From Carboxydocella thermautotrophica (GTDB taxonomy: Bacteria > Bacillota > GCA-003054495 > Carboxydocellales > Carboxydocellaceae): a stretch of DNA of 64,000 nucleotides. Location: contig CP028514.1 of assembly GCA_003054495.1 (NCBI GenBank), positions 2,000,001 to 2,064,000 of the forward strand, written 5' to 3'. Made by a program: the position numbers and the translations under genes. Each line of letters starts with the position of its first letter. Within the stretch, counting starts at the first letter, position 1. This document shows positions 1-64,000 of the stretch, piece after piece. The notes beneath the pieces are model-generated. The model saw only the letters and a list, made by a program, of their open reading frames with translations. It was not told the DNA's origin and ran no database searches.

Positions 1-159
1 TATCTCTCTGACTCGAATCCCCAGCAGCCTTGCTACGAGAGCATGGGCCAGCTCATGGCCTGTTACCAGCAAAAAAACCAGCAAAGCCTTGTACAACAGC
101 CCGGTAAAAAAATAGAAGGCCAGGAGGGCCAGAAACCAGGGATTGATCCTGAAGCGCAT
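1..159 (-). CDS. spoIVFB: SpoIVFB-like site-2 protease, N-terminal part (cut by window edge)
   Basis: Only the first 53 codons are in the window; the gene runs off position 1. The start is ATG at 159, with GGGAGG seven bases upstream. The peptide opens with two hydrophobic stretches and then shows HELAHA at residues 35-40, the HExxH zinc site of M50 intramembrane metalloproteases. SpoIVFB cuts pro-sigma-K in the mother cell during sporulation and is normally paired with SpoIVFA. The SpoIVFA-like gene lies 15 bp upstream here, which makes the family call firm. It cannot be told from this fragment whether the full protein carries a C-terminal CBS domain. Confidence 0.85.
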   Translation of the reverse strand, partial: MRFRINPWFLALLAFYFFTGLLYKALLVFLLVTGHELAHALVARLLGIRVREI

Positions 160-174
160 CTGTATCCCTCCCGG

Positions 175-999
175 CTAGATGTTGTCTTTCCCCAGTTTCT
201 CCAGGGGGTCAATTACCTGCCCTTTCTCAGAAAGCTCAAAATGCAAATGGGGCGTATCGGCCACCCCGCTTTGACCCACTGTGCCGATGACCTGGCCTGC
301 CTCTACCCTGTCTCCCATTTTTACCTTGATTTCATCCAGATGGGCATAATAACTGCTCCAGATCTCATCGTGTTTGATCATTACATATTTGCCATAAACC
401 CTGTCCTCGCCGGTTTTAGTGACAGTACCGGCCAGAACAGACTTCACTTCCGTCCCTGTCGGAGCCAGAATATCTATCCCCTGGTGGAATCTGGGATAAT
501 CACTGTTGGGCTCCATCACCCAGCCAAATTTTTTGCTGATCTGACCGGAAAGGGGAAGCACAAAGGTTTGGTTGCTTACGGCCGGTTTAGTCTCCTCAGG
601 TTTGGTAGTTAGGGCAGTTAATGCCGGCCATTCGTTAAATTCACCGCTTAGCACCACCTTGACGATGCGCCCCAGTACTGGTTCCAGTTCAGTATCAGTG
701 TTAAGCAGATACCTGATAGCTGCACTAGCACTCTGACTGAGGGGATCCTGCCGGTCATTAACTCCGATGGCTACAGCAAAAATCAGGAGGGCCAGTATCG
801 ATTGAATTAAAAGCCTGTTGGCCAGCAAACGCTGGTACCAGGGACGCTGCGGACCAAAACCGCCGCTCCAGGTGAAAATACCAGAGCTTCTGCGCCCTGG
901 CGGTTGCCGGTAATAGCGTTCCTCCGGGCGGGCCCAGTAGAACTTTTCCCTTTCCTCTATTTCTTCCTGCCAGCCCTGTTCATTGCGTTTATAGCGCAT
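175..999 (-). CDS. spoIVFA: SpoIVFA-like M23 (LytM-fold) membrane peptidase
   Basis: This 274-residue protein has a charged, Arg/Glu-rich cytoplasmic N-terminus, one membrane helix at about residues 62-80, and a C-terminal M23 domain from about 145 to the end. The zinc ligands of M23 endopeptidases are visible: H172 and D176 (HQGID) and the HLH pair at about 251-253. SpoIVFA holds and inhibits SpoIVFB in the outer forespore membrane; the SpoIVFB start lies 15 bp downstream. Because the ligands are intact, real peptidoglycan hydrolase activity is possible (inference). ATG 999 was chosen over an in-frame TTG six bases earlier because GGGGGTG sits seven bases before the ATG. Confidence 0.82.
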   Translation of the reverse strand: MRYKRNEQGWQEEIEEREKFYWARPEERYYRQPPGRRSSGIFTWSGGFGPQRPWYQRLLANRLLIQSILALLIFAVAIGVNDRQDPLSQSASAAIRYLLNTDTELEPVLGRIVKVVLSGEFNEWPALTALTTKPEETKPAVSNQTFVLPLSGQISKKFGWVMEPNSDYPRFHQGIDILAPTGTEVKSVLAGTVTKTGEDRVYGKYVMIKHDEIWSSYYAHLDEIKVKMGDRVEAGQVIGTVGQSGVADTPHLHFELSEKGQVIDPLEKLGKDNI

Positions 1000-1008
1000 A
1001 AACAAGCA

Positions 1009-1043
1009 CCCCCATCTTCATTTCACAATAATGAATATGGGGG
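1009..1043 (-). promoter_or_regulatory. Stem-loop covering the ribosome binding site of the spoIVFA-like gene
   Basis: Read on the minus strand, CCCCCAT-A-TTCATT pairs with AATGAA-G-ATGGGGG around a six-base loop. The stem is about 14 bp with one mismatch. Its 3' arm contains the GGGGG that serves as Shine-Dalgarno for ATG 999. There is only a weak T tract after it. It may be a terminator for the upstream FUSC-like gene, a translational control hairpin, or both. Confidence 0.5.
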
Positions 1044-1057
1044 CCAGTCCTGTTTTA

Positions 1058-1969
1058 TTACAATTTTTGCAGGTCACGGGCAATTTGCAGTAAAGTCTGC
1101 CAGCCCAGGGTCGTTGTAGTCCCATCAGCCTGTGCCGCTTGTTCCGCCAAATAGCGAAGATCTATTGACTTGAGACCGGGGCGCTGGTTTACGGCAATGG
1201 CCCTGGCAGCCTGCCTGAGTTCTTCTCCGACTGCCCTGAGAATAACTTGCCCTTCCGGCCACAGGCCAATCCGTTGCAAAATGAGCAAATTATGATAGAT
1301 GCTTTCCACGGTATCAAACCAGAGCTGCCAGTGGTCATCTCCCAGCAGTTTTTGTTCCATTTCCCGCCGGTTTTCCTGCCAGAAACGCCAGGTGCTGCTG
1401 ATTTTCTCCCCCAGCTGGCGCCATTGTTTCCACCCGGCTTCTTCTCCTTGCCCTGTAGTAGTTGCCAGCTGCTGCACAAGTTCTGCCATCTCCAGTAATA
1501 CTTCACTCAACCGGGTGCGTACCACTTTCTCCAGGCGTGGTGGCCATAACAGGGCATTGACCAGCCAGGCTACAAAAATGCCCATCATAGTATCGAGAAA
1601 TCTTCCCCAGGCAAAAACCCAGGGGTGGGTAGCCTGTTCCAGCACTACTGCTGTTAGAACTATCCCGGCTATGCTGATGGATTCCACCAGCCCCAGGAGA
1701 TTACAGAGATAAATGGTCACCAGCAGCCCCAGGCCCAGGGCCCAGGGAGTGCTGCCCAGGCTGATGGCAGCCAGCGCCCCCGTAATGGCACCTACCACTG
1801 TTCCCAGCAGGCGGTTGATGCCCGCATCCAGGGAACTGCCCAGAGTTGATTGCATGACGACAATAACAGCGATTACCGCATAAAAAGGATAATCCAGATG
1901 AAAAATTCGGGCTATAACCATCGTCAGCGCTGCAGCTATTGCTGTTTTAATAATCCGTTTACCGATCAC
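1058..1969 (-). CDS. FUSC/aromatic acid exporter-like membrane protein
   Basis: This 303-residue protein begins with about five to six hydrophobic segments in the first 140 residues (for example around 10-40, 55-90 and 95-140), followed by a soluble, helical C-terminal half rich in Trp, Glu and Arg. This is the plan of the FUSC/ArAE (aromatic acid exporter, DUF939-like) family of putative efflux proteins. The start is GTG 1969 with GGAGG nine bases before it, overlapping the stop of the upstream diheme cytochrome gene by four bases, so the two are translationally coupled. Substrate is unknown. The coupling to a cytochrome and a histidine kinase is unusual for this family. Confidence 0.65.
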   Translation of the reverse strand: MIGKRIIKTAIAAALTMVIARIFHLDYPFYAVIAVIVVMQSTLGSSLDAGINRLLGTVVGAITGALAAISLGSTPWALGLGLLVTIYLCNLLGLVESISIAGIVLTAVVLEQATHPWVFAWGRFLDTMMGIFVAWLVNALLWPPRLEKVVRTRLSEVLLEMAELVQQLATTTGQGEEAGWKQWRQLGEKISSTWRFWQENRREMEQKLLGDDHWQLWFDTVESIYHNLLILQRIGLWPEGQVILRAVGEELRQAARAIAVNQRPGLKSIDLRYLAEQAAQADGTTTTLGWQTLLQIARDLQKL

Positions 1970-2676
1970 TGTTTCGCCTCCAGGTACTTGATCATTACTG
2001 CCATTTCCTTTTCCGTTAGCGGGATGACAGGCATCATTCCCTGGGACTGCCCGCTCCCGGAAAGTTTAGCTTTCAGCCCGGCAGCACCATTGCGCTGATA
2101 GGCTTCTCGCAAATCAGGGCCAATTTCCCCTCCTGTCCCGTCCAAACGATGGCAGAGTAAACATTGCTTATCGCGAAAAATAGCAGGTATTTGCTGGTTT
2201 TCCATCTCAGCCGTCCTATCTTTGCCCTGCAGCAGCCCTTGCTCCAGGAAGTACTCCATCAGCCTCTGGGTCTCTTCTTCCCCCAGGGGTACACTCACCA
2301 TCAGCTGGTTGGCTGGCCTTTTCAACAGTTGCTTGAGCCGCTGCGGTGTGTAATCCCGCAAAAGCTGGGAAAGATCGGGAGCTATCTCTCCCCACTGACC
2401 CTGCCAGCGATGGCAGTTCAGGCAAAAGTGTTCCAGCACCTCTCTGCCATCCTTGAAGGAAGGAGTCCGGGGCCGGACCATGGCTTTCAGCTCCAATCCC
2501 TGGTACAGCTGCCAGCCAATAGCCCCCAGGGGCAAGAGGGACAGAATCAGCATGGCCAGACCGAAGATCTGTTTTCTATCTTTCCCGAACAAAGCAAATC
2601 CAAGAAAAACCAGGCTGTTTAATAGTACAATGGCCAGGGAAAGCAGGGCCAGTTGCAGAAAAAGGGTATTACTCAT
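1966..2676 (-). CDS. Membrane-anchored diheme c-type cytochrome
   Basis: The protein has 236 residues, with two hydrophobic helices at about 7-30 and 36-58 and then an exported domain carrying two heme c motifs: CLNCH at 85-89 and CLLCH at 172-176. Each is followed by a G-x-I-[AG]-P-D-L sequence, so the domain looks like a tandem duplication of a monoheme cytochrome c fold. Candidate axial methionines lie near 126 and 213. It should transfer electrons on the outer face of the membrane. Its ATG overlaps the last codons of the histidine kinase gene by eight bases and has GGGAGG upstream. The partner oxidoreductase is not adjacent. Confidence 0.85.
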   Translation of the reverse strand: MSNTLFLQLALLSLAIVLLNSLVFLGFALFGKDRKQIFGLAMLILSLLPLGAIGWQLYQGLELKAMVRPRTPSFKDGREVLEHFCLNCHRWQGQWGEIAPDLSQLLRDYTPQRLKQLLKRPANQLMVSVPLGEEETQRLMEYFLEQGLLQGKDRTAEMENQQIPAIFRDKQCLLCHRLDGTGGEIGPDLREAYQRNGAAGLKAKLSGSGQSQGMMPVIPLTEKEMAVMIKYLEAKQ

Positions 2677-4276
2677 GTTCCCACCTCCCGGCCAGGCGTA
2701 TTACAGTCCCCTGTCCTGGTTCACTTTCAATGGTAAATTCCAGTCCGGCTTCTGCTGCCCGCTCTGCCATAATGGAAAGCCCGTAGGAGTTGGCTCCGGT
2801 CTGCTCCAGGTCAAAGCCCTGGCCATTATCAGCCAGCATCAACCACCAGCGCTGTTCCGCACAGCCCAGGCTGATATCCACCCGGCTGGCCCGGGCATGT
2901 TTGGCCACGTTATGCAGGGCTTCCTGCACAATCCGTACCACCTGTTGATAGGCTTTCGCCGGCAGCCGGGGTTCCTGGCCGGAATGATGGAGCTCCACTT
3001 GCAGGCCGTGGCGGCGGCCAAATTCCTGCCCATAGGAACGGAGAAAGGTCAAAAGTCCCTGGGTTGCATTAGTTGCTTTTAAGCTCCAGATAAAACTGCG
3101 CACTTCCTGCCAGAGGTCTTCTACTACCCCTACCAGTTCCGCAATCTCTGCCGCCGCCTCCTGGTGCCCCTCTAGAGGCAGGCATCGTCCCAGCTGATTC
3201 AACCTGATTTTGATATAAGCCAGTCCCTGCGCAATGCCATCGTGCATCTCCCTGGCTATTCGCAATCTTTCCCCGGCCAGGGCATTTGCTTCCTCATCCT
3301 GCCGCAGGCGCAGGTTATCCAGCAACAGGGCCAGGTTTCCTGACAGGGCCTGGATCACATAGGAACTTTCCCGTCCCGGCATCTGCTGCCAGCGGGCCAC
3401 CAGCACCCCCTGTACTTTACCCCGGCTGAACAGGGGAAACAGTTCATATGTTGCTTCCTCAGCCGGCCACTGCCGGACCTGATTGGTTTCCGCTGCCCGC
3501 CAGACCTGAGGCCAGAGGCTGTCCCAGCTCTGCCAGCTATCCTGTTCAGGCAGCACCAGCCAGTTCCAGTTATCATCTTCCATTTTACCAGCTACCGCCA
3601 GCCCGGAGCAACCGGCCAGGGCCGCAAAATCCGCCAGCAGGCCGGCCAGCTGCTGATTTAGCTGACTATAGGTCAAGAGCTGCTGGCTTAAGGAGGCCAG
3701 CTGTGCTGTCAGTCGGTTTTTTTCCTCCAGCCGCTTTAAAAACCAGGCAATCAAGGCCAGCACCATCAGAGAGGAAACTAATCCCAGAACAGCTAGAACC
3801 AGGAGGCGTTCCCGGCGGTTTTTACTTGCCTGGCTGGCATCCAGCTGGATTTTGAGAGCAGCAATGGGAAAATGCCCCACATGCAGAGGGGCAATCAGCT
3901 CCTGCTGTCTCCAGGTGCTGCTGCCAGATTTCAAATCCATCAGTTCCAAAGTTGATACCGGCCGGCCGATCTGAGTGCGGTCCGTCGCCGCCACCACAAA
4001 ATATTTTCCGTGAATGGGTGCCAGGAGCTGGATCTCCCTCAGTTCCGGATTCAGCTCCTGCAGGGAACGGAACAGCTGGTTATAACGGACTGTTTCCCGT
4101 AAATCCGCTTCCGTATTAACCTCAGCATCAATGGCCCGTACCAGGCCCAGCAGCTGGCTTTCCCGCTGCTTGCTTTCCCCTTCACCCCAGAGAATATTGA
4201 TGAGGGCAAGAATAGTCCCCTGTATAATCAGAATACCAGCAGCTGTCAATAGTAATATGCGTTTCTTAGTAGTCAT
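2669..4276 (-). CDS. Membrane sensor histidine kinase (NarX/LiaS-type, HisKA_3)
   Basis: This 535-residue kinase has membrane helices at about 8-29 and 158-180 enclosing an extracytoplasmic sensor of about 125 residues. A cytoplasmic GAF-like region (about 200-320) and the HisKA_3 dimerisation/phosphoacceptor segment follow, with His345 in MHDGIAQG. The HATPase_c domain near the C-terminus shows ADNGQGFD. No response regulator gene adjoins it, so its partner must be elsewhere; the regulator at 24.2 kb already has its own kinase. The gene is first in an operon with the diheme cytochrome, suggesting it senses redox state or an electron acceptor (inference). The ATG lies six bases after the terminator stem whose G run can act as Shine-Dalgarno. 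Confidence 0.85.
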   Translation of the reverse strand: MTTKKRILLLTAAGILIIQGTILALINILWGEGESKQRESQLLGLVRAIDAEVNTEADLRETVRYNQLFRSLQELNPELREIQLLAPIHGKYFVVAATDRTQIGRPVSTLELMDLKSGSSTWRQQELIAPLHVGHFPIAALKIQLDASQASKNRRERLLVLAVLGLVSSLMVLALIAWFLKRLEEKNRLTAQLASLSQQLLTYSQLNQQLAGLLADFAALAGCSGLAVAGKMEDDNWNWLVLPEQDSWQSWDSLWPQVWRAAETNQVRQWPAEEATYELFPLFSRGKVQGVLVARWQQMPGRESSYVIQALSGNLALLLDNLRLRQDEEANALAGERLRIAREMHDGIAQGLAYIKIRLNQLGRCLPLEGHQEAAAEIAELVGVVEDLWQEVRSFIWSLKATNATQGLLTFLRSYGQEFGRRHGLQVELHHSGQEPRLPAKAYQQVVRIVQEALHNVAKHARASRVDISLGCAEQRWWLMLADNGQGFDLEQTGANSYGLSIMAERAAEAGLEFTIESEPGQGTVIRLAGRWEHE

Positions 4277-4314
4277 AAAAAACCCCCCTCAGGCAGTAAT
4301 TCCTGCCCAGGGGG
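4277..4314 (-). terminator. Rho-independent terminator after the ferritin-like gene, abutting the kinase start
   Basis: On the minus strand CCCCCTGGGCAGG pairs imperfectly with CTGCCTGAGGGGG around AATTA and is followed directly by TTTTTT and then the ATG of the histidine kinase. The G run of the 3' arm has correct spacing to serve as that gene's Shine-Dalgarno. Kinase expression may therefore depend on read-through or on melting of the stem. Confidence 0.8.
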
Positions 4315-4367
4315 AAAAATCCTTTTGCCAGATTGAGAATAGTCCAAAAATAGTCCAATCGGACCGG

Positions 4368-4787
4368 TTAGAAGGTCAGCAGATAAATGAGGCGCAGGGC
4401 ATGTTCAATTTCATCATTCATAATCCGGAAGAAAATATCCCGCAAATAATAGTTATGAGTTGCGAGATACAGTTCCCGATAAAATTCCACTGCGTCCGTT
4501 TCCGCTTTCAGGCGCTGCCGCAGGGCTTCCGTATATTCCCCTACCTGGGGCGGCTGGGGTTCAGGGGGTGGATTCATTCCCGTCAGTTCTTTGTAAACCA
4601 TTTCCAGAGTGTGAGCGTGACAGTGCTCATCCCTGGCCATGTTTTTAATAATCTGTCTGGCCTCATCGGTAGGAGCTTTTTCTGCCAGCTGGTCATAGTA
4701 CATGCCATCGGTGTGTTCCATTTTTATGGCTTCATAAATTTTTGTTGCCAGTTCATGGTATTCATGACAACCCATTGCAGGATACAT
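4368..4787 (-). CDS. Ferritin-like (rubrerythrin-type fold) diiron protein
   Basis: The product is 139 residues, almost entirely helical. Glu/His pairs are spaced as in ferritin-like di-metal carboxylate proteins: E-x-x-H in MEHTDG, RDEHCH near residue 54, a Glu in AETDAVEFY, and NDEIEHAL near the C-terminus. It lacks the rubredoxin-type cysteine domain of true rubrerythrins. A role in peroxide or iron handling is plausible but not shown. AGGAGG lies nine bases before the ATG. The gene appears monocistronic, because a strong terminator follows the stop. Confidence 0.65.
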   Translation of the reverse strand: MYPAMGCHEYHELATKIYEAIKMEHTDGMYYDQLAEKAPTDEARQIIKNMARDEHCHAHTLEMVYKELTGMNPPPEPQPPQVGEYTEALRQRLKAETDAVEFYRELYLATHNYYLRDIFFRIMNDEIEHALRLIYLLTF

Positions 4788-4889
4788 AGGATAAGCCTCC
4801 TCTCAAAATCTTCGGCTAATCCAGTGTATCCCTTTTGGTTTTCTTGCGTGTCACCCTTTTAAAAAATAGGCAAAAGCCCAGGTATCATG

Positions 4890-5747
4890 TTATAATTTCC
4901 TTACTGGTAGCTGCATTAAATCCTGGCGCCGCACATCCCAGGGCCTGACACTGCCCTGCTGGCGACTGGCCCGAATTTGAGCTAGAGGCAGTTCCGCGAT
5001 CAGGATCTGTTCCAGGCCAGGCTGACCTTCAGCCTGGATGCCCCGGGGTGGAAAACCGAGATCACAGGGGGTAAGCAGAGCCGCCCGGCCATGATGCTGT
5101 TCCAAACCCGGCACTTCCGGTAAAAAACCAATGGTAGGGCTGGCCACCACCCCTAGCTGCAATTCCACTGCCCTGGCCTGCAGACAGTAGCGCACGCGCC
5201 AGAAACCGGCCTCATCTTCCGTACAGTAGGGGCAACAGAGCAAGTCGGCCCCGGCCTCAGCCAGCGCTGCTGCAACTGTGGGAAACTCACTGTCATAACA
5301 AATCATCACTCCCACGGTGGCGTCTGGCAGGCTGGCCAGTACCAGCTCCTCTCCCGCAGTCAATTGCCAGTATTCCTGCTCCCAGGGAGTCAGGTGCAGT
5401 TTGGCCTGGGTCAATAGCCCTTTACCGGGTACAGCCAAATGGCAGACATTATAAAAGGCCTGTCCCTGGCGTTCTATCTGGCTGCCGGAAATGATCGCAA
5501 TCTGATAAGCCTCGGCCAGTGTTTGCACCAGCTGACGAAAGGGTTGGCTGTATTCTGCCCAGTGAAAGGGCAGGTCCCGTTCCTGTTTCAGGTTATGCCG
5601 GGCCAGTAAGCCCCCGGTTACATATTCCGGAAACACCACCAGCCGGGCCCCGCTCTGGGCAGCAAAAGCTATCGTCTGACTATACTTTTTCTCAAACTCA
5701 GCCCAGGTTAATGGCTGCATCAACCACTGTACTGCTGCGATTTTCAC
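4890..5747 (-). CDS. Carbon-nitrogen hydrolase (nitrilase superfamily)
   Basis: This 285-residue enzyme carries the nitrilase catalytic triad in order: Glu41 (VVFPEY), Lys116 (QAKLHL) and Cys150 (VMICYDSEF). The length fits a single-domain family member, which hydrolyses amides or nitriles through a cysteine thioester. The nearest well-known architecture I recall is the YhcX-type fusion of a GNAT domain to a nitrilase domain. Here the two parts are separate divergent genes, since a GNAT gene starts 41 bp away on the other strand. The start is GTG 5747 behind a GGGGAAAG site. The substrate is unknown. Confidence 0.85.
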   Translation of the reverse strand: MKIAAVQWLMQPLTWAEFEKKYSQTIAFAAQSGARLVVFPEYVTGGLLARHNLKQERDLPFHWAEYSQPFRQLVQTLAEAYQIAIISGSQIERQGQAFYNVCHLAVPGKGLLTQAKLHLTPWEQEYWQLTAGEELVLASLPDATVGVMICYDSEFPTVAAALAEAGADLLCCPYCTEDEAGFWRVRYCLQARAVELQLGVVASPTIGFLPEVPGLEQHHGRAALLTPCDLGFPPRGIQAEGQPGLEQILIAELPLAQIRASRQQGSVRPWDVRRQDLMQLPVRKL

Positions 5748-5788
5748 CGTTCTTTCCCCTTTACTTTAAAACTAAGGAGGCAGGTAGC

Positions 5789-6454
5789 ATGAAACTAACC
5801 CGTCTGGTCCCTACTGACCAGGGCTTTCGCCCGCTCGTGATTCGCAATTACACCCTGGCTGATATTCCCCAGCTGATCGACATCCAGCGGGAGTGTTTCC
5901 CGCCCCCTTTTCCCTCGGAACTGTGGTGGAATGAAGAGCAATTGACCAATCATGTCACTATCTTTCCCGCAGGCGCCCTCTGTGCGGAAATCGATGGCCA
6001 GCTGGTAGGGTCCATGACCGCCGTTCGCACCATGTTTGATCCCGACCAGCCGGAAAACTGGGCCACTGCTACTGACCAGGGCTATATCAAAGGCGCCTTT
6101 CATCCCCAGGGTAACGCCCTGTATGTAGTGGATATCAGTGTCCGCCCCGGCTGGCGCAAAGCGGGAATTGGCCGGGCCCTGATGGAAGCCATGTATGCCA
6201 CCGTGGTTCACCTTGGGGTAGAGAGGCTGGTGGGAGGTGGCCGCCTGCCTGGTTATCATCACTACCAGGACCAGCTTAGTGCCCGGGAGTATATCGACCA
6301 GGTGCTGGCAGGAAAAATTGCCGACCCGGTCATCACTTTTCTCCTTAAATGTGGCCGTACTCCCCTGGCCCTGGTCCCCGACTATCTGGAAGATGATGAA
6401 TCAGGCAATTACGGCCTGTTAATGGAATGGCGTAACCCCTTCCTCCAGACCTAA
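5789..6454 (+). CDS. GNAT family N-acetyltransferase (YhcX GNAT-domain type)
   Basis: The start is ATG 5789 with AAGGAGG eight bases upstream; a longer frame extends back through the divergent neighbour but has no better start. The 221-residue protein has the GNAT fold: the acetyl-CoA loop appears as RPGWRKAGIGRAL near residue 130, after the beta strand YVVDISV. The stretch around IQRECFPPPFPSELW and IFPAGALCAEIDGQLVGS resembles the N-terminal acetyltransferase part of YhcX-like GNAT-nitrilase fusions. It is one of only a few plus-strand genes here, divergent from the nitrilase. Its stop overlaps that of rodA in a tail-to-tail arrangement. Confidence 0.85.
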   Translation: MKLTRLVPTDQGFRPLVIRNYTLADIPQLIDIQRECFPPPFPSELWWNEEQLTNHVTIFPAGALCAEIDGQLVGSMTAVRTMFDPDQPENWATATDQGYIKGAFHPQGNALYVVDISVRPGWRKAGIGRALMEAMYATVVHLGVERLVGGGRLPGYHHYQDQLSAREYIDQVLAGKIADPVITFLLKCGRTPLALVPDYLEDDESGNYGLLMEWRNPFLQT

Positions 6455-7584
6455 AACAGGATTTTCTGCCGGCGCATATAAATACTCTGCAAAATTCCTA
6501 TACCCAGCATATTGGCCAGGAGATTGCTGCCCCCATAGCTGAAAAAGGGCAGCGGTATACCGGTGATGGGCATGATGGAAATAGTCATGCCCACATTTTC
6601 CAGAATATGAAAGAGGTACATGGATACGACCCCGGCTGCCATGGTCACTCCGTAAATATCCCGGGCCTGGGCAGCAATGCGCAGGCCCCGGAATACCAGT
6701 AAAAAGAGAAGGATCAACAACCCTGCTGCCCCGACAAAGCCCAGTTCTTCCCCCACCACAGAAAAAATGAAATCGGTGTGCTGTTCCGGCAGAAAATTGA
6801 GCTGGTTCTGGGTGCCCTGATAAAGCCCCTTGCCCCATAAACCGCCGGAGCCAATAGCGATCTGGCTCTGCCGTACATGGTAACCAGCTCCCACCGGGTC
6901 CAGGTCAGGATTGATGAATATAATCAAACGCTTGAGCTGGTAGTCTTTCAGCGGCAGGTGGATATAACCCTGCAGATGGGCCCACACTCCCCCGATAGCC
7001 AGAGTCAGACCGGTGATGATGATAATAACCAGCAGCAGCGGTCTGGTGCCGGCTGCATACAACATGCCCAGGGTAATGGCAATAAACACCAGGGCTGTTC
7101 CCAGGTCAGGCTGGGCCAGGATCAGCAACATGGGAATCCCGACATGGATAGCCACCGGCAACAGGTCCCGGAAGCTGTTGAGCTGCCCCTGTTTGCGCGC
7201 CAGCAAATTGGACAGAGTTATAATAATAAAGATTTTGGCAAATTCAGAAGGCTGAACGGCCACTGAACCAAACCCCAGCCAGGACTGGGCCCCGCCTCCC
7301 ACTTTCCCGGCTATCTCCACCAGTAAAAGGAGAAGCAGGTTAAGACCATAAAGGTACTTGCTCATCCGCAGCAAATCCTCATAATGAATGGTCATCATCA
7401 CCAGCAGGGCTACTGTACTGATAATCGCCCAGATCGCCTGTCTTTCCACATACAGATAGGGGTTATTACCCCCGCCCTGGGTGATATGGGTGGCGCTGGA
7501 AATGATAACCAGGCCATAAATGATAATAGCATAAACTACTGCCAGCAGCACAAAATCGACATTTTTCCACAACCGTCTATCCAA
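6451..7584 (-). CDS. rodA: RodA, peptidoglycan glycosyltransferase of the elongasome
   Basis: This 377-residue SEDS protein has about ten hydrophobic segments and the long extracytoplasmic loop typical of RodA/FtsW/SpoVE. Signature stretches include QPDLGTALVF, the catalytic-loop aspartate region, GEELGFVGA and the C-terminal PLPFFSYGGSN. RodA polymerises glycan strands with PBP2 (mrdA) under MreB guidance, and those genes lie directly upstream. The start is TTG 7584, with GGAGG nine bases ahead. A terminator separates it from minE, so it probably has its own promoter in the roughly 95-bp gap. Confidence 0.92.
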   Translation of the reverse strand: MDRRLWKNVDFVLLAVVYAIIIYGLVIISSATHITQGGGNNPYLYVERQAIWAIISTVALLVMMTIHYEDLLRMSKYLYGLNLLLLLLVEIAGKVGGGAQSWLGFGSVAVQPSEFAKIFIIITLSNLLARKQGQLNSFRDLLPVAIHVGIPMLLILAQPDLGTALVFIAITLGMLYAAGTRPLLLVIIIITGLTLAIGGVWAHLQGYIHLPLKDYQLKRLIIFINPDLDPVGAGYHVRQSQIAIGSGGLWGKGLYQGTQNQLNFLPEQHTDFIFSVVGEELGFVGAAGLLILLFLLVFRGLRIAAQARDIYGVTMAAGVVSMYLFHILENVGMTISIMPITGIPLPFFSYGGSNLLANMLGIGILQSIYMRRQKILF

Positions 7585-7656
7585 AGTTTTTTACCTCCAG
7601 CTTCACTACTATCCTGTATATTTATTCCCTGAATCCCAGTTTATCATTTTTTTTAG

Positions 7657-7690
7657 CCAAAAAAAAGAGAAAGAGCGCTTATTCAGCGCC
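7657..7690 (-). terminator. Terminator of the mre-min operon
   Basis: On the minus strand GGCGCT-GAATA-AGCGCT is followed by TTTCTCTTTTTTTT. The stem overlaps the last codons of minE. It separates the min genes from rodA. Confidence 0.8.
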
Positions 7691-7963
7691 CACTACAGCT
7701 CCCCGTTTCATTCTCTTGACCGGAATATTGGCCACCAGAGCCACTGTATTGTCCGGAGTGTTTTCAAAAGCCACTTCCAGGGCCTGTTCATCGATATCCA
7801 CATACTTGGTGATCACCTGAATCAGGTCGGTTTTGAGGGCTTCCAGCATCTGAGGGGAAATGCTGGCCCGGTCATGTACCAGCACCAGTTGCAGGCGCTG
7901 CTTGGCAACATCCTTGCTGGCAGCGGTTTCCCTTCCAAACAGTTTATTGATAAAATCAAACAC
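7679..7963 (-). CDS. minE: MinE, topological specificity factor for MinCD
   Basis: At 94 residues it is the normal MinE length. The N-terminal FDFINKLFGR stretch is the amphipathic membrane/MinD-contact segment, followed by a VLVHDR beta strand and the dimeric C-terminal topology domain (ending in VALVANIPVKRMKR). MinE stimulates MinD ATPase and drives Min oscillation. The presence of MinE means this spore former has an E. coli-like Min arrangement rather than only DivIVA/MinJ. It lies 24 bp after minD. Confidence 0.93.
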   Translation of the reverse strand: MFDFINKLFGRETAASKDVAKQRLQLVLVHDRASISPQMLEALKTDLIQVITKYVDIDEQALEVAFENTPDNTVALVANIPVKRMKRGAVVGAE

Positions 7964-7987
7964 TCTCTTTCCCCCTCTCCGCCTGGC

Positions 7988-8782
7988 CTATTTCATCCCG
8001 ATTAATTTCTTCAGTCTGCTCATCAAGCCTTCATTTTCTTCCAGATTCATCAATGGCACATCTTCACCCAGAATCCGCCTGACGATATTGCGATAGGCCT
8101 GTCCGGCCCTGGAATTGGGATCAGTTACGGCCGGTTCGCCCCGGTTGGTGGAAACAATGATGCTTTCATCATCAGGCACCACGCCCAGCAGCTTAATGGC
8201 CAGGATATCCAGCATATCTTCGATGGAAATCATGTCCCCGGCCTTGACCATTTTGGGCCGCATCCGGTTAATAATCAATTCCGGTTCCCGCAAATTATGA
8301 GCTTCCAGCATGCCAATAATGCGATCTGCATCCCGGACTGCCGAAACTTCAGGGTTTGTGACTACAATCGCTTTCTCAGCTCCGGCAATAGCGTTCTTGA
8401 AGCCTTGTTCAATTCCAGCCGGGCAGTCGATAATAACATAATCGAATTCCTCTTTCAGTTCTGCGGTCAGGGCCCGCATCTGCTGTTCATTAACAGCGGT
8501 CTTATCCTTGGTTTGAGCGGCAGGCAACAGATAGAGGTTCTCGAAGCGCTTGTCCTTGATCAGGGCCTGCTTTAACTTGCATTGGCCTGTTACCACATCG
8601 ACAATATCATAAACGATGCGGTTTTCCAGGCCCATCACAACATCCAGGTTACGCAAACCGATATCGGTATCCACCAGTACCACCTTTTTGCCAACAGCTG
8701 CCAGTCCGGTACCGATATTGGCCGTTGTCGTAGTTTTCCCTACTCCGCCCTTACCGGAGGTGATGACTATTACTTCGCCCAT
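7988..8782 (-). CDS. minD: MinD, septum-site ATPase
   Basis: The product is a 264-residue ParA/MinD ATPase. The deviant Walker A motif SGKGGVGKTTTTANIG is at residues 9-24, switch I/II regions follow (DTDIGLRNLD, DCPAGIE), and the C-terminus LMSRLKKLIGMK forms the amphipathic membrane-targeting helix. MinD recruits MinC to the membrane to block FtsZ rings away from midcell. It sits between minC and minE in the standard order. Confidence 0.95.
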   Translation of the reverse strand: MGEVIVITSGKGGVGKTTTTANIGTGLAAVGKKVVLVDTDIGLRNLDVVMGLENRIVYDIVDVVTGQCKLKQALIKDKRFENLYLLPAAQTKDKTAVNEQQMRALTAELKEEFDYVIIDCPAGIEQGFKNAIAGAEKAIVVTNPEVSAVRDADRIIGMLEAHNLREPELIINRMRPKMVKAGDMISIEDMLDILAIKLLGVVPDDESIIVSTNRGEPAVTDPNSRAGQAYRNIVRRILGEDVPLMNLEENEGLMSRLKKLIGMK

Positions 8783-8805
8783 CCCTGTTCCTCCTCATTG
8801 GTATT

Positions 8806-9219
8806 TTAGCGTTTGAATTCCCGATTTGGCTGGTACTGTTCAATCACAACCCGCCCATCCCTGATATAGGCCATTTCCGGGACTGTCGGTTCCGGATAGT
8901 TTTCATCAGGAGCACGGGTAATCTGATCAGCAATGCGCAACTGGGTAGGCATCAGTCGAAAGGCAGTAACCACTGCCGATTGATCCCCCCGGGACCCGGC
9001 ATGGACCACTCCCCGCAGGGTGCCCATAACCGCTATATCACCAGTAGCGATGATTTCTGCTCCCGGGTTGACATCGCCGATTACCACCACATTGCCATCA
9101 TAATTGATTTTCTGACCGGAACGCAAGGTGCGATGAATCAACATTGTCGGCCTGCTGGCTTCCGAACCCAGATTAATATTGGAATCAAGCCTGTTGTTCC
9201 GGAAATTGAATTCCCGCAT
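8806..9219 (-). CDS. minC: MinC-like protein made of the C-terminal domain only
   Basis: The frame contains the MinC C-terminal beta-helix domain, recognisable from RSGQ, GDVNPGAEIIATGDI and GTLRGVVHAG (dimerisation and MinD binding). ATG 9219 has GGGGAAGGA at good spacing and gives 137 residues. An in-frame GTG at 9327 would add 36 residues, but it overlaps mrdA and has only a weak binding site. Either way there is no room for the roughly 100-residue N-terminal FtsZ-inhibitory domain of usual MinC proteins (about 220 residues). The protein may still bind MinD but should lack the classical N-terminal action on FtsZ. Confidence 0.85.
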   Translation of the reverse strand: MREFNFRNNRLDSNINLGSEASRPTMLIHRTLRSGQKINYDGNVVVIGDVNPGAEIIATGDIAVMGTLRGVVHAGSRGDQSAVVTAFRLMPTQLRIADQITRAPDENYPEPTVPEMAYIRDGRVVIEQYQPNREFKR

Positions 9220-9313
9220 GTGAACCGTCCTTCCCCAAGATGTTCCCTCCTGGACATAACTTAAATTCTCCAAATAGCTAATAATTCCTGCCAGTGGAAG
9301 CCAAAAAAATTTC

Positions 9314-11326
9314 TTACTCTTCCGCACTGGTTCCGCCTTTTTTCAACATTTCCTGCGGGACCTTGAAATAGGCTGCCAGTACATCCCGGGCCACCACCCC
9401 GGCAGAAGTACCGCCATGGCCGCCATGTTCAATTATAGCGGCAACAGCGATTTCCGGCTTGTCGTAAGGGGCAAAGCCAACAAAGAGGCCATGGTTGTCC
9501 TTGCCGAAAACCTGGGCGGTTCCGGTCTTACCAGCTACCTTCACCGGGAAACCGGCGAAGCGGCCAGCTGCCGTACCGCCAGGCTGGGTTACAGCCAGCA
9601 TGCCCTGGCGCAACAGGGAAAGGGTTTTATCCGAGACATTGACTTTGCGAATCAGTTCCGGTTTAAATTCCTTGAGAGTGCGGCCGGAATGGTCAACTAT
9701 TTTTTTGACCAGCTGCGGACGATAGAGATAACCGCCATTGGCAATGGCTGCTACATAATTGGCCAGCTGCAGGGGAGTATACTGGTTCGACCCCTGCCCG
9801 ATAGCCATATTGAGAGTATCATAGGCATGCCAGGCGGTATTGTACTCCAGCTCTGCCTGGTAAGAGCGATCCAGCCGCTTTTTATCCTTTTCCTTCTGTT
9901 TCAGGATTTTGTCCTTTTCTTCCTCGGTTTTAGCCTGAGCCAGTTTGTTTTTGTACTTTTCCTCCAGTTCGGCATAGAGAGCATCATAACGCCATTTCAG
10001 CAAGCGAGTATTCAGAGCCTTTTTCCATTCCTCAGTAGGTACAGTCCCGCTGGATTCCCCCGGCAGAGTAATGCCTGTTTTTTCTCCCAGTCCGAATTCT
10101 TTGGCATAGCGGGCGATCTGGTCATTGCCCGCCGCCAGCCCCGCCGTAAAAAAGAAGGTATTGCAGGAAACCTGGATGGCCTTTTTCAAATCCACCCGGC
10201 CATGGCCGGAAATTTGCCAGCATTTGAATTTGCGATTGCCCAGCTGGTAATAGCCGGGGTCATAAACAGAAAAGCCGGGACCAATGCTGCCGGTTTCCAG
10301 GGCTGCAGCTGCAGTCACCATTTTAAAGGTAGAACCAGGAGCAAAAGGGGAAATGGCCCGGTTAAGCAAAGGCGGAAAAGGCAGTTTGTCGGAAAAGGTT
10401 GTTTCCCATTCCTCTTTGGAAATCGGCCGGTTAAAGCGATTGGGGTCAAAGGAAGGTTTGCTGGCCATAGCCAGCACTTCCCCGGTGCGAACATTCAGCA
10501 CCACTACCGCCCCGCCTTTGGCATCAGGGAATTCCCGCTGCACCTGGGCCATGGTGCGGATCAGAGATTCTTCCGCTACCTTCTGCAACTGGCTGTCAAT
10601 GGTGAGGATAAGGTTATTCCCTGGCACCGGCTCCACTACGCCCAGATCGCGGACGGGCCGCATACGGGCATCCACTTCCACCTGGCGGGCGCCATCCTTG
10701 CCATGTAATTCCGTTTCAAACCAGCGTTCAATACCGGTAATACCCAGTTTATCATTTAATTTATAGTCTTCTTCCGGATACTGTTCAATCATTTTTTGCA
10801 AAAATTCCTGACTGGGCTGGCGTACATAGCCCAGGACATGGGAAAGGAAATCCCCGTAAACATATTCCCGCTGGGGTTTGACCTCCACAATTACTCCCGG
10901 CAACTCCATGCGCCTTTCTTCAATTTTGGTGACTACTTCAAGGGGCACATCTTCTGCAATCGGGACCGGAACATATTTTTTCGGTTGTTGCTTGACCAGA
11001 TTTTCGATATCTTCTGCTTTCCTGCCCAACAATGAAGCCAGCCGGCGAAAAACCTCTTCCTGGTCCTCTTTTTTCAAATCCACCAGGGCAACAGAAATAT
11101 TAAAAGAAGGCCGGCTTCTGGCCAGAACTTTGCCATTACGGTCCATGATTTCCCCTCTGGCCGCCGTGACAGTGGCCAGCTGGATACGGTTGGACTGGGC
11201 CATCAAGGTGTATTTTTCCTGCTCGATCAATTGCATGTAGGCCAGCCGGGAAAGCAAAACCACAAAAATGATCCCGGCTATGGCCTGCATGACCCCCATC
11301 CGTTTTTCAATCCCTTTCATGGTCAT
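9314..11326 (-). CDS. mrdA: Penicillin-binding protein 2 (class B transpeptidase) with a charged insert
   Basis: This 670-residue class B PBP has one N-terminal membrane helix (about 12-32), a dimerisation/pedestal domain, and a transpeptidase domain with the three active-site motifs: STFK at 332-335, SCN at 387-389, and KTGT in AGKTGTAQ near the C-terminus. It cross-links peptidoglycan as partner of RodA. Residues about 438-496, between SCN and KTGT, form a Lys/Glu-rich, coiled-coil-like insertion absent from the standard PBP2 layout. ATG 11326 follows GGAGG. Its place after mreBCD and before min is classical. Confidence 0.93.
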   Translation of the reverse strand: MTMKGIEKRMGVMQAIAGIIFVVLLSRLAYMQLIEQEKYTLMAQSNRIQLATVTAARGEIMDRNGKVLARSRPSFNISVALVDLKKEDQEEVFRRLASLLGRKAEDIENLVKQQPKKYVPVPIAEDVPLEVVTKIEERRMELPGVIVEVKPQREYVYGDFLSHVLGYVRQPSQEFLQKMIEQYPEEDYKLNDKLGITGIERWFETELHGKDGARQVEVDARMRPVRDLGVVEPVPGNNLILTIDSQLQKVAEESLIRTMAQVQREFPDAKGGAVVVLNVRTGEVLAMASKPSFDPNRFNRPISKEEWETTFSDKLPFPPLLNRAISPFAPGSTFKMVTAAAALETGSIGPGFSVYDPGYYQLGNRKFKCWQISGHGRVDLKKAIQVSCNTFFFTAGLAAGNDQIARYAKEFGLGEKTGITLPGESSGTVPTEEWKKALNTRLLKWRYDALYAELEEKYKNKLAQAKTEEEKDKILKQKEKDKKRLDRSYQAELEYNTAWHAYDTLNMAIGQGSNQYTPLQLANYVAAIANGGYLYRPQLVKKIVDHSGRTLKEFKPELIRKVNVSDKTLSLLRQGMLAVTQPGGTAAGRFAGFPVKVAGKTGTAQVFGKDNHGLFVGFAPYDKPEIAVAAIIEHGGHGGTSAGVVARDVLAAYFKVPQEMLKKGGTSAEE

Positions 11327-11344
11327 GGCACCGTTCCTCCATCA

Positions 11345-11854
11345 TCAATACTCCCTGGGCTTTAACCAGCCCGTACGGGCTGAACGGGCAAAGGGCCGAT
11401 AAAAAAGCCAGGCAAAAAAGGCCGTATAGCTGGCCCTTAATAAACTATCAATGAGTGTACCTGTTCCCCAGGCATCCGCCGGATAAAAAGGGGAAACACC
11501 GATTAACAGAATCAGGTCATTGAAAAGGGCACCAAAAAAAACAAAAGTAGCCGGAATAAAGGAAATCTCTTTGTAAATTATTTGATCCAGCTCACCGACA
11601 AAATAGGCAGTCAGCCACTTGGCCAGAGCCGACAGACCGATAAAATAGCCAAAAAGCATATCCTGTAATAACCCGGCCAGCAGGCCAAACCAGGCCCCCC
11701 GCCGGCGGCCATGGTATAAGGCAACAAAAACCGTCAAAATCAGGACAAAATCAGGCCCGCTTCCATAAAAACCCAGAAAAGGCCAGAGGGATTTTTCCGC
11801 CAGCAATCCGGCCAGCAAGGACAAGAGCAGCACTAACCAGCCTGCCAACGCCAT
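11345..11854 (-). CDS. mreD: MreD, rod-shape membrane protein
   Basis: The 169-residue hydrophobic protein has five or so membrane helices, including GLLAGLLQDMLFGYFIGLSAL, the most recognisable MreD stretch. MreD links MreC and the MreB filament to the wall synthesis machinery in the membrane. Its start overlaps the mreC stop by one base (11854), indicating coupled translation. An 18-bp gap leads to mrdA. Confidence 0.9.
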   Translation of the reverse strand: MALAGWLVLLLSLLAGLLAEKSLWPFLGFYGSGPDFVLILTVFVALYHGRRRGAWFGLLAGLLQDMLFGYFIGLSALAKWLTAYFVGELDQIIYKEISFIPATFVFFGALFNDLILLIGVSPFYPADAWGTGTLIDSLLRASYTAFFAWLFYRPFARSARTGWLKPREY

Positions 11855-12690
11855 CAGCGCCGCCCCCTTACCACAAAGACCTCTTCCAGACGCAAAAAAT
11901 CAGCATGGGGCTTGATCAGGGCATACTTGAAAAGCCCATCCCCGGCAGGTTTTACCTCGGTAATGGTACCAATAGGCAGCCCGGGGGGCAAATCACTGCC
12001 CAGGCCGGAAGTAATAACTTCCTGGCGGGGGAAAACAGGGGCATCTTTGGGCAGGTAAATCATGCGCAGCCAGTCAGAGCGTTCCCCTGCACCTTCTACC
12101 ACACCAGGCACCCGGTTGCCCTGAATCAGGGCTCCGATAGCGCTGCGCCGGTCCAGCAGCAGCGTAACGGTAGCGGTATGTTCGGTAACCTCAGTGATTC
12201 TGCCTACCAGGCCATAGGTGCTGACTACGGCCATGCCCGGCTTGATACCATCTGCACTGCCCCGGTTGAGCATGGCCCAGCTGAACCAGCGATTGGGTTC
12301 GCGGGCAATGATATTGGCAGCCAGCAGGTCCAGGCTTTTTCCCTGCTGCCGGGCAAAACCCAGAGCTTCCCGCAAACGAACATTTTGATACTCCATTTCT
12401 CTCAGTTCCAGTACCTTTTTCTTCAATTCCGCATTTTCCTGTTTCAAACGGCGATTTTCCTCTACCAGCAGTTCCCAATCGGTAAACCGCTCACCAACAG
12501 AGACAGCCCCCCTGGTCAGGGAGGCAATGCCTGCTTGCAAAGGAGCCACCGCATCGCGCCACCAGCGTTCTAATGCCGTCAACTGGGTTCGATCGGTTGC
12601 CGTCCATTTATTCAGGAACAACAATGCCAGCACAAGCAACAGGGCCAGGAATCCCCATCCCCTTCGTCTATTCTGCCTCAAACCATTCAC
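11854..12690 (-). CDS. mreC: MreC, rod-shape-determining protein
   Basis: This is a 278-residue single-pass protein: helix at about 12-28, a coiled coil near 70-100 (LLVEENRRLKQENAELKKK), then a beta-rich extracytoplasmic domain with GRITEVTEHTATVTLL and LGSDLPPGLPIGTI, both typical of MreC. MreC dimerises outside the membrane and activates PBP2. The gene lies 15 bp after mreB. Confidence 0.93.
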   Translation of the reverse strand: MNGLRQNRRRGWGFLALLLVLALLFLNKWTATDRTQLTALERWWRDAVAPLQAGIASLTRGAVSVGERFTDWELLVEENRRLKQENAELKKKVLELREMEYQNVRLREALGFARQQGKSLDLLAANIIAREPNRWFSWAMLNRGSADGIKPGMAVVSTYGLVGRITEVTEHTATVTLLLDRRSAIGALIQGNRVPGVVEGAGERSDWLRMIYLPKDAPVFPRQEVITSGLGSDLPPGLPIGTITEVKPAGDGLFKYALIKPHADFLRLEEVFVVRGRR

Positions 12691-12705
12691 CTGCCTTGCC
12701 CAGCT

Positions 12706-13725
12706 TTAGCCACGATCCAGCACCCGGCGCCAGGTATCCAGATTTTCCAGACACTTACCTGTACCCATGGCAATAGCAGCCAGGGGCTCTTCGGCAATAT
12801 GCACCGGCATGCCGGTCTGTTCGCTGACCAGCCGATCCAGCCCTTTGAGCAGCGCCCCGCCACCTGCCATCATAATACCCCGGTCCATGATATCCGCTGC
12901 CAGTTCGGGGGGAGTTTTTTCCAGGGTAAATTTAATAGCTTCCAGGATAGCTGTTACCGGCTCCGCCAGGGCCCGGGCTATTTCTTCAGAAGTAACCAGG
13001 ACATTTTTGGGCAAACCGGTAACCAGGTCCCGGCCTCGCACTTCATAGGTCTCCGTCTTGCCTGTGGGATAGCAATTGCCGATATTGATCTTGATTTCTT
13101 CCGCTGTGCGTTCACCAATAGCCAGATTATAGGTGCGTTTGATGTGAGCCATGATAGCCTCATCCATCTCATCACCGCCAATGCGGATGGAGCGGCTGGT
13201 GACAATCCCTCCTAAGGAGATCACCGCCACATCAGTTGTCCCACCCCCGATATCCACCACCATATTGCCGGTAGGTTCTTCCACCGGCAAACCGGCCCCA
13301 ATGGCCGCTGCCATGGGTTCTTCAATCAGGTAGGCCTCCCTGGCCCCGGCCTGCAGAGCCGCTTCTTTGACCGCCCTTCTCTCCACCGGTGTCACCCCGG
13401 AAGGGATACTGACCACAACCCGGGGGCGCACCAGGCTGGCTTTGCGCTTCAGCGCCTTGTTCATAAAATGGCGCAGCATCTCCCGGGTAATGTCATAATC
13501 GGCAATGACTCCGTCTTTCATGGGGCGAATAGCAACAATATTCCCCGGCGTCCGGCCAATCATCTGCTTGGCCTCTAAGCCCACAGCCAGAACTTTGCCT
13601 GTCTCCTTCTGGATGGCTACCACCGAAGGTTCCCGCAGCACAATCCCTTTGCCGCGCACATGCACCAGTGAGTTGGCAGTCCCCAAATCTATACCCATAT
13701 CTCTGGAAAATAAGCCGAATACCAT
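12706..13725 (-). CDS. mreB: MreB, actin-like rod-shape filament protein
   Basis: The 339-residue protein shows the actin-fold nucleotide motifs: phosphate-1 [13 protein letters not shown] near the N-terminus, phosphate-2 [18 protein letters not shown], and the adenosine motif [12 protein letters not shown]. An N-terminal [11 protein letters not shown] segment provides the amphipathic membrane-binding helix. It organises the elongasome. It is first of the mreBCD set, 15 bp downstream of radC, with AAGGAGA before the ATG. Confidence 0.96.
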
Positions 13726-13740
13726 TTTTCCGTCTCCTTT

Positions 13741-14430
13741 CTAACTGCCTAGCAACCCTTCTTCTTTCAGGCTACAGTATTTATTATCCCCGATGATGAT
13801 ATGATCTAATATGACTATGTCCAGAAGCCGTCCCGCCTGCATCAATTGCCTGGTTAAATGGATGTCCTCTGTACTGGGCCGGGGGTCACCACTGGGGTGA
13901 TTATGGACCAGGATTAAGGCCACGGCATTTTTGCGCAAAGCCTGTTTGAACAAGGCTCGCGGGTCTGCCAGGGCCCTGGTCATGCCACCAATGGACAATT
14001 CATCAATCCCCAGCACCCGGTTTCTCACATCCAGCAGGATCACCCGAAAATGTTCCTTTTCCAGGGCTGCCATCTCAGCCATAACCAGATCAGCGGCATC
14101 CTCAGGTCCGCTGATTACAGGTAAACGGCTGGAGGGAGCAGTAGCTACCCGGCGTCCCAGCTCAAAAGCAGCGCAAATCAGCGCCCCTTTGGCCGGGCCA
14201 ATACCAGGTAAATGCAGAATGTCCTCCACCGTTTTTTTGGCCAGATTTTTTATCCCTCCGGCCTCAGCCAGCAGCCGGTGGGCCAGCTGCAAGGCCGACT
14301 CCCCTTCAACTCCGGTGCGCAAGAGAATAGCCAGCAGTTCCGCATCACTGAGGACCCGCGGACCTTGCTGGAGCAAACGCTCCCGCGGCCTTTGCTCCGG
14401 GGGTAAATGACGCATGGAAAGATTTTTCAT
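13741..14430 (-). CDS. radC: RadC family JAB/MPN-domain protein
   Basis: At 229 residues it has an N-terminal helix-hairpin-helix region (DILHLPGIGPAKG) and a C-terminal JAMM metalloprotease-like domain with the metal motif VHNHPSGDPRPS. Despite the name, a DNA repair role of RadC is not established in general. It precedes mreB in many Firmicutes, as here. ATG 14430 (GAGGTG, six-base spacing) is preferred to the in-frame GTG at 14439. Confidence 0.9.
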   Translation of the reverse strand: MKNLSMRHLPPEQRPRERLLQQGPRVLSDAELLAILLRTGVEGESALQLAHRLLAEAGGIKNLAKKTVEDILHLPGIGPAKGALICAAFELGRRVATAPSSRLPVISGPEDAADLVMAEMAALEKEHFRVILLDVRNRVLGIDELSIGGMTRALADPRALFKQALRKNAVALILVHNHPSGDPRPSTEDIHLTRQLMQAGRLLDIVILDHIIIGDNKYCSLKEEGLLGS

Positions 14431-14478
14431 GGCGGTCACCTCTTTTGTTTTTGTCCCGGCAACCCGGGCGGTGCCCGC

Positions 14479-15066
14479 TCAGCTCAAAATCCGCCAGCCT
14501 GCCTGCCGCAATAACTGCATGGTTTTGACCAGCGGCAAGCCGACTACATTGTAATAGCAACCATTGATTCTATCCACCAGTAAGCTGCCCAGACCCTGGA
14601 TACCATAAGCACCGGCCTTGTCCAGCGGCTCGCCAGTGGCCACATAGGCCCTGATTTCGTTAGCAGTCAAAGGGCGAAAGGTAACCTCGGTAACGGCATA
14701 ATCACTATAACAGCTCTCGCCATCAGCCCGTAACAGCACCACACCGGTCATAACCTGGTGAGGGCGGCCGGACAGGAACTGCAACATGGCCTCGGCCTCC
14801 CTGGCATTTGCGGGTTTGCCCAGAACCTGTCCCTCTAAAACTACCACTGTATCTGCCGCCAGTATGTACAGATCAGCAGGCCGCTCGGGCAATTGCTCTT
14901 GCACCGCCCGCGCCTTTCTCCTGGCCAGGTCCTGAATGGCACTGGCCAGAGGCTGAGCGGAATCCAGGGTTTCATCAATATCGGCAGTAAGGACCTGAAA
15001 ATCCAGGCCCAATAGCTTTAGCAGCTGCTGTCTTCTGGGTGAAGCTGATGCCAGAACCAGTTTCAC
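14479..15066 (-). CDS. maf: Maf family nucleoside triphosphate pyrophosphatase
   Basis: The 195-residue protein starts with LVLASASPRRQQLLKLLGL, the Maf phosphate-binding signature, and has AADTVVVLEGQVLGKP in the middle. Maf proteins hydrolyse dTTP/UTP or modified nucleotides and are linked to septum and shape genes. The start is GTG 15066 with AGGAGG upstream. It lies between the DUF4321 gene and radC, a common order in Clostridia. Confidence 0.93.
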   Translation of the reverse strand: MKLVLASASPRRQQLLKLLGLDFQVLTADIDETLDSAQPLASAIQDLARRKARAVQEQLPERPADLYILAADTVVVLEGQVLGKPANAREAEAMLQFLSGRPHQVMTGVVLLRADGESCYSDYAVTEVTFRPLTANEIRAYVATGEPLDKAGAYGIQGLGSLLVDRINGCYYNVVGLPLVKTMQLLRQAGWRILS

Positions 15067-15076
15067 TGTATCCCTC

Positions 15077-15334
15077 CTACAGCTTGCGATAAGCCATATA
15101 GGCCAGAAGGGCTCCTAACAGGGTAGCGATGGAAATGCGCAATTGCAGGCCCAGGGTGATTCTAGCAAATGATAAATCCAGGGTAGTGGTGGGAAAACCG
15201 ATGGATTGACTGATATTCAGGAATGAGAGATATTCCCCCAGAATGGCACCTAAAGCGGTGCCCAGCAGGGACCCGACGATTATCAATAAAAACAGCAGCC
15301 AGGGGCTGCCCGGGCCATTTCCCTTGTATCCCAC
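15077..15334 (-). CDS. DUF4321-type small membrane protein
   Basis: This 85-residue protein has two hydrophobic helices (about 11-36 and 66-82) separated by a stretch containing LDLSFARITLGLQLRIS. The layout and its position directly before maf fit the DUF4321 family of Clostridia, whose function is unknown. The maf start follows 10 bp later. The terminator of aspA lies just upstream, so this gene starts the maf-radC-mre-min transcript. Confidence 0.75.
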   Translation of the reverse strand: MGYKGNGPGSPWLLFLLIIVGSLLGTALGAILGEYLSFLNISQSIGFPTTTLDLSFARITLGLQLRISIATLLGALLAYMAYRKL

Positions 15335-15373
15335 TTGATCCCGCCTCCTCTGAACAAAAGTTTATCATTAAGT

Positions 15374-15402
15374 AAAAAAAAGAGCAAGGGACAGCCCCTT
15401 GC
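15374..15402 (-). terminator. Terminator of aspA
   Basis: On the minus strand GCAAGGG-GCTGT-CCCTTGC is followed by TCTTTTTTTT, twelve bases after the aspA stop. Confidence 0.88.
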
Positions 15403-15414
15403 CTTTCTCACTTT

Positions 15415-16824
15415 TTATCCCAGCAGGTGTTTGGCCGGAATCCCGGGCCTGGTCATCTCATAGGGATTCAGAATTGCTTCCAGTTCTGCCTCCGTCAGCA
15501 ATCCCTGTTCTAAAATCAGCTCCCTGACCGGCCGTCCGCTGTTAATGGCCTCCCGGGCCAGACGGCTGGCTACCTCATAGCCCAGGTGAGGATTGATAGC
15601 AGTAATAATGCCCACACTGTTTTCCACCAGCTGCCGGCAGCGCTCTTCATTGGCGGTAATGCCTGCTATACACTTGTCCCGGAACACCTGCATGCCATTG
15701 CGGAGAATATCCAGGCTTTGCAGAAGATTGAAAATCAGCACTGGTATCATTACATTCAGTTCCAGCTGACCCGCCTCCGCCGCCCGGGCAATGGTGACAT
15801 CATTGCCATTGACCTGAAAAGCAATCTGGTTAATTACTTCGGCCATAACCGGATTGACTTTGCCCGGCATGATAGACGAACCGGGTTGTCGGGGAGGAAG
15901 ATTGATTTCTCCCAGGCCGGCCCGCGGACCAGATGCCATCAGCCGCAGGTCATTGGCAATCTTGGAAAGATTGCCGGCCAGAGTCTTTAAGTCCCCGGAT
16001 AGCTCTACATAAGCATCGGTGTTCTGGGTAGCATCCACCAGGTCTTCGGCATTGCGCAAGGGCAGGCCAGTGATTTCAGCCAGGATCTCCACTGAGCGCC
16101 GAATGTACTCCGGGTCAGCATTTAGCCCGGTGCCCACTGCAGTCGCTCCCAGATTCACTTCCAGCAGGTTCTCCAGGGCCCGTTCGATCCGGATTTGGTC
16201 CCGGCGCAACATACGGGCCCAGGCCCCAAACTCCTGACCCAGCCGGATGGGCACCGCATCCTGTAAATGGGTACGACCCATTTTCAGCACATGGTCAAAC
16301 TCCCGGGCCTTGGCTGCGATGGCTTCTATCAGTTGCTCCAGGGCCTCCAGTGTCCCCTGGGCCAGCCGGTAGGCCGCAATGCGGAAGGCCGTAGGCACCA
16401 CATCATTGGTGCTCTGGGCCATGTTAACATGGATATTGGGGTGAACCAGACTATACTGCCCCTTGTTACCGCCCAGGATTTCAATGGCCCGGTTGGCAAT
16501 AACTTCATTGGCATTCATATTCAGAGATGTACCGGCTCCACCCTGAATCACATCCACCACGAACCATTCCTGCCACTGTCCGGCCCTGATTTCCCTGCAG
16601 GCCTGGCAGATGGCATCTGCTACCCTGCCAGGCAGGGCACCGATTTCGGCATTGGCTCTGGCGGCTGCCTCTTTTACCGCAGCCAGAGCCACGATCAGTT
16701 CCCGGTGAGGCCGATAGCCGGTAATAGGGAAGTTCTCCAGAGCCCGGGCTGTTTGCACTCCATAGTAAGCTTCAGCCGGGATTGCCATTTCTCCTAAAAA
16801 ATCTTTTTCCATTCTGTATTGCAT
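15415..16824 (-). CDS. aspA: Aspartate ammonia-lyase
   Basis: The 469-residue protein belongs to the aspartase/fumarase superfamily. Visible signatures are GGAGTSLNMNANEV, the substrate loop GSSIMPGKVNPV with the catalytic serine, and TSTH-type MAQSTNDVVPT. The N-terminus RMEKDFLGEMAIPAEAYYG and the length favour aspartase over class II fumarase, but fumarase activity cannot be excluded. It converts L-aspartate to fumarate and ammonia, and could feed fumarate to respiration. ATG 16824 is preceded by GGAGG at seven bases; an upstream in-frame start at 16872 has no such site. It appears monocistronic. Confidence 0.85.
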   Translation of the reverse strand: MQYRMEKDFLGEMAIPAEAYYGVQTARALENFPITGYRPHRELIVALAAVKEAAARANAEIGALPGRVADAICQACREIRAGQWQEWFVVDVIQGGAGTSLNMNANEVIANRAIEILGGNKGQYSLVHPNIHVNMAQSTNDVVPTAFRIAAYRLAQGTLEALEQLIEAIAAKAREFDHVLKMGRTHLQDAVPIRLGQEFGAWARMLRRDQIRIERALENLLEVNLGATAVGTGLNADPEYIRRSVEILAEITGLPLRNAEDLVDATQNTDAYVELSGDLKTLAGNLSKIANDLRLMASGPRAGLGEINLPPRQPGSSIMPGKVNPVMAEVINQIAFQVNGNDVTIARAAEAGQLELNVMIPVLIFNLLQSLDILRNGMQVFRDKCIAGITANEERCRQLVENSVGIITAINPHLGYEVASRLAREAINSGRPVRELILEQGLLTEAELEAILNPYEMTRPGIPAKHLLG

Positions 16825-16924
16825 AATCACGCCTCCGCCCTGTCTATGTATTTTGTATACATATACAGGCATTCGACAAATTTAGGCTTTTTCCTGCCTA
16901 CTGGTCTAATAATTTCCTTATTAC

Positions 16925-17443
16925 TCAGTGATGGGTACCTTCCACAACCCTTACGCCCTGGCCCAGAATGCCTTCCTTGATAATCTGCTTGAAAGGGCAT
17001 TTGGGATAATCGCCATCCATCAGCATACAGGAACTGAGGTGAACCACATCCAGGCCATAATCCTTGAGTTTCTTGACCAGACGATAAACCCGGCGGCCGG
17101 AACAACCGCCACAGGTAAAGACGCCAATCAATTCGGCCTCAGGCCCATATTGCTCAAAATGCACTTTCCGCTTATTCCAGGCATTCATGCAACCTACACC
17201 GGGACAGGTTTCGGAAACAATATCACAGCGTACGATCGCAACTTTAGTCGGTTTCGGCTCCCCGGGTTTGGGCTCTTCATCCACTCCCGCCAGGAACTTT
17301 TCCCGGGCCGCCTTAACTTCTGCTTCGGTAATAGTACCAATACCATGTTTCTTGCAATATTCCTCGACCGCCTTTCGGGCCATGGGGCGTACGAAAAAGG
17401 GCACTTTCTCCAGGGCTGCTTCTGCTTCTTTAGTCCAGTTCAT
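16925..17443 (-). CDS. PCP_red-CGGC fusion protein
   Basis: Two domains are visible in 172 residues. Residues 3-50 (WTKEAEAALEKVPFFVRPMA) match the helical PCP_red module first known from protochlorophyllide reductase subunits. Residues about 67-165 form a CGGC domain, named after FTCGGCSGRR, with further cysteines in IVRCDIVSETCPGVGC and LSSCM. The conserved cysteines suggest metal or iron-sulfur binding. No enzymatic role is established for either domain in this setting. Its start overlaps the methyltransferase stop by four bases, so both are one operon. Confidence 0.75.
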   Translation of the reverse strand: MNWTKEAEAALEKVPFFVRPMARKAVEEYCKKHGIGTITEAEVKAAREKFLAGVDEEPKPGEPKPTKVAIVRCDIVSETCPGVGCMNAWNKRKVHFEQYGPEAELIGVFTCGGCSGRRVYRLVKKLKDYGLDVVHLSSCMLMDGDYPKCPFKQIIKEGILGQGVRVVEGTHH

Positions 17444-18231
17444 TTTGTCATCTCCTCTCCATCTAGCTTGTAAGCTACAATAATCAAGTCTTTTGCTTTC
17501 AGCTCCTGATATGGTTTGCCCTGATAATCTCCATACAGCTCAATCCGGGTAAAACCCTGAGAACGAAAAACCGGTAGCAGTTCCCGGGCCAACCAGCCCC
17601 GCAGGCGGGTAGTCTCTACCTGTTGCTGCCAGGTCCCCCCCTGTTGCCTTAAGACCACCAAATTAAAATCCAGGTAGTTTTCCGGCAGGAAATCATAGAA
17701 GCGCAAAAAAAGCCTCTCTCCCTCCTGGGTTTTGCGGCTAACTGGAGCCAGAAAGCGCTCAGCCTCACTGAATATCCGCTGGTAGTTAAGCAGCTGGACC
17801 ACCGCTACTCCTCCAGATTTTAATACCAGAGCGAAATCCCCGATAGTCTGTTCCAGCTGGAGGCGCTCCAGCACATGCGGCAGGCTGTTTCCCAGGCATA
17901 AAAGAGCATCAAACTTCTCTTCCCCGAACTGGCGTGCCAGCTCACCAAGGCGCAGCTGATAAAACTTCAGGTTGGGCCAGCGTTCAGCCCTGGTACTGGC
18001 AATGGCCACCATTTCCGGACTGGCATCAGTACCAGTAACCTCCCAGCCCAGTTCCGCCAGGGCCAGACCATGGTTACCTGTGCCACAGGCAGCATCGATG
18101 ACCTTTTTGCCAGCCTGTTTTTGTAAAACGCCAGTAAGAAAAGGCAATTCCCAGGACAGCCGGGAAGGCCAGTCCACCATCAGATCATATTCCTCACTCA
18201 GGTTACGGTAGAAATCCTGCCGCTCTTGCAT
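17440..18231 (-). CDS. SAM-dependent methyltransferase (class I)
   Basis: The 263-residue protein has the Rossmann-type SAM site: motif I VIDAACGTGNHGLALAE at about 39-55, the acidic residue of motif II in VTGTDASPEM, and FDALLCLGNSLPH as motif IV/post-I. The substrate is unknown. It is coupled (four-base overlap) to the PCP_red-CGGC gene. A perfect CRP-like palindrome lies at about -41.5 of its predicted promoter, so anaerobic, CO or cAMP-type control is possible (inference). Confidence 0.8.
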   Translation of the reverse strand: MQERQDFYRNLSEEYDLMVDWPSRLSWELPFLTGVLQKQAGKKVIDAACGTGNHGLALAELGWEVTGTDASPEMVAIASTRAERWPNLKFYQLRLGELARQFGEEKFDALLCLGNSLPHVLERLQLEQTIGDFALVLKSGGVAVVQLLNYQRIFSEAERFLAPVSRKTQEGERLFLRFYDFLPENYLDFNLVVLRQQGGTWQQQVETTRLRGWLARELLPVFRSQGFTRIELYGDYQGKPYQELKAKDLIIVAYKLDGEEMTK

Positions 18232-18262
18232 GGGCTTTCACTCCTATCCGGTTACTAAGTTC

Positions 18263-18305
18263 ATTATACCGCTGTGGCTGTCATTAGTATGTGACCGCTC
18301 TCACA
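18263..18305 (-). promoter_or_regulatory. Promoter with perfect CRP/FNR-family palindrome
   Basis: The sequence TGTGA-CCGCTC-TCACA (18290-18305) is the exact CRP-type consensus TGTGA-N6-TCACA. On the minus strand TATAAT lies at 18263-18268, putting the palindrome centre near -41.5 of the inferred transcription start, the class II activator position. No good -35 hexamer is seen, as expected for activator dependence. It drives the methyltransferase/CGGC operon. Confidence 0.65.
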
Positions 18306-18306
18306 G

Positions 18307-18330
18307 AAAAAAAACCGGCTGAAGCCGGTT
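18307..18330 (-). terminator. Terminator of folC-rex
   Basis: On the minus strand AACCGGCT-TC-AGCCGGTT is followed by TTTTTT, directly after the rex stop codon. Confidence 0.88.
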
Positions 18331-18331
18331 T

Positions 18332-18973
18332 CTATAACAAGCCATTTTCCCGCATACAGAGATTGAAGGTCAGAATCTCCAGGGTAACGGCCAGATCAAT
18401 ATTGCGAATTTCCACTGCATCCGGAACCATCAGCGCTTTCGGGGCGAAATTCATAATCGCCTTAATCCCTGCTTTTACCAGCAAGTCAGCCACATCCTGG
18501 GCGATGGTGGCCGGAACAGCAATAACACCAATGGCAGCATTTTTCTTAGCGATTGTCTCTGGCAATTCCTCCATGGACTGCACCACCATGTCGCCAATGG
18601 TTTTACCGATTTTGTTAGGGTCATTATCGAAGATACCGACAATTTTAAAGCCCCGTTCCCGAAAACCCCTGTAACTGACCAGAGCCGTACCCAGATTACC
18701 TGCCCCTACTACCACTACTGGCCATTCCCGGGACAAACCCAGGATTTTCAGGGTATGATGCAGGAGATCCTTGACATTATAGCCTACACCCCTGGTACCA
18801 AATTCCCCGAAATAGGCCAGGTCTTTCCGGACCTGGGCCGGGCTCACTCCTACCCCTTCTGCTATCTCCCCGGAAGAAATGGTGACAATCCCCTTTTTGT
18901 CCGCCTGTTCCAGAAAACGAGAATAAACCGACAAACGAATAATAGTAGCCTCTGGTATCTTAAATACTTTCAA
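18332..18973 (-). CDS. rex: Rex, NADH/NAD+-sensing transcriptional repressor
   Basis: The 213-residue protein has an N-terminal winged helix ([25 protein letters not shown], near 35-60) and a Rossmann domain with [17 protein letters not shown]. Rex represses fermentative and respiratory genes when NADH is low relative to NAD+. Its frame starts at TTG 18973, overlapping the folC stop by 14 bases, with GGGGGG upstream. Pairing with folC is unusual but clear here. No Rex operator was found beside it. Confidence 0.95.
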
Positions 18974-20285
18974 CCCCGGCGCCCCCCTTTGACAATTTTT
19001 TTAACAAATAGGAGCGAGCATCAGCTATCATATACAGAGAACCAGTGATTAGTAAAGCCTGTTGTGCATCAGTGATGGCCAACCCTCGCTCTATCGCCTT
19101 TTCCACCTGTTCATATAATTCCACTCGCTTGTCCGGCAGATACTGTCTGGCCACAGCAGCCAGTGCCTGCCAGTCCCCGGCCCGGTAGCTATTGGGCCGG
19201 GTGATGATGAGATGCTGGATACAGGGTGCCAGTAAAGCCAGCACTTTTTCCCTTTCCTTGTCAGCCAGCATCCCCAGAACCAGATTAAGCCTCCGCCCGG
19301 CAGTAACCAGCGGCAAGGCTTCCGCCAGCGCCTGAGCCCCGGCCAGGTTGTGGGCTCCGTCCAGAATCACCAGCGGTTGCTGGCTGATGATTTCCAGGCG
19401 GCCCGGCCAGCGGGTTTCCGCCAGGCCCGAGCGCAAATGTTCCCCCCGCCATTCTGCCCCCCGCTCCCGCAGGTGCAAGAGGGCCGCTACCGCCAGGGCA
19501 GCATTAGCAGCCTGATGGGCGCCCAGTAAAGGTACCTGGATGAAATATTCTCCCCGGGGTGTCTGTACCCGACAGGCTGTGCCGGTAGCACTCAGGTCAA
19601 TGTCCCTGACCTGGATTTCCTGTCCCAGAGACCAGAGAGGAGCTGATAACTCCCGGGCCCTGGTCTGGATGATCTCCAGAGCCGTACCGCTGGCCCCTGT
19701 CACTACCGGGCACCCGGGCTTGATGATGCCCGCCTTGGCCCGGGCTATATCGGCAATGGTGGGCCCCAGATAATCCATGTGATCCATGCCCACATTGGTG
19801 ATGACCACTACTTCCGGCCTAACCACATTGGTGGAGTCGATTTCTCCTCCCAGGCCTACTTCCAGTACCAGCCAGTCCACCTGCTGCCGGGCAAACCAGA
19901 GGAAGGCCAGCGCAGTGCTGACTTCAAACTCCGTGGGTGCTTCCATCCCATCTGCCACCATTTGCTCCAGCACAGGTCGTAGCCCGGTAATCAGCCGGGC
20001 TACCTCTTCTTCAGCAATAGCCTGGCCATTAATACGATAGCGCTCCGTATAGCTATGCAGGTGGGGACTGGTAAATAAGCCGGTTCTGTAACCTGCGGCC
20101 CGCAATACCGAGGCTATCATGGCTGCCGTTGAACCCTTCCCATTGGTACCACCGATATGGACTACCTTCAGGCCATCCTGGGGATTACCCAAACGGCGTA
20201 AAAGTTCCTGAATGCGCTCCAGCCCCAGATTGATGCCAAATTTTGTCTGTTGAGCCAGATAGTCCAAAGCCTCCTGATAGTTCAT
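18960..20285 (-). CDS. folC: Folylpolyglutamate synthase/dihydrofolate synthase
   Basis: The 441-residue Mur-ligase family enzyme has the ATP loop [16 protein letters not shown] at about 44-59, the folate-binding [17 protein letters not shown] stretch, and the C-terminal domain with [14 protein letters not shown]. It adds glutamates to folates, which matters for one-carbon and acetyl-CoA pathway cofactors. ATG 20285 opens the frame. It shares a transcript with rex. Confidence 0.95.
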
Positions 20286-20344
20286 GCTTCTGCTCCTTGT
20301 ATTTGAAATTCACATTCACTTACTTTAACATTAACTGAAAATTT

Positions 20345-21418
20345 TTAAAATGGCAAGAGGGGAAATATATGAATGTTATTTTTTTTCAAACTCAGCCGCT
20401 GCTGCCGCCGGGTAGCCAGTTCCAGGCGGTTATAAACATGGCGGGGTAAATCAATAAGCATCCTCTCTGTGGCCTGATTTGGACAACCAATTTCCACCCA
20501 GAGCAAATAGGTGGTACCCCGGGCCATCTCCTCCACAATGGTCCCTTCCACTATATTTTCCCCCAGATTGGCGGATAGCTGGCGTTCCGGCCGTACCAGC
20601 ATCACATTTTCCGGCCTGATGCCGAATTTCAACATTTGACCTGCCGTCACCGGCCAATTTCCTGTCACCCGCAGTTGCCAGCCCTGCCAGTTAAGAACGG
20701 TCTCCGTTTCACTGTGGGCTTCAACCAGTGCCGGGAAGAGGTTGCTCATACCAACGAAGCGGGCAATCTCCTCTGTAACGGGATGCTGAAAGACTTCCTC
20801 CTTGCTGCCGACCTGAACCAGTTTGCCCTGGTTGATAATACCAATCCGCTCAGCCAGCACATAAGCCTCGGTGAAATCATGACAAACATGAATGACGGTC
20901 AGGTGCTGTTCCCGTTGCAACCTTTTCAGTAATAGCCAGAACTCGGCCCGGGTCTGGGGATCCAGTGCCGCCAGCGGTTCATCCAGCAGTAAAATCCGGC
21001 TACCCGCCGCCAGGGCACGGGCCAGGGCTACCCGCTGTCTTTCCCCTCCACTCAAGCGCAGGGGATAGCGGTCCAGCAAGCAGGTTATTCCCAGCCTTTC
21101 TGCCCAGTAATAGGCCTCCTCCCGGGATGCGGCAAAAGCGATATTTTCCCGACAGGTTAAATGGGGAAAAAGGGCATAATCCTGGGGTACATAGGCAATC
21201 TGTCGCTTCTCCGGTGGCAGGCCGCTGACATCCCGCTCCTGCAAAAAAACGCGCCCTGTTTCCGGCAACTGCAACCCGGCAATGGTTTCCAGCAAGACGG
21301 TTTTACCCTGTCCCGAGGGACCCAGCAAAACAAAATACTCGCCCCTGTGAACATGAAGTCCAGGCACTTCCAGGCGGAATTTGCCCCGGGTTACCCGGAT
21401 ATTTTCCAGTCTAATCAC
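20345..21418 (-). CDS. modC: Molybdate/tungstate ABC transporter ATPase
   Basis: This 357-residue ATPase has Walker A GPSGQGKT at about 33-40, Q-loop region YVPQDYALFPH, signature LSGGERQRVALARAL and Walker B ILLLDEPLAALD. A C-terminal extension of about 120 residues (from near 235) looks like the TOBE-type regulatory domain of molybdate and related importers. The start is GTG 21418, overlapping modB by eight bases. The choice of molybdate rather than tungstate cannot be made from the sequence. Confidence 0.85.
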   Translation of the reverse strand: MIRLENIRVTRGKFRLEVPGLHVHRGEYFVLLGPSGQGKTVLLETIAGLQLPETGRVFLQERDVSGLPPEKRQIAYVPQDYALFPHLTCRENIAFAASREEAYYWAERLGITCLLDRYPLRLSGGERQRVALARALAAGSRILLLDEPLAALDPQTRAEFWLLLKRLQREQHLTVIHVCHDFTEAYVLAERIGIINQGKLVQVGSKEEVFQHPVTEEIARFVGMSNLFPALVEAHSETETVLNWQGWQLRVTGNWPVTAGQMLKFGIRPENVMLVRPERQLSANLGENIVEGTIVEEMARGTTYLLWVEIGCPNQATERMLIDLPRHVYNRLELATRRQQRLSLKKNNIHIFPLLPF

Positions 21419-22199
21419 TGTTTTCCCTCCCTATCCCGGCTGCCAGTCGCAACAACCAGAGGGCCAGAAGCGCCAGGAAGATTAGAATCAGGGCCAGTGC
21501 CACTGTTTGATCTATATCCACTGAAGATAGACTGAGATAAATAGCGGTAGGCAAAACTTCCGTCTTAAACCGGGTAGCACCGGCAAAGGTAACAGTAGCC
21601 CCGAATTCCCCCAGGGCTCTGGCCCAGGTGATCACAGTGGTGGCCAGGATGCCCGGCCGGGCCAGGGGCAGGGTTACCCGCCGGAAAACCTGCCCGCTAT
21701 TACAGCCCAGGGTACGGGCCACCTGTTCCAGACGAGGATCGATAGTCTCAAAGGTGGTTTTCAATAAGCGCAAGGCGTAGGTTGCTACCACCGTAAACTG
21801 GGCCAGAATGACACCTCCAGCAGTAAAAACCGGGGAAAGGCCCATGCCCTCCAGCCATCGCCCCAGGGGGCTACGGAAGAAGAGAAGCAGGGCAACACCT
21901 CCCACAATGGGAGGTAGTACCAGGGGCAGATCCAGAAATGTTTCCAGCAAGCTACGGCCGGGAAATTGCCGGCGAGCCAGAAAATAAGCTGCAGGCAAAG
22001 CCAGAACTAGGCTTATGATGGTGGTAGTTGTAGCTGTCAGCAAACTGAGGCGAACGGCGAACAGCACTTCAGGGGAAAGAAAAGCCTGAACCAGGGCTGC
22101 CGGCCGGATATTGAAGGCAATCGCCCCCAGCAAGGCAGCCACAAAAAAGAGGTAGAACAGCAGATTAATTCTGGCTACTCGCTCAAAGCTGTCTCTCAA
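21411..22199 (-). CDS. modB: Molybdate/tungstate ABC transporter permease
   Basis: The 262-residue permease has about six membrane helices and the cytoplasmic EAA loop as ARTLGCNSGQVFRRVTLPLA near 180-200. ARALGEFGATVTFAG shortly after is typical of ModB/CysT-type permeases. It starts with TTG 22199 inside the modA stop region (TTTTGAGAG), so modA and modB are translationally coupled. Confidence 0.88.
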   Translation of the reverse strand: MRDSFERVARINLLFYLFFVAALLGAIAFNIRPAALVQAFLSPEVLFAVRLSLLTATTTTIISLVLALPAAYFLARRQFPGRSLLETFLDLPLVLPPIVGGVALLLFFRSPLGRWLEGMGLSPVFTAGGVILAQFTVVATYALRLLKTTFETIDPRLEQVARTLGCNSGQVFRRVTLPLARPGILATTVITWARALGEFGATVTFAGATRFKTEVLPTAIYLSLSSVDIDQTVALALILIFLALLALWLLRLAAGIGRENSD

Positions 22200-22990
22200 A
22201 ATTTCACTTCCTTCTCATCTACCGCATAACCATGTTTTCGGAAGATTTCCTTTCCCCGTTCTGAGGTGAGGAAATCAATAAATTTCTGTGCTGTTTCCGG
22301 CTGCTGGCTGAAGCGGCTGATAGCCACCGGAATATTGCCGATCTTGACCAGCTGTTCTTTTGGCAGGGGAATTACTTCCAGTTTCTCGGGATTCCAGTTA
22401 TCAAATACCGTCCAGCCGATAACTGCATCTACCTGGTTTAAAGCAGCAACCGTTGCGGTATCCTCACAGCTTTTAGGAGTAACGACGATGTTTTTTTCGA
22501 TGGCAGCCGTCAGCCCGTTTTTGGCAAAAATATCCTTAGCATACAGGCCTAAACAGACGGTTTTCGGTTCGGCAATGCCCACTTTCACACCCGGCCGCGC
22601 CAGGTCCGCCAGGGTCTTGATGCCTTTAGGGTTGCCTTTGGGCACTACAATGGCTGGAACCAGGTAGGCGACAATTTTTCTGCTTTCCGGTTTGACTGCC
22701 TGTTTGGTTTCTGCTATATCCATAAAATCATGGGAGCCCGGGATGTAAAGGTCACCCTTTTGGGCCAGCAACATCTGGGATAACATGGTACCAGAACCAC
22801 CATAACTGGCCTGCACCGGGATACCGGTCCGGGCAGTAAAGGCCTGGATCACTTCTTCCAGGGGCGGTTTTACCGCTGAGCCGGCAAAAATGGTCAGGGG
22901 CTCTTTTGCCTTTTGAGCTGCGGTACAGCCAGTTAGGATGCCGGCCAGTAACATTAACACCAGGAGCAAAACGGTTTTTCTTGATTGCAT
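22196..22990 (-). CDS. modA: Molybdate/tungstate-binding lipoprotein
   Basis: The 264-residue protein has a lipoprotein signal (hydrophobic 8-20, lipobox LTGC at about 19-22) and a ModA-type type II binding fold: FAGSAVKPPLEEV near the mature N-terminus, SYGGSGTM, PGSHDFMD, and IGWTVFDNW near 190. It captures oxyanions for ModBC. The gene lies directly behind a structured leader RNA with an intrinsic terminator. It probably supplies the cofactor metal for the molybdopterin enzyme encoded at 29-32 kb. Confidence 0.88.
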   Translation of the reverse strand: MQSRKTVLLLVLMLLAGILTGCTAAQKAKEPLTIFAGSAVKPPLEEVIQAFTARTGIPVQASYGGSGTMLSQMLLAQKGDLYIPGSHDFMDIAETKQAVKPESRKIVAYLVPAIVVPKGNPKGIKTLADLARPGVKVGIAEPKTVCLGLYAKDIFAKNGLTAAIEKNIVVTPKSCEDTATVAALNQVDAVIGWTVFDNWNPEKLEVIPLPKEQLVKIGNIPVAISRFSQQPETAQKFIDFLTSERGKEIFRKHGYAVDEKEVKF

Positions 22991-23017
22991 ACTCTAACCT
23001 CCTTGTCCTTTTGCGCT

Positions 23018-23176
23018 AAATAAAAAGACACTTTTCCCCCTGTTGAAAAGAAAAGTGTCCAAACGAAACTCCTTTCCAAACAGGGGAGGCAGTCAGGTTT
23101 CCCCGGCTACCCCGGACCGGCAAGCGGTCGTCCCGGCGCCATAGCTTTCAGCCTTAGGCTTTCCGGGCTCGGAGTT
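23018..23176 (-). ncRNA. Structured leader RNA of modABC (candidate Moco/Tuco-type riboswitch) with terminator
   Basis: On the minus strand AACTCC (23176-23171) can pair with GGAGTT (23072-23067), closing about 110 nt that hold further helices: CCCGG with CCGGG, GCC-TAA-GGC, and GACCG-CTTGC-CGGTC. It is followed by a terminator: GACACTTTTC pairs with GAAAAGTGTC (23059-23027) and TTTTTATTT follows. The modA ATG comes 28 bp later behind AAGGAGG. This aptamer-plus-terminator layout ahead of a molybdate transporter suggests a molybdenum- or tungsten-cofactor riboswitch. I did not confirm the family match, so the ligand is inference. Confidence 0.62.
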
Positions 23177-23230
23177 ATTTATTTATTTTCTTTGCCTGTG
23201 TATTTTCGACAGAAAAACACATTTTCCTGC

Positions 23231-24202
23231 TTAAGCTGTGAAAGTGAAATTTATTTCTTGCAGCAGGTTCTGTTTTTTGATACAGGCAGGGCATTTTCCT
23301 TCCCTGGTCGAGGATATCACCTGGCCGCAAACCTGACAGTATATTACTGGTATTTCCTTTAATATTATCGGTTTTATTCTCTCCTTCCATGATCCGGGCT
23401 GCCAGCTTAACGCCCGCACAGGACAGAGACCGCTACATACATGACAATCCCGGCATTTACTCCCCTGCCACAATAGCCGTCTGGTTTTACCATCCACTTC
23501 ACTAAAAAAGGCTTGCTGTGGACAGACCCGGATACAAACACCACACTGATCACATTTACCGGGATCAACTGCCAGTATCTCCGCACTGCGTTGCCAGGCC
23601 GCTTCCGGTAATCGGGGTAACAGGTTGGACCAGCTGGGACGGGGCTTGTTTTCCCCGGAGTCCTTCAGTACCTGTTCCACCTTTTCCAGCAGTTTCAGGC
23701 TAAGCCAAGAAAAAAGCGCCCGTCGACCCAGTTTTTTCTCTTTCGGTGAAATTTTAAACTGACACCGTTCCTGCCAGCCCGTAGCCCTTAACCAGTCTTT
23801 AACCTGCTGCCGGGTTTTCTCCGCATAGATACGCCAGTTGGAGCAGGCACAGCTTTCACAATCGCCGCAATGTATCTCCAGTCTTTCTTCTCCGTGTTTT
23901 TCCAGCCAGTCTAAAATTTCCTCGACAGTAAGCACTGCTAGACAGGGTATATTAATAGCCCCCTCGACAGGTCCCGTTTCCTGACAGGCCAACACCGGGG
24001 CCTGCAGCCAGGCTGAACCGCTGGCTGCAGCGGTGGGACACTGGGCCCGGCAGAAACCGCAATTTTGACAACCCTGCTTTTCGACCACCGGCAAGCCATT
24101 TACTAACTGAATCGCCTGACCAGGGCAGTTTTCCAGACACACCCGGCAAGCCTGATTGCGATATCGGCGCAAACATTTTCCTGAATCAATTTGTGCCGGC
24201 AT
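23231..24202 (-). CDS. Multi-cluster ferredoxin-like iron-sulfur protein
   Basis: This 323-residue protein has two ferredoxin-like halves joined by a basic linker. The first has a cysteine set beginning CLRRYRNQACRVCLENCP and then CQNCGFCRAQCP; the middle has CGDCESCAC; the second half has CDQCGVCIRVCP and CRDCHVCSGLCP; a CQVCG...CPAC zinc-ribbon-like tail ends it. Four or more [4Fe-4S] clusters are likely. No signal peptide is visible, so it should work in the cytoplasm. It follows the two-component regulator by 13 bp and is probably the last gene of the respiratory cluster. Its role as maturation or electron-transfer partner is inference. Confidence 0.8.
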   Translation of the reverse strand: MPAQIDSGKCLRRYRNQACRVCLENCPGQAIQLVNGLPVVEKQGCQNCGFCRAQCPTAAASGSAWLQAPVLACQETGPVEGAINIPCLAVLTVEEILDWLEKHGEERLEIHCGDCESCACSNWRIYAEKTRQQVKDWLRATGWQERCQFKISPKEKKLGRRALFSWLSLKLLEKVEQVLKDSGENKPRPSWSNLLPRLPEAAWQRSAEILAVDPGKCDQCGVCIRVCPQQAFFSEVDGKTRRLLWQGSKCRDCHVCSGLCPVRALSWQPGSWKERIKPIILKEIPVIYCQVCGQVISSTREGKCPACIKKQNLLQEINFTFTA

Positions 24203-24215
24203 ACTCTCACTCCTA

Positions 24216-24854
24216 TCAAGGGCTAATCCCCAGTTCCCGGGCTGCGCGAACCAGTTCAGACCGCCCTTTTGCCCGCAGTTTTTCTTTCAGTTTAGCTTTA
24301 TATACTTCCACTGTTTTTACACTGATGAAAAGCTGGTCGGCAATTTCTTTGTTGGTATAGCCCCGGGCGATCAAAGCCAGGACTTCTCTTTCCCGTTCGG
24401 TTAAAAGAGGATCTTTCCGTTCTTTCTCCGGTTTGCGACCCGCTAGTTCTTTCAGCAAAAACCCAGCAATAGCCGGATCAACAAAAATTTTGCCTTCATA
24501 AACACTGCGAATAGCTGAAAGCAGCTCAATATCAGCTGCCTTTTTCAGCAGATAGCCATGAGCTCCGGCCTGTAACACCCTCTTTACATACCCTTCATCT
24601 TCATGCATAGTCAGGACAAGCACCCGGCACGCAGGATTCAACTTCGACAACTGCTCTACCAGCGCAATCCCGCCCATACCTGGCATGCTCAAATCAACCA
24701 GGGCTAGATCAAAATCCAGGGTTAAGGCCAAATCCAGAGCTTCTTCTGCCGTAGCTGCTTCACCAACTACTAGCATATCCTTTTGAGCTCCAATTAACAT
24801 TTTTAAACCCGAGCGCAATACAGCATGATCATCTACCAGTAAAATTTTAATCAT
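24216..24854 (-). CDS. NarL/LuxR-family response regulator
   Basis: The 212-residue regulator has a receiver domain with acidic pocket DD at 8-9, phosphoacceptor Asp54 (ALVDLSMPGM) and the conserved Lys near 105. A C-terminal LuxR-type HTH starts at about 145 with LTEREREVLALIARGYTNKEIA. It overlaps the histidine kinase gene by eight bases, making a cognate pair. It likely activates the oxidoreductase/cytochrome operon upstream, by genomic context. Confidence 0.92.
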   Translation of the reverse strand: MIKILLVDDHAVLRSGLKMLIGAQKDMLVVGEAATAEEALDLALTLDFDLALVDLSMPGMGGIALVEQLSKLNPACRVLVLTMHEDEGYVKRVLQAGAHGYLLKKAADIELLSAIRSVYEGKIFVDPAIAGFLLKELAGRKPEKERKDPLLTEREREVLALIARGYTNKEIADQLFISVKTVEVYKAKLKEKLRAKGRSELVRAARELGISP

Positions 24855-26283
24855 TTACCTCGCTCCCCTCCAACAGCGGCAAGCGGAGATATATACTACA
24901 CCCCTGTCCCGGCTCAGTCTCAATTTGAAATTCTCCCCCCAGCAGTGTAGCTCTTTCCTGCATACCAAACAGCCCTAGTTTTTTCTTGAAGATATTGTTT
25001 TCCAGAGCTTCATCCAGACAAAAACCCTGGCCATCATCTTCGATTATTACTTTCAATTGTTTTTCTTCCCGCCTAACAACGATACTGACATTTTCAGCCT
25101 GTGCATGTTTGGCGATATTGGTCAGAGCTTCCTGGATAATTCTGTAAACAGCTGTTTCTATATGAATCGGTAGCCTTTTATCCAGCCCATCGATGAGCAG
25201 GTCAACATCAATCCGGTGTCTCTCCCCCCATTGTTTAAGATAAAATTTAAGCCCTTCCTCCAGTCCCAGATCATCCAGAACGCTGGGTCTCAATTCTAAC
25301 GCCAGAGAGCGCAACTCGTCCAGGACATTATCAGTCATTCCCAGAATTTCCGCCAAATACTGAAGATGTTCCGGTTCTTTTTCCTGCTGATAAAAAGTGC
25401 GTAATGCTACTTTCAAGGATGTCAGGCTCTGACTGGCCTGATCATGTAACTCCCGGGCGATCCGTTTCCGCTCTTCTTCCTGAGCTGCAATTAGTTTGGC
25501 CAGTAATTGCTGACGGATAATTTCTTTTTGGCGCAATTCCTCGCTATATTGTTGTAGTTGTAGCTGGTTTTGCCGAATTTTGGCCACCATCTCATTGAAA
25601 GCCGCAGTAAGACTGGCCAGGTCATCACCGCTGTTTTCTACCGGTACCTGAATGGCCAAATTACCTGCTGCCACTTCCTGGGTAGCGTGTACCAGGCGCT
25701 TTAAGGGTTTGGTAACCACCCCGGTTAGCCAGATCGCCATTAATATCCCAAAAAAGCTCACTCCACCGGTAGTCAACAAAAGCCGGCTGCTGACATGTTT
25801 TAGGCCTTCCTGCAGATAATATTCTGTCATACCAACCCTTACCCAGCCTGCGCTTCCTTCCAGAATAGGGATGGCAATGTCTTTAATCAATCCGTCCGGA
25901 CTGGAAAAAACCACGATATTTTTTTCCTGCCCTGGTCGAATAGAGTTTATATTCCTTAAACCTGCCGGCAGGCGACGGCCAAAGGTGCTGTGTACCAGAT
26001 TACCTTTCTGATCAAAGACCAGAATGTACTTAATGTCCTGGTTATTCTGGCGTGTATCTTTTAACAGCTCATCCAGAGCATAGAGATTACGGGTAAAAAG
26101 CAAATCAGCACTGCGGGCGGCCAGGTCCCTGCCGATGGAAATCCCCCGCTGGGTTAATTGCTGCCCCATTATTTTATGCAGGGTCATCTGCACATCAAAA
26201 AAGGCAAAAACAGCAGTAAGAAAAATCAGGGCAATGATCATGATAATTATTTTACCGGACAGACTGATTTTTTTAATATCCAT
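24847..26283 (-). CDS. Sensor histidine kinase (NarX-like, HAMP-HisKA_3)
   Basis: This 478-residue kinase has membrane helices at about 10-30 and 168-190 around an extracytoplasmic sensor, a HAMP linker (about 191-245), and a HisKA_3 segment with His280 in IARELHDQASQ. The HATPase_c domain follows (IEDDGQGF). The short sensor and the overlap with the adjoining PhnD-like lipoprotein gene suggest that the binding protein presents a ligand to the kinase, as in three-component systems such as AioX-AioS-AioR. The base composition of 24.2-27.2 kb looks AT-richer than its surroundings by eye. Confidence 0.9.
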   Translation of the reverse strand: MDIKKISLSGKIIIMIIALIFLTAVFAFFDVQMTLHKIMGQQLTQRGISIGRDLAARSADLLFTRNLYALDELLKDTRQNNQDIKYILVFDQKGNLVHSTFGRRLPAGLRNINSIRPGQEKNIVVFSSPDGLIKDIAIPILEGSAGWVRVGMTEYYLQEGLKHVSSRLLLTTGGVSFFGILMAIWLTGVVTKPLKRLVHATQEVAAGNLAIQVPVENSGDDLASLTAAFNEMVAKIRQNQLQLQQYSEELRQKEIIRQQLLAKLIAAQEEERKRIARELHDQASQSLTSLKVALRTFYQQEKEPEHLQYLAEILGMTDNVLDELRSLALELRPSVLDDLGLEEGLKFYLKQWGERHRIDVDLLIDGLDKRLPIHIETAVYRIIQEALTNIAKHAQAENVSIVVRREEKQLKVIIEDDGQGFCLDEALENNIFKKKLGLFGMQERATLLGGEFQIETEPGQGCSIYLRLPLLEGSEVND

Positions 26284-27178
26284 TGTTTTTCACCTGCTGG
26301 GCTAATTTTCGAATAACCTCATAATCCTGATCATTGCCAGGCTCAAACCTTTCAATCTGTAATCTGCGTAAAATTGCCTGTCCGTCCTGGCGTTGATGCA
26401 AATTCAACATGATTTCAGCAATTCTTTCTTTCAATTTCGCATCAAGCCCTGGCCGGGCCACCAGTGGTGGCATCCCGGCCGCTGGAGAAACATTGATAAT
26501 GCTGGTATTGGCCCTGATACTCCTGTCCTTGGCTGCCATATATTCATAGATTAGCCCATCTACTGCTGCGCCGTCTACCAAGCCCTGAGCCACTGCTTTG
26601 ATGGCATTATCATGGCTGCCCATAAAATAGGTTTCAGCAAAAAATCGTGCGGGATCAGTATGTTGTTGTCGTAAAAGTGCCAATGGATAAAAATACCCTG
26701 TAAAGGACATAGGATCGGTAAAAGCAAAACGCTTATCTTTTAGGTCTGAAAAACTGTTTATATTCCCATCTTTTCTTACTATAATATACCCCTGGTAAGT
26801 ATTTTTGCCATTTATTCTGGGAACCGCCAGTAACTCCAATCCGAATTCTTTCTTTCCCATTACATAGGCATAAGAGCAGATAAATGCAATATCAACCTGT
26901 TTATCTCTTAGTAAATCATTAACTTCCTTATAGGAAGCCTTCTGGATAAACACTACCGGCATCCCCAGTTCCCGGCCTAGTTCTTCAATCATTTCCTGAT
27001 AAAGAAAATAGGTTTCCCGGGGCGAAGTCATAGAAGAGACCGCCACTCGCAATGCGGTTGTCTCCCTTTTTTCCTGAGGAACAGGCTCCAGTACATCCCA
27101 GCGAACTCGGGGCAAGTCTGTTCCACAGCCGCTCAGGAAAAGTATCAAAACAATTATACTTAGAAAATATTTTTTCAT
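26273..27178 (-). CDS. PhnD-family periplasmic-binding sensor lipoprotein
   Basis: ATG 27178 follows GGGTGAT at six bases and gives 301 residues. The signal peptide ends in a lipobox, LSGC, with Cys18. The rest has the PhnD/phosphonate-binding type fold (TTALRVAVSSMTSPRE, KQVDIAFICSYAYVMG, FTDPMSFTGYF, MGSHDNAIKAVAQG). There is no ABC permease or ATPase beside it; instead it overlaps the histidine kinase gene. It is therefore probably the ligand-binding part of a three-component sensor. Cys101 lies at the ligand loop; AioX, an arsenite sensor of the same family, also uses a cysteine. Confidence 0.8.
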   Translation of the reverse strand: MKKYFLSIIVLILFLSGCGTDLPRVRWDVLEPVPQEKRETTALRVAVSSMTSPRETYFLYQEMIEELGRELGMPVVFIQKASYKEVNDLLRDKQVDIAFICSYAYVMGKKEFGLELLAVPRINGKNTYQGYIIVRKDGNINSFSDLKDKRFAFTDPMSFTGYFYPLALLRQQHTDPARFFAETYFMGSHDNAIKAVAQGLVDGAAVDGLIYEYMAAKDRSIRANTSIINVSPAAGMPPLVARPGLDAKLKERIAEIMLNLHQRQDGQAILRRLQIERFEPGNDQDYEVIRKLAQQVKNNGY

Positions 27179-27242
27179 AATATCACCCAGTATTAAGTAT
27201 AACATTTTTAGAACCGGAATGGAGATACCAAATGATAGCAGA

Positions 27243-27271
27243 GCAGGAGGAGTCCAACCGCCTCCTCCTGC
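27243..27271 (-). promoter_or_regulatory. Strong stem-loop between cytochrome and sensor genes
   Basis: GCAGGAGGAG pairs perfectly with CTCCTCCTGC around nine bases, just after the 16-heme cytochrome stop. The following TCTGCTATC is a poor T tract. It may be a weak terminator or a 3'-end stabiliser that gives the cytochrome mRNA higher abundance than the sensor genes. Confidence 0.55.
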
Positions 27272-27280
27272 AATAGTACA

Positions 27281-28501
27281 TTAGTCATGACATTTAGCAC
27301 AATAAGACTGGAGATTATGGCAGGTGCGGCAATCATTCAGTCGACTGAATGCAACCCCACCATGGGTCCCTATCCAGCTCTGGTCATGAGGATTGGTTTT
27401 CTGATGACAGCTGTTACAGAAACGGTTATTGATGGGTTGAGCTGAGCCCTGGTGACAAAGGGTACAGTTAGCACCTGTAGCCCGACTGGCCTGGGCATGC
27501 TGGACTGGTAGCCAGTTACCTGGATGGGGATTGGTTTTCTGGTGACAGCTACTGCAAAAGTCCGGTTTGGCCCAGCTGGCACCCGGGTTAACCGGGTTTT
27601 GCGAAGAATGGCAGAAAGCACACTGCTGGGTCGTTTTCAACCCCTGGCCATGAGTTTGCTGCCAGTTCTGCGGATGAGGCATGGTCAAACCATGACAGCT
27701 CTGACAGGAAACAGCTTTTTTGGTTCCGGCTGTGACGGTGGCCTCATGGCATTTGAGACAATCGGCAGCATTGCCGGTCTGTTTAACCTGAGCAGTATGC
27801 TGGGCCAGCCAGCCCTGGGGGTGGGGCATTGTTACCCGGTGACACTGAGCGCACAGCTGATTTTCTACACCTTTCTGGTGACAGTCCAGACAGGCCTTCT
27901 GATTGGCCAGGTAGGCTCTGCCGTGTTCAACTGCCCAGGTCTGCTGAGTGTGAGTCGCCGGTTTCAGTTGTTTCCTATCCTGGTGGCACTGACTGCAGTT
28001 ATCCACCGGCGCTTTGCCCTGACCTTTTGACTTATGACACTCCAGACAATCTTTCATTTTCAGCGGCTTGGGCTGTCCATGTACCAGTTTGGCATGACAG
28101 GTCGTGCAATCAAGCTTTGCCTTTTGCATATGGGTCTGATGGTCGAAACTGATACCAGGCAGTTTTTTCAACTGCTGCGGCCATTTATCGTGACAGGCCT
28201 GGCAGCGGGCTGAAGGGACATCTTCCCGGGGATTGGCGTCTAATTGCATCACTGTTATCGCCAGTTCCCTGAGACCATTGATTTTGGCCTTAGCTAGCCC
28301 AAGCGCGCCCGGGTCGGTATGACAGTCATAACAATGCACCTGCTGGTGCGTGGATAGCTTCCAGGAATCGTAGTATTTATCCATGATATGACAATTGTTG
28401 CAGAAATCAGTCTGCCCGGTATAATAAACCGCACCGCCTGTAAAAATCACTATACCTACCAGCAAAAAGAGAACCATCAATAGCAACCGTTTATTGTGCA
28501 T
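27281..28501 (-). CDS. 16-heme c-type cytochrome with NapC-like membrane anchor
   Basis: The 406-residue protein contains sixteen CxxCH heme c motifs, the first at Cys34 (FCNNCH) and the last CAKCH at the C-terminus. An uncleaved-looking helix at about 5-28 and the following CNNCHIMDKYYDSWKLSTHQ resemble the start of NapC/NirT quinol-oxidising cytochromes. The C-terminal half repeats a module of a heme motif followed by [MN]PHxxxW four times (RVTMPHPQGW, GLTMPHPQNW, QKTNPHPGNW, QKTNPHDQSW). It likely passes electrons from menaquinol to the molybdenum enzyme or outward through the wall. It lies 29 bp after the 4-heme gene. Confidence 0.9.
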   Translation of the reverse strand: MHNKRLLLMVLFLLVGIVIFTGGAVYYTGQTDFCNNCHIMDKYYDSWKLSTHQQVHCYDCHTDPGALGLAKAKINGLRELAITVMQLDANPREDVPSARCQACHDKWPQQLKKLPGISFDHQTHMQKAKLDCTTCHAKLVHGQPKPLKMKDCLECHKSKGQGKAPVDNCSQCHQDRKQLKPATHTQQTWAVEHGRAYLANQKACLDCHQKGVENQLCAQCHRVTMPHPQGWLAQHTAQVKQTGNAADCLKCHEATVTAGTKKAVSCQSCHGLTMPHPQNWQQTHGQGLKTTQQCAFCHSSQNPVNPGASWAKPDFCSSCHQKTNPHPGNWLPVQHAQASRATGANCTLCHQGSAQPINNRFCNSCHQKTNPHDQSWIGTHGGVAFSRLNDCRTCHNLQSYCAKCHD

Positions 28502-28530
28502 TTAGCATCCCCTCCCTTGAGCCCGGGGCG

Positions 28531-28947
28531 CTATTGAGCGCCCCGTTTAGCCCAGGAGTGACACTGGGCACAGCTGAGTTTGTCGGTGTATTTCTGTACA
28601 TTCTGATGCTTGGTGGCCCAGGACTGGGGTTTTACCTTTTTCGCATGACAGGAGGCACAGAAGTTGGTGTTGCCATGGCATTTCAGACAGCTATTCGCCC
28701 CCTGTTTGACCACAGTGCTGCCGTGTTTGGCCAGGAAACTGGCACTATGGGGACCTTTGCCTTGAGCTTTGCTGGTACTGGTAGTGCTCTTGCTGGTTGT
28801 AGCGGTTTTGGCCGGGCTGGGAGTGTGACAGGCCAGACAGTTGCCACCCCGGCTGGGCCGCGCATCTGCCACATTGTCCTGCTGATAAATAGTTACGAAA
28901 GCCGCCAGGAGCAGTCCAAAGAGTACGATGGAAATCCACTTTTTCAT
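28531..28947 (-). CDS. Small tetraheme c-type cytochrome
   Basis: At 138 residues it has an N-terminal membrane/signal helix (about 5-22) and four heme motifs: CLACH, CLKCH, CASCH and CAQCH. A Thr/Ser/Lys-rich linker (about 45-65) lies between the first heme and the rest. The segment KPQSWATKHQ resembles the repeat module of the 16-heme neighbour, suggesting common origin. It lies between the molybdopterin subunit and the 16-heme cytochrome, so it is a good candidate for the electron shuttle between them. Confidence 0.88.
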   Translation of the reverse strand: MKKWISIVLFGLLLAAFVTIYQQDNVADARPSRGGNCLACHTPSPAKTATTSKSTTSTSKAQGKGPHSASFLAKHGSTVVKQGANSCLKCHGNTNFCASCHAKKVKPQSWATKHQNVQKYTDKLSCAQCHSWAKRGAQ

Positions 28948-28963
28948 GTCACAACCCCCCTTC

Positions 28964-31900
28964 TTAAACCTTGACCAGTTTGACTCTGGTGTCGTAGAAT
29001 ACCGCAGAGCCTCCGGCGAGGTCGCTGATACAGGTATTGTTAATTACCGGGTCCAACCTCATGGCGGCATTGCCATGGACACCCTGACGGCGGCGGCTGT
29101 CGCCCTTGATTACTTTACCATCAACGGTGACATCCTGTGAGCCGTAGGACCAGTGGCCCCAGCCCAGACTGAAGGCGATAACTCCATCGCGGATGCCTTC
29201 CGTTACTTTGACTTTACCGATCATCTCTTTCTTCTGGCCGTTTTTCAGGTCCCAGACCCCGCTGGTATTGGAAGCGGATACGATCTTGACCCGATCCCCC
29301 GTTTTCAGGCCATAGCGGTAGGCATCCCTGGGATTAACCCAGATATAGTTTTCGCTTTCTACCGCCAGGTTCCAGTAGTTGCTGGCTGTCCGGCTCTTGG
29401 TATGGAGAATATCCTTGTAGGTGATCAGGGTAAGATTATATCCTTCACTGAGATCATTGATCGGCCGACCCAGCGCATCGGCATATGGTCGGATATACTG
29501 GGGTAACCCTGGGAAGGCTTTCCCTGTCATGGAGTTCTTGGTCTTGTATGTTTTTTCCTGATAGAGGTTGATCTGCTTGCCATATTTGTTTTTTACTTTC
29601 TCGCCATCATAGGCTTTCTCGAAGTCCTGATACAAACCGCCCCGGTTCAGCAGATAAATAATGCGCTTGAACCAGCTTTCTCCCACCAGGGCCTGCCAGC
29701 GCTGCGGGTCAAAAACTTCTTTGGGCAGATGCTTACGGGCAGCATAGAAGACAGCGATTTCTTCAGCACTGGCTTCAGGTACAGTTTCCTTGCCGGTAGC
29801 ATCATCGCCGAAAGCTAAATTGGCCAGCATAGGAATATACATATCATCCTGGTGTTTTAGGTGGCGCCCCGGCCCAAAGGCATCGGTGCCAAAACCGGGC
29901 AGCTTCATCTCTTCAGCGATGGCCAGCAGTACCGTTTCCAGTGAAATGGGCATGGTCTGACCATACACAGTCACTTTTTCCGTCAGGGGGGCAATTGCCG
30001 GCTGTCTGACAGGCTGTACTTTCTGGGCCACATTGGGATGGGAGCCGTGGAATTCCCAGCGCTCCAGATAAGTCAGATCCGGGAAGATATAGTCGGCATA
30101 CATAGAGCTTTCCCCGACAACAATATCGAAGGCCACATATAAAGGCAGCTTGTTAACATCCGACAGTACTTCGATGTTCTTATGCCCACCTGGCAGTGAG
30201 TAAACCGGTGAACCCATATACTGGAACAACACCTTCACCGGATAGGGGTAGGCGTCACCGATTGATGGAATGATTTCCTGATAGACATCCGAGGCCAGGG
30301 TATACCAGTGCCGCTTGGCCGGATAGCCATTGAATATGGTGGTATTTTCATATTTCACATTGTGCCTGATGCTGCTAATACCAAAGTTGGCGATTTTGCC
30401 AGGGTTCTTGGTCATGTCAAAGGGTTTGCCAGTCTTGGTCCCATCATAGTTATAGGTGGAAGCCTTAATCATGCCGCCCTTCCAGTCAAAGTTACCGATC
30501 AGCAGGTTGAGGGACATCCACACTCCAACATTATAGAAACCATTGGTGTGCTGGGAAACACCCCGATGAACATCGGCAGCTGCTTTTTTACCGTGAGAGG
30601 TGAATTCCCGGGCCAGGGCGATCAGGTCTTCCGGCTCCAGTCCGCAAATATCGGCCCACTCATCAATGGTCTTGCTGAGAGCGTGATCCTTCAGAAGTCG
30701 GAAGGAGCTCTTGACGGTAATGCCATTGATTGTGGTCTCCACATCCAGCTCGCCCTCGACCGCCTCGGCAGTGCTGTTGGGATCAACGGCTACCGGCTGC
30801 CCATCCTTCCAGACTACCAGAGGATCCAGTTCATAGTCATAGGTGGTGCCGCTGATGGTCTCGCTCTTGCTGATCTTGGGCAGACCGATCTCGGAGCCCC
30901 GCAGGAATTCCGTCGGCTTGCCATCCACTATTTTCACCAGCCAGCTGGCATTGGACCAGGTCGGTTCCCCATCTGCCGTGGCTGCCGCTTTGTTGGCATT
31001 GGCCAGGTATCTGGCATCATACTTGTTGTTGCTGATAATCCAGTTGATCATAGCAAGGGCAACAGCTGCTTCGGTACCCGGTTTGTTGGGCAGCCATTTC
31101 CAGGCTTTGCTGGCAGCTTTATTGTAACGCGGGTCGACAACGGCAATTTTCAAGCGGCCGCTTTCCAATCCTTCGGTGATTTTCGGCACCCGCTGGGCTG
31201 GACCGTAGTTGGCCTCAAAGGGTGATGCCCCAACAAACAGGATGAACTCCGAGTTGGGTGTATCAGCCTGCCAGTAAAACTTGTCCCCACCGGTCCAGTC
31301 AACTTTGCCTTTTTTGCTATCAAAGGCATACTGTTCGCTCATGGCCTTGCCGGTAAAGTAGAGGGAACCCTGACAGACAGTGGTATGGCCATGGGTGTTG
31401 ATGGAGCCCAGACCGTCATTGGTGAAACGCTTGATAAATTCACTGCGCCCCCCTTTGAGTCGGCCCCAGGCAAAAACGAACTGGTTGTTTTTGGGCCCCA
31501 GATCCGGGTGAGCTGGATCGATCAGCTTATCCAGCTGGTCAGCCCATTTACTCTGGAACTCGGCCAGAGTCATCTTCTTGTTCCAGAGGTTCTCCACATC
31601 AGCAGCCATCGCTTTCGCCACCTGCGGGTCGCGCAGGGCCCAGACATCCATCAATCCCGGAACTACCCGGTTTTCTTCTCCCGGTACACTGGCGAACAGT
31701 TTACCGCCATAGACGATTTCCTTGATCGCCTGGGAGAAGGGAATAGAAACCCACTTGTTGCTGCCCCGCTTGCCGGCCCGCTTGAGTACCCGGCGGATCC
31801 GATAGGGGTCGTAGACAGTTTGAATACCAGACTGACCCTTGGGACAGATAGCCCCGTCGATTTTAGCTGCCTCTTTAATATCGGTAGCATATTTGATGCT

Positions 31901-32164
31901 GGGATACATGGTCCAGGGGCTGTAGGGATTGCCATCGATTTTAACTGCCTGACCATTGAGCAGCTTGACCTTGATGCCACAGCCGGTATTGCATTGCAAG
32001 CAGACGGAGTAAATCATATTTTCCGGATTATCCAGCGGATATTTGTCCTGTGGTTTTCCCGTAGCTGCTACGGCCTCCGTCAACGGCTCCGCTTGTCCGG
32101 CCAGGACCGCTACCCCACCAAGCAGAGCAGAAGTTTTCAGGAAATCTCTTCTGTTTATATCCAT
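28964..32164 (-). CDS. Tat-exported molybdopterin oxidoreductase, catalytic subunit (TtrA/SrdA-like)
   Basis: This 1066-residue DMSO reductase-family subunit opens with a twin-arginine signal, NRRDFLKTSALLGG. A [4Fe-4S] site follows with Cys55, Cys58, Cys62 and Cys107 (CLQCNTGC ... ICPKGQ). The probable Mo/W ligand is Cys264 in HTTVCQGS. A molydopterin-dinucleotide binding domain ends the protein (WVNPRDAYRYGLKTGDRVKI, ending near 1060). Length and Tat export match tetrathionate- and selenate-reductase type enzymes (TtrA, SrdA) more than the shorter ArrA or NapA. The substrate cannot be read from the sequence. The ferredoxin subunit is upstream; no NrfD-type membrane subunit is encoded. Confidence 0.85.
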   Translation of the reverse strand: MDINRRDFLKTSALLGGVAVLAGQAEPLTEAVAATGKPQDKYPLDNPENMIYSVCLQCNTGCGIKVKLLNGQAVKIDGNPYSPWTMYPSIKYATDIKEAAKIDGAICPKGQSGIQTVYDPYRIRRVLKRAGKRGSNKWVSIPFSQAIKEIVYGGKLFASVPGEENRVVPGLMDVWALRDPQVAKAMAADVENLWNKKMTLAEFQSKWADQLDKLIDPAHPDLGPKNNQFVFAWGRLKGGRSEFIKRFTNDGLGSINTHGHTTVCQGSLYFTGKAMSEQYAFDSKKGKVDWTGGDKFYWQADTPNSEFILFVGASPFEANYGPAQRVPKITEGLESGRLKIAVVDPRYNKAASKAWKWLPNKPGTEAAVALAMINWIISNNKYDARYLANANKAAATADGEPTWSNASWLVKIVDGKPTEFLRGSEIGLPKISKSETISGTTYDYELDPLVVWKDGQPVAVDPNSTAEAVEGELDVETTINGITVKSSFRLLKDHALSKTIDEWADICGLEPEDLIALAREFTSHGKKAAADVHRGVSQHTNGFYNVGVWMSLNLLIGNFDWKGGMIKASTYNYDGTKTGKPFDMTKNPGKIANFGISSIRHNVKYENTTIFNGYPAKRHWYTLASDVYQEIIPSIGDAYPYPVKVLFQYMGSPVYSLPGGHKNIEVLSDVNKLPLYVAFDIVVGESSMYADYIFPDLTYLERWEFHGSHPNVAQKVQPVRQPAIAPLTEKVTVYGQTMPISLETVLLAIAEEMKLPGFGTDAFGPGRHLKHQDDMYIPMLANLAFGDDATGKETVPEASAEEIAVFYAARKHLPKEVFDPQRWQALVGESWFKRIIYLLNRGGLYQDFEKAYDGEKVKNKYGKQINLYQEKTYKTKNSMTGKAFPGLPQYIRPYADALGRPINDLSEGYNLTLITYKDILHTKSRTASNYWNLAVESENYIWVNPRDAYRYGLKTGDRVKIVSASNTSGVWDLKNGQKKEMIGKVKVTEGIRDGVIAFSLGWGHWSYGSQDVTVDGKVIKGDSRRRQGVHGNAAMRLDPVINNTCISDLAGGSAVFYDTRVKLVKV

Positions 32165-32179
32165 GTTCGCTTCCCTCCT

Positions 32180-32899
32180 TTACAGCAAATAATAGACGCG
32201 GGGATTTGTTCCTTTATTCTCTAACAGGCGCATATATTTGCGCTGCTTCAGCAGTTTGCTAACAAGAGCATTGGGGTCAGCCAGATCGCCAAAGTAGGTG
32301 GCCCGGCCAACACAGGTGACAGTACAGGCCGGCAATAAGCCCTGGCTTACGCGATGGATGCAAAAGGTGCATTTTCTGGCTCTGCCTTTAGGGGCGGCAA
32401 AGGCGCTGTCCCTTTTCCACTGCTGGTTGTACTCGAAATTGGGCCGTTTTTCATAGCCCTGGACGGCAGGTGTGCCTTCGGTATAGAAACTGCCATCATC
32501 GAGAGCACGGGCAGAATAGGGGCAGGCAGTTACACAGCGGCCACAGCCGATGCATTTTTCATAGTTTACCGCCACCACTTTATCCGCCTGCTTAAAAGTC
32601 GCCCCCACAGGGCAGGCCGGCACACAGGGTGGTTTATCGCAATGCATACAAGGCCTGGGGATAAATTGTTTCTTAACATTGGGAAATACCCCGCTTTCCT
32701 GTTCAAGCACGGGCCGATAGATGACATGGGGCGGAAGCACGTTTTCCGCAATACAGGCGATGGTACAAGCGTGGCAGCCAGCGCATTTTTTTAAATCAAT
32801 TACCATTGCCCACTGCCGCTGACTCAGAGGCCTGGCCAGCGCTCGCTTCACATCTTCCTGCATTATCAGCAGTTTGTCACCGCTTACGCTTGAGCTCAT
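32180..32899 (-). CDS. Four-cluster ferredoxin subunit of the molybdopterin oxidoreductase (TtrB-like)
   Basis: The 239-residue protein has four cysteine clusters typical of the B subunits of DMSO reductase-family enzymes: CAGCHACTIAC, CMHCDKPPCVPAC, CIGCGRCVTACP and CTFCIHR...CTVTC. It lacks its own signal and would be co-exported with the Tat substrate. It relays electrons to the catalytic subunit. It is the first gene of the operon, with GAGGAGGGA before ATG 32899, and precedes the catalytic gene by 15 bp. This B-A order also occurs in srd- and ttr-like operons. Confidence 0.9.
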   Translation of the reverse strand: MSSSVSGDKLLIMQEDVKRALARPLSQRQWAMVIDLKKCAGCHACTIACIAENVLPPHVIYRPVLEQESGVFPNVKKQFIPRPCMHCDKPPCVPACPVGATFKQADKVVAVNYEKCIGCGRCVTACPYSARALDDGSFYTEGTPAVQGYEKRPNFEYNQQWKRDSAFAAPKGRARKCTFCIHRVSQGLLPACTVTCVGRATYFGDLADPNALVSKLLKQRKYMRLLENKGTNPRVYYLL

Positions 32900-32942
32900 A
32901 CTTTTTCCCTCCTCATTGAAAGTGTTTGAGAAAACGATTGCA

Positions 32943-33060
32943 AACTCGGCAAGCTTGCCCTGATTCCATTATAAAAAATAATTGATAATAAAATAATCGG
33001 TATGATACCCTAAAAAAACTGAACAGACCTTAGGGATTTCCCCTATTTTGTATGTATAAT
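32943..33060 (+). promoter_or_regulatory. Divergent control region with nested palindromes
   Basis: Between the oxidoreductase operon (minus) and the HTH gene (plus) there is TATAAT for each direction: 32968-32973 on minus, 33055-33060 on plus, neither with a good -35. Perfect palindromes sit around them: GGCAAGCTTGCC (32948-32959), GGTAT-G-ATACC (32999-33009), and CCCTAA-N16-TTAGGG (33008-33035). The centre of GGTATGATACC is about -43 relative to the minus promoter. This points to activator-controlled divergent transcription; the proteins involved are not known. Confidence 0.6.
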
Positions 33061-33105
33061 TTCATCCTATTTTCAAATATTAATTAAGAGAGGAGGTAGA
33101 TAGTG

Positions 33106-33315
33106 ATGAGAGGAGCCCCCTGGGATACCCAACCTGCCCTCAAGGAGATGTGTGCTGAAACAGGAGTTAATTTGGACCGCCTGCTGGCCGGCATCAAACG
33201 CGGACGCAGTGATGAGGAAATCGCAAGTGAAATGGGTGTGCCCCCGACCACTATTACCCGCTTGCGACGTCACTTTGAAAAATACGGTATTGCATCAGTA
33301 GAAGGGCAAGACTAA
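33106..33315 (+). CDS. Small helix-turn-helix protein
   Basis: ATG 33106 has AGGAGG at nine bases (an overlapping GTG at 33103 is less likely). The 69-residue protein has a clear HTH: RSDEEIASEMGVPPTTITRLRRHFEK at about residues 35-60, preceded by a short helix. It is as small as a DNA-binding domain can be, with no sensor part. It is divergent from the molybdoenzyme operon and probably regulates it or itself, but this is inference from position. A two-way terminator follows. Confidence 0.75.
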   Translation: MRGAPWDTQPALKEMCAETGVNLDRLLAGIKRGRSDEEIASEMGVPPTTITRLRRHFEKYGIASVEGQD

Positions 33316-33339
33316 AGCGGCAGCTCAAGCTGCCGCTTT
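33314..33339. terminator. Bidirectional terminator
   Basis: AAAGCGGCAG pairs with CTGCCGCTTT around six bases. The symmetric A and T flanks let it end both the HTH gene (plus) and the zinc-ribbon gene (minus), whose stops touch the stem on either side. Confidence 0.85.
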
Positions 33340-33552
33340 CTATATGTGCCAGGGCGCATCTACCTGTAATTGTTGCAGGTTGGTCTTGAATTCTTTCGGA
33401 GAAGCACTGGGTACAATCAGCCGATGACCACAGCGCTGACAGACAAACTTCTTGCGTCCGGAAAATTGTTCACGCAAGATTAGAACATTCTCAGTATCTC
33501 TATGCACTGTTCCACAAAATTTACAGGTCAGTCCAAACTTGAAGGCCAGCAT
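33340..33552 (-). CDS. Small zinc-ribbon protein of unknown function
   Basis: The 70-residue protein has two CxxC knuckles, CKFCG at about 10-14 and CQRCG at about 38-42, the pattern of a zinc ribbon. The tail is polar with a Lys/Gln-rich segment. A GAGGTG site lies seven bases before ATG 33552. It is monocistronic between an inverted-repeat control region and a bidirectional terminator. No specific family was recognised. Confidence 0.65.
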   Translation of the reverse strand: MLAFKFGLTCKFCGTVHRDTENVLILREQFSGRKKFVCQRCGHRLIVPSASPKEFKTNLQQLQVDAPWHI

Positions 33553-33561
33553 ATACTCACC

Positions 33562-33611
33562 TCACTTGAGTCTTATCTCACTTTTATTATCTCCCGAGAT
33601 AGCTCAAGTGA
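33562..33611 (-). promoter_or_regulatory. Inverted repeat upstream of the zinc-ribbon gene
   Basis: TCACTTGAG (33562-33570) is repeated inverted as CTCAAGTGA (33603-33611), and between them lies ATCTC-CC-GAGAT (33589-33600). Two nested dyads within 60 bp of the start codon resemble operators or a leader stem-loop. No convincing -10/-35 pair was found. Confidence 0.45.
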
Positions 33612-33648
33612 AAATCAGCAAAATCCCTAGTTTTAATGGGGATTATCC

Positions 33649-34839
33649 CTAAAAATCTTCCCCCTTTCCCACCACCACAGCTTCCTGGCCCTTTACCAGC
33701 AGTAGTGCAAGCAAAACTAATGCTACTAAGGCAGTCCCGTAAATGGCATAGAAATTCATAAAATCAACTGACTTGAGTAACTTTCCTCCTGCAGCTGTCC
33801 CAATGCCACCTCCTCCCATAAAACAAAATGCTACCAGTGACATGGCCGCCCCTCTAGCCTGTACGGCAAACTCCGTTGCCATCGTCAATAAGGTTGAATG
33901 TGCCAGCATAAAACCGAGGCCCAGCATAGTGATTCCGGCAATCAACAGGGGTAGCTGCCTGGCTCCAAGGATAAAAGCTAGATCAGCCAGAGCAGCTAAA
34001 CTCAAACCGGTCAAAAGTATTTTCTTCCTGCCATATTTACCCGCCAACTTACCGCTTAAACGGCCGCCAATAACAGCTGCTATCCCGAAGAAGGTCATCA
34101 ATAAGCCGATAGCCAGGTAGTTATAGTGATAATTATCTTCAATAAAGGCTCCCAGATAGGAGAATGATCCCAGTAAAAACATACCTTCCAGTAAAACTAT
34201 AACATATACTGCCAGGCTCTTTCCAGTACTAAGCAGCTTCAGGTAGGGAGTTAGAAACTGGCTTTCCGGATTTTTGGATGAGGGAATTTTTTTACCTGTT
34301 GTCAGAAAAAGAAAAGTAACAAAAGCTGCCACCACTGTATATACCCAGAAAACCCCTCGCCAGTTTAGCCAGTAAGCTATTGTCCCACCTAAGGCCATAC
34401 TAATTCCCTGGCCTAAAAAAGAAATGCCCATAAAGCTTCCAATTGCTGCCTGGCGCTCCGAGAGGGGAAAAAGATCTCCGATTAAGGCTAACGAAATTGG
34501 CATAACTGAGGCAGCAAAAATACCGGTCAGGGCACGGTAAAATGCTAAATCAGCCAGCCCTCTTCCCATTGCTGTTAATGCGGTGGCGAAAGTGAAGAAA
34601 AACATGGCAAAGGTCAGAATTTGTTTTTTCCCGTAGCGGTCTGCAAGGGGCCCGAAAATCAATTGAAACAATCCGAAAGGGATCATGTATGAGGTGATCA
34701 ATAATCCAGCAGCAGTAGCGGATACTCCTATGTCTCTGGCGATAGCCGGCAGAATGGGAGAAACCACCCAGTTATCAGCCATGACTGTAAAACCGGCTAA
34801 TCCTAGAATAATAATAATTTTCCTCAGATCCATCCTCAA
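33649..34839 (-). CDS. MFS transporter (drug:H+ antiporter-like)
   Basis: This 396-residue protein has twelve hydrophobic segments. The MFS motif A in the loop after helix 2 reads GPLADRYGKKQIL, and a related GRLSGKLAGKYGRKKILL comes after helix 8. The segment SMALGGTIAYWLNWRGVFW resembles the antiporter motif of 12-TM exporters. The substrate is unknown. The local sequence is AT-richer than most of the window by eye. It has its own candidate promoter (TAGACT, 17 bp, TATAAT at 34898-34870). Confidence 0.85.
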   Translation of the reverse strand: MRMDLRKIIIILGLAGFTVMADNWVVSPILPAIARDIGVSATAAGLLITSYMIPFGLFQLIFGPLADRYGKKQILTFAMFFFTFATALTAMGRGLADLAFYRALTGIFAASVMPISLALIGDLFPLSERQAAIGSFMGISFLGQGISMALGGTIAYWLNWRGVFWVYTVVAAFVTFLFLTTGKKIPSSKNPESQFLTPYLKLLSTGKSLAVYVIVLLEGMFLLGSFSYLGAFIEDNYHYNYLAIGLLMTFFGIAAVIGGRLSGKLAGKYGRKKILLTGLSLAALADLAFILGARQLPLLIAGITMLGLGFMLAHSTLLTMATEFAVQARGAAMSLVAFCFMGGGGIGTAAGGKLLKSVDFMNFYAIYGTALVALVLLALLLVKGQEAVVVGKGEDF

Positions 34840-34869
34840 TCACTCCTCGTATCGTGATATTACAATATT

Positions 34870-34898
34870 ATTATATTACTATTTCATTAAAAAGTCTA
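34870..34898 (-). promoter_or_regulatory. Candidate promoter of the MFS gene
   Basis: On the minus strand TAGACT (34898-34893) and TATAAT (34875-34870) are separated by 17 bp. Just downstream GTAATAT occurs twice about 17 bp apart, a possible operator. The -35 overlaps the end of the preceding terminator. Confidence 0.45.
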
Positions 34899-34932
34899 TA
34901 AAAAATACTCCTACCTGGTAGTAGTAGGAGTA
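34899..34932 (-). terminator. Terminator of the pst-phoU operon
   Basis: On the minus strand TACTCCTAC and GTAGGAGTA pair around nine bases and TTTTTT follows. The stem overlaps the stop codon of the small double-cysteine protein. Confidence 0.88.
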
Positions 34933-35201
34933 ACAGTCCAGTTCTTCAACTTCCATAGACCCTGGATATCAATTTTCAGTCCATTGATGGCACCGATTAT
35001 TTTTTTGTCAAGATAAATTTTGACATCTTCAACCTGGAAAAGCTCATATTGCTCCAGCTGTTCCAAAGGCCGACGGGCATCGGCCATCAAAGCTGGCACT
35101 TTGCCCACACAGCAACCGGAGTATTCCCCTTGAAATATTGTCAGCACTTTCCCTCTCTGTCTCAGTTCATGCAGCGCCTCCTGACTCAGCAATATCTCCA
35201 C
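34911..35201 (-). CDS. Small double-cysteine protein at the end of the pst operon
   Basis: The 96-residue protein has a conserved-looking adjacent cysteine pair in EYSGCCVGKVPAL near residues 30-31. The N-terminal half (ALHELRQRGKVLTIFQGEYSGCC) is loosely reminiscent of HesB/IscA-like folds, but this is not secure. GTG 35201 has AAGGAGG nine bases ahead and starts 11 bp after phoU, and the operon terminator lies at its end, so it is cotranscribed with pst-phoU. Why a thiol protein travels with phosphate genes is unknown. Confidence 0.65.
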   Translation of the reverse strand: MEILLSQEALHELRQRGKVLTIFQGEYSGCCVGKVPALMADARRPLEQLEQYELFQVEDVKIYLDKKIIGAINGLKIDIQGLWKLKNWTVTPTTTR

Positions 35202-35212
35202 CTTGATCCTCC

Positions 35213-35878
35213 TTACCGGTTCAAATCCTCTCTCTCACCGGTTTCCAGGTAGATAACTCCTTCACCGATGTTGGTGGCATGGTCGCCTATTCGCTCCAGG
35301 TAGCGGGCCACAAAGAGCAGATGAGTGGCCTGAGTGATGGTAGATGGATCTTTTTGCATTATCTCCACCAGCTCATCAAAGACCAGCCGGTAAAGGCGAT
35401 CGATTTCATCATCCTTTTTGCAGGTTTCCTTGGCCAGCTCCACATCCCCACGTACATAGGCGTCCAGCACGCCCCGCACTTCCTCCTGGGCCAGTTTGGC
35501 CATCTTGGGGATGTCGATTAGAGGCTTGATCAAGGGCTGATTGGCCATACGCAGGGTCACCTTGGCAATATCGGTAGCGTGGTCAGCAATGCGCTCTAAG
35601 TCTACGATTATTTTGAGCCCGGCCCCGATTTTACGCAGGTCTCCGGCGATGGGCTGCTGGGTAGCAATCAATTTCATGCAGCGGTCATCGATTTCCTTTT
35701 CCAGCTGGTCAATAGCTTCATCTCCATCGATGACTTCCTGAGCCATTTTCACATCCTGGCGAGCCAGACTTTCCACCGCTTTGACGATTGCCGTCTCCAC
35801 CATAGAACCCATTCTCAAAATATCTTTTTGCAGTTCTTCCAGGGCCTGATCAAAATTGTGACGAACGGAACCGCTCAT
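35213..35878 (-). CDS. phoU: PhoU, regulator of phosphate transport and signalling
   Basis: At 221 residues it is the standard two three-helix-bundle PhoU. Each half carries an E-x-x-x-D-x-x-x-D-like metal motif: EVIDGDEAIDQLEKEIDDR in the first and ETCKKDDEIDRLYR in the second. PhoU restrains Pst transport and the PhoR kinase when phosphate is plentiful. The gene follows pstB by 30 bp in the standard order. Confidence 0.95.
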   Translation of the reverse strand: MSGSVRHNFDQALEELQKDILRMGSMVETAIVKAVESLARQDVKMAQEVIDGDEAIDQLEKEIDDRCMKLIATQQPIAGDLRKIGAGLKIIVDLERIADHATDIAKVTLRMANQPLIKPLIDIPKMAKLAQEEVRGVLDAYVRGDVELAKETCKKDDEIDRLYRLVFDELVEIMQKDPSTITQATHLLFVARYLERIGDHATNIGEGVIYLETGEREDLNR

Positions 35879-35908
35879 TTTACTACACCCCTTCCAGAAT
35901 GCTTGACC

Positions 35909-36682
35909 TTAACCGAAGCGACCGGTGATGTAATCCTCAGTCCTTTTATCCTTCGGTTTGGTGAAAATCTCATCAGTAGGCCCGAACTCAATCAAATCCC
36001 CGCTGAGGAAAAAGGCGGTAGTATCTGAAATCCGAGCAGCCTGTTGCATATTATGGGTAACAATAATAATAGTATATCGCTCTTTCAGCTCCTGAATCAA
36101 CTCCTCGATGCGCATGGTGGAAATAGGGTCCAGGGCCGAAGTGGGTTCATCCATCAACAGCACTTCCGGTTCAATGGCCAGGGCCCGAGCGATGCAAAGG
36201 CGCTGCTGCTGCCCGCCAGAAAGGCCCAGGGCTGGTTTGTGCAAACGGTCCTTAACTTCTTCCCAGAGAGCTGCACCTTTCAGACTCTTTTCCACAATCT
36301 CATCCAGCTTGCGTTTATCCTTCAGGCCATGGATACGGGGGGCATAGGCCACATTATCATAGATGGACTTGGGAAAAGGGTTGGGCTGTTGAAAGACCAT
36401 ACCCACTCTTTTCCGCAATTGAACCACATCGGTTTCCGGAGCATAAATATTTTGCCCATCTAACAGGATTTCCCCCTCAATCCGTACATTCTCTATTATA
36501 TCATTCATTCTGTTCAAAGTGCGCAAAAAAGTTGATTTGCCACAGCCAGATGGTCCTATTAAGGCTGTCACCCGGTTTTTTCCGATGTCTATGTTGATAT
36601 CATGCAAGGCATGATAACTGCCATAATACAGATTAAGCTGGCGAACAGTAAACTTATTTTCCTGCACGGCTGTTACCCCCAT
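35909..36682 (-). CDS. pstB: Phosphate ABC transporter ATPase
   Basis: This 257-residue ATPase has Walker [10 protein letters not shown] at about 42-50, PstB-typical [10 protein letters not shown] right after it, signature [15 protein letters not shown] and Walker [14 protein letters not shown]. It powers high-affinity phosphate import with PstSCA. It starts two bases after pstA. Confidence 0.97.
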
Positions 36683-36684
36683 TC

Positions 36685-37524
36685 TTAGCGCTGTCTGGCA
36701 AAATAACTGCGTAACAAGGTGGCGGTCAGATTCAGCCCCAGCACCAGCATCAACAGGACTACCGCTGTACCGTAGGGAATTTTATCCTCCACTCCCGGCA
36801 CCTGGGTTGCTATCACATACAGGTGGTAGGGCAAGGCCATAACCTGGTCAAAAATACTGGTCGGCAGTTTGGGCAAGAAGAAAGCTGCTACTGTTAGCAG
36901 AATAGGAGCTGTTTCCCCGGCTGCCCGCGCAATCCCCAGGATGGAGCCGGTGATAATCCCCGGCATAGCCTGGGGCAAGACGATTCTGATAATGGTCTGC
37001 AGTTTGGTCGCCCCCAGAGCCAGACTGGCCTGCCGGTAGGACTGGGGCACAGTGCGCAGGGCCTCTTCAGCAGTAGTGATAATTACCGGCAAAGTCATCA
37101 GTGCCAGTGTCAAAGAACCTGCCAGAATGGATGCCCCAAACCCAAAATAGATAACAAACAGACCCAGTCCAAATAGCCCGAACACCACTGAAGGTATACC
37201 GGCCAGATTCATGATGGCCAGGCGAATCAGGCGGGTAAGCCAGTTATCCCTGGCGTATTCTGAGAGATAGATAGCGGTCATTACACCGGTAGGGAGAGCA
37301 AAAACTATCGTCCAGAACACGAGATGAAGTGTACCTACTATGGCAGGAAAAATTCCGCCTTTGGTCATACCCCGCCGGGGTTTATCAGTAAGAAAATCCC
37401 AGCTGATAGCGGGCAATCCTTTGCTGAGAATATCATATAAAAGCCAGGCCAGGACCGCAATAATCAGGATGGTGACCAGCCGCAAAACCGAAAAGGCAAT
37501 TTTTTCTTGCAGTTTTGGACTCAT
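36685..37524 (-). CDS. pstA: Phosphate ABC transporter permease PstA
   Basis: The 279-residue permease has six membrane helices and a permease loop [21 protein letters not shown] near 175-195. It pairs with PstC to form the phosphate channel. Its ATG directly follows the pstC stop, indicating coupled expression. Confidence 0.95.
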
Positions 37525-38385
37525 CTACTCCACCTCCTTGACTTTGCGGGCCACATAGTCGGCAATTAAGTTAATCACCAGGGTAATGATCATCAGCACC
37601 AGACCGATCAAAAAAAGAGCATGGTAATGTTCACTGCCTCGAGGCACTTCCCCCATCTCGGCGGCTATGGTAGCAGTCATAGTCCGCACCGGCACCAGAA
37701 AACCTTTCGGAATCACCGCCGCATTACCAGTAGCCATCATCACCGCCATGGTCTCCCCGATCGCTCTTCCCATACCCAGCATGACAGCAGCGGTAATACC
37801 GGAAAATGCCGCCGGAACGATCACATGTTTGATGGTCTGCCAGCGGGTAGCCCCCAGGCTGAGAGATGCTTCCGCATATCGCCGCGGTACAGCATTGATT
37901 GCGTCTTCAGAAACAGAGACAATGGTGGGTAAAGCCATAATGGCCAGGATGATCGAACCAGTCAAGGCAGTAAGACCGGTATCCAGATGAAACAGGCTCT
38001 TGATTTTCGGAGCTAGTACCATCAGAGCAAAAAAGCCATAAACAACAGAAGGAATCCCTGCCAGTACCTCGATGGCAGGCTTCAGTATTCCCCGGATAGT
38101 AGGATGGGCGATTTGGCCCAGATAAATGGCTGTTGCCAATCCCAGCGGGACAGCAATAACCAGCGCCCCCAGAGTAACCAGGAAAGAACCTGCCAGCAGG
38201 GGCAGCAGGCTGAATTTAGGTGGAGTATCAGTAGGAGCCCAGATCTTGCTGGTAAAAAAGTCACTAAGGGGAACTTTGGTTAAAACCGGCAAGGATTCTT
38301 TGAAAAGGAAAAGAAAAATTAGTCCGATCACCAGAATCGAAAGGAGAGCTACGGCTTTCAATAAAAATTCAACCGCTCTTTCCAT
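37525..38385 (-). CDS. pstC: Phosphate ABC transporter permease PstC
   Basis: The 286-residue permease has six membrane helices and the loop ASLSLGATRWQTIKHVIVPAA at about 190-210, closely similar to that of PstA. The extracytoplasmic N-terminal loop is short. It follows pstS by about 70 bp, across a stable hairpin. Confidence 0.95.
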   Translation of the reverse strand: MERAVEFLLKAVALLSILVIGLIFLFLFKESLPVLTKVPLSDFFTSKIWAPTDTPPKFSLLPLLAGSFLVTLGALVIAVPLGLATAIYLGQIAHPTIRGILKPAIEVLAGIPSVVYGFFALMVLAPKIKSLFHLDTGLTALTGSIILAIMALPTIVSVSEDAINAVPRRYAEASLSLGATRWQTIKHVIVPAAFSGITAAVMLGMGRAIGETMAVMMATGNAAVIPKGFLVPVRTMTATIAAEMGEVPRGSEHYHALFLIGLVLMIITLVINLIADYVARKVKEVE

Positions 38386-38412
38386 GTTTTACCTCCTCGT
38401 ACAAACAGGCCA

Positions 38413-38439
38413 AGAGGAGCCGGGAATCCCGACTCCTCT
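38413..38439 (-). promoter_or_regulatory. Hairpin between pstS and pstC
   Basis: AGAGGAG-TCGGGA and TCCCGG-CTCCTCT form a near-perfect 13-bp stem with no T tract. Such hairpins commonly protect the 3' end of the binding-protein mRNA, so pstS can outnumber the permease subunits. Confidence 0.55.
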
Positions 38440-38455
38440 AGCCGGAAGGTTAACT

Positions 38456-39337
38456 TTATTTTAAGGGAATGAATCCCATTTCTTCAACCGTTTTCTGGCC
38501 ATCAGAGCTGAGAGCATAGTCAATAAAGGCTTTACCTACTCCTTTAGGTTCTCCAGCGGAGTAGAGATAGAGTTTGCGGGAAATGGGATATTCTCCGCTC
38601 TTTACGGTTTCCAGGTTAGGAGCCAGCCCGGCATCACTGGCATCTTTTGCAACTTTCACAGCTTTGACAGTCTCATTGACATAGCCAAGACCCATATAAG
38701 CGATTGCACCTTTATTGCCCTGAATTTCCTTCACTTCCGCAGAGGTAGAGGGCAGGAGCAGAGCATCAGGACGGAAGTTTTCATTATTCAGAACGTGTTC
38801 CTTAAAGAAAGCATAGGTACCGGAGTTGCTTTCCCGGGACAGGACCACAATCTTCAGGTCAGGCCCACCCACTTCCTTCCAGTTGTTGATTTTGCCAGTA
38901 TAAATGTCCTTGATCTGGGCCAGGGTCAGTTTATCTACAGGGTTATCCTTGTTAACTACTACAGCGATGCCATCCAGAGCTACAACGGTTTCCTTTACAT
39001 CAATCCCTTTGGCTTTGGCGTCACTCACTTCTTTTTCTTTTATTTCACGGGATGCCATGGCGATGTCGGTAGTACCATTGATGAGAGCAGCAATGCCGGT
39101 ACCGGAACCGCCGCCGGTAACAGCCACACTGGCATCCGGGTTTTTATCCATGAAATCTTCTGCCCAGGCTTGTACCAGGTTAACCATAGTGTCAGAGCCC
39201 TTAATCTGCACAGAACCGGCGATAGCTCCCTGCTGGCCTTCAGGGGTTTTGGCCTCCTCCTTTTTGGCGCAGCCCGTTAGCAGCAGGCTGAACATCAGGG
39301 TACCGACCAGAATTTTAGTTCCCACAGCTTTCAGCAT
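38456..39337 (-). CDS. pstS: Phosphate-binding lipoprotein PstS
   Basis: The 293-residue protein has a lipoprotein signal with LLTGC lipobox at about 19-23 and a phosphate-binding fold: KGSDTMVNLVQAW, GGGSGTGIAALINGTTDIAMASR and LSRESNSGTYAFF. It delivers phosphate to PstCA. The gene opens the pst operon and lies behind a PhoP box, so it is induced by phosphate starvation. Confidence 0.96.
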   Translation of the reverse strand: MLKAVGTKILVGTLMFSLLLTGCAKKEEAKTPEGQQGAIAGSVQIKGSDTMVNLVQAWAEDFMDKNPDASVAVTGGGSGTGIAALINGTTDIAMASREIKEKEVSDAKAKGIDVKETVVALDGIAVVVNKDNPVDKLTLAQIKDIYTGKINNWKEVGGPDLKIVVLSRESNSGTYAFFKEHVLNNENFRPDALLLPSTSAEVKEIQGNKGAIAYMGLGYVNETVKAVKVAKDASDAGLAPNLETVKSGEYPISRKLYLYSAGEPKGVGKAFIDYALSSDGQKTVEEMGFIPLK

Positions 39338-39378
39338 AATTTTCTCTTCCTCCTCATGTTTTTTCTTATCCCATCTTT

Positions 39379-39433
39379 ATTGTAGCAAGCCATTGTTAAC
39401 TGAAGAATGGCATGTATGTAAAGTTATTGTTAA
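39379..39433 (-). promoter_or_regulatory. PhoP box and -10 of the pst operon
   Basis: On the minus strand TTAACA (39433-39428), N5, TTTACA (39422-39417) form the 11-bp direct repeat of PhoP boxes. A degenerate unit and another TTAACA (39399-39394) continue the array. TACAAT (39384-39379) is the -10; there is no -35 hexamer, which fits PhoP-dependent activation. The upstream end overlaps the stop codon of the PBP gene. Confidence 0.75.
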
Positions 39434-41082
39434 TACAGGTTAGCCAATCCCTGTAAAATTTCCCGCGCCACCGGTGCTGCCGTTTTTCCCCCTGATTCTC
39501 CGCCCTCGACCAGCACTGTTAATACCACCCGTGGCTGCCGGGTGGGATAAAAGGCGGTAAACCAGCAGTTGAGCTGGCCATTACTGCGCTGGGCTGTACC
39601 TGTTTTTCCCGCCACCCCAGGTGCCAGTTCCGCCAGCTGGCCGCTGCCCTGGCTGACTACTAATCTCATCATGCCCTGCAGCTGGCGAGCAGTTGCCTCC
39701 GAAAGCAGGCGCTGGGGCTGCGCCGGCGCAAAGCGACTTTCTACCCGACCAAAATCGTCCCGGATTTCCTGGACCAGGCGGGGTTGAATGTCTATCCCTC
39801 CGCGGGCAATCAGGGCAGTCAGACGGGCAACTTGCAAAGGTGTCAACTGCATCTGCCCCTGACCGATACTGAGATTGGTGAGGTTATCCTGCCAGACCCG
39901 GTTCCAGTCCGGCTGCTGATAGGCATGGGGATAACCGGTGACCACCGCTGTTAACAGCTGTAATTTACGCTGATAGCTATAAAGTTTATCCGCACCCAGG
40001 TTGCGTCCCAGCCAGACAAAATAGGGGTTACAGGAATAGGCTAGAGCCTCCTGTAAAGTATGCCCTCCTTTAGGATGGGGAACATTGACCTTTACCCCGG
40101 GCACTTTGCTGCATTCGATCCAGGTCTGAGGAGTGACCAGTCCCTCTTCCAGAGCAGCAGCGGCCACCAGCAGTTTAAACACCGACCCGGGCTCAGTTGG
40201 CCACATGGTACGGTCAACAAATTGTAGCGGTTCCGGTTGGGCAGGCAATTGAGCCGGGTGAAAGGTGGGCCGACTGGCCAGTGCCAGCAAATCCCCGTCC
40301 ATTTTCATCACCACCACCGCTCCTCTGAGCTGGCGGTGGTCCAGCACTGTTTCCACCAGCCGCTGCACCCTGGCATCAAGAGTCAGAACCAGATGGCGAC
40401 GGCGTTTGCTGGGCTGATAGCCGCCATTCTGCCCCTGCAGACCTTTGATCATCCTGCCCTGACCATCCTTGACTACTGCTGCCACCCCTTCCGGGCTCAC
40501 ATCCCGCAGTTCCCGGTCATATAAGGCCTCCAGCCCGGCCCGACCCAGCAACTCCCCGCGGCGGTAATCCCCGCGGGGCAGCTGGCTTAAGCGTTTCTGG
40601 TCCGGATAACCCAGATAGCCCAGCACATTGGCAGCCAGGGGGTGGGGTCCATAGCGAAAAGTTACGGGCTTTAACATTACACCTGGCCAGCGGTAGGCAT
40701 GTACTGATTGCCATGCCTCCTGACTGACGGGATAAGGCAAAATTACTGCCTCACCATTAAACCGGGCCAGAATCTCCTCCAGAGGTTGGCCCAGAAGATT
40801 GGCCAGCCGCATAGCGGTATGTACTTTGTTTTTAACCAGGGCTGGAAAAACAATAATCCGCCAGTCGGTATAGGAATCAGTAAGGGGTTTGAGATTGCGG
40901 TCATAAATCTGTCCCCTGGGTATATCCTCCAGCCCAACCGCCCAGGTCTGCTGTTTCCAGGCCTGCCGGGCCAGTTCAGGCCCTCTTACCACCGTCAACC
41001 AGCCCAGGCGCAGCAGTAGCGGAAGATAAAAAAAGAGGAAAAAGACCAGGCCGAGCTTAACCAGCCGGCGCCTGCGCTCCAT
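39430..41082 (-). CDS. Class B penicillin-binding protein (transpeptidase)
   Basis: The 550-residue protein has a basic N-terminus, one membrane helix at about 8-30, and a transpeptidase domain with SVFK at 300-303, SCN at 350-352 and KTGT in AGKTGTAQR near the C-terminus. It is shorter than the mrdA product and lacks PASTA repeats, so it is not a typical PBP2B/SpoVD; a sporulation or germination wall role is possible. It ends an operon with mltG, the U32 gene and a DUF4911 gene. The PhoP box of pst begins over its stop codon. Confidence 0.85.
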   Translation of the reverse strand: MERRRRLVKLGLVFFLFFYLPLLLRLGWLTVVRGPELARQAWKQQTWAVGLEDIPRGQIYDRNLKPLTDSYTDWRIIVFPALVKNKVHTAMRLANLLGQPLEEILARFNGEAVILPYPVSQEAWQSVHAYRWPGVMLKPVTFRYGPHPLAANVLGYLGYPDQKRLSQLPRGDYRRGELLGRAGLEALYDRELRDVSPEGVAAVVKDGQGRMIKGLQGQNGGYQPSKRRRHLVLTLDARVQRLVETVLDHRQLRGAVVVMKMDGDLLALASRPTFHPAQLPAQPEPLQFVDRTMWPTEPGSVFKLLVAAAALEEGLVTPQTWIECSKVPGVKVNVPHPKGGHTLQEALAYSCNPYFVWLGRNLGADKLYSYQRKLQLLTAVVTGYPHAYQQPDWNRVWQDNLTNLSIGQGQMQLTPLQVARLTALIARGGIDIQPRLVQEIRDDFGRVESRFAPAQPQRLLSEATARQLQGMMRLVVSQGSGQLAELAPGVAGKTGTAQRSNGQLNCWFTAFYPTRQPRVVLTVLVEGGESGGKTAAPVAREILQGLANLY

Positions 41083-41112
41083 GGCTGTCGCCTCCTGTCC
41101 TTTTTCCTCTCA

Positions 41113-41373
41113 TTATTCCTCATTTTTCGGTAAGCTATCCAGTATTTCCACCGGAAAAGGGCAATGCCGTAAAAGCTCCAGAGCTTCTGCCCTTGTATCA
41201 GGGGTACAGTGAATAACCACCAGCCCCTGTTTGCCATCAGCGGTACTGACAATGCCTATACTGCCATGCCCTTCAAAAATCCGGTCCAGCAAAAGTATGT
41301 CAGCCGGGTTAAGGCGGGCATAAATCTTGCATTCCGGATGGTGGTCAGCTGCCAGCTGCACCCAGGTCGCCAT
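41113..41373 (-). CDS. DUF4911-like small protein
   Basis: The 86-residue protein reads as an alternating alpha/beta fold: KIYARLNPADILLLDRIFEGHGSIG, then GLVVIHCTPDTRAEALELLRH. This resembles DUF4911, found in Clostridia behind U32-family genes, as here. The assignment is by pattern and context. There are no obvious catalytic residues, and the function is unknown. Confidence 0.6.
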   Translation of the reverse strand: MATWVQLAADHHPECKIYARLNPADILLLDRIFEGHGSIGIVSTADGKQGLVVIHCTPDTRAEALELLRHCPFPVEILDSLPKNEE

Positions 41374-41392
41374 TTTTTATCCCTCCAGACTG

Positions 41393-42610
41393 TCACTGTT
41401 TGGCACGTCTTAATAAACTACCAGCCGGAATTCCTGCTACGCCCGGGAGCAAAACCAGCTGCCGGGGATGAGGAGCCCGGTCGATTGCTTCGCCGGCTTC
41501 GTTGAACATCTTTTCTACTCGCAATTGCCGGTTGGGCCCAAAGGAAGTAAGCACTTCCAGTTCCTCCCCTGTGGCAAAAGGGCCGCGCTGTTCCACCCAC
41601 AGTCCCTGTGGGGTTTCCTCCCGTACTATGCCAACAAAATCGTATTCCCGAATATAGCCGGCAGAGAGATAATGCTGTCCGGCCTGTTGCGGGGGCCAGC
41701 CCAGGAAAAAACCGGTAGTATAAGGCCGATGGCTGACTTTGGCCAGTTCCTCCAGCCACTCCTCCCGGCACTGCCAGCCCTCAGGATCAGCCAGCCAGGC
41801 ATCGATGGCCTGCCGGTAAACTTTTACCACCGTACCCACATAGTGAACACTTTTCATTCGACCTTCAATTTTGAGACTGTTCACTCCTGCTGCCATTAGC
41901 CGGGGCAAATATTCCAGCAAACAGAGGTCAGCAGAGTTAAAAATATAGGTCCCCCGTTCATCTTCCAGAATGGGATAGTATTCTCCCGGCCGGGTTTCCT
42001 CCACCAGGGCATAGCTCCAGCGGCAGGCCTGGGCGCAATCTCCCTGGTTGGCATCCCGCCCTGTCATATAGCTGGAAAGCAAACAGCGACCGGAATAGGA
42101 AATGCACATGGCTCCATGGACAAACACTTCCAGTTCTGTCTCAGGGCAGTAGCGTCTGATTTCGCCAATCTCCTGCTCAGTCAGTTCCCGGGCCAGTACC
42201 AGCCGCTCTGCCCCCTGGTCAGCCCAGAAACGAGCCGCTTCCTTATTGGTAATATTGGCCTGGGTGGAAATATGCAAAGGCAGGCGCGGGGCATAGCGCC
42301 GGGCCAGGCTGAATACCCCCGGGTCGGCGATAATCAGCCCATCCACTGCCAGTTCCTGCAATTCCTCCAGGTAGGCCGGCAAATCCTCCAGATCCCGGTT
42401 ATGGGCAAAAATATTCACTGTTACATATACTTTCCGTCCCCGCTGACGGGCATAATTCAGCCCTTCTTCCAGCTGGAAGCGGGAAAAGTTGCCGGCCCGG
42501 GCCCTTAGCCCAAAGCGCTGTCCAGCCAGATAGACGGCATCAGCGCCAAAATCAATGGCAGTTTTCAGTTTTTCCAGATTGCCCGCCGGGGCAAGTAATT
42601 CTGGTTTCAT
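41393..42610 (-). CDS. U32 family protein (TrhP-like tRNA hydroxylation or collagenase-type)
   Basis: This 405-residue protein starts with PELLAPAGNLEKLKTAIDFGADAVYL, the U32 signature of a TIM-barrel. It has the cysteine set CISYSGRCLLSS...GDCAQACRW that could bind an iron-sulfur cluster, and IEGRMKSVHYVGTVVKVYR near 245. Many U32 proteins of this type act in tRNA U34 5-hydroxylation (TrhP) rather than as peptidases. It starts three bases after mltG and precedes the DUF4911 gene. Confidence 0.85.
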   Translation of the reverse strand: MKPELLAPAGNLEKLKTAIDFGADAVYLAGQRFGLRARAGNFSRFQLEEGLNYARQRGRKVYVTVNIFAHNRDLEDLPAYLEELQELAVDGLIIADPGVFSLARRYAPRLPLHISTQANITNKEAARFWADQGAERLVLARELTEQEIGEIRRYCPETELEVFVHGAMCISYSGRCLLSSYMTGRDANQGDCAQACRWSYALVEETRPGEYYPILEDERGTYIFNSADLCLLEYLPRLMAAGVNSLKIEGRMKSVHYVGTVVKVYRQAIDAWLADPEGWQCREEWLEELAKVSHRPYTTGFFLGWPPQQAGQHYLSAGYIREYDFVGIVREETPQGLWVEQRGPFATGEELEVLTSFGPNRQLRVEKMFNEAGEAIDRAPHPRQLVLLPGVAGIPAGSLLRRAKQ

Positions 42611-42612
42611 TC

Positions 42613-43680
42613 CTATTTCTCCTCCAGAGGTGTATCCAGATTGGCCAGGTATTTGGCCTTGTTGCGCAAATGCTCAGCCCAGGTACGACTAAAAGCATGT
42701 TCCCCATTGCGGGAAACCACAAAATAGAGGTAATCCGCTGCTGCCGGGTTAACTGCCGCCTGCAAGGAAGCATGGCCAGGAGCAGCAATGGGTCCAGGCG
42801 GCAAACCTTTGATTTTGTAGGTGTTATAAGGAGAAGCCACTTCCAGATCTTTATAGTAGAGACGGGCCCTGGGTTTACCTAAAGCATACTGCACGGTAGC
42901 ACAGGACTCCAGTTTCATCCCCTGGCGCAGGCGGTTGAGGAAGACCGCTGCCACTTTGGGCCGTTCCCGATCCACTTTAACTTCCCGTTCGATAATAGAG
43001 GCCAGAGTGATGGCCTGAGCGGGAGTCAGCCCCAGGGCCCGGGCTTTAGCCACAAACTCCGGGGTGATTTCCGCTGCCATGCGCTGGGCCATAATGCGGA
43101 TAATCTCCTCGGCCTTCGTATTTAAAGGAAAATCATAGGTGGCTGGGAATAGATAGCCTTCCAGGCGCTGTGGGCCCTGTAAGTTCCCCGGTTGCCAGTA
43201 GTCATAGGGCAACTCAGCCTGGCTGGCAGCCTGCAGAAACTCCTCCGCCTGCACCAGACCTTTCTTTTCCAGTAATTCGGCCATCTGCGCCAGGGTATAA
43301 CCTTCCGGAATAGTCACTTTCACAGTCGCTACCTTACCTGAAGTCAGAGCTGACCAGATTTCCGGTACTGACAGATTTGCCGCCAGCAAGTAGGGTCCCG
43401 GTTTGACTTTGCGGTCCAGGCCCTGCCACTGCCCATACCAGCGAAAAGCCAGTGCTGATTTGATCAGCCCCTGCTGTTGCAAGCGTCGGGCCAGTTCCGT
43501 CACACTATCTGCCGGCTTGATTTCTACTACCTGACCCTGCCCGGAGGCTGCTGCCGGTGCCAGGGCCTGCTGCCACCAGCTGTTCAGGCCCAGCAAACCA
43601 CCGCTCCCCAGCAAGCCGATAAACAGGAGCAGAATTAAGAGTTTCCGTCCTTTCTGAACTACAACTACAGGTGCTGTCAT
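42613..43680 (-). CDS. mltG: Endolytic murein transglycosylase MltG
   Basis: ATG 43680 with GGGGAAAG upstream gives 355 residues, the usual MltG length; longer starts run into the neighbouring gene. A membrane helix at about 12-32 is followed by a LysM-like region (VTIPEGYTLAQMAELLEKKGL) and the catalytic YceG domain with the conserved glutamate in ASIIEREVKV and YNTYKIKGLPPGPI. MltG cleaves nascent glycan strands at the membrane. It stands behind the terminator of the upstream GTPase gene. Confidence 0.93.
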   Translation of the reverse strand: MTAPVVVVQKGRKLLILLLFIGLLGSGGLLGLNSWWQQALAPAAASGQGQVVEIKPADSVTELARRLQQQGLIKSALAFRWYGQWQGLDRKVKPGPYLLAANLSVPEIWSALTSGKVATVKVTIPEGYTLAQMAELLEKKGLVQAEEFLQAASQAELPYDYWQPGNLQGPQRLEGYLFPATYDFPLNTKAEEIIRIMAQRMAAEITPEFVAKARALGLTPAQAITLASIIEREVKVDRERPKVAAVFLNRLRQGMKLESCATVQYALGKPRARLYYKDLEVASPYNTYKIKGLPPGPIAAPGHASLQAAVNPAAADYLYFVVSRNGEHAFSRTWAEHLRNKAKYLANLDTPLEEK

Positions 43681-43752
43681 TTGCTTTCCCCGCTTTCTCT
43701 CCCTGTCTGCCTTCATTATACAGGTTTCGGCAGGCGGGGACAAGCTGTCGAC

Positions 43753-43780
43753 AAAAAGAAACAGCCCTCCCCGGGCTGCC
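43753..43780 (-). terminator. Terminator of the VanW-GTPase genes
   Basis: On the minus strand GCAGCCC-GGGGA-GGGCTGT is followed by TTCTTTTT, just after the GTPase gene stop. Confidence 0.8.
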
Positions 43781-43783
43781 TTG

Positions 43784-44524
43784 CTATTTTTCCCGCTCCG
43801 GCGGTGCTGCCTCTTTGGCCAGGTCCAGCATGAGCTGAGCCTCATGCAGTCGTTTGGCCACTTCTTCCACTACCAGTTCCATGTGGACCCCTTCAGTGGC
43901 TACCACCGGGATAATGGGTTTGTGGCGATAGATGCGTTGCAGAAGTTTAATATTGGAGCTGCTGACACTGCGAGGAGTCTCGTCGATCTTGGTAACCACG
44001 ATAATATCCGCCTCATCCAGCAGCACATTGGATGGCTCCATGATGATCTCCGCCTTGATACTGGCTGGTACTACCGTTACCAGGATATCGGCCAGCCGCC
44101 GGCTTTCCGCTGATTTATAGCCATCATTGATACCCACTGCTTCAATCAGGGCCACATTGGGTTCTGCCGCCACTTTCGGCAGGTCCCGCTGGGAAACGTG
44201 GCCTAACTCCAGCACCGACCGGACTTTATTGAGTTCATCCAGCGCCTTTCTGGCGTGTTGAATCAAGCGATTTTTCTCTCTGATCTGGTTGACGGTCTGC
44301 CGCACCACCCGTTCGATATCCTCAATCACATCCTGTCCCGGTGGCGGTACCGCAATGGTGAGATAGGTGGCATCAATACCTTTGAGCAGATAGGGTTTTT
44401 CATCCTGAATCCCCGACCCCACCGCCAGCGGCTGCCAGTTGCGCTGCTTCAATCCCCGGTACAGTTCCCCCAGTATGGTGGACTTCCCGGCATCATTGCG
44501 CCCGGCCACCACTATCTTTTTCAT
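43784..44524 (-). CDS. P-loop GTPase of HypB/UreG/CobW type, unknown role
   Basis: ATG 44524 has AAAGGAGGTC eight bases ahead and gives 246 residues. Walker A is VAGRNDAGKST at about 6-16, and the guanine-specificity-like motif TKID sits in IIVVTKIDE near 175. The layout is that of SIMIBI-class GTPases that insert metals (HypB, UreG) or act as metal chaperones, but no His-rich or Cys metal site stands out. A coiled-coil region lies at about 70-105. It follows the VanW gene by 68 bp. No named family was recognised. Confidence 0.7.
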   Translation of the reverse strand: MKKIVVAGRNDAGKSTILGELYRGLKQRNWQPLAVGSGIQDEKPYLLKGIDATYLTIAVPPPGQDVIEDIERVVRQTVNQIREKNRLIQHARKALDELNKVRSVLELGHVSQRDLPKVAAEPNVALIEAVGINDGYKSAESRRLADILVTVVPASIKAEIIMEPSNVLLDEADIIVVTKIDETPRSVSSSNIKLLQRIYRHKPIIPVVATEGVHMELVVEEVAKRLHEAQLMLDLAKEAAPPEREK

Positions 44525-44592
44525 GTCCCCGACCTCCTTTGCCATCTTCCTTAAAAGATTATATGCCAGAGGTGGGACTGACTTGCCAAAAA

Positions 44593-45963
44593 TTATAGTT
44601 CTGGAGCCGGTACCGCTGCTGGTGCAGCTGGTCCTGTACCGACGGCATAGACCCAGTTTTTCGGTTTATAATAACTTTTAGTCACTACTTCCCGTTTCAG
44701 CACCTTACCTTGCCGGTTCTTGATAATACGAACAGTATAATGCCGGTAACCCCGGTGGCCTTCTTCTTTAACCACCTTTTGCCCTTTCGGCAGGTTAGGG
44801 TCTTTCACGGTAATGACTTTCGGTTCAATTACCTGAGTAATCTGATCTATCAGTTCCACATTGACATTTTCCGCCGGATCGCCAAAAACCTTGAAAATCA
44901 GGCGATTGCCCGCTATCTGGGATTTGAGGTATAACCAGTGATTGCGGTTATTGCGAAACTTGAAATCCAGGCCACCATAGGTAACTGTAGCATCCCGGCC
45001 AACAGGTACATATTTGACAGGAATAGAGTGATTGGTGCGCTCGACGATTTCCAGTCCGGCCAGGAGAACGCTATTATAAAGAGTGGTTGAAACCTGACAG
45101 ACACCACCACCAACCCCTGGAACCAGTTCATTATTTATAATTACTGGCGCGTCCCGGTAACCCGCTTCTTTGGAACGAGGTCCAACGATTTTGTTAAAGG
45201 AAAAGACCTGGCCCGGAGCCAGCAGGACACCATTGACAGCATTGGCTGCCACCATTACATTATAAGCTCTGTCCACATTTTTCGGATCAAAGGTGGTAGA
45301 AAACTGACTGATAATCGCCTTGATCCGCATATTATCCAGGGTTTCCCGGTTTACCGCCGGTTCTACCGGTACCCGTGCCAGCTGGATGGGTTTGGCCTGA
45401 CGTTCCAGCAATGCCGGTTCCAGCTGACGCAGGGCTGCCTCCATGTCCAGCTTGCTGCCCTGTTTCCCCGGAATATATACCACCTGGTCAGCAGCATTGA
45501 CGGTCAGTTCCCAGTCCACGGGCTTGACATATACCGCCTCTGCTACTGTTTCCAGCTGCTTGCGGGCCAGGGTTAAATCCACTTTTTCTTTGAGGGGTAC
45601 TTCTGCCGGTTGCTCCTGCAAGCGCCGTCGAGCCTGCCATTCCTCCCAGGGCCAACCGCCGCGCCCCTGGGCCCAGGCCCAGTCCAGCATGGCCTGCAAG
45701 TCCCAGCCATAGCCCAGTTCTTTTTTGCTGAACTGCCAGCTGCGGTCTTCCAGGCGTAAAGTCACCAGCCGTTCCTGTTCCTTGTTCTCTTCGGTAGCCA
45801 GCAACCGGGCTGCTTCCTGCCGGCTTTTCCCTCCCAGGTTAATGGTACCAAAATAAACTCCCTCCACAATGGTATCATTCCCCAGCACTTTCTGTACTGC
45901 CAGCCAGGTTCCGGCCAGGGTGCTCGTTAGTACCAGCAGGACAATGACTGCCAGCTTTTTCAT
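44593..45963 (-). CDS. VanW family extracytoplasmic protein
   Basis: ATG 45963 follows a GGGGGAGAAAAGGG site and gives 456 residues with an N-terminal membrane anchor (about 3-20). Two peptidoglycan-binding-type repeats of the YoaR kind are followed by the VanW domain (GPRSKEAGYRDAPVIINN, VPGVGGGVCQVSTTLYN) and a C-terminal G5-like basic segment. VanW proteins are tied to wall assembly, with unknown activity; despite the name, no vancomycin resistance genes are here. Confidence 0.85.
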   Translation of the reverse strand: MKKLAVIVLLVLTSTLAGTWLAVQKVLGNDTIVEGVYFGTINLGGKSRQEAARLLATEENKEQERLVTLRLEDRSWQFSKKELGYGWDLQAMLDWAWAQGRGGWPWEEWQARRRLQEQPAEVPLKEKVDLTLARKQLETVAEAVYVKPVDWELTVNAADQVVYIPGKQGSKLDMEAALRQLEPALLERQAKPIQLARVPVEPAVNRETLDNMRIKAIISQFSTTFDPKNVDRAYNVMVAANAVNGVLLAPGQVFSFNKIVGPRSKEAGYRDAPVIINNELVPGVGGGVCQVSTTLYNSVLLAGLEIVERTNHSIPVKYVPVGRDATVTYGGLDFKFRNNRNHWLYLKSQIAGNRLIFKVFGDPAENVNVELIDQITQVIEPKVITVKDPNLPKGQKVVKEEGHRGYRHYTVRIIKNRQGKVLKREVVTKSYYKPKNWVYAVGTGPAAPAAVPAPEL

Positions 45964-45984
45964 CCCTTTTCTCCCCCATCTTTC

Positions 45985-46023
45985 TAAAAAATGAAACAAA
46001 GACGCTTTCATATAGAAAGCGTC
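45985..46023 (-). terminator. Terminator of the DUF1292 gene
   Basis: On the minus strand GACGCTTTC-TATAT-GAAAGCGTC is followed by TTTGTTTCATTTTTT, ending the fix-ireB-ruvX transcript. Confidence 0.82.
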
Positions 46024-46035
46024 CAGTGCTCAGCT

Positions 46036-46299
46036 TTAGTCTTCAAAATCTTCGGCCTCAAGGCTGGCTTCCCAGTATTCCGCTGCCCGGTCGAACTCCT
46101 CATCATCTTCGATGTCTACCAGGATATCTTCCCCATCTTCAGTGATTACTTTGAGGATAACAGCTTCTTCTTCATTGTCAACAGCCTGCAGTACAGCATA
46201 GCGGTTATCGTCCATTTCAAAGACATCGATAATTTCAAACTGATGCTCATTGCCTTCCTCGTCTTCCAGGATGATCACATCTTCTCTTTCATCTACCAT
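46036..46299 (-). CDS. yrzB: DUF1292 (YrzB-like) acidic protein
   Basis: The 87-residue, strongly acidic protein (EDVIILEDEEGNEHQFEI, DVFEMDDNRYAVLQ) matches DUF1292, usually found next to ruvX and ireB in Firmicutes. Its function is unknown. Here it follows ruvX by 56 bp, keeping the usual order. Confidence 0.9.
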   Translation of the reverse strand: MVDEREDVIILEDEEGNEHQFEIIDVFEMDDNRYAVLQAVDNEEEAVILKVITEDGEDILVDIEDDEEFDRAAEYWEASLEAEDFED

Positions 46300-46355
46300 T
46301 TTGATTCACCTCTTCTATCAGAATAATTGTATTTTACTCCAGCCGGCAGCTTTTG

Positions 46356-46769
46356 TCAATTGCGCTGCCTGTCCAGATATCCCTGCAGGATGACAACCGC
46401 TGCCAGCTTATCCACCACCTGCTTGCGCCGGGCCCGGCTCACATCGGCAGCCAGCAGGGTCCGTTCCGCCGCTAAAGTGGATAGGCGTTCATCCCAGGTT
46501 TCTACCGGTAGCCCCAGCACCTTTTCCAGATTTTCTTTAAACTCCATCACTAATTGTGCCCGCGGACCGTAGGTTCCATTCATATTCCGGGGCAAACCCA
46601 CCACGATTTTTTCCACTTCCTGCTCCTGGCAGAGCCGGGCCAGTTCCGCCAGATCCTGCTGCAGACTGGTCCGGCGCAGTACCTTCAACGGCTGGGCCGT
46701 CCAGCCCAGCGGGTCACTGAGGGCAATGCCGATAGTCTTGTCCCCTACATCCAATCCCATTATCCGCAT
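46356..46769 (-). CDS. ruvX: YqgF/RuvX family Holliday junction resolvase-like nuclease
   Basis: ATG 46769 with GAGGAG at eight bases gives 137 residues. The RNase H-like fold shows the first catalytic Asp in MGLDVGDKTIGIALSD, VVGLPRNMNGTYGPRA in the middle, and ERLSTLAAERTL with the later acidic residue. Members resolve or cleave nucleic acid, and the E. coli homologue acts in 16S rRNA 5' maturation. It retains its usual place beside ireB and yrzB, apart from an inserted aldo/keto reductase gene. Confidence 0.92.
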   Translation of the reverse strand: MRIMGLDVGDKTIGIALSDPLGWTAQPLKVLRRTSLQQDLAELARLCQEQEVEKIVVGLPRNMNGTYGPRAQLVMEFKENLEKVLGLPVETWDERLSTLAAERTLLAADVSRARRKQVVDKLAAVVILQGYLDRQRN

Positions 46770-46783
46770 ATAGCCAGCTCCTC

Positions 46784-47731
46784 TTAAAAGATTTTCAAAC
46801 AAAAATCAGGACAAACCGCTGAGCAATAACCGCAGAGCAGACATTTGTTCCGATCAACTTCCACCTTTTCGCCCTGCAGGTACAAAGCCTGTTGCTGACA
46901 GCGTTCAACACAGCGTCCACAACCCTGACACCAGTCCTCAATATGCAGGCGGCGGGGCTGGCTGCTGATCCGTACTGCCGCCTCGTGAGGTGGTGTTTGG
47001 CCACTGAAAAAGGCCAGATTATATTCCACTTCTGCCTCACTTTGCATGCCGATGGCTACCGCCGCAATCCCGGGGGTAGACAGAACAAACTGCAGAGCTT
47101 CTTCCCGCCGGCTTAACAAATTGCCACCGGCCAGAGGTTTCATGCTGTAAATGCCTTTTCCCGCTGCCGCCGCCCGGGCAATAGCCTCTGCCATGGCCGC
47201 AGCATCCCCGTCACCGATGCCAATTCCAGCCAGATTATACAGAGGATGAATAACTGTCAGCTCAGGAAAAGCCAGAGCCGCTTCCACCCCGGCAATGCGG
47301 TGAGTGGACAGGCCTACCTCCCTAATCAGCCCTTTTTCCCGGGCCTGCAGCAGATATTCCACTGCCTCCCAGTGACCTCTGACGGTGTGGATGGATTCCT
47401 GTTCATGCAGGAGAAAGATATCGATCACATCCCGGTCCAGTTCCCGGCGGGCTTCCTCCAGAGCCGCCGCTGCCCCTTCCCTGGTATAGGCATAGGTTTT
47501 GCTGGCAATCACCACTGGCTTATCCCAGCCCCTCAACGCCTGGCGGATATAAGGATAGGTTCGGTATAGCTGGGCGGTATCGATAAAATTAACCCCCAGC
47601 TCCAGGGCGTAGCGCAACACCGCCGCACCCCGGTCCAGGGGAAGATTTGCCTGCAAGGGCCCAATGGTAAGAGCCCCGAAACAGAGGCGGGATACTTCAA
47701 TTCCAGTTTGACCTAACTGCCGGTATTCCAC
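46784..47731 (-). CDS. Aldo/keto reductase fused to a two-cluster ferredoxin domain
   Basis: The 315-residue protein has the AKR barrel with the catalytic tetrad D51, Y56, K78 and H109, followed by a C-terminal 8Fe-8S ferredoxin: CQGCGRCVERCQQ and CLLCGYCSAVCP. This architecture is common in anaerobes and suggests ferredoxin-linked reduction of a carbonyl. The substrate is unknown. It lies between ireB and ruvX, genes otherwise adjacent in Firmicutes, so it looks like an insertion into that cluster. Confidence 0.88.
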   Translation of the reverse strand: MEYRQLGQTGIEVSRLCFGALTIGPLQANLPLDRGAAVLRYALELGVNFIDTAQLYRTYPYIRQALRGWDKPVVIASKTYAYTREGAAAALEEARRELDRDVIDIFLLHEQESIHTVRGHWEAVEYLLQAREKGLIREVGLSTHRIAGVEAALAFPELTVIHPLYNLAGIGIGDGDAAAMAEAIARAAAAGKGIYSMKPLAGGNLLSRREEALQFVLSTPGIAAVAIGMQSEAEVEYNLAFFSGQTPPHEAAVRISSQPRRLHIEDWCQGCGRCVERCQQQALYLQGEKVEVDRNKCLLCGYCSAVCPDFCLKIF

Positions 47732-47743
47732 GTCATCCTCCTG

Positions 47744-47998
47744 TTAGAGCTGATTTAAATAAGTCTTTACAAGTTCTTCCAGCAACTCATCCCGCTCTAC
47801 CCTTTTGATCAGGGAACGGGCCTGGTTATGGTTGGTAATATAGGCCGGGTCACCGGATAGCAAATAGCCAACCAGTTGATTGATGGGGTTATAGCCCTTT
47901 TCTTTCAGAGCCGCATATACCTGTTTCAGGATCTCCCGGGCCTGGTTCTCCTCGCCATCCCGCTGGAACATCATGGTTTCATCATGGATATTATTCAT
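47744..47998 (-). CDS. ireB: IreB family regulatory protein (YrzL)
   Basis: The 84-residue protein ([38 protein letters not shown]) matches the UPF0297/IreB family. In enterococci IreB is phosphorylated by the PASTA kinase IreK and tunes cephalosporin tolerance. In Firmicutes it usually follows alaS; here fixCX, a ferritin-like gene and the germination operon intervene. Its start overlaps the ferritin-like gene by eight bases. Confidence 0.93.
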
Positions 47999-48527
47999 TC
48001 TTTTCAGCCTCCCTTGCCGGTTGCCCAGGCTCTCTTATCATAATATTCGCCACAATTGTTTTTTTTCCTCTTTGTGTTGCACAAAATTCCAGCCAGCAGG
48101 CATGCAGTTCCTCATCAATGAGATTAAACCAGAGGATGGCTTCTATTTCCCTGTCTCTCACCTGGCGCAACAACTGCCGATAGGAGGAAATGGCCTTTTC
48201 TTCCCCCAGTACCGCTCCCCGCAAAACCGTTTCCCAGTTAGCCAGTATCCTGGTCCCGCTGATCAGGGCGGACAGCCCCATTCGGCTGAGCCAGTAACCC
48301 CACTGACTTTCCATAAACTCTGGCAACCCCTGGACTTTACCGCCGATGGTTAGCAAGAGACCATTGATATTGCGGACATGCTCTTCTTCAATGGCCGCCA
48401 GGCGCAGTAAACCCTGGCGCTGGTGCCTGGTAGGGGCGGCCCTGGCCATCATCTGGTAGAGAGCAACCTGGCCCTGTTCCAGAAAGAGAAATTCATTGAG
48501 CTGGTTAATCAGTTCCCTGGTTTTCAC
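47991..48527 (-). CDS. Ferritin-like helical protein with two ExxH motifs
   Basis: The 178-residue, mostly helical protein has the paired sites of di-metal carboxylate proteins: a Glu in [18 protein letters not shown] near 47, GEEKAISSY and IDEELHACW near 140. This resembles rubrerythrin-like or COQ7-like folds. It overlaps fixX by four bases and ireB by eight, so it is translated with both. An oxygen- or peroxide-scavenging function linked to the FixCX electron chain is possible but not shown. Confidence 0.65.
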
Positions 48528-48775
48528 CAGTGATACACCACCCCGAAACCGCCCGGAGGCAAGGTCCAGTTGATATTGCCCTGAGGGCAGGCCAGTTCAC
48601 AGGCTCCACACTCCACACACTGCTCCTGTTCAATCCTGATTCTGTCTCCCTGCCAGTGGAAAACCCCGCTGGGACAGATGAAGGTACAGGGATGTTCCGG
48701 GCATTTTTTGCGACAAAGAGCAGGATTTTTCAGAGAAATATGTTCTACCGGGGACGGATGAATTTCGGTTTGCAT
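48524..48775 (-). CDS. fixX: FixX-like ferredoxin
   Basis: The 83-residue protein has CRKKCPEHPCTFICP and CVECGACELACP, the cysteine pattern of FixX, which forms a complex with FixC and carries its iron-sulfur clusters. It overlaps the fixC end at 48775. No fixA or fixB (ETF) genes are adjacent. Confidence 0.9.
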   Translation of the reverse strand: MQTEIHPSPVEHISLKNPALCRKKCPEHPCTFICPSGVFHWQGDRIRIEQEQCVECGACELACPQGNINWTLPPGGFGVVYHW

Positions 48776-50067
48776 TAAAATACCCCCCAGTTTTTGATCC
48801 CGGCATAGAGATCCTTTACCGTTTTGCCCAGTTTCTGATAATTGACAAACATCCTGACAATCCTTTCCTTTTTCTCCTTTTCGGTGATTAAACCCTCGGT
48901 AAAAAACTCATAGGCACTCTGATTGGCCAGTCGGCTGATGAGAAAATCGCTGTCGGAATAATGTTCATAATAGCTGAGGGCATCCTTCCCTGCCTTGATG
49001 TCCTTCATAAAGAAAGTGTCATTAAGTTTGCGGGCATAGGCTCCCAGCATTTTGGCAGTAAAATCCCCCCGGGCTTTGGCCTGGATAATGGTTTCCGCCG
49101 CATACTTGCCGGTAAGCATGGCCAGGTCCGAGCCCCTTCGCCCGGATATCATCACGGCTGCATCCCCCGCTACCAGCAAGCCATCCCGGTATAGTTTTGG
49201 TATCCCCTTATATCCGCCTTTGGGAATCAAGTGGGCCTGGTATTCTATTGGTTCAGCCCCTGCCAGCAGCTTTTTCATAATGGGATGCTGCTTGAAGCGG
49301 TCCAGCAGCCATCTGGGACTTAGGCCCTTTTTAATCAGGTCATCCAGAAAACCGCCCACTATAATGGCCACCGTGTCCTTCATCGTCCAAATGCCGGCTT
49401 TACCAATGGCCCCGCCGGTGGGCCAGCCCAGCAGGCCGATAGTAGCACCCAGGCCGGCAGGCAGATTAAAGCGGTCCTCGATTTTTTCCGCCGGCAGGGC
49501 CAGCACTTCCCGCACATAAAGGGTAACGGCATGGGGAGGAATCTGGGAACGCAGACCCGCTTTTCTGGTCAGCATTGCCATGACTCCCTCAGCCAGTACT
49601 GTCACATCCGCCAGAATGCGCTCCCCACCGTCCACTTCCACCCCGATTACCTGCTTGCCTTTTAAGACCAGATCCCGGGCAGTGGTATTGCAATAAAGCC
49701 GGGCCCCCGCTCTGACCGCCTGGTCCGCCAGCCAGCGGTCAAACTGGCTGCGGTGTACACAGAACTTATTGTAGGGCGCACGGCCAAACTTCAGACCGGT
49801 AAAACCCACATTAATCGCCGAGTCTTCTTCCATCAACCAGAGTTCATCCTTTACCACCGGCCGCTCTAGCGGAGCTTCCTCCCAGAAAGCCGGTACCAGC
49901 AACTCGGTGGGCTGACGATAGATGGTCCCGCCAAAAATATTCTTAGCTCCGGGATACTGCCCCCTTTCCAGGAGACAGACAGAAATTCCGTTACGGGCCA
50001 GGGTCAAAGCTGTGGCAGCTCCGGCAGGTCCGGCCCCGACCACTACTGCATCATAATGCTCAGGCAT
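48775..50067 (-). CDS. fixC: FixC-like ETF:quinone oxidoreductase flavoprotein
   Basis: This 430-residue FAD protein starts with VVVGAGPAGAATALTLARNG (GxGxxG at about 9-14) and has a second FAD segment GLLVAGDAAVMISGRRGSD near 290. It matches FixC/ETF-QO, which passes electrons from electron-transfer flavoprotein to the quinone pool or the reverse. The ETF subunits are not nearby, so the electron donor is unknown. It is the first gene of the minus-strand set that continues through fixX, the ferritin-like gene and ireB. Confidence 0.9.
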   Translation of the reverse strand: MPEHYDAVVVGAGPAGAATALTLARNGISVCLLERGQYPGAKNIFGGTIYRQPTELLVPAFWEEAPLERPVVKDELWLMEEDSAINVGFTGLKFGRAPYNKFCVHRSQFDRWLADQAVRAGARLYCNTTARDLVLKGKQVIGVEVDGGERILADVTVLAEGVMAMLTRKAGLRSQIPPHAVTLYVREVLALPAEKIEDRFNLPAGLGATIGLLGWPTGGAIGKAGIWTMKDTVAIIVGGFLDDLIKKGLSPRWLLDRFKQHPIMKKLLAGAEPIEYQAHLIPKGGYKGIPKLYRDGLLVAGDAAVMISGRRGSDLAMLTGKYAAETIIQAKARGDFTAKMLGAYARKLNDTFFMKDIKAGKDALSYYEHYSDSDFLISRLANQSAYEFFTEGLITEKEKKERIVRMFVNYQKLGKTVKDLYAGIKNWGVF

Positions 50068-50110
50068 ATTTTACCTCCCCTGTTGGCAGACTATTGATGA
50101 GGTGATGAGC

Positions 50111-50338
50111 ATGGATTTTACTACAACTTCCTGGTTTACCTTTCTGGTTAACCGCTTCAATTTATATTTTTTCCTCCTCTGCCTTTTCTGTGGCCTGGCC
50201 CTGCTGCTTCAAGGCCAGTGGTTGCTTCATCAGGGCCAGATCAGGGAAGCCAAACTCTCCGTATACGGGGGCTGGTTCTATCTGGGTCTGGGTCCCGGTC
50301 TGTATCTGGGCTTGCGACTGCTGAAAATGATTTTTTGA
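50111..50338 (+). CDS. Small two-helix membrane protein
   Basis: ATG 50111 follows a GAGGTG site at about six bases and gives 75 residues. Two hydrophobic helices (about 15-37 and 51-71) are visible, with a hydrophilic QGQIREAKLS segment between. Similar small membrane proteins are found in Clostridia near germination genes, but I could not assign a family. It is convergent with gerC, and the two stop codons abut with no spacer. It is divergent from fixC, with which it may share a promoter region. Confidence 0.6.
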   Translation: MDFTTTSWFTFLVNRFNLYFFLLCLFCGLALLLQGQWLLHQGQIREAKLSVYGGWFYLGLGPGLYLGLRLLKMIF

Positions 50339-51475
50339 TTATTCCCGTACCCCACTGCGCCGGATATGGGCTTCCACCCGAACTGTTATCGGCATCTCCG
50401 CAAACAGGCGCGGCCATTCTTTCTGCCGGGCCTGCCAGTATTGCGGCCAGCGCCGGTACACCTCATTACATAATTTCAGAGCATCGGTTTCATGCCTTTG
50501 CATTTTCTTTGCTGTTGCCAGGCAGGTTTGGCGGATATCTTCAGCCAGTACCTCTTCGATGCGGCGCAGCATCTGTACATCTTCCCCGTGTTTCCGAACA
50601 TGGGTAATTTCCGCCAGGTCCCCTTCCGTACGAATGCGAAACTCCACTTCTGGCCCTGTTTCCGTCAGCGACACCCGGCGGAAAACGCTGGCATCTGTGA
50701 TGCGAAAGGAAACCTGATGCTCGGGATGGCCCGGTTCATTAATGGTAACCGTTCCTCCCTCCACCCGTCCCATCAGCCAGGCATAGCCAGCCACCTCCTG
50801 GCCATTGAGCCAATCCACCAGCTTTCCCTCTTTCAATAAAGCAGCCCCTCGCAGGGAAAACTGTTTGCCGGTGGCTATCACCCGGGGAACTACCACACCT
50901 TGCTTTTCCAGTAAAGCATGCAACACCTGGCCCACATTTTGCCGGGGTGCCATGGTCAGGGTATAGCGGCGGTTATCCAGGCTCTCGGCAATGGCCAGAG
51001 CAGCCGGTTGCCGGGTCTCCATGCGAATTTCCAGCACTTTTCTGGCATCCCCTTTGGCGATGAGCATATCAGTCCCCAGCCTGACCTCGGGATTGCGGGC
51101 AAAAAAGTCCAGCAAAGGTCCCACTCCGCTGCGGGCCACCTTTTCTCCGAAAATGATCACTTTCAGATGTTCCAGTGAGGGTGGACGATTGCTGGTATCC
51201 ACCAGCAGGCTAAAAACCTGTTGCAGACTCTGGCCTGTACCGCTGATATTCAGACCCGGACTGGGTTTGGTTCCTCCCTCGCCACCACCTCCGGCCATGG
51301 CTTCGGTAATAGCCCGCTGCATGGTGACCTGAAAAACCTCTTTGTGCTCAACCGTCGGGGGCCGATCAATGGCCAGGCCCAGCACAAATCCCCGTTCCTC
51401 GATCTCCCAGCGGTCCCAGCAACCGCTGAGAAAAAGCAATATCCCCAGCGTTCCCAGAATTGCCAGTTTTCTCAT
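50339..51475 (-). CDS. gerC: Ger(x)C family germinant receptor lipoprotein
   Basis: ATG 51475 with AGGAGG at eight bases gives 378 residues. The lipobox LSGC is at about 15-18, followed by WDRWEIEERGFVLGLAID, the Ger(x)C start. This is the C subunit of spore germinant receptors, anchored to the outer face of the inner spore membrane. It overlaps gerB by four bases (ATGA). Confidence 0.92.
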   Translation of the reverse strand: MRKLAILGTLGILLFLSGCWDRWEIEERGFVLGLAIDRPPTVEHKEVFQVTMQRAITEAMAGGGGEGGTKPSPGLNISGTGQSLQQVFSLLVDTSNRPPSLEHLKVIIFGEKVARSGVGPLLDFFARNPEVRLGTDMLIAKGDARKVLEIRMETRQPAALAIAESLDNRRYTLTMAPRQNVGQVLHALLEKQGVVVPRVIATGKQFSLRGAALLKEGKLVDWLNGQEVAGYAWLMGRVEGGTVTINEPGHPEHQVSFRITDASVFRRVSLTETGPEVEFRIRTEGDLAEITHVRKHGEDVQMLRRIEEVLAEDIRQTCLATAKKMQRHETDALKLCNEVYRRWPQYWQARQKEWPRLFAEMPITVRVEAHIRRSGVRE

Positions 51476-52572
51476 GCTCTTTTCCTCCTCTGCCACCAGG
51501 CCAGAGGCAGGAGCAGACCCAGGGGATAGAGAAAAACGAAAATCCCGCCTGCATAACTGAGCCAGTGCAGCAAATAGGCCCGTTGCTCGATATTCTCCGG
51601 CACCATGGCCAGAAAATAGAGAACCGGCAATTGCAGCCAGGCCACCGGCTGGAGCTGGCGCAGGCCCAGCAATCGATTCAGGGTCTGTAAAGCCAGAAAA
51701 TAGGTAATGGCTATACTGTTAAAGGAACTGAGGATCCAGAAAATGATGAAGAATAAATCTAGGCGCTCCAGAAAGGCACTGGCCGGTAAAGTGGCCGCCA
51801 TAGACAGGGATACAATGGGATAGAGCAGAAAATGTATCTCTTCCCGGCCAAAAACGGCCTGAGCTACAATTACCAGTACGGAAATTACCAGCCAGGGCAG
51901 CATAATGCCCCCCAGCAGCCATGCTCCCAGCTTCTCCTGGCTTGACCGTTTCACATTGGGAAAGAAGAAATAAAGGACCCCCACGCCGATAAAACTGGTT
52001 ATCGCCAGGGGCAAACCGCGTACCACCGGCAGCCAGCCCTGTTCCAGCAGGGGCATCAATTCACCGAAGTCAGCATTGTACAAAGAACCCAGGATGATGG
52101 TAAGAAAAAAAACCAGTATCAGAGGTACAAACAGCTGGACAATCCGAGCGATACTCTCTGCCCCGCCAGTGATGAGGGGCAGACAGGTGAGCAACATAGC
52201 AATCACCACCACATCCAGAGGGGTACGGCTGAGCAAAAAGACCTTGATGACATCACTGAACATCCGGGTATTGATGGCAGTTATCATCAAAGCAAAAAGG
52301 GCAAAGAGCCAGCCCATAATCCAGCCCGGAATTTTTCCCAGAATTTCCTGGCCATACTGGATAATATCCTGGTCCGGAAAATAGCGGGCCAGGCGATAGG
52401 CCAGCCAGACCAGTAAGGGCAGGAATGCACCACTGCCCAGGACAGTCAGCCAGCCATCCGCTCCGCTCAACCGGGAAATGTCCCGGGGCAGGCTCAAAAA
52501 CCTCACCCCGAGGATGGTAGCAGTCATCAGCATGGCCAGGCCTTTGCCACAAATTTTTTCCTTCTGGCTCAT
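51472..52572 (-). CDS. gerB: GerAB/APC-type germinant receptor permease subunit
   Basis: This 366-residue protein has ten or so membrane helices of the amino acid permease type used in GerAB subunits (AMLMTATILGVRFLSLPRD near the start, FLSRTPLDVVVIAML in the middle). It is believed to bind the germinant. It overlaps gerA by four bases and gerC by four bases, forming one operon. Confidence 0.9.
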   Translation of the reverse strand: MSQKEKICGKGLAMLMTATILGVRFLSLPRDISRLSGADGWLTVLGSGAFLPLLVWLAYRLARYFPDQDIIQYGQEILGKIPGWIMGWLFALFALMITAINTRMFSDVIKVFLLSRTPLDVVVIAMLLTCLPLITGGAESIARIVQLFVPLILVFFLTIILGSLYNADFGELMPLLEQGWLPVVRGLPLAITSFIGVGVLYFFFPNVKRSSQEKLGAWLLGGIMLPWLVISVLVIVAQAVFGREEIHFLLYPIVSLSMAATLPASAFLERLDLFFIIFWILSSFNSIAITYFLALQTLNRLLGLRQLQPVAWLQLPVLYFLAMVPENIEQRAYLLHWLSYAGGIFVFLYPLGLLLPLAWWQRRKRA

Positions 52573-54062
52573 GGTTTGTCCCCCATTCGCACCTCATCTC
52601 TGGCATTAAAAGTCGAAGGCCTGAGTTTCATAGCCTGCCAGGGCAAACGGAAAATTACATCCTTCCAATCCCGTAAATTAAACGGCACTGCCGGCTGAAT
52701 ATACACCACTCCAAAGCTCTTCAAGCGGACAAAATGGATATTGAGTAAAATAAAACCCAGAATAACTCCGTACATACCCAGCAAGGCCGCCGCAACCATG
52801 AGGGGAAAGCGCATCAGTCTGAGGCCAGCGGCCACATTGTAATGAGGGATAGCAAAGGAAGCGATGGCGGTAATCGCCACAATGATGATCATGATCGGAC
52901 TGGCAATGCCTGCCTGTACCGCTGCATTGCCGATGACCAGACCGCCTACAATGGATATAGTCTGGCCAATGGCCCGGGGTAAGCGGGCCCCCGCTTCCCT
53001 TAACAGCTCAAAGGAAATCTCCATCAATGCCGCTTCCACAAAAGCTGGAAAGGGCACCCCGCCCCGGCTGGAAGCAATTGCCATGGCCAGTTTGGTAGGC
53101 AGCATCCCCGGATGATAGCTGGTTATGGCAATATAAGCCGCTGGCGTCAGGACAGAAAAGAAAGAAGCGATGAAACGCAGAAATCGAGCAAAAGAGGCTA
53201 CCTGCCAGCGTTCATAATAATCTTCCGGGGACTGGTACAATACCGGCAGGGTAGCAGGTAACAGCAAAGCAAAAGGGCTATTGTCCACCAGAATGGCAAT
53301 CCTGCCTTCCAGTAATCCTCCTACCACTTTATCCGGCCGTTCCGTGTGTTGTAACTGGGGAAAAGGCGACCAGAGGTTATCTTCAATGAGCTGTTCCACA
53401 TAACCTGCTTCAATCAGGGCATCCAGATTGATTTTGTCCAGTCGGCGGTTAACCTCCTCTACCAGCTCCGGAGGAGCCAGATCCTTGATATACATCACTG
53501 CTACATCAGTCTGACTGCGTACCCCTAGCTGGCGTAAATCCACCACCAGGCGGTCATCCCGTATCCGCCGCCTCACCAGGGCGATATTGACCATCAGGGT
53601 TTCCACAAATCCGTCCCGGGGACCCCGAATCAAGGCCTCAGTAGCTGGTTCAGTGATGCTGCGGGCTGACCAGCCCCGGGTGGAAACAATCAGACAGTGG
53701 GAACAATTCTGCAGCAGAACCAGGGTATCCCCGGCCAGCAATGCTGTGACGGCCTTGTTCACATCTTCCTCCCGTTTAACTCCGCCAGCACTGAGTAAAT
53801 GGTCCATGACTTTTTCCAGCCCAAAGGTGCCGCGAAATTCCCGGCCTGCGGGGTAGTCAGTGGACAGAATTACCAGTGGTTTCAGCACCTGTTCCTGCAA
53901 AGTGGTTTTGTCCGTCAGGCCATCCACATAAAGCAGGGCTCCCCTGGCCCCACTGGCCCCAATGGTAAAGTTACGCCAGATTATATCCTTCCCTTCCCCC
54001 AGCCGTTCTTTTAGAAGTTGCAAGTTTTTCTCCAGATCGGCACCAAACTTTGCAGCTACCAT
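52569..54062 (-). CDS. gerA: GerA family germinant receptor subunit
   Basis: ATG 54062 with GGGGGAGGG upstream gives 497 residues, the normal GerAA length; a longer frame is non-coding. A soluble N-terminal part (to about residue 275) is followed by five or six membrane helices, including YHPGMLPTKLAMAIASSRGGVPFP, the best-known GerA signature. It is the core subunit of the nutrient receptor that triggers germination. It stands first in the gerA-B-C operon. Confidence 0.93.
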   Translation of the reverse strand: MVAAKFGADLEKNLQLLKERLGEGKDIIWRNFTIGASGARGALLYVDGLTDKTTLQEQVLKPLVILSTDYPAGREFRGTFGLEKVMDHLLSAGGVKREEDVNKAVTALLAGDTLVLLQNCSHCLIVSTRGWSARSITEPATEALIRGPRDGFVETLMVNIALVRRRIRDDRLVVDLRQLGVRSQTDVAVMYIKDLAPPELVEEVNRRLDKINLDALIEAGYVEQLIEDNLWSPFPQLQHTERPDKVVGGLLEGRIAILVDNSPFALLLPATLPVLYQSPEDYYERWQVASFARFLRFIASFFSVLTPAAYIAITSYHPGMLPTKLAMAIASSRGGVPFPAFVEAALMEISFELLREAGARLPRAIGQTISIVGGLVIGNAAVQAGIASPIMIIIVAITAIASFAIPHYNVAAGLRLMRFPLMVAAALLGMYGVILGFILLNIHFVRLKSFGVVYIQPAVPFNLRDWKDVIFRLPWQAMKLRPSTFNARDEVRMGDKP

Positions 54063-54133
54063 GTATCCCTCCCCCTTTCCTCTGTTTATGTATTTTGCTA
54101 CTTTGCGCCAGATAGTATGCAGGCAAAGGAAAA

Positions 54134-54155
54134 GGGACAGTCCCTCAACTGTCCC
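54134..54155 (-). terminator. Weak terminator-like hairpin upstream of gerA
   Basis: GGGACAG pairs with CTGTCCC around eight bases and a short TTTTCCTTT follows on the minus strand. It lies between the stronger terminator at 54.2 kb and the gerA start, so any gerA promoter should be downstream of it. Confidence 0.45.
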
Positions 54156-54191
54156 CACCTGCTCAGATAACTTCTTTTGTCCAACTGGCAG

Positions 54192-54230
54192 AAAAAAGCT
54201 CCTGAACCGGCATGTAGGCCAGTCAGGAGC
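54192..54230 (-). terminator. Terminator of the alaS transcript
   Basis: On the minus strand GCTCCTGA and TCAGGAGC pair with a partly structured loop, followed by TTTTTT, ten bases after the stop of the small helical protein. Confidence 0.85.
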
Positions 54231-54240
54231 CTTTTCCCTA

Positions 54241-54426
54241 TCAGTGAGCTGTCCGCCTAACCGTTGAGCTATCGAGAAAAGCCAGCCACTCCTGAAAAAC
54301 TTCCTGCCGCCGCCGGTCTTTTTCCCGGCCAATGCATTCCATCAGGAAGTCCAGTTCCCTGTTGTCCATTTCTTCTAACTGTTTGCGGATGGCTGCTACC
54401 CGCTCGCTTTCGTAAACGATTTTCAT
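54241..54426 (-). CDS. Small highly charged helical protein downstream of alaS
   Basis: The 61-residue protein is almost all helix-forming and charged (RVAAIRKQLEEMDNRELDFL), with no motif that names a function. GGAGAGG precedes the ATG at a good distance. It lies 74 bp after alaS with no terminator between them, so it is likely cotranscribed. It is called a gene on ribosome binding site, composition and the terminator after its stop. Confidence 0.6.
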   Translation of the reverse strand: MKIVYESERVAAIRKQLEEMDNRELDFLMECIGREKDRRRQEVFQEWLAFLDSSTVRRTAH

Positions 54427-54500
54427 CTATGCACCTCTCCTCGACCTGACTTGTTACCGCAATATTATTCGTCGAGAAGAGGCAAAATCCTTCAGGTAAT

Positions 54501-57164
<2,664 letters not shown>

Positions 57165-57194
57165 CTGTGTCTCTCCCTTCTAAAACTGCGCACT

Positions 57195-57452
57195 TAAAAG
57201 AAAAAACTCTCACCCCCACAGGGACGAGAGTTTCTCTCGCGGTACCACCCTGGTTACCGGCCTGAAACCGGTCACCTCATGGAAAGCGCTGCTTTCCTGG
57301 CTGTAACGGGCCCCCCGGGCCCGGTCCTCCCGGGCCGGCTCCGGACTGGCTGTCACCCGCTCACGCCAGAAACCTTGCAGCCTGTGGGTTTCCTCTCTGG
57401 TGACGGAGTAATGGGCAACTCGGTCCTTCTTCGCCTTTGCTCTCAGTCATGA
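57195..57452 (-). ncRNA. T-box riboswitch leader of alaS
   Basis: The minus strand contains the antiterminator T-box core GGGTGGTACCGCG (57250-57238), followed by the terminator AACTCTC ... GAGAGTT with TTTTTTC. Upstream helices of stem I are visible (GTCACC with GGTGAC). Uncharged tRNA-Ala should bind the leader and prevent termination. I could not fix the specifier codon with confidence. The leader fills the 330-bp gap before alaS. Confidence 0.9.
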
Positions 57453-57458
57453 TGGAAT

Positions 57459-57487
57459 ATTGTAGCATAAGATGGGAGAATTGTCAA
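57459..57487 (-). promoter_or_regulatory. Sigma-A promoter of the alaS T-box transcript
   Basis: On the minus strand TTGACA (57487-57482) and TACAAT (57464-57459) are separated by 17 bp. The start of transcription would be near 57452, matching the beginning of the T-box leader. Confidence 0.85.
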
Positions 57488-57495
57488 ACTGGTAC

Positions 57496-57648
57496 TCAAT
57501 ATTCGAGCCCTTCATTAGCTAACTCTCTTAGAGCTAGTTCATATTCTTTTATAAAACTAGTTACCAGACTAACATAGTTGTTATCTATATCATTCTGCAT
57601 TTGTGCATTATCTTCTTCGTGGCTGTTTTCAGTGTTGCGAATTAGCAT
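57496..57648 (-). CDS. 50-residue protein of unknown function upstream of alaS
   Basis: ATG 57648 is preceded by GGGAGGTGGTAAT, a strong ribosome binding site. The product of 50 residues, beginning MLIRNTENSHEEDNAQM and ending ELALRELANEGLEY, is acidic and probably helical; no domain was recognised. The codons are visibly AT-richer than in the neighbouring genes, which suggests a recent origin or transfer. It lies between the ptsI terminator and the alaS promoter and could be expressed alone. Confidence 0.6.
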   Translation of the reverse strand: MLIRNTENSHEEDNAQMQNDIDNNYVSLVTSFIKEYELALRELANEGLEY

Positions 57649-57694
57649 ATTACCACCTCCCAACTACTATGTTAGTACAGTTCTTACAAATGTA

Positions 57695-57730
57695 AAGAAA
57701 AAACCTTCCACCCTTTAGTGATGGAAGGTT
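57695..57730 (-). terminator. Terminator of the fructose PTS operon
   Basis: On the minus strand AACCTTCCA and TGGAAGGTT pair around eleven bases, and TTTTTTC follows. The stem spans the ptsI stop codon. Confidence 0.88.
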
Positions 57731-59439
57731 TGCAGTAATTCTCTCACTTCAGCTGTGGTATTGAGTTGCAGGGCCCGCTCCGCCAGTTCAGCACATGCCC
57801 TGGCATCCAGTCCGGCAATAATCCGCTTAATCTCTTTGATACTGCCAGCTGACATACTCCACTCATCCAGCCCCAGCCCGACCAGCAACGGTGCCGCCAG
57901 GGGGTCTCCCGCCATACTGCCGCACATTCCTACCCACTTGCCTTCCCGATGGGCAGCATCAATTACCAGTTTAATCAAGCCCAGCACAGCCGGATGGAAA
58001 TAGTCATAGAGATAGGCGACTTTTTCATTCATCCGGTCAACGGCAATGGTGTATTGCACCAGATCATTGGTCCCGATGCTGAAGAAATCCACTTCTTTTG
58101 CAAACCTGGCAGCCAGCACAGCGGCAGAAGGTACTTCCACCATAATGCCCAGCTCCAGGCCAGCTTTGAATTCTTTCCCTTCCTGTTTCAAATCAGCTTC
58201 GGCTTCCTGATAAATCCGTCTGGCCTCCCGCCATTCCTCCAGACTGGAGATCATGGGGAACATAATCTTGATATTGCCATAAACACTGGCCCTTAAAATG
58301 GCCCGCAACTGCGTTTTAAGGAGCTGGGGCTGATTCAAGCCAATGCGGATTGCCCGGTAACCAAGGAAGGGGTTCATTTCTTTTTCCAGCTCCAGGTAGG
58401 GTAATTCCTTGTCCCCGCCAATATCCAGAGTCCGGATAATTACCGGGCGTTCGCCCATGATTTCAGCTACCCGGCGATAAGCCTGGAACTGCTCTTCTTC
58501 ATCAGGCATTTGTTCCCGGTGCATAAAGAGAAATTCAGTACGGTAAAGGCCAATTCCTTCTGCTCCCTGTTCCAGAGCCAGTTCTGCCTCTTCCGGAGTG
58601 CCGATATTGGCCACAATCTCAAAGCATTTGCCATCTACTGTACAGGCAGGCCTGTGGGCAAAAGCCTGCAGTTCCTGCAAACGTAACTGCTCTGCTGCTG
58701 CCTTCTCCTGATATTCTGTCAGTGTAGCCTGTTCAGGATTGATTATACACAAACCTGCCTGTCCATCAATCAAAAGGTTATCGCTGTGATTGATGCTTTC
58801 AATTTCGGCTCCAACTCCCAGAATAGCCGGTATCCCCAGGGAACGGGCCAGAATGGCGGTATGGGAAGTCTTGCCCCCCACTCTGGTGACAATCCCCTTG
58901 ACCAGGTTCCGGTTTAGCTGAACAGTATCAGAAGGAGTCAGGTCGTCAGCGACTAAAATCACTTCCCGGTCAAGCTCAGCTAAGCTCAGCTGCTGCCCTC
59001 CCTGCAAGAGAGTTAACAGCCTCCGCCCCACATCCCGGATATCCGCCGCCCTTTCCCGCAGGTATTCGTTGGGCATCTGTTCGAAGATGCGGGCAAACTC
59101 TTCAGTTACTTCCTGAACAGCTCTTTCGGCCGGATAAGAACGGGTCTCCACCCGTTTTATCATTTCCGGATAAAAACCAGGGTCGAGTAAAAAGCTAATC
59201 TGGCCTTTAATAATGGTGGATTTTTCTTCCCCCAGTGTTTCCCGGGTATAGTCCACCAATTTGTGCAAATCAGCTTCACACTGCTCTTTCGCTGCCTGCA
59301 GTCGCGCCAATTCCCCGGCAATATCCTGTACCTCAGTCAGTTGAGGCTGTTGCTGACTGAGGTGCGGCCGGTAAAGAAACGCCGGGCCCAGGCCGATACC
59401 GGCTGAAACCCCCAGCCCATAAATGCGTTTTTCTGCCAT
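57715..59439 (-). CDS. ptsI: PTS enzyme I
   Basis: The 574-residue phosphotransferase has the phosphohistidine loop GGKTSHTAILARSLGIPA near residue 190, the PEP-binding LYRTEFLFM near 295, and the C-terminal barrel with MCGSMAGDPLAAPLLVGLG. It takes phosphate from PEP and passes it to HPr. It starts within the ptsH stop (TAATG), at the end of the fru operon, rather than in the separate ptsHI operon of many Firmicutes. Confidence 0.97.
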   Translation of the reverse strand: MAEKRIYGLGVSAGIGLGPAFLYRPHLSQQQPQLTEVQDIAGELARLQAAKEQCEADLHKLVDYTRETLGEEKSTIIKGQISFLLDPGFYPEMIKRVETRSYPAERAVQEVTEEFARIFEQMPNEYLRERAADIRDVGRRLLTLLQGGQQLSLAELDREVILVADDLTPSDTVQLNRNLVKGIVTRVGGKTSHTAILARSLGIPAILGVGAEIESINHSDNLLIDGQAGLCIINPEQATLTEYQEKAAAEQLRLQELQAFAHRPACTVDGKCFEIVANIGTPEEAELALEQGAEGIGLYRTEFLFMHREQMPDEEEQFQAYRRVAEIMGERPVIIRTLDIGGDKELPYLELEKEMNPFLGYRAIRIGLNQPQLLKTQLRAILRASVYGNIKIMFPMISSLEEWREARRIYQEAEADLKQEGKEFKAGLELGIMVEVPSAAVLAARFAKEVDFFSIGTNDLVQYTIAVDRMNEKVAYLYDYFHPAVLGLIKLVIDAAHREGKWVGMCGSMAGDPLAAPLLVGLGLDEWSMSAGSIKEIKRIIAGLDARACAELAERALQLNTTAEVRELLQTFHH

Positions 59440-59708
59440 TATTCCTCACCAAACTTGCTTTCTATTAATTGAACCAGGGCTTCTACTGCCGCCTGTTCAT
59501 CATCACCTTCAGCTTCTATGGTAATTTTATCCCCTTTGCTCAGGCCCAGAGCCATCACCCCGAGAATGCTCCTGGCATCAGCCTGATGACCACTGGCGGT
59601 TTTAACAGTAATCCGGGAGGTAAAGCGACCGGCTGTTTCAATCAACAACTGGGCCGGTCTGACATGGAGACCGGAGGCGTTTTGAAGTTCCACTTCGCGT
59701 GCATACAT
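59439..59708 (-). CDS. ptsH: HPr phosphocarrier protein
   Basis: ATG 59708 with GGAGG upstream gives 89 residues. His15 lies in GLHVRPAQ and the regulatory serine in ARSILGVMALGLSKGD, at the position of the HPrK-phosphorylated Ser46. Both PTS transfer and CcpA-type control are therefore possible in principle; no HPrK gene is in the window. It overlaps ptsI by one base. Confidence 0.96.
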   Translation of the reverse strand: MYAREVELQNASGLHVRPAQLLIETAGRFTSRITVKTASGHQADARSILGVMALGLSKGDKITIEAEGDDEQAAVEALVQLIESKFGEE

Positions 59709-59724
59709 AGTTATTACCTCCAAA

Positions 59725-60177
59725 CTACAGATTTTGTAGCAGGTTGACCAGTTCTTCAGCAGAAGCTACGGTGTGCAATTTTTGCCGGAAATCTTCATGC
59801 ATCAGTTTGCGGGAAATGGCGATCAATATTTGCAAATGCTCATTTCCTACCTGTTGTTCCGGTACAGCTATCATAAACACAGAAGTTACGGGTTGTCCAT
59901 CCATAGCCTGCCAGTCTACCGGCTGAGCCAGGCGGGCAAAAGCCAGTCCGGGAGCTTGAACTGCTGCCGATTTTCCATGGGGGATAGCCACTCCGAATCC
60001 AATCCCGGTAGTACCGGTTTCTTCCCGTCTTTTTACAGCATGCAGATACTGGTCAAGGTCTGAAACAAATCCGGCTGCAGCAAGAGCCGCTGCCATTTTT
60101 TCCATGCATTCTTCCTTGCTGTTAACTGTCAGGTCCAACAAAGTCGTGTTTTCATTCAGCATATTGCTCAGATTCAT
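59725..60177 (-). CDS. PTS fructose-type EIIA
   Basis: ATG 60177 behind GAGGAGG gives 150 residues, a separate fructose/mannitol-type IIA domain. The phosphorylated His67 is in GFGVAIPHGKS. It hands phosphate from HPr to the IIB domain of the neighbouring EIIBC. It starts 76 bp after the EIIBC gene and is followed by ptsH. Confidence 0.92.
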   Translation of the reverse strand: MNLSNMLNENTTLLDLTVNSKEECMEKMAAALAAAGFVSDLDQYLHAVKRREETGTTGIGFGVAIPHGKSAAVQAPGLAFARLAQPVDWQAMDGQPVTSVFMIAVPEQQVGNEHLQILIAISRKLMHEDFRQKLHTVASAEELVNLLQNL

Positions 60178-60253
60178 GGTTATTTCCTCCTCAAATGGTT
60201 GGGATAAGGAACAGGAAAACCTGCCCCTTATCCCATTATGCCCTGTTAACAAC

Positions 60254-61618
60254 TTATTTTTGCTTTTTCAACAGGTTGACCAGTAAAGCGGTAACAACAG
60301 TACCTATGACAATGGCCAGCGCATACATCGGCAAATTGCCTACCGCATTGGGAATGGGGAGTACGAAAATACCGCCGTGGGGTGCCCGCAAGGTACAGCC
60401 AAAGGCCATGGAAAGAGCACCGGTTACAGCTGAACCAATCATGATAGAAGGAATTACCTTGAGGGGATCAGCGGCAGCAAAGGGAATGGCTCCCTCGGTG
60501 ATGAATGAAATCCCCAGGACTGCGGCTGCTTTACCAGCTTCTCTTTCTTCCTCGGTGTATTTGTGAGGAGCCAGCAATGTAGCCAGCCAGAGACCCAGGG
60601 GCGGAGTCATCCCGGCCGCCATGACTGCTGCCATGGGCCCATAAACATCACTGCCCAGCAAACCGACAGCAAAAGTATAAGCGGCTTTGTTGACCGGACC
60701 ACCCATATCAAAAGCCATCATCGCGCCCAGAATCAGGCCCAGCAGCACGGCATTGCCGGCACTCAAGCTCTTCAACCAGGCAGTCATCGCATCCATGATA
60801 GTTTTAATCGGAGTACCAATTACATAAATCATCAGCAGGCCTACAATCAAGGTAGCAAAAAGAGGTATGATGAGTACAGGTTTAAGGCCTTCCAGATTTT
60901 TGGGCAACTTAATGTTATCCTTTAGCCATTTCGCTACATAACCGGCCAGGAAACCGGCAGCGATACCCCCCAGGAAACCGGCACCGATCTTAGAAGCCAG
61001 CATACCGCCTACCAGACCAGGAGCCAGACCGGGCTTTTCAGCAATGGAAAAAGCGATAAAGCCGGACAGTACAGGCACCATCAGAGCAAAGGCAGAACCG
61101 CCGCCGATATCCATCAGGGCTGCCGCCAGAGTCCCTTTTTGTTCGAAAGCCTTGATGCCAAAAACGAAGGAGAGGGCAATCAACAAACCACCGGCTACGA
61201 CAAGAGGAATCATATAGGAAACCCCATTCATCAGGTGCTTATAGGCGCCAGTCCGCTGTTTGCTTCTTTCTTCCTTGATTTGCTCTACCTGAGCTACATA
61301 AGCGCTGGCAGCCGCCTTTTTGTTAAGGGCCTCGTCCAGCAGTCTTCCCGGGTTCTTGATAGCTTCACCAACTGAGGCTTTGACAACCGGCTTGCCGGCA
61401 AAACGGCCTTCATCGACATCGGTATCAGCAGCAACAATAATGGCATGAGCGTCGGCAATTTCCTGAGGAGTAAGCGCATTTTCCACTCCCACTGCTCCTC
61501 TGGTCTCTACTTTCAGGTCGATGTTTTTTTCCTTAGCTGCTTTAATCAATGCTTCTGCTGCCATGTAGGTGTGGGCAATCCCGGTCGGACAAGCAGTAAC
61601 GGCTAAAATCTTTTTCAT
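60254..61618 (-). CDS. PTS fructose EIIBC
   Basis: ATG 61618 gives 454 residues. The IIB domain begins at the N-terminus with the phosphocysteine Cys10 in [18 protein letters not shown]. The membrane IIC domain follows from about 135 with eight or more helices and [16 protein letters not shown]. It imports and phosphorylates fructose to fructose 1-phosphate. It stands between fruK and the EIIA gene. Confidence 0.95.
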
Positions 61619-61647
61619 AAAATTTCCTCCCCCTCTTGCTATATAGC

Positions 61648-62592
61648 TCATCTCCAATTGATAACCTTGACTCGGGCCAGATTGGCCTCCACTTCTTCCC
61701 GGGTACAGACCTGGGTTCCCGCTTTGGAAGCTGCAATGGTGCCTGCTGCTGTGGCCCAGGCTGCAGTTTCAGCCAGAGGCTTTTGTTGCAACAGAGCATA
61801 GACCAGAGCTGCCACCATGGTATCCCCGGCTCCCACTGTACTCTGCGGCACTATGGGAAAGGGCTCGGTTACGATCACTTCCTCCCGGTTTAACACTACC
61901 GCCCCTTTACTGCCTCTGGAGATTACCGCCAGCTCCACTCCTTGTTCCAGTAGTTGACTGCCTGCAGCGATGATAGCTTCCGTATCTTGCAATGAACGGC
62001 CCAGCAGATTTTCCAGTTCTGCCAGGTTGGGCTTGACCGCAAAGGGTTGAGCGGCAAGACCAGCGCGCAGGGCCTCTCCATCGGCATCCAGGACTACTTT
62101 CACCCCCTTTGCTTTTGCTCTGCTGATCAGTTCCCGATAAGTATCAGCAGCAGCTCCCTGGGGTAAACTACCGCCCAGAATCAGGTAAGCCGTCTGTTCC
62201 AGAACTGAATCAAGCAGCTGGTAAAACGTTTGCATACGAGCAGAATCCACTACAAATCCAGGTTCATTGATTTCCGTAGTTTGTCTGGTGGCAAGATCAA
62301 CCACTTTCAGGTTGGTGCGGGTTTCCCCCGGTACGCTGACAAAAGCAGTCGTTATCCCCTCATCCTCCAGAGCCTTTAACAGCAGTTTACCCTGCATTCC
62401 AGCAATGAACCCGGTAGCCAGTACGCTTACCCCGAAATTTTTCAGTACCCTGGCCACATTTACCCCTTTGCCCCCGGGGTCCAGCCGTACCTCCTGAACC
62501 CGGTTTAAGCTTCCTGCGGTAAAGCCTTCGACAGTTACCGTCTTATCCAGAGCCGGGTTTAAAGTTACCGTGACTACTGCAGCTGAATTCAT
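61648..62592 (-). CDS. fruK: 1-phosphofructokinase
   Basis: The 314-residue PfkB-family kinase has [17 protein letters not shown] near residue 40 and the catalytic base motif [16 protein letters not shown] near 245. It converts fructose 1-phosphate to fructose 1,6-bisphosphate, completing uptake by the adjacent PTS. It follows fruR by 11 bp. Confidence 0.95.
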
Positions 62593-62603
62593 TTTGTTTC
62601 CTC

Positions 62604-63407
62604 CTATGGCTGTGCAAGATGAACCTGAACTCCTTTTTTCTTCAAAGCCATCACCACCTCAACGGGAGCAGCAGCATCCATGATGCAGTGATCAATATCG
62701 GCCAGACCGGCAAATCTGGCAAAAGAAATGCGACCGATTTTACTGTGGTCAGCCAGCAGAATTACCTGGGTAGCCGCTGCAATCATTTTGCTTTTTACTG
62801 CCGCTTCCAGCAGATTGGGAGTGGTTAAACCTTTTTCTAAATCCAGCCCATTGGTAGCGATAAAAACCTTGTCCACCCGTACCTGCTCCAGGGCCCGTTC
62901 GGTTATGGGCCCGACCAGGGCCAGCGTCTCCCGGCGCAGACTGCCTCCGGTCACCAGTACCTCGATACCGGGATTACCCTGTAATTCCTGGGCAAAGAGC
63001 AGGGAATTGGTGACCACTGTCAGGTGATTGAAGGTTTTAAGCTGCTGTACCAGATGAAAGGTGGTTGTGCCGGAATCCAGTAAAATGGTATCGCCATTTT
63101 CAATCAGCTTAACTGCTTCACGGGCAATGGCTTCTTTTTCACTTTTAAACCTGTCTTCTTTTTCCCAGTAAGTGGGTTCAAAATTAACTGCCTGCAACGA
63201 AATGGCTCCACCATGGGTCCGGTTTAACAGTTTGGCTTCTTCCAGTTCTTTCAAATCCCGGCGGATAGTGGACTCCGAAACCTGCAAAAAGTTACTGAGC
63301 TCCTGTACTGATGCACGACCATGCTTGTTGACATAGTCCAGAATCAGTTGTTTGCGTTCCTCCCCAAACACCTGCCAGCCCCCCAGTGATTGCCTGATTT
63401 TGCTCAT
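62604..63407 (-). CDS. fruR: DeoR-family transcriptional repressor of the fructose operon
   Basis: The 267-residue regulator has an N-terminal DeoR HTH (RASVQELSNFLQVSESTIRRDLKELEEAKLLNRTHGGA) and a C-terminal sugar phosphate-binding domain with LLDSGTTTFHLVQQL and LADHSKIG. Fructose 1-phosphate is the usual inducer in this family. The gene is first in the operon and lies behind a tandem operator array, which implies autoregulation. Confidence 0.93.
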   Translation of the reverse strand: MSKIRQSLGGWQVFGEERKQLILDYVNKHGRASVQELSNFLQVSESTIRRDLKELEEAKLLNRTHGGAISLQAVNFEPTYWEKEDRFKSEKEAIAREAVKLIENGDTILLDSGTTTFHLVQQLKTFNHLTVVTNSLLFAQELQGNPGIEVLVTGGSLRRETLALVGPITERALEQVRVDKVFIATNGLDLEKGLTTPNLLEAAVKSKMIAAATQVILLADHSKIGRISFARFAGLADIDHCIMDAAAPVEVVMALKKKGVQVHLAQP

Positions 63408-63410
63408 TTG

Positions 63411-63472
63411 TTGATTGTTTTTGATTGTTTCTGCTTATTTTTGATTGTAATTGATTGTTCTGGTCTTGTCAA
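63411..63472 (-). promoter_or_regulatory. fru operon promoter with DeoR-type operator array
   Basis: On the minus strand TTGACA (63472-63467), 17 bp, TACAAT (63449-63444) form a strong promoter. Four copies of the 10-bp unit TTGATTGTNN lie at 63411, 63421, 63441 and 63451, and the unit at 63431 is a degenerate fifth. The units have one-helical-turn phasing and overlap the -10 and the start region, a typical repressor position. Confidence 0.85.
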
Positions 63473-63477
63473 GAGCA

Positions 63478-63509
63478 GAAAAAAACTTCGGCCCGTTTTA
63501 GCCGAAGTT
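63478..63509 (-). terminator. Terminator of the CopZ-like gene
   Basis: On the minus strand AACTTCGGC and GCCGAAGTT pair around eight bases and TTTTTTC follows. The stem overlaps the gene's last codons; the fru promoter begins a few bases later. Confidence 0.88.
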
Positions 63510-63983
63510 AATATTTCCCTCCAGTTCCTGAAGATATGCCTGAATCGCCGAACTACAACAGCGTCCCGCCGGGTTTTCGTATTCACAGCGCCTGCCACCC
63601 ATGGCACCGGTGGCCTTGACTATTTCGGCAAAAGTTCTGGCTCCCTTTTCCCAGGCTTCCCGGATCTGTCCTCTGGTTACCCCCTTGCAATAACAGAGGG
63701 GAACATCCAGCCCCGGGTCCTTCCACCAGACCTTGACTGTCAGGGCATCGCGGCCAAAAATCTGACCCAGCTCCCGGTGAAAATAAACCACCTGGCATTC
63801 CGGATTCTGACAGAGATGATAGTCTTCCTCCACAATCTGTTCGATTAGTCCGGTTTTGAGCAGATTGCGTAAAGTACGGGGGCTTACGGGCTGCCCCTCA
63901 TTTCCACAGATAGGGCAGCGGGGAATTTGATTCTTTTCTCCGCAACCTTCCTGGCTACAACAGGCTTGTCCACATCCGGCCAT
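63498..63983 (-). CDS. CopZ N-terminal domain-like [2Fe-2S]/zinc protein
   Basis: The 161-residue protein has a Cys-rich head (ACCSQEGCGEKNQ and CPICG), a middle domain with CQNPECQVVYFH, and a C-terminal BFD-like segment CYCKGVTRGQIREAWEKGARTFAEIV ... GRCC. These match the N-terminal metal domain of archaeal CopZ copper chaperones. The C-terminal HMA domain that carries copper in CopZ is absent. The start ATG 63983 is close to the window edge; a plausible AGGTCAG site lies ahead. Confidence 0.8.
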   Translation of the reverse strand: MAGCGQACCSQEGCGEKNQIPRCPICGNEGQPVSPRTLRNLLKTGLIEQIVEEDYHLCQNPECQVVYFHRELGQIFGRDALTVKVWWKDPGLDVPLCYCKGVTRGQIREAWEKGARTFAEIVKATGAMGGRRCEYENPAGRCCSSAIQAYLQELEGNINFG

Positions 63984-64000
63984 GGCCTGACCTGGTTCAA

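Follow-up and report, generated by a model that had tools for sequence, protein, structure and literature searches.

How is an exported molybdoenzyme supplied with electrons when its operon carries multiheme cytochromes and no NrfD-type quinol subunit? The question is raised by a 64,000-nucleotide stretch (the window), covering chromosome positions 2,000,001-2,064,000 of the thermophilic Gram-positive bacterium Carboxydocella thermautotrophica 41T, in which a gene for a protein of 406 aa lies at 27281-28501 on the minus strand, with an ATG start behind a Shine-Dalgarno-like gggagggg. A first-pass annotation of this DNA counted 16 CxxCH heme motifs in the protein. The count is exact and far above chance, given that shuffled sequences contain 0.21 motifs each and at most 2 in 2,000 shuffles. 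Three Pfam families (PF03264, PF14522 and PF14537) match above their cut-offs.

The N-terminal part of the protein (residues 7-145; 28067-28483, minus strand) consists of a single hydrophobic helix followed by hemes 1-4. The first-pass annotation called this start NapC-like, and it does belong to the NapC/NirT family PF03264, with 63.8 bits against a gathering cut-off of 24.1. It also aligns with NrfH (2j7a) in phmmer (E 4e-10), and the motif CNNCHIM preserves the heme-1 methionine of NrfH (M40; NrfH pattern CxxCHxM). Together, the family score and the conserved methionine support a role in menaquinol oxidation. Two positions count against a quinol dehydrogenase: Asp89 of NrfH is replaced by Glu in this protein and by Gln in its Carboxydothermus homologues, and for NrfH Lys82 the alignment gives no one-to-one counterpart. 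Outside the motifs the protein has 16 histidines, including His2 near the N-terminal end, and exactly 15 are extracytoplasmic, the number that hemes 2-16 would need if the ligand of heme 1 is Met as in NrfH. An AlphaFold2 model based on 12 sequences has low confidence (pLDDT 41.6, pTM 0.18), with only the helix at residues 2-28 reaching a pLDDT of about 70.

Despite sharing the N-terminal anchor, hemes 1-4 and the CxxCHxM motif of heme 1 with NrfH and NapC, the protein has twelve further hemes, and its operon lacks an NrfA gene (Pfam search of the eight operon proteins). It scores 62.7 bits against the NrfH equivalog TIGR03153, below the curated cut-off of 134.2, and that identity was rejected. 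TorC (25.4 bits, cut-off 455) and a DmsE-type protein (21.9 bits, cut-off 192.2) were rejected as well, as was HmcA (NF045713), which also has sixteen hemes but is matched with only 18.1 bits (cut-off 400). HmcA is not known to have a NapC head.

The hemes behind the head are arranged in two-heme units. Four copies of [MN]PHxxxW (PH at residues 226, 275, 325 and 371) are present in the C-terminal half, in agreement with the fourfold repeat described earlier; when the heme cysteines and histidines were held fixed, a single copy appeared in 30 of 20,000 shuffles and never more. All units lie on the minus strand and were delimited by self-similarity and homologue comparison: unit 1 (hemes 7-8, residues 204-247, MPHPQGW; 27761-27892), unit 2 (hemes 9-10, residues 248-293, MPHPQNW; 27623-27760), unit 3 (hemes 11-12, residues 294-345, NPHPGNW; 27467-27622), which has a masked score of 115 to a near-identical unit in genome G003, and unit 4 (hemes 13-14, residues 346-390, NPHDQSW; 27332-27466), which contains DNA copies and is absent from the G003 homologue. 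With the heme Cys and His masked, the units starting at hemes 7, 9, 11 and 13 score approximately 44-60 in pairs, above the maximum of 41 for motif-preserving shuffles (mean 17, n = 5,460). A diverged unit 0 (hemes 5-6, residues 152-203; 27893-28048), with HTQQTW in place of PHxxxW, scores at most about 30 against the others, which is the 99% level of the same null, and it is placed by this weak self-similarity and by its matching position in homologues. A short terminal pair (hemes 15-16; 27284-27331) resembles the pair that ends the 7-, 8-, 15- and 20-heme homologues. In profile searches, hemes 3-6 are similar to c7/c3-type cytochromes.

A search for homologues with variable repeat number yielded proteins with 7, 8, 10, 12, 14 (deduced), 15, 16 and 20 hemes. 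A layout of 4 + 2n + 2 (head, n units, terminal pair) fits those with 8, 14, 16 and 20 hemes, at n = 1, 4, 5 and 7. The 8-heme member is a paralogue found in the 41T genome and in G001, the 16-heme member is present in both Carboxydocella genomes, and three Carboxydothermus-like genomes have two 20-heme copies each. In one of these copy types 19 CxxCH are joined by one CxxxCH, so its place on the ladder is 20. The G003 homologue has lost its N-terminus at a contig end, with 11 hemes visible and 14 deduced; this genome also holds two near-identical NapC-fusion fragments on separate contigs (L117 and L091), one of them with 6 hemes and ending early, which are either paralogues or the result of an assembly break. 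Unit 0 has a single heme in the 7-heme (G002) and 15-heme (G059) homologues, and the proteins with 10 hemes (G278) and 12 hemes (G234) are more remote relatives.

In best scores between lineages, units 0 to 3 for the most part pair with the unit at the same position. In the Carboxydothermus copies with 19 CxxCH, an extra unit 4 nests within the unit-3 clade of a unit tree and is, judged from this placement, an in-lineage duplication. Unit 4 of Carboxydocella scores best against unit 3 of G003, then against a unit from Carboxydothermus and against the Carboxydocella unit 3. A sensitive repeat search found a 36-nt DNA copy pair at 27386-27421 and 27524-27559 (83% identical), thus shared by units 4 and 3, and a third copy at 27674-27709 (69% identical). 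Given this shared copy, the score ranking and the absence of the unit from G003, Carboxydocella unit 4 likely arose by duplication of unit 3, although the tree of these short units does not join the two; a possible alternative is loss in G003. TRF detects no tandem array in the DNA of the gene, which indicates that the duplications are not recent. The composite architecture and the growth by tandem duplication of modules that the first-pass annotation suggested are thereby supported by unit self-similarity, DNA copies, variable unit numbers among homologues and the nested Carboxydothermus unit.

The 16-heme gene is the fourth of eight on the minus strand, in the order Fe-S subunit, molybdoenzyme, 4-heme protein, 16-heme protein, PhnD-like lipoprotein, kinase, regulator and ferredoxin, a layout common to both Carboxydocella genomes. 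Profile searches identify the first product as a TtrB/ArrB-like 4Fe-4S subunit (239 aa; 32180-32899). The second is a molybdopterin oxidoreductase of 1,066 aa with a Tat signal (28964-32164; PF00384, PF10518) that resembles the TtrA/SrdA lineage. It scores 465.9 bits against the TtrA equivalog NF011567, below the cut-off of 1,750 and yet the best of the listed models, and its best matches are tetrathionate, thiosulfate, DMSO/selenate and arsenate reductases. Cys264 is invariant in 17/17 aligned sequences and is a candidate Mo ligand; Cys is the Mo ligand in the TtrA/SrdA lineage (PMC7331816). The third gene (28531-28947) encodes a small tetraheme cytochrome of 138 aa with a signal-peptide-like start and a Thr/Ser/Lys-rich linker. 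Its kinship with the 16-heme protein, noticed earlier from a shared segment, comes down to one module: from residue 61 it aligns to units 3-4 with a masked score of 52 (0/2,000 shuffles).

Downstream of the 16-heme gene, the PhnD-like binding lipoprotein (26273-27205; PF12974, 241.5 bits) weakly matches the sensor half of TtrS and is a probable sensor input. Pfam further identifies a histidine kinase with HAMP, HisKA_3 and a cache-like domain (24847-26283), a NarL/LuxR-type response regulator (24216-24854) and a 4Fe-4S ferredoxin-like protein (23231-24202), possibly the final gene of the unit, with a distant counterpart in the G002 operon. Just beyond, at 20345-22990, are three genes that by eye look like an oxyanion (molybdate/tungstate-type) ABC transporter, which could furnish metal for the molybdoenzyme. 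Elsewhere in the window, a 236-residue open reading frame with two CxxCH lies at 1966-2676 (minus strand).

In seven related operons (G186, G161, G370, G389, G236, G260 and G003) an NrfD gene stands between those for the B and A subunits, the B-C-A gene order that gives srdBCA its name (PMC7331816). The A and B subunits encoded in the 41T operon belong to the TtrA/SrdA lineage type, but the operon differs from SrdBCA/TtrABC in having c-type cytochromes and no C (NrfD) subunit. C. thermautotrophica and G002, a genome of the same order, both have operons with heme proteins and without NrfD, and they form a clade within the NrfD carriers (support 1.0). NrfD was found neither in the window with a home-made profile nor in the molybdoenzyme operon by a genome search; the whole 41T genome has two NrfD genes, both outside the window. 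One of them sits in a paralogous TtrA-like operon (L077; genome positions 1819001-1839000) with its own kinase and regulator. No NrfD was seen at the G006 locus, which means that the gene was lost more than once or is located elsewhere. A Carboxydothermus-like locus without NrfD (L083:5156-12847) encodes a Nap/Fdh-like molybdoenzyme, an Fe-S protein, a monoheme protein, a 20-heme protein, a kinase with a Tll0287 domain and a regulator. Pfam did not confirm the SLH domain that visual inspection had suggested for its monoheme protein. Since NrfD is present in relatives and heme proteins occur without it in 41T, G002 and L083, the best reading of this operon comparison is a subunit swap, in which the cytochromes would substitute for the NrfD quinol subunit.

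We therefore regard the 16-heme protein as probably a menaquinol dehydrogenase that is anchored in the membrane and carries its own heme wire, feeding the adjacent exported molybdoenzyme in NrfD's place. By analogy with its family, the NapC/NrfH-like head would oxidize menaquinol on the outer side of the membrane. The electrons would travel through hemes 5-16, that is, along the five two-heme units and the terminal pair, and be handed over, perhaps via the 4-heme protein, to the Fe-S/molybdopterin reductase pair encoded just upstream. The reductase would in turn reduce an oxyanion, with tetrathionate, selenate and arsenate as putative substrates. This account is supported by the tight co-directional spacing of the B, A, 4-heme and 16-heme genes, with gaps of 15, 16 and 29 bp. 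We advance only tentatively, and as rather less probable than this role, the fuller evolutionary scenario in which NrfD was lost from a TtrA/SrdA-like reductase and replaced by a NapC-headed wire, with its reach tuned by gain or loss of two-heme units and the reductase working off-membrane inside a single-membrane envelope. Growth of strain 41T only by hydrogenogenic CO oxidation, as reported in the 2018 genome paper (PMC6085454), counts against a role in feeding a reductase.

The G002 operon has no 16-heme gene and only a 3-heme protein, a relative of the 4-heme protein; a 7-heme NapC protein is encoded elsewhere in this draft, which is 85% complete. The lack of both NrfD and the 16-heme gene there implies that the 16-heme chain is dispensable in some cases. 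The 4-heme protein could then be the true donor, or else a NapC or NrfD protein encoded elsewhere, with the 16-heme protein acting mainly as an electron store or serving another partner. The 3-heme relative kept beside the G002 molybdoenzyme fits such a donor, as do several further NapC-family loci and the two NrfD genes in the 41T genome, and supply of NrfD in trans to the 41T reductase is possible. We nevertheless consider this explanation doubtful, given that only 29 bp separate the 16-heme gene from the 4-heme gene ahead of it, that both Carboxydocella genomes keep the layout and that one of the two NrfD genes has a paralogous operon of its own. Electron flow could also run in reverse, with the molybdoenzyme oxidizing a donor and the cytochromes returning electrons to menaquinone. 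NapC proteins can work reversibly. Oxidases such as ArxA do occur within the superfamily (PMC7331816), but the best-matching models are reductases and the weak TtrS match likens the sensor module to acceptor-sensing systems, so that reverse flow appears highly improbable.

Menaquinol oxidation in support of the molybdoenzyme also has to be weighed against a general envelope conduit in extracellular electron transfer, with minerals or surface cytochromes as recipients, for which adjacency to the molybdoenzyme would be secondary. Such a role has been proposed for ImdcA of Thermincola, a decaheme inner-membrane cytochrome and suggested quinol oxidizer (PMC7911101). By description, ImdcA is likewise a membrane-bound multiheme cytochrome thought to oxidize menaquinol, but it has ten hemes and is tied to an extracellular electron transfer pathway. 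The conduit gains further from the Carboxydothermus homologue that adjoins SmhA (PMC7829351) and from the wealth of multiheme cytochromes in the 41T genome. Against it, the 16-heme gene is packed into a molybdoenzyme operon, and strain 41T shows no Fe(III) reduction despite sharing 30 multiheme cytochromes with the Fe(III)-reducing strain 019, according to PMC6085454. Length is a further obstacle. Packed multiheme proteins extend 7.8-11 A per heme, and by this arithmetic 16 hemes span about 12-18 nm. With a Gram-positive peptidoglycan layer of 20-80 nm (PMC7911101), the protein would reach across no more than a part of the wall. The first-pass annotation's proposal of a length suited to crossing that wall is accordingly not sustained, the more so as the neighbour is an exported molybdoenzyme and not a surface mineral reductase, and we judge the conduit unlikely, if somewhat less so than another donor. 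One MAG of the Gemmatimonadota, a diderm phylum, contains an open reading frame with a NapC head, 21 CxxCH and other modules (L009:7887-9938; start codon uncertain), next to a 9-heme open reading frame; long NapC-headed fusions are thus not peculiar to single-membrane cells.

The general idea of a quinol oxidase of this type is not new, as Gavrilov et al. have described the 20-heme C. ferrireducens homologue Ga0395992_02_135863_137242 as a putative Q-oxidase (PMC7829351). The head, PHxxxW two-heme units and terminal pair are alike in the Carboxydothermus-like homologues, and the C. ferrireducens gene and that at the Carboxydothermus-like locus L082 have equal length (1,380 bp) and an SmhA-like neighbour; at L082 the 20-heme family member adjoins an Otr-like multiheme protein. 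The Carboxydothermus type differs in having seven units instead of five and in its partner, either the octaheme protein SmhA or a molybdoenzyme of Nap/Fdh-like type; the 41T molybdoenzyme is TtrA/SrdA-like. If the subunit swap holds, two unrelated quinol-oxidizing parts, NrfD and a NapC-type cytochrome, have been exchanged in one reductase operon, and heme-chain length shifts by whole two-heme units among relatives. The members with 8, 14, 16 and 20 hemes would then form a natural series in which to ask whether electron delivery in bacteria with a single membrane depends on chain length.

The 16-heme gene is not discussed in the available part of the 2018 genome paper, which reports 30 multiheme cytochromes and no CymA homologues (PMC6085454), and our literature searches found nothing on ArrC/NrfD/CymA or on Carboxydocella manganica with selenite and arsenate. 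PF03264 matches at several 41T loci, despite the reported lack of CymA homologues in the species (PMC6085454). NapC-like proteins with 6 and 9 hemes are encoded at three further loci (L092, L093 and L094), and in L092 and L094 a polyprenyl synthetase gene, perhaps for menaquinone synthesis, adjoins the NapC-like gene.
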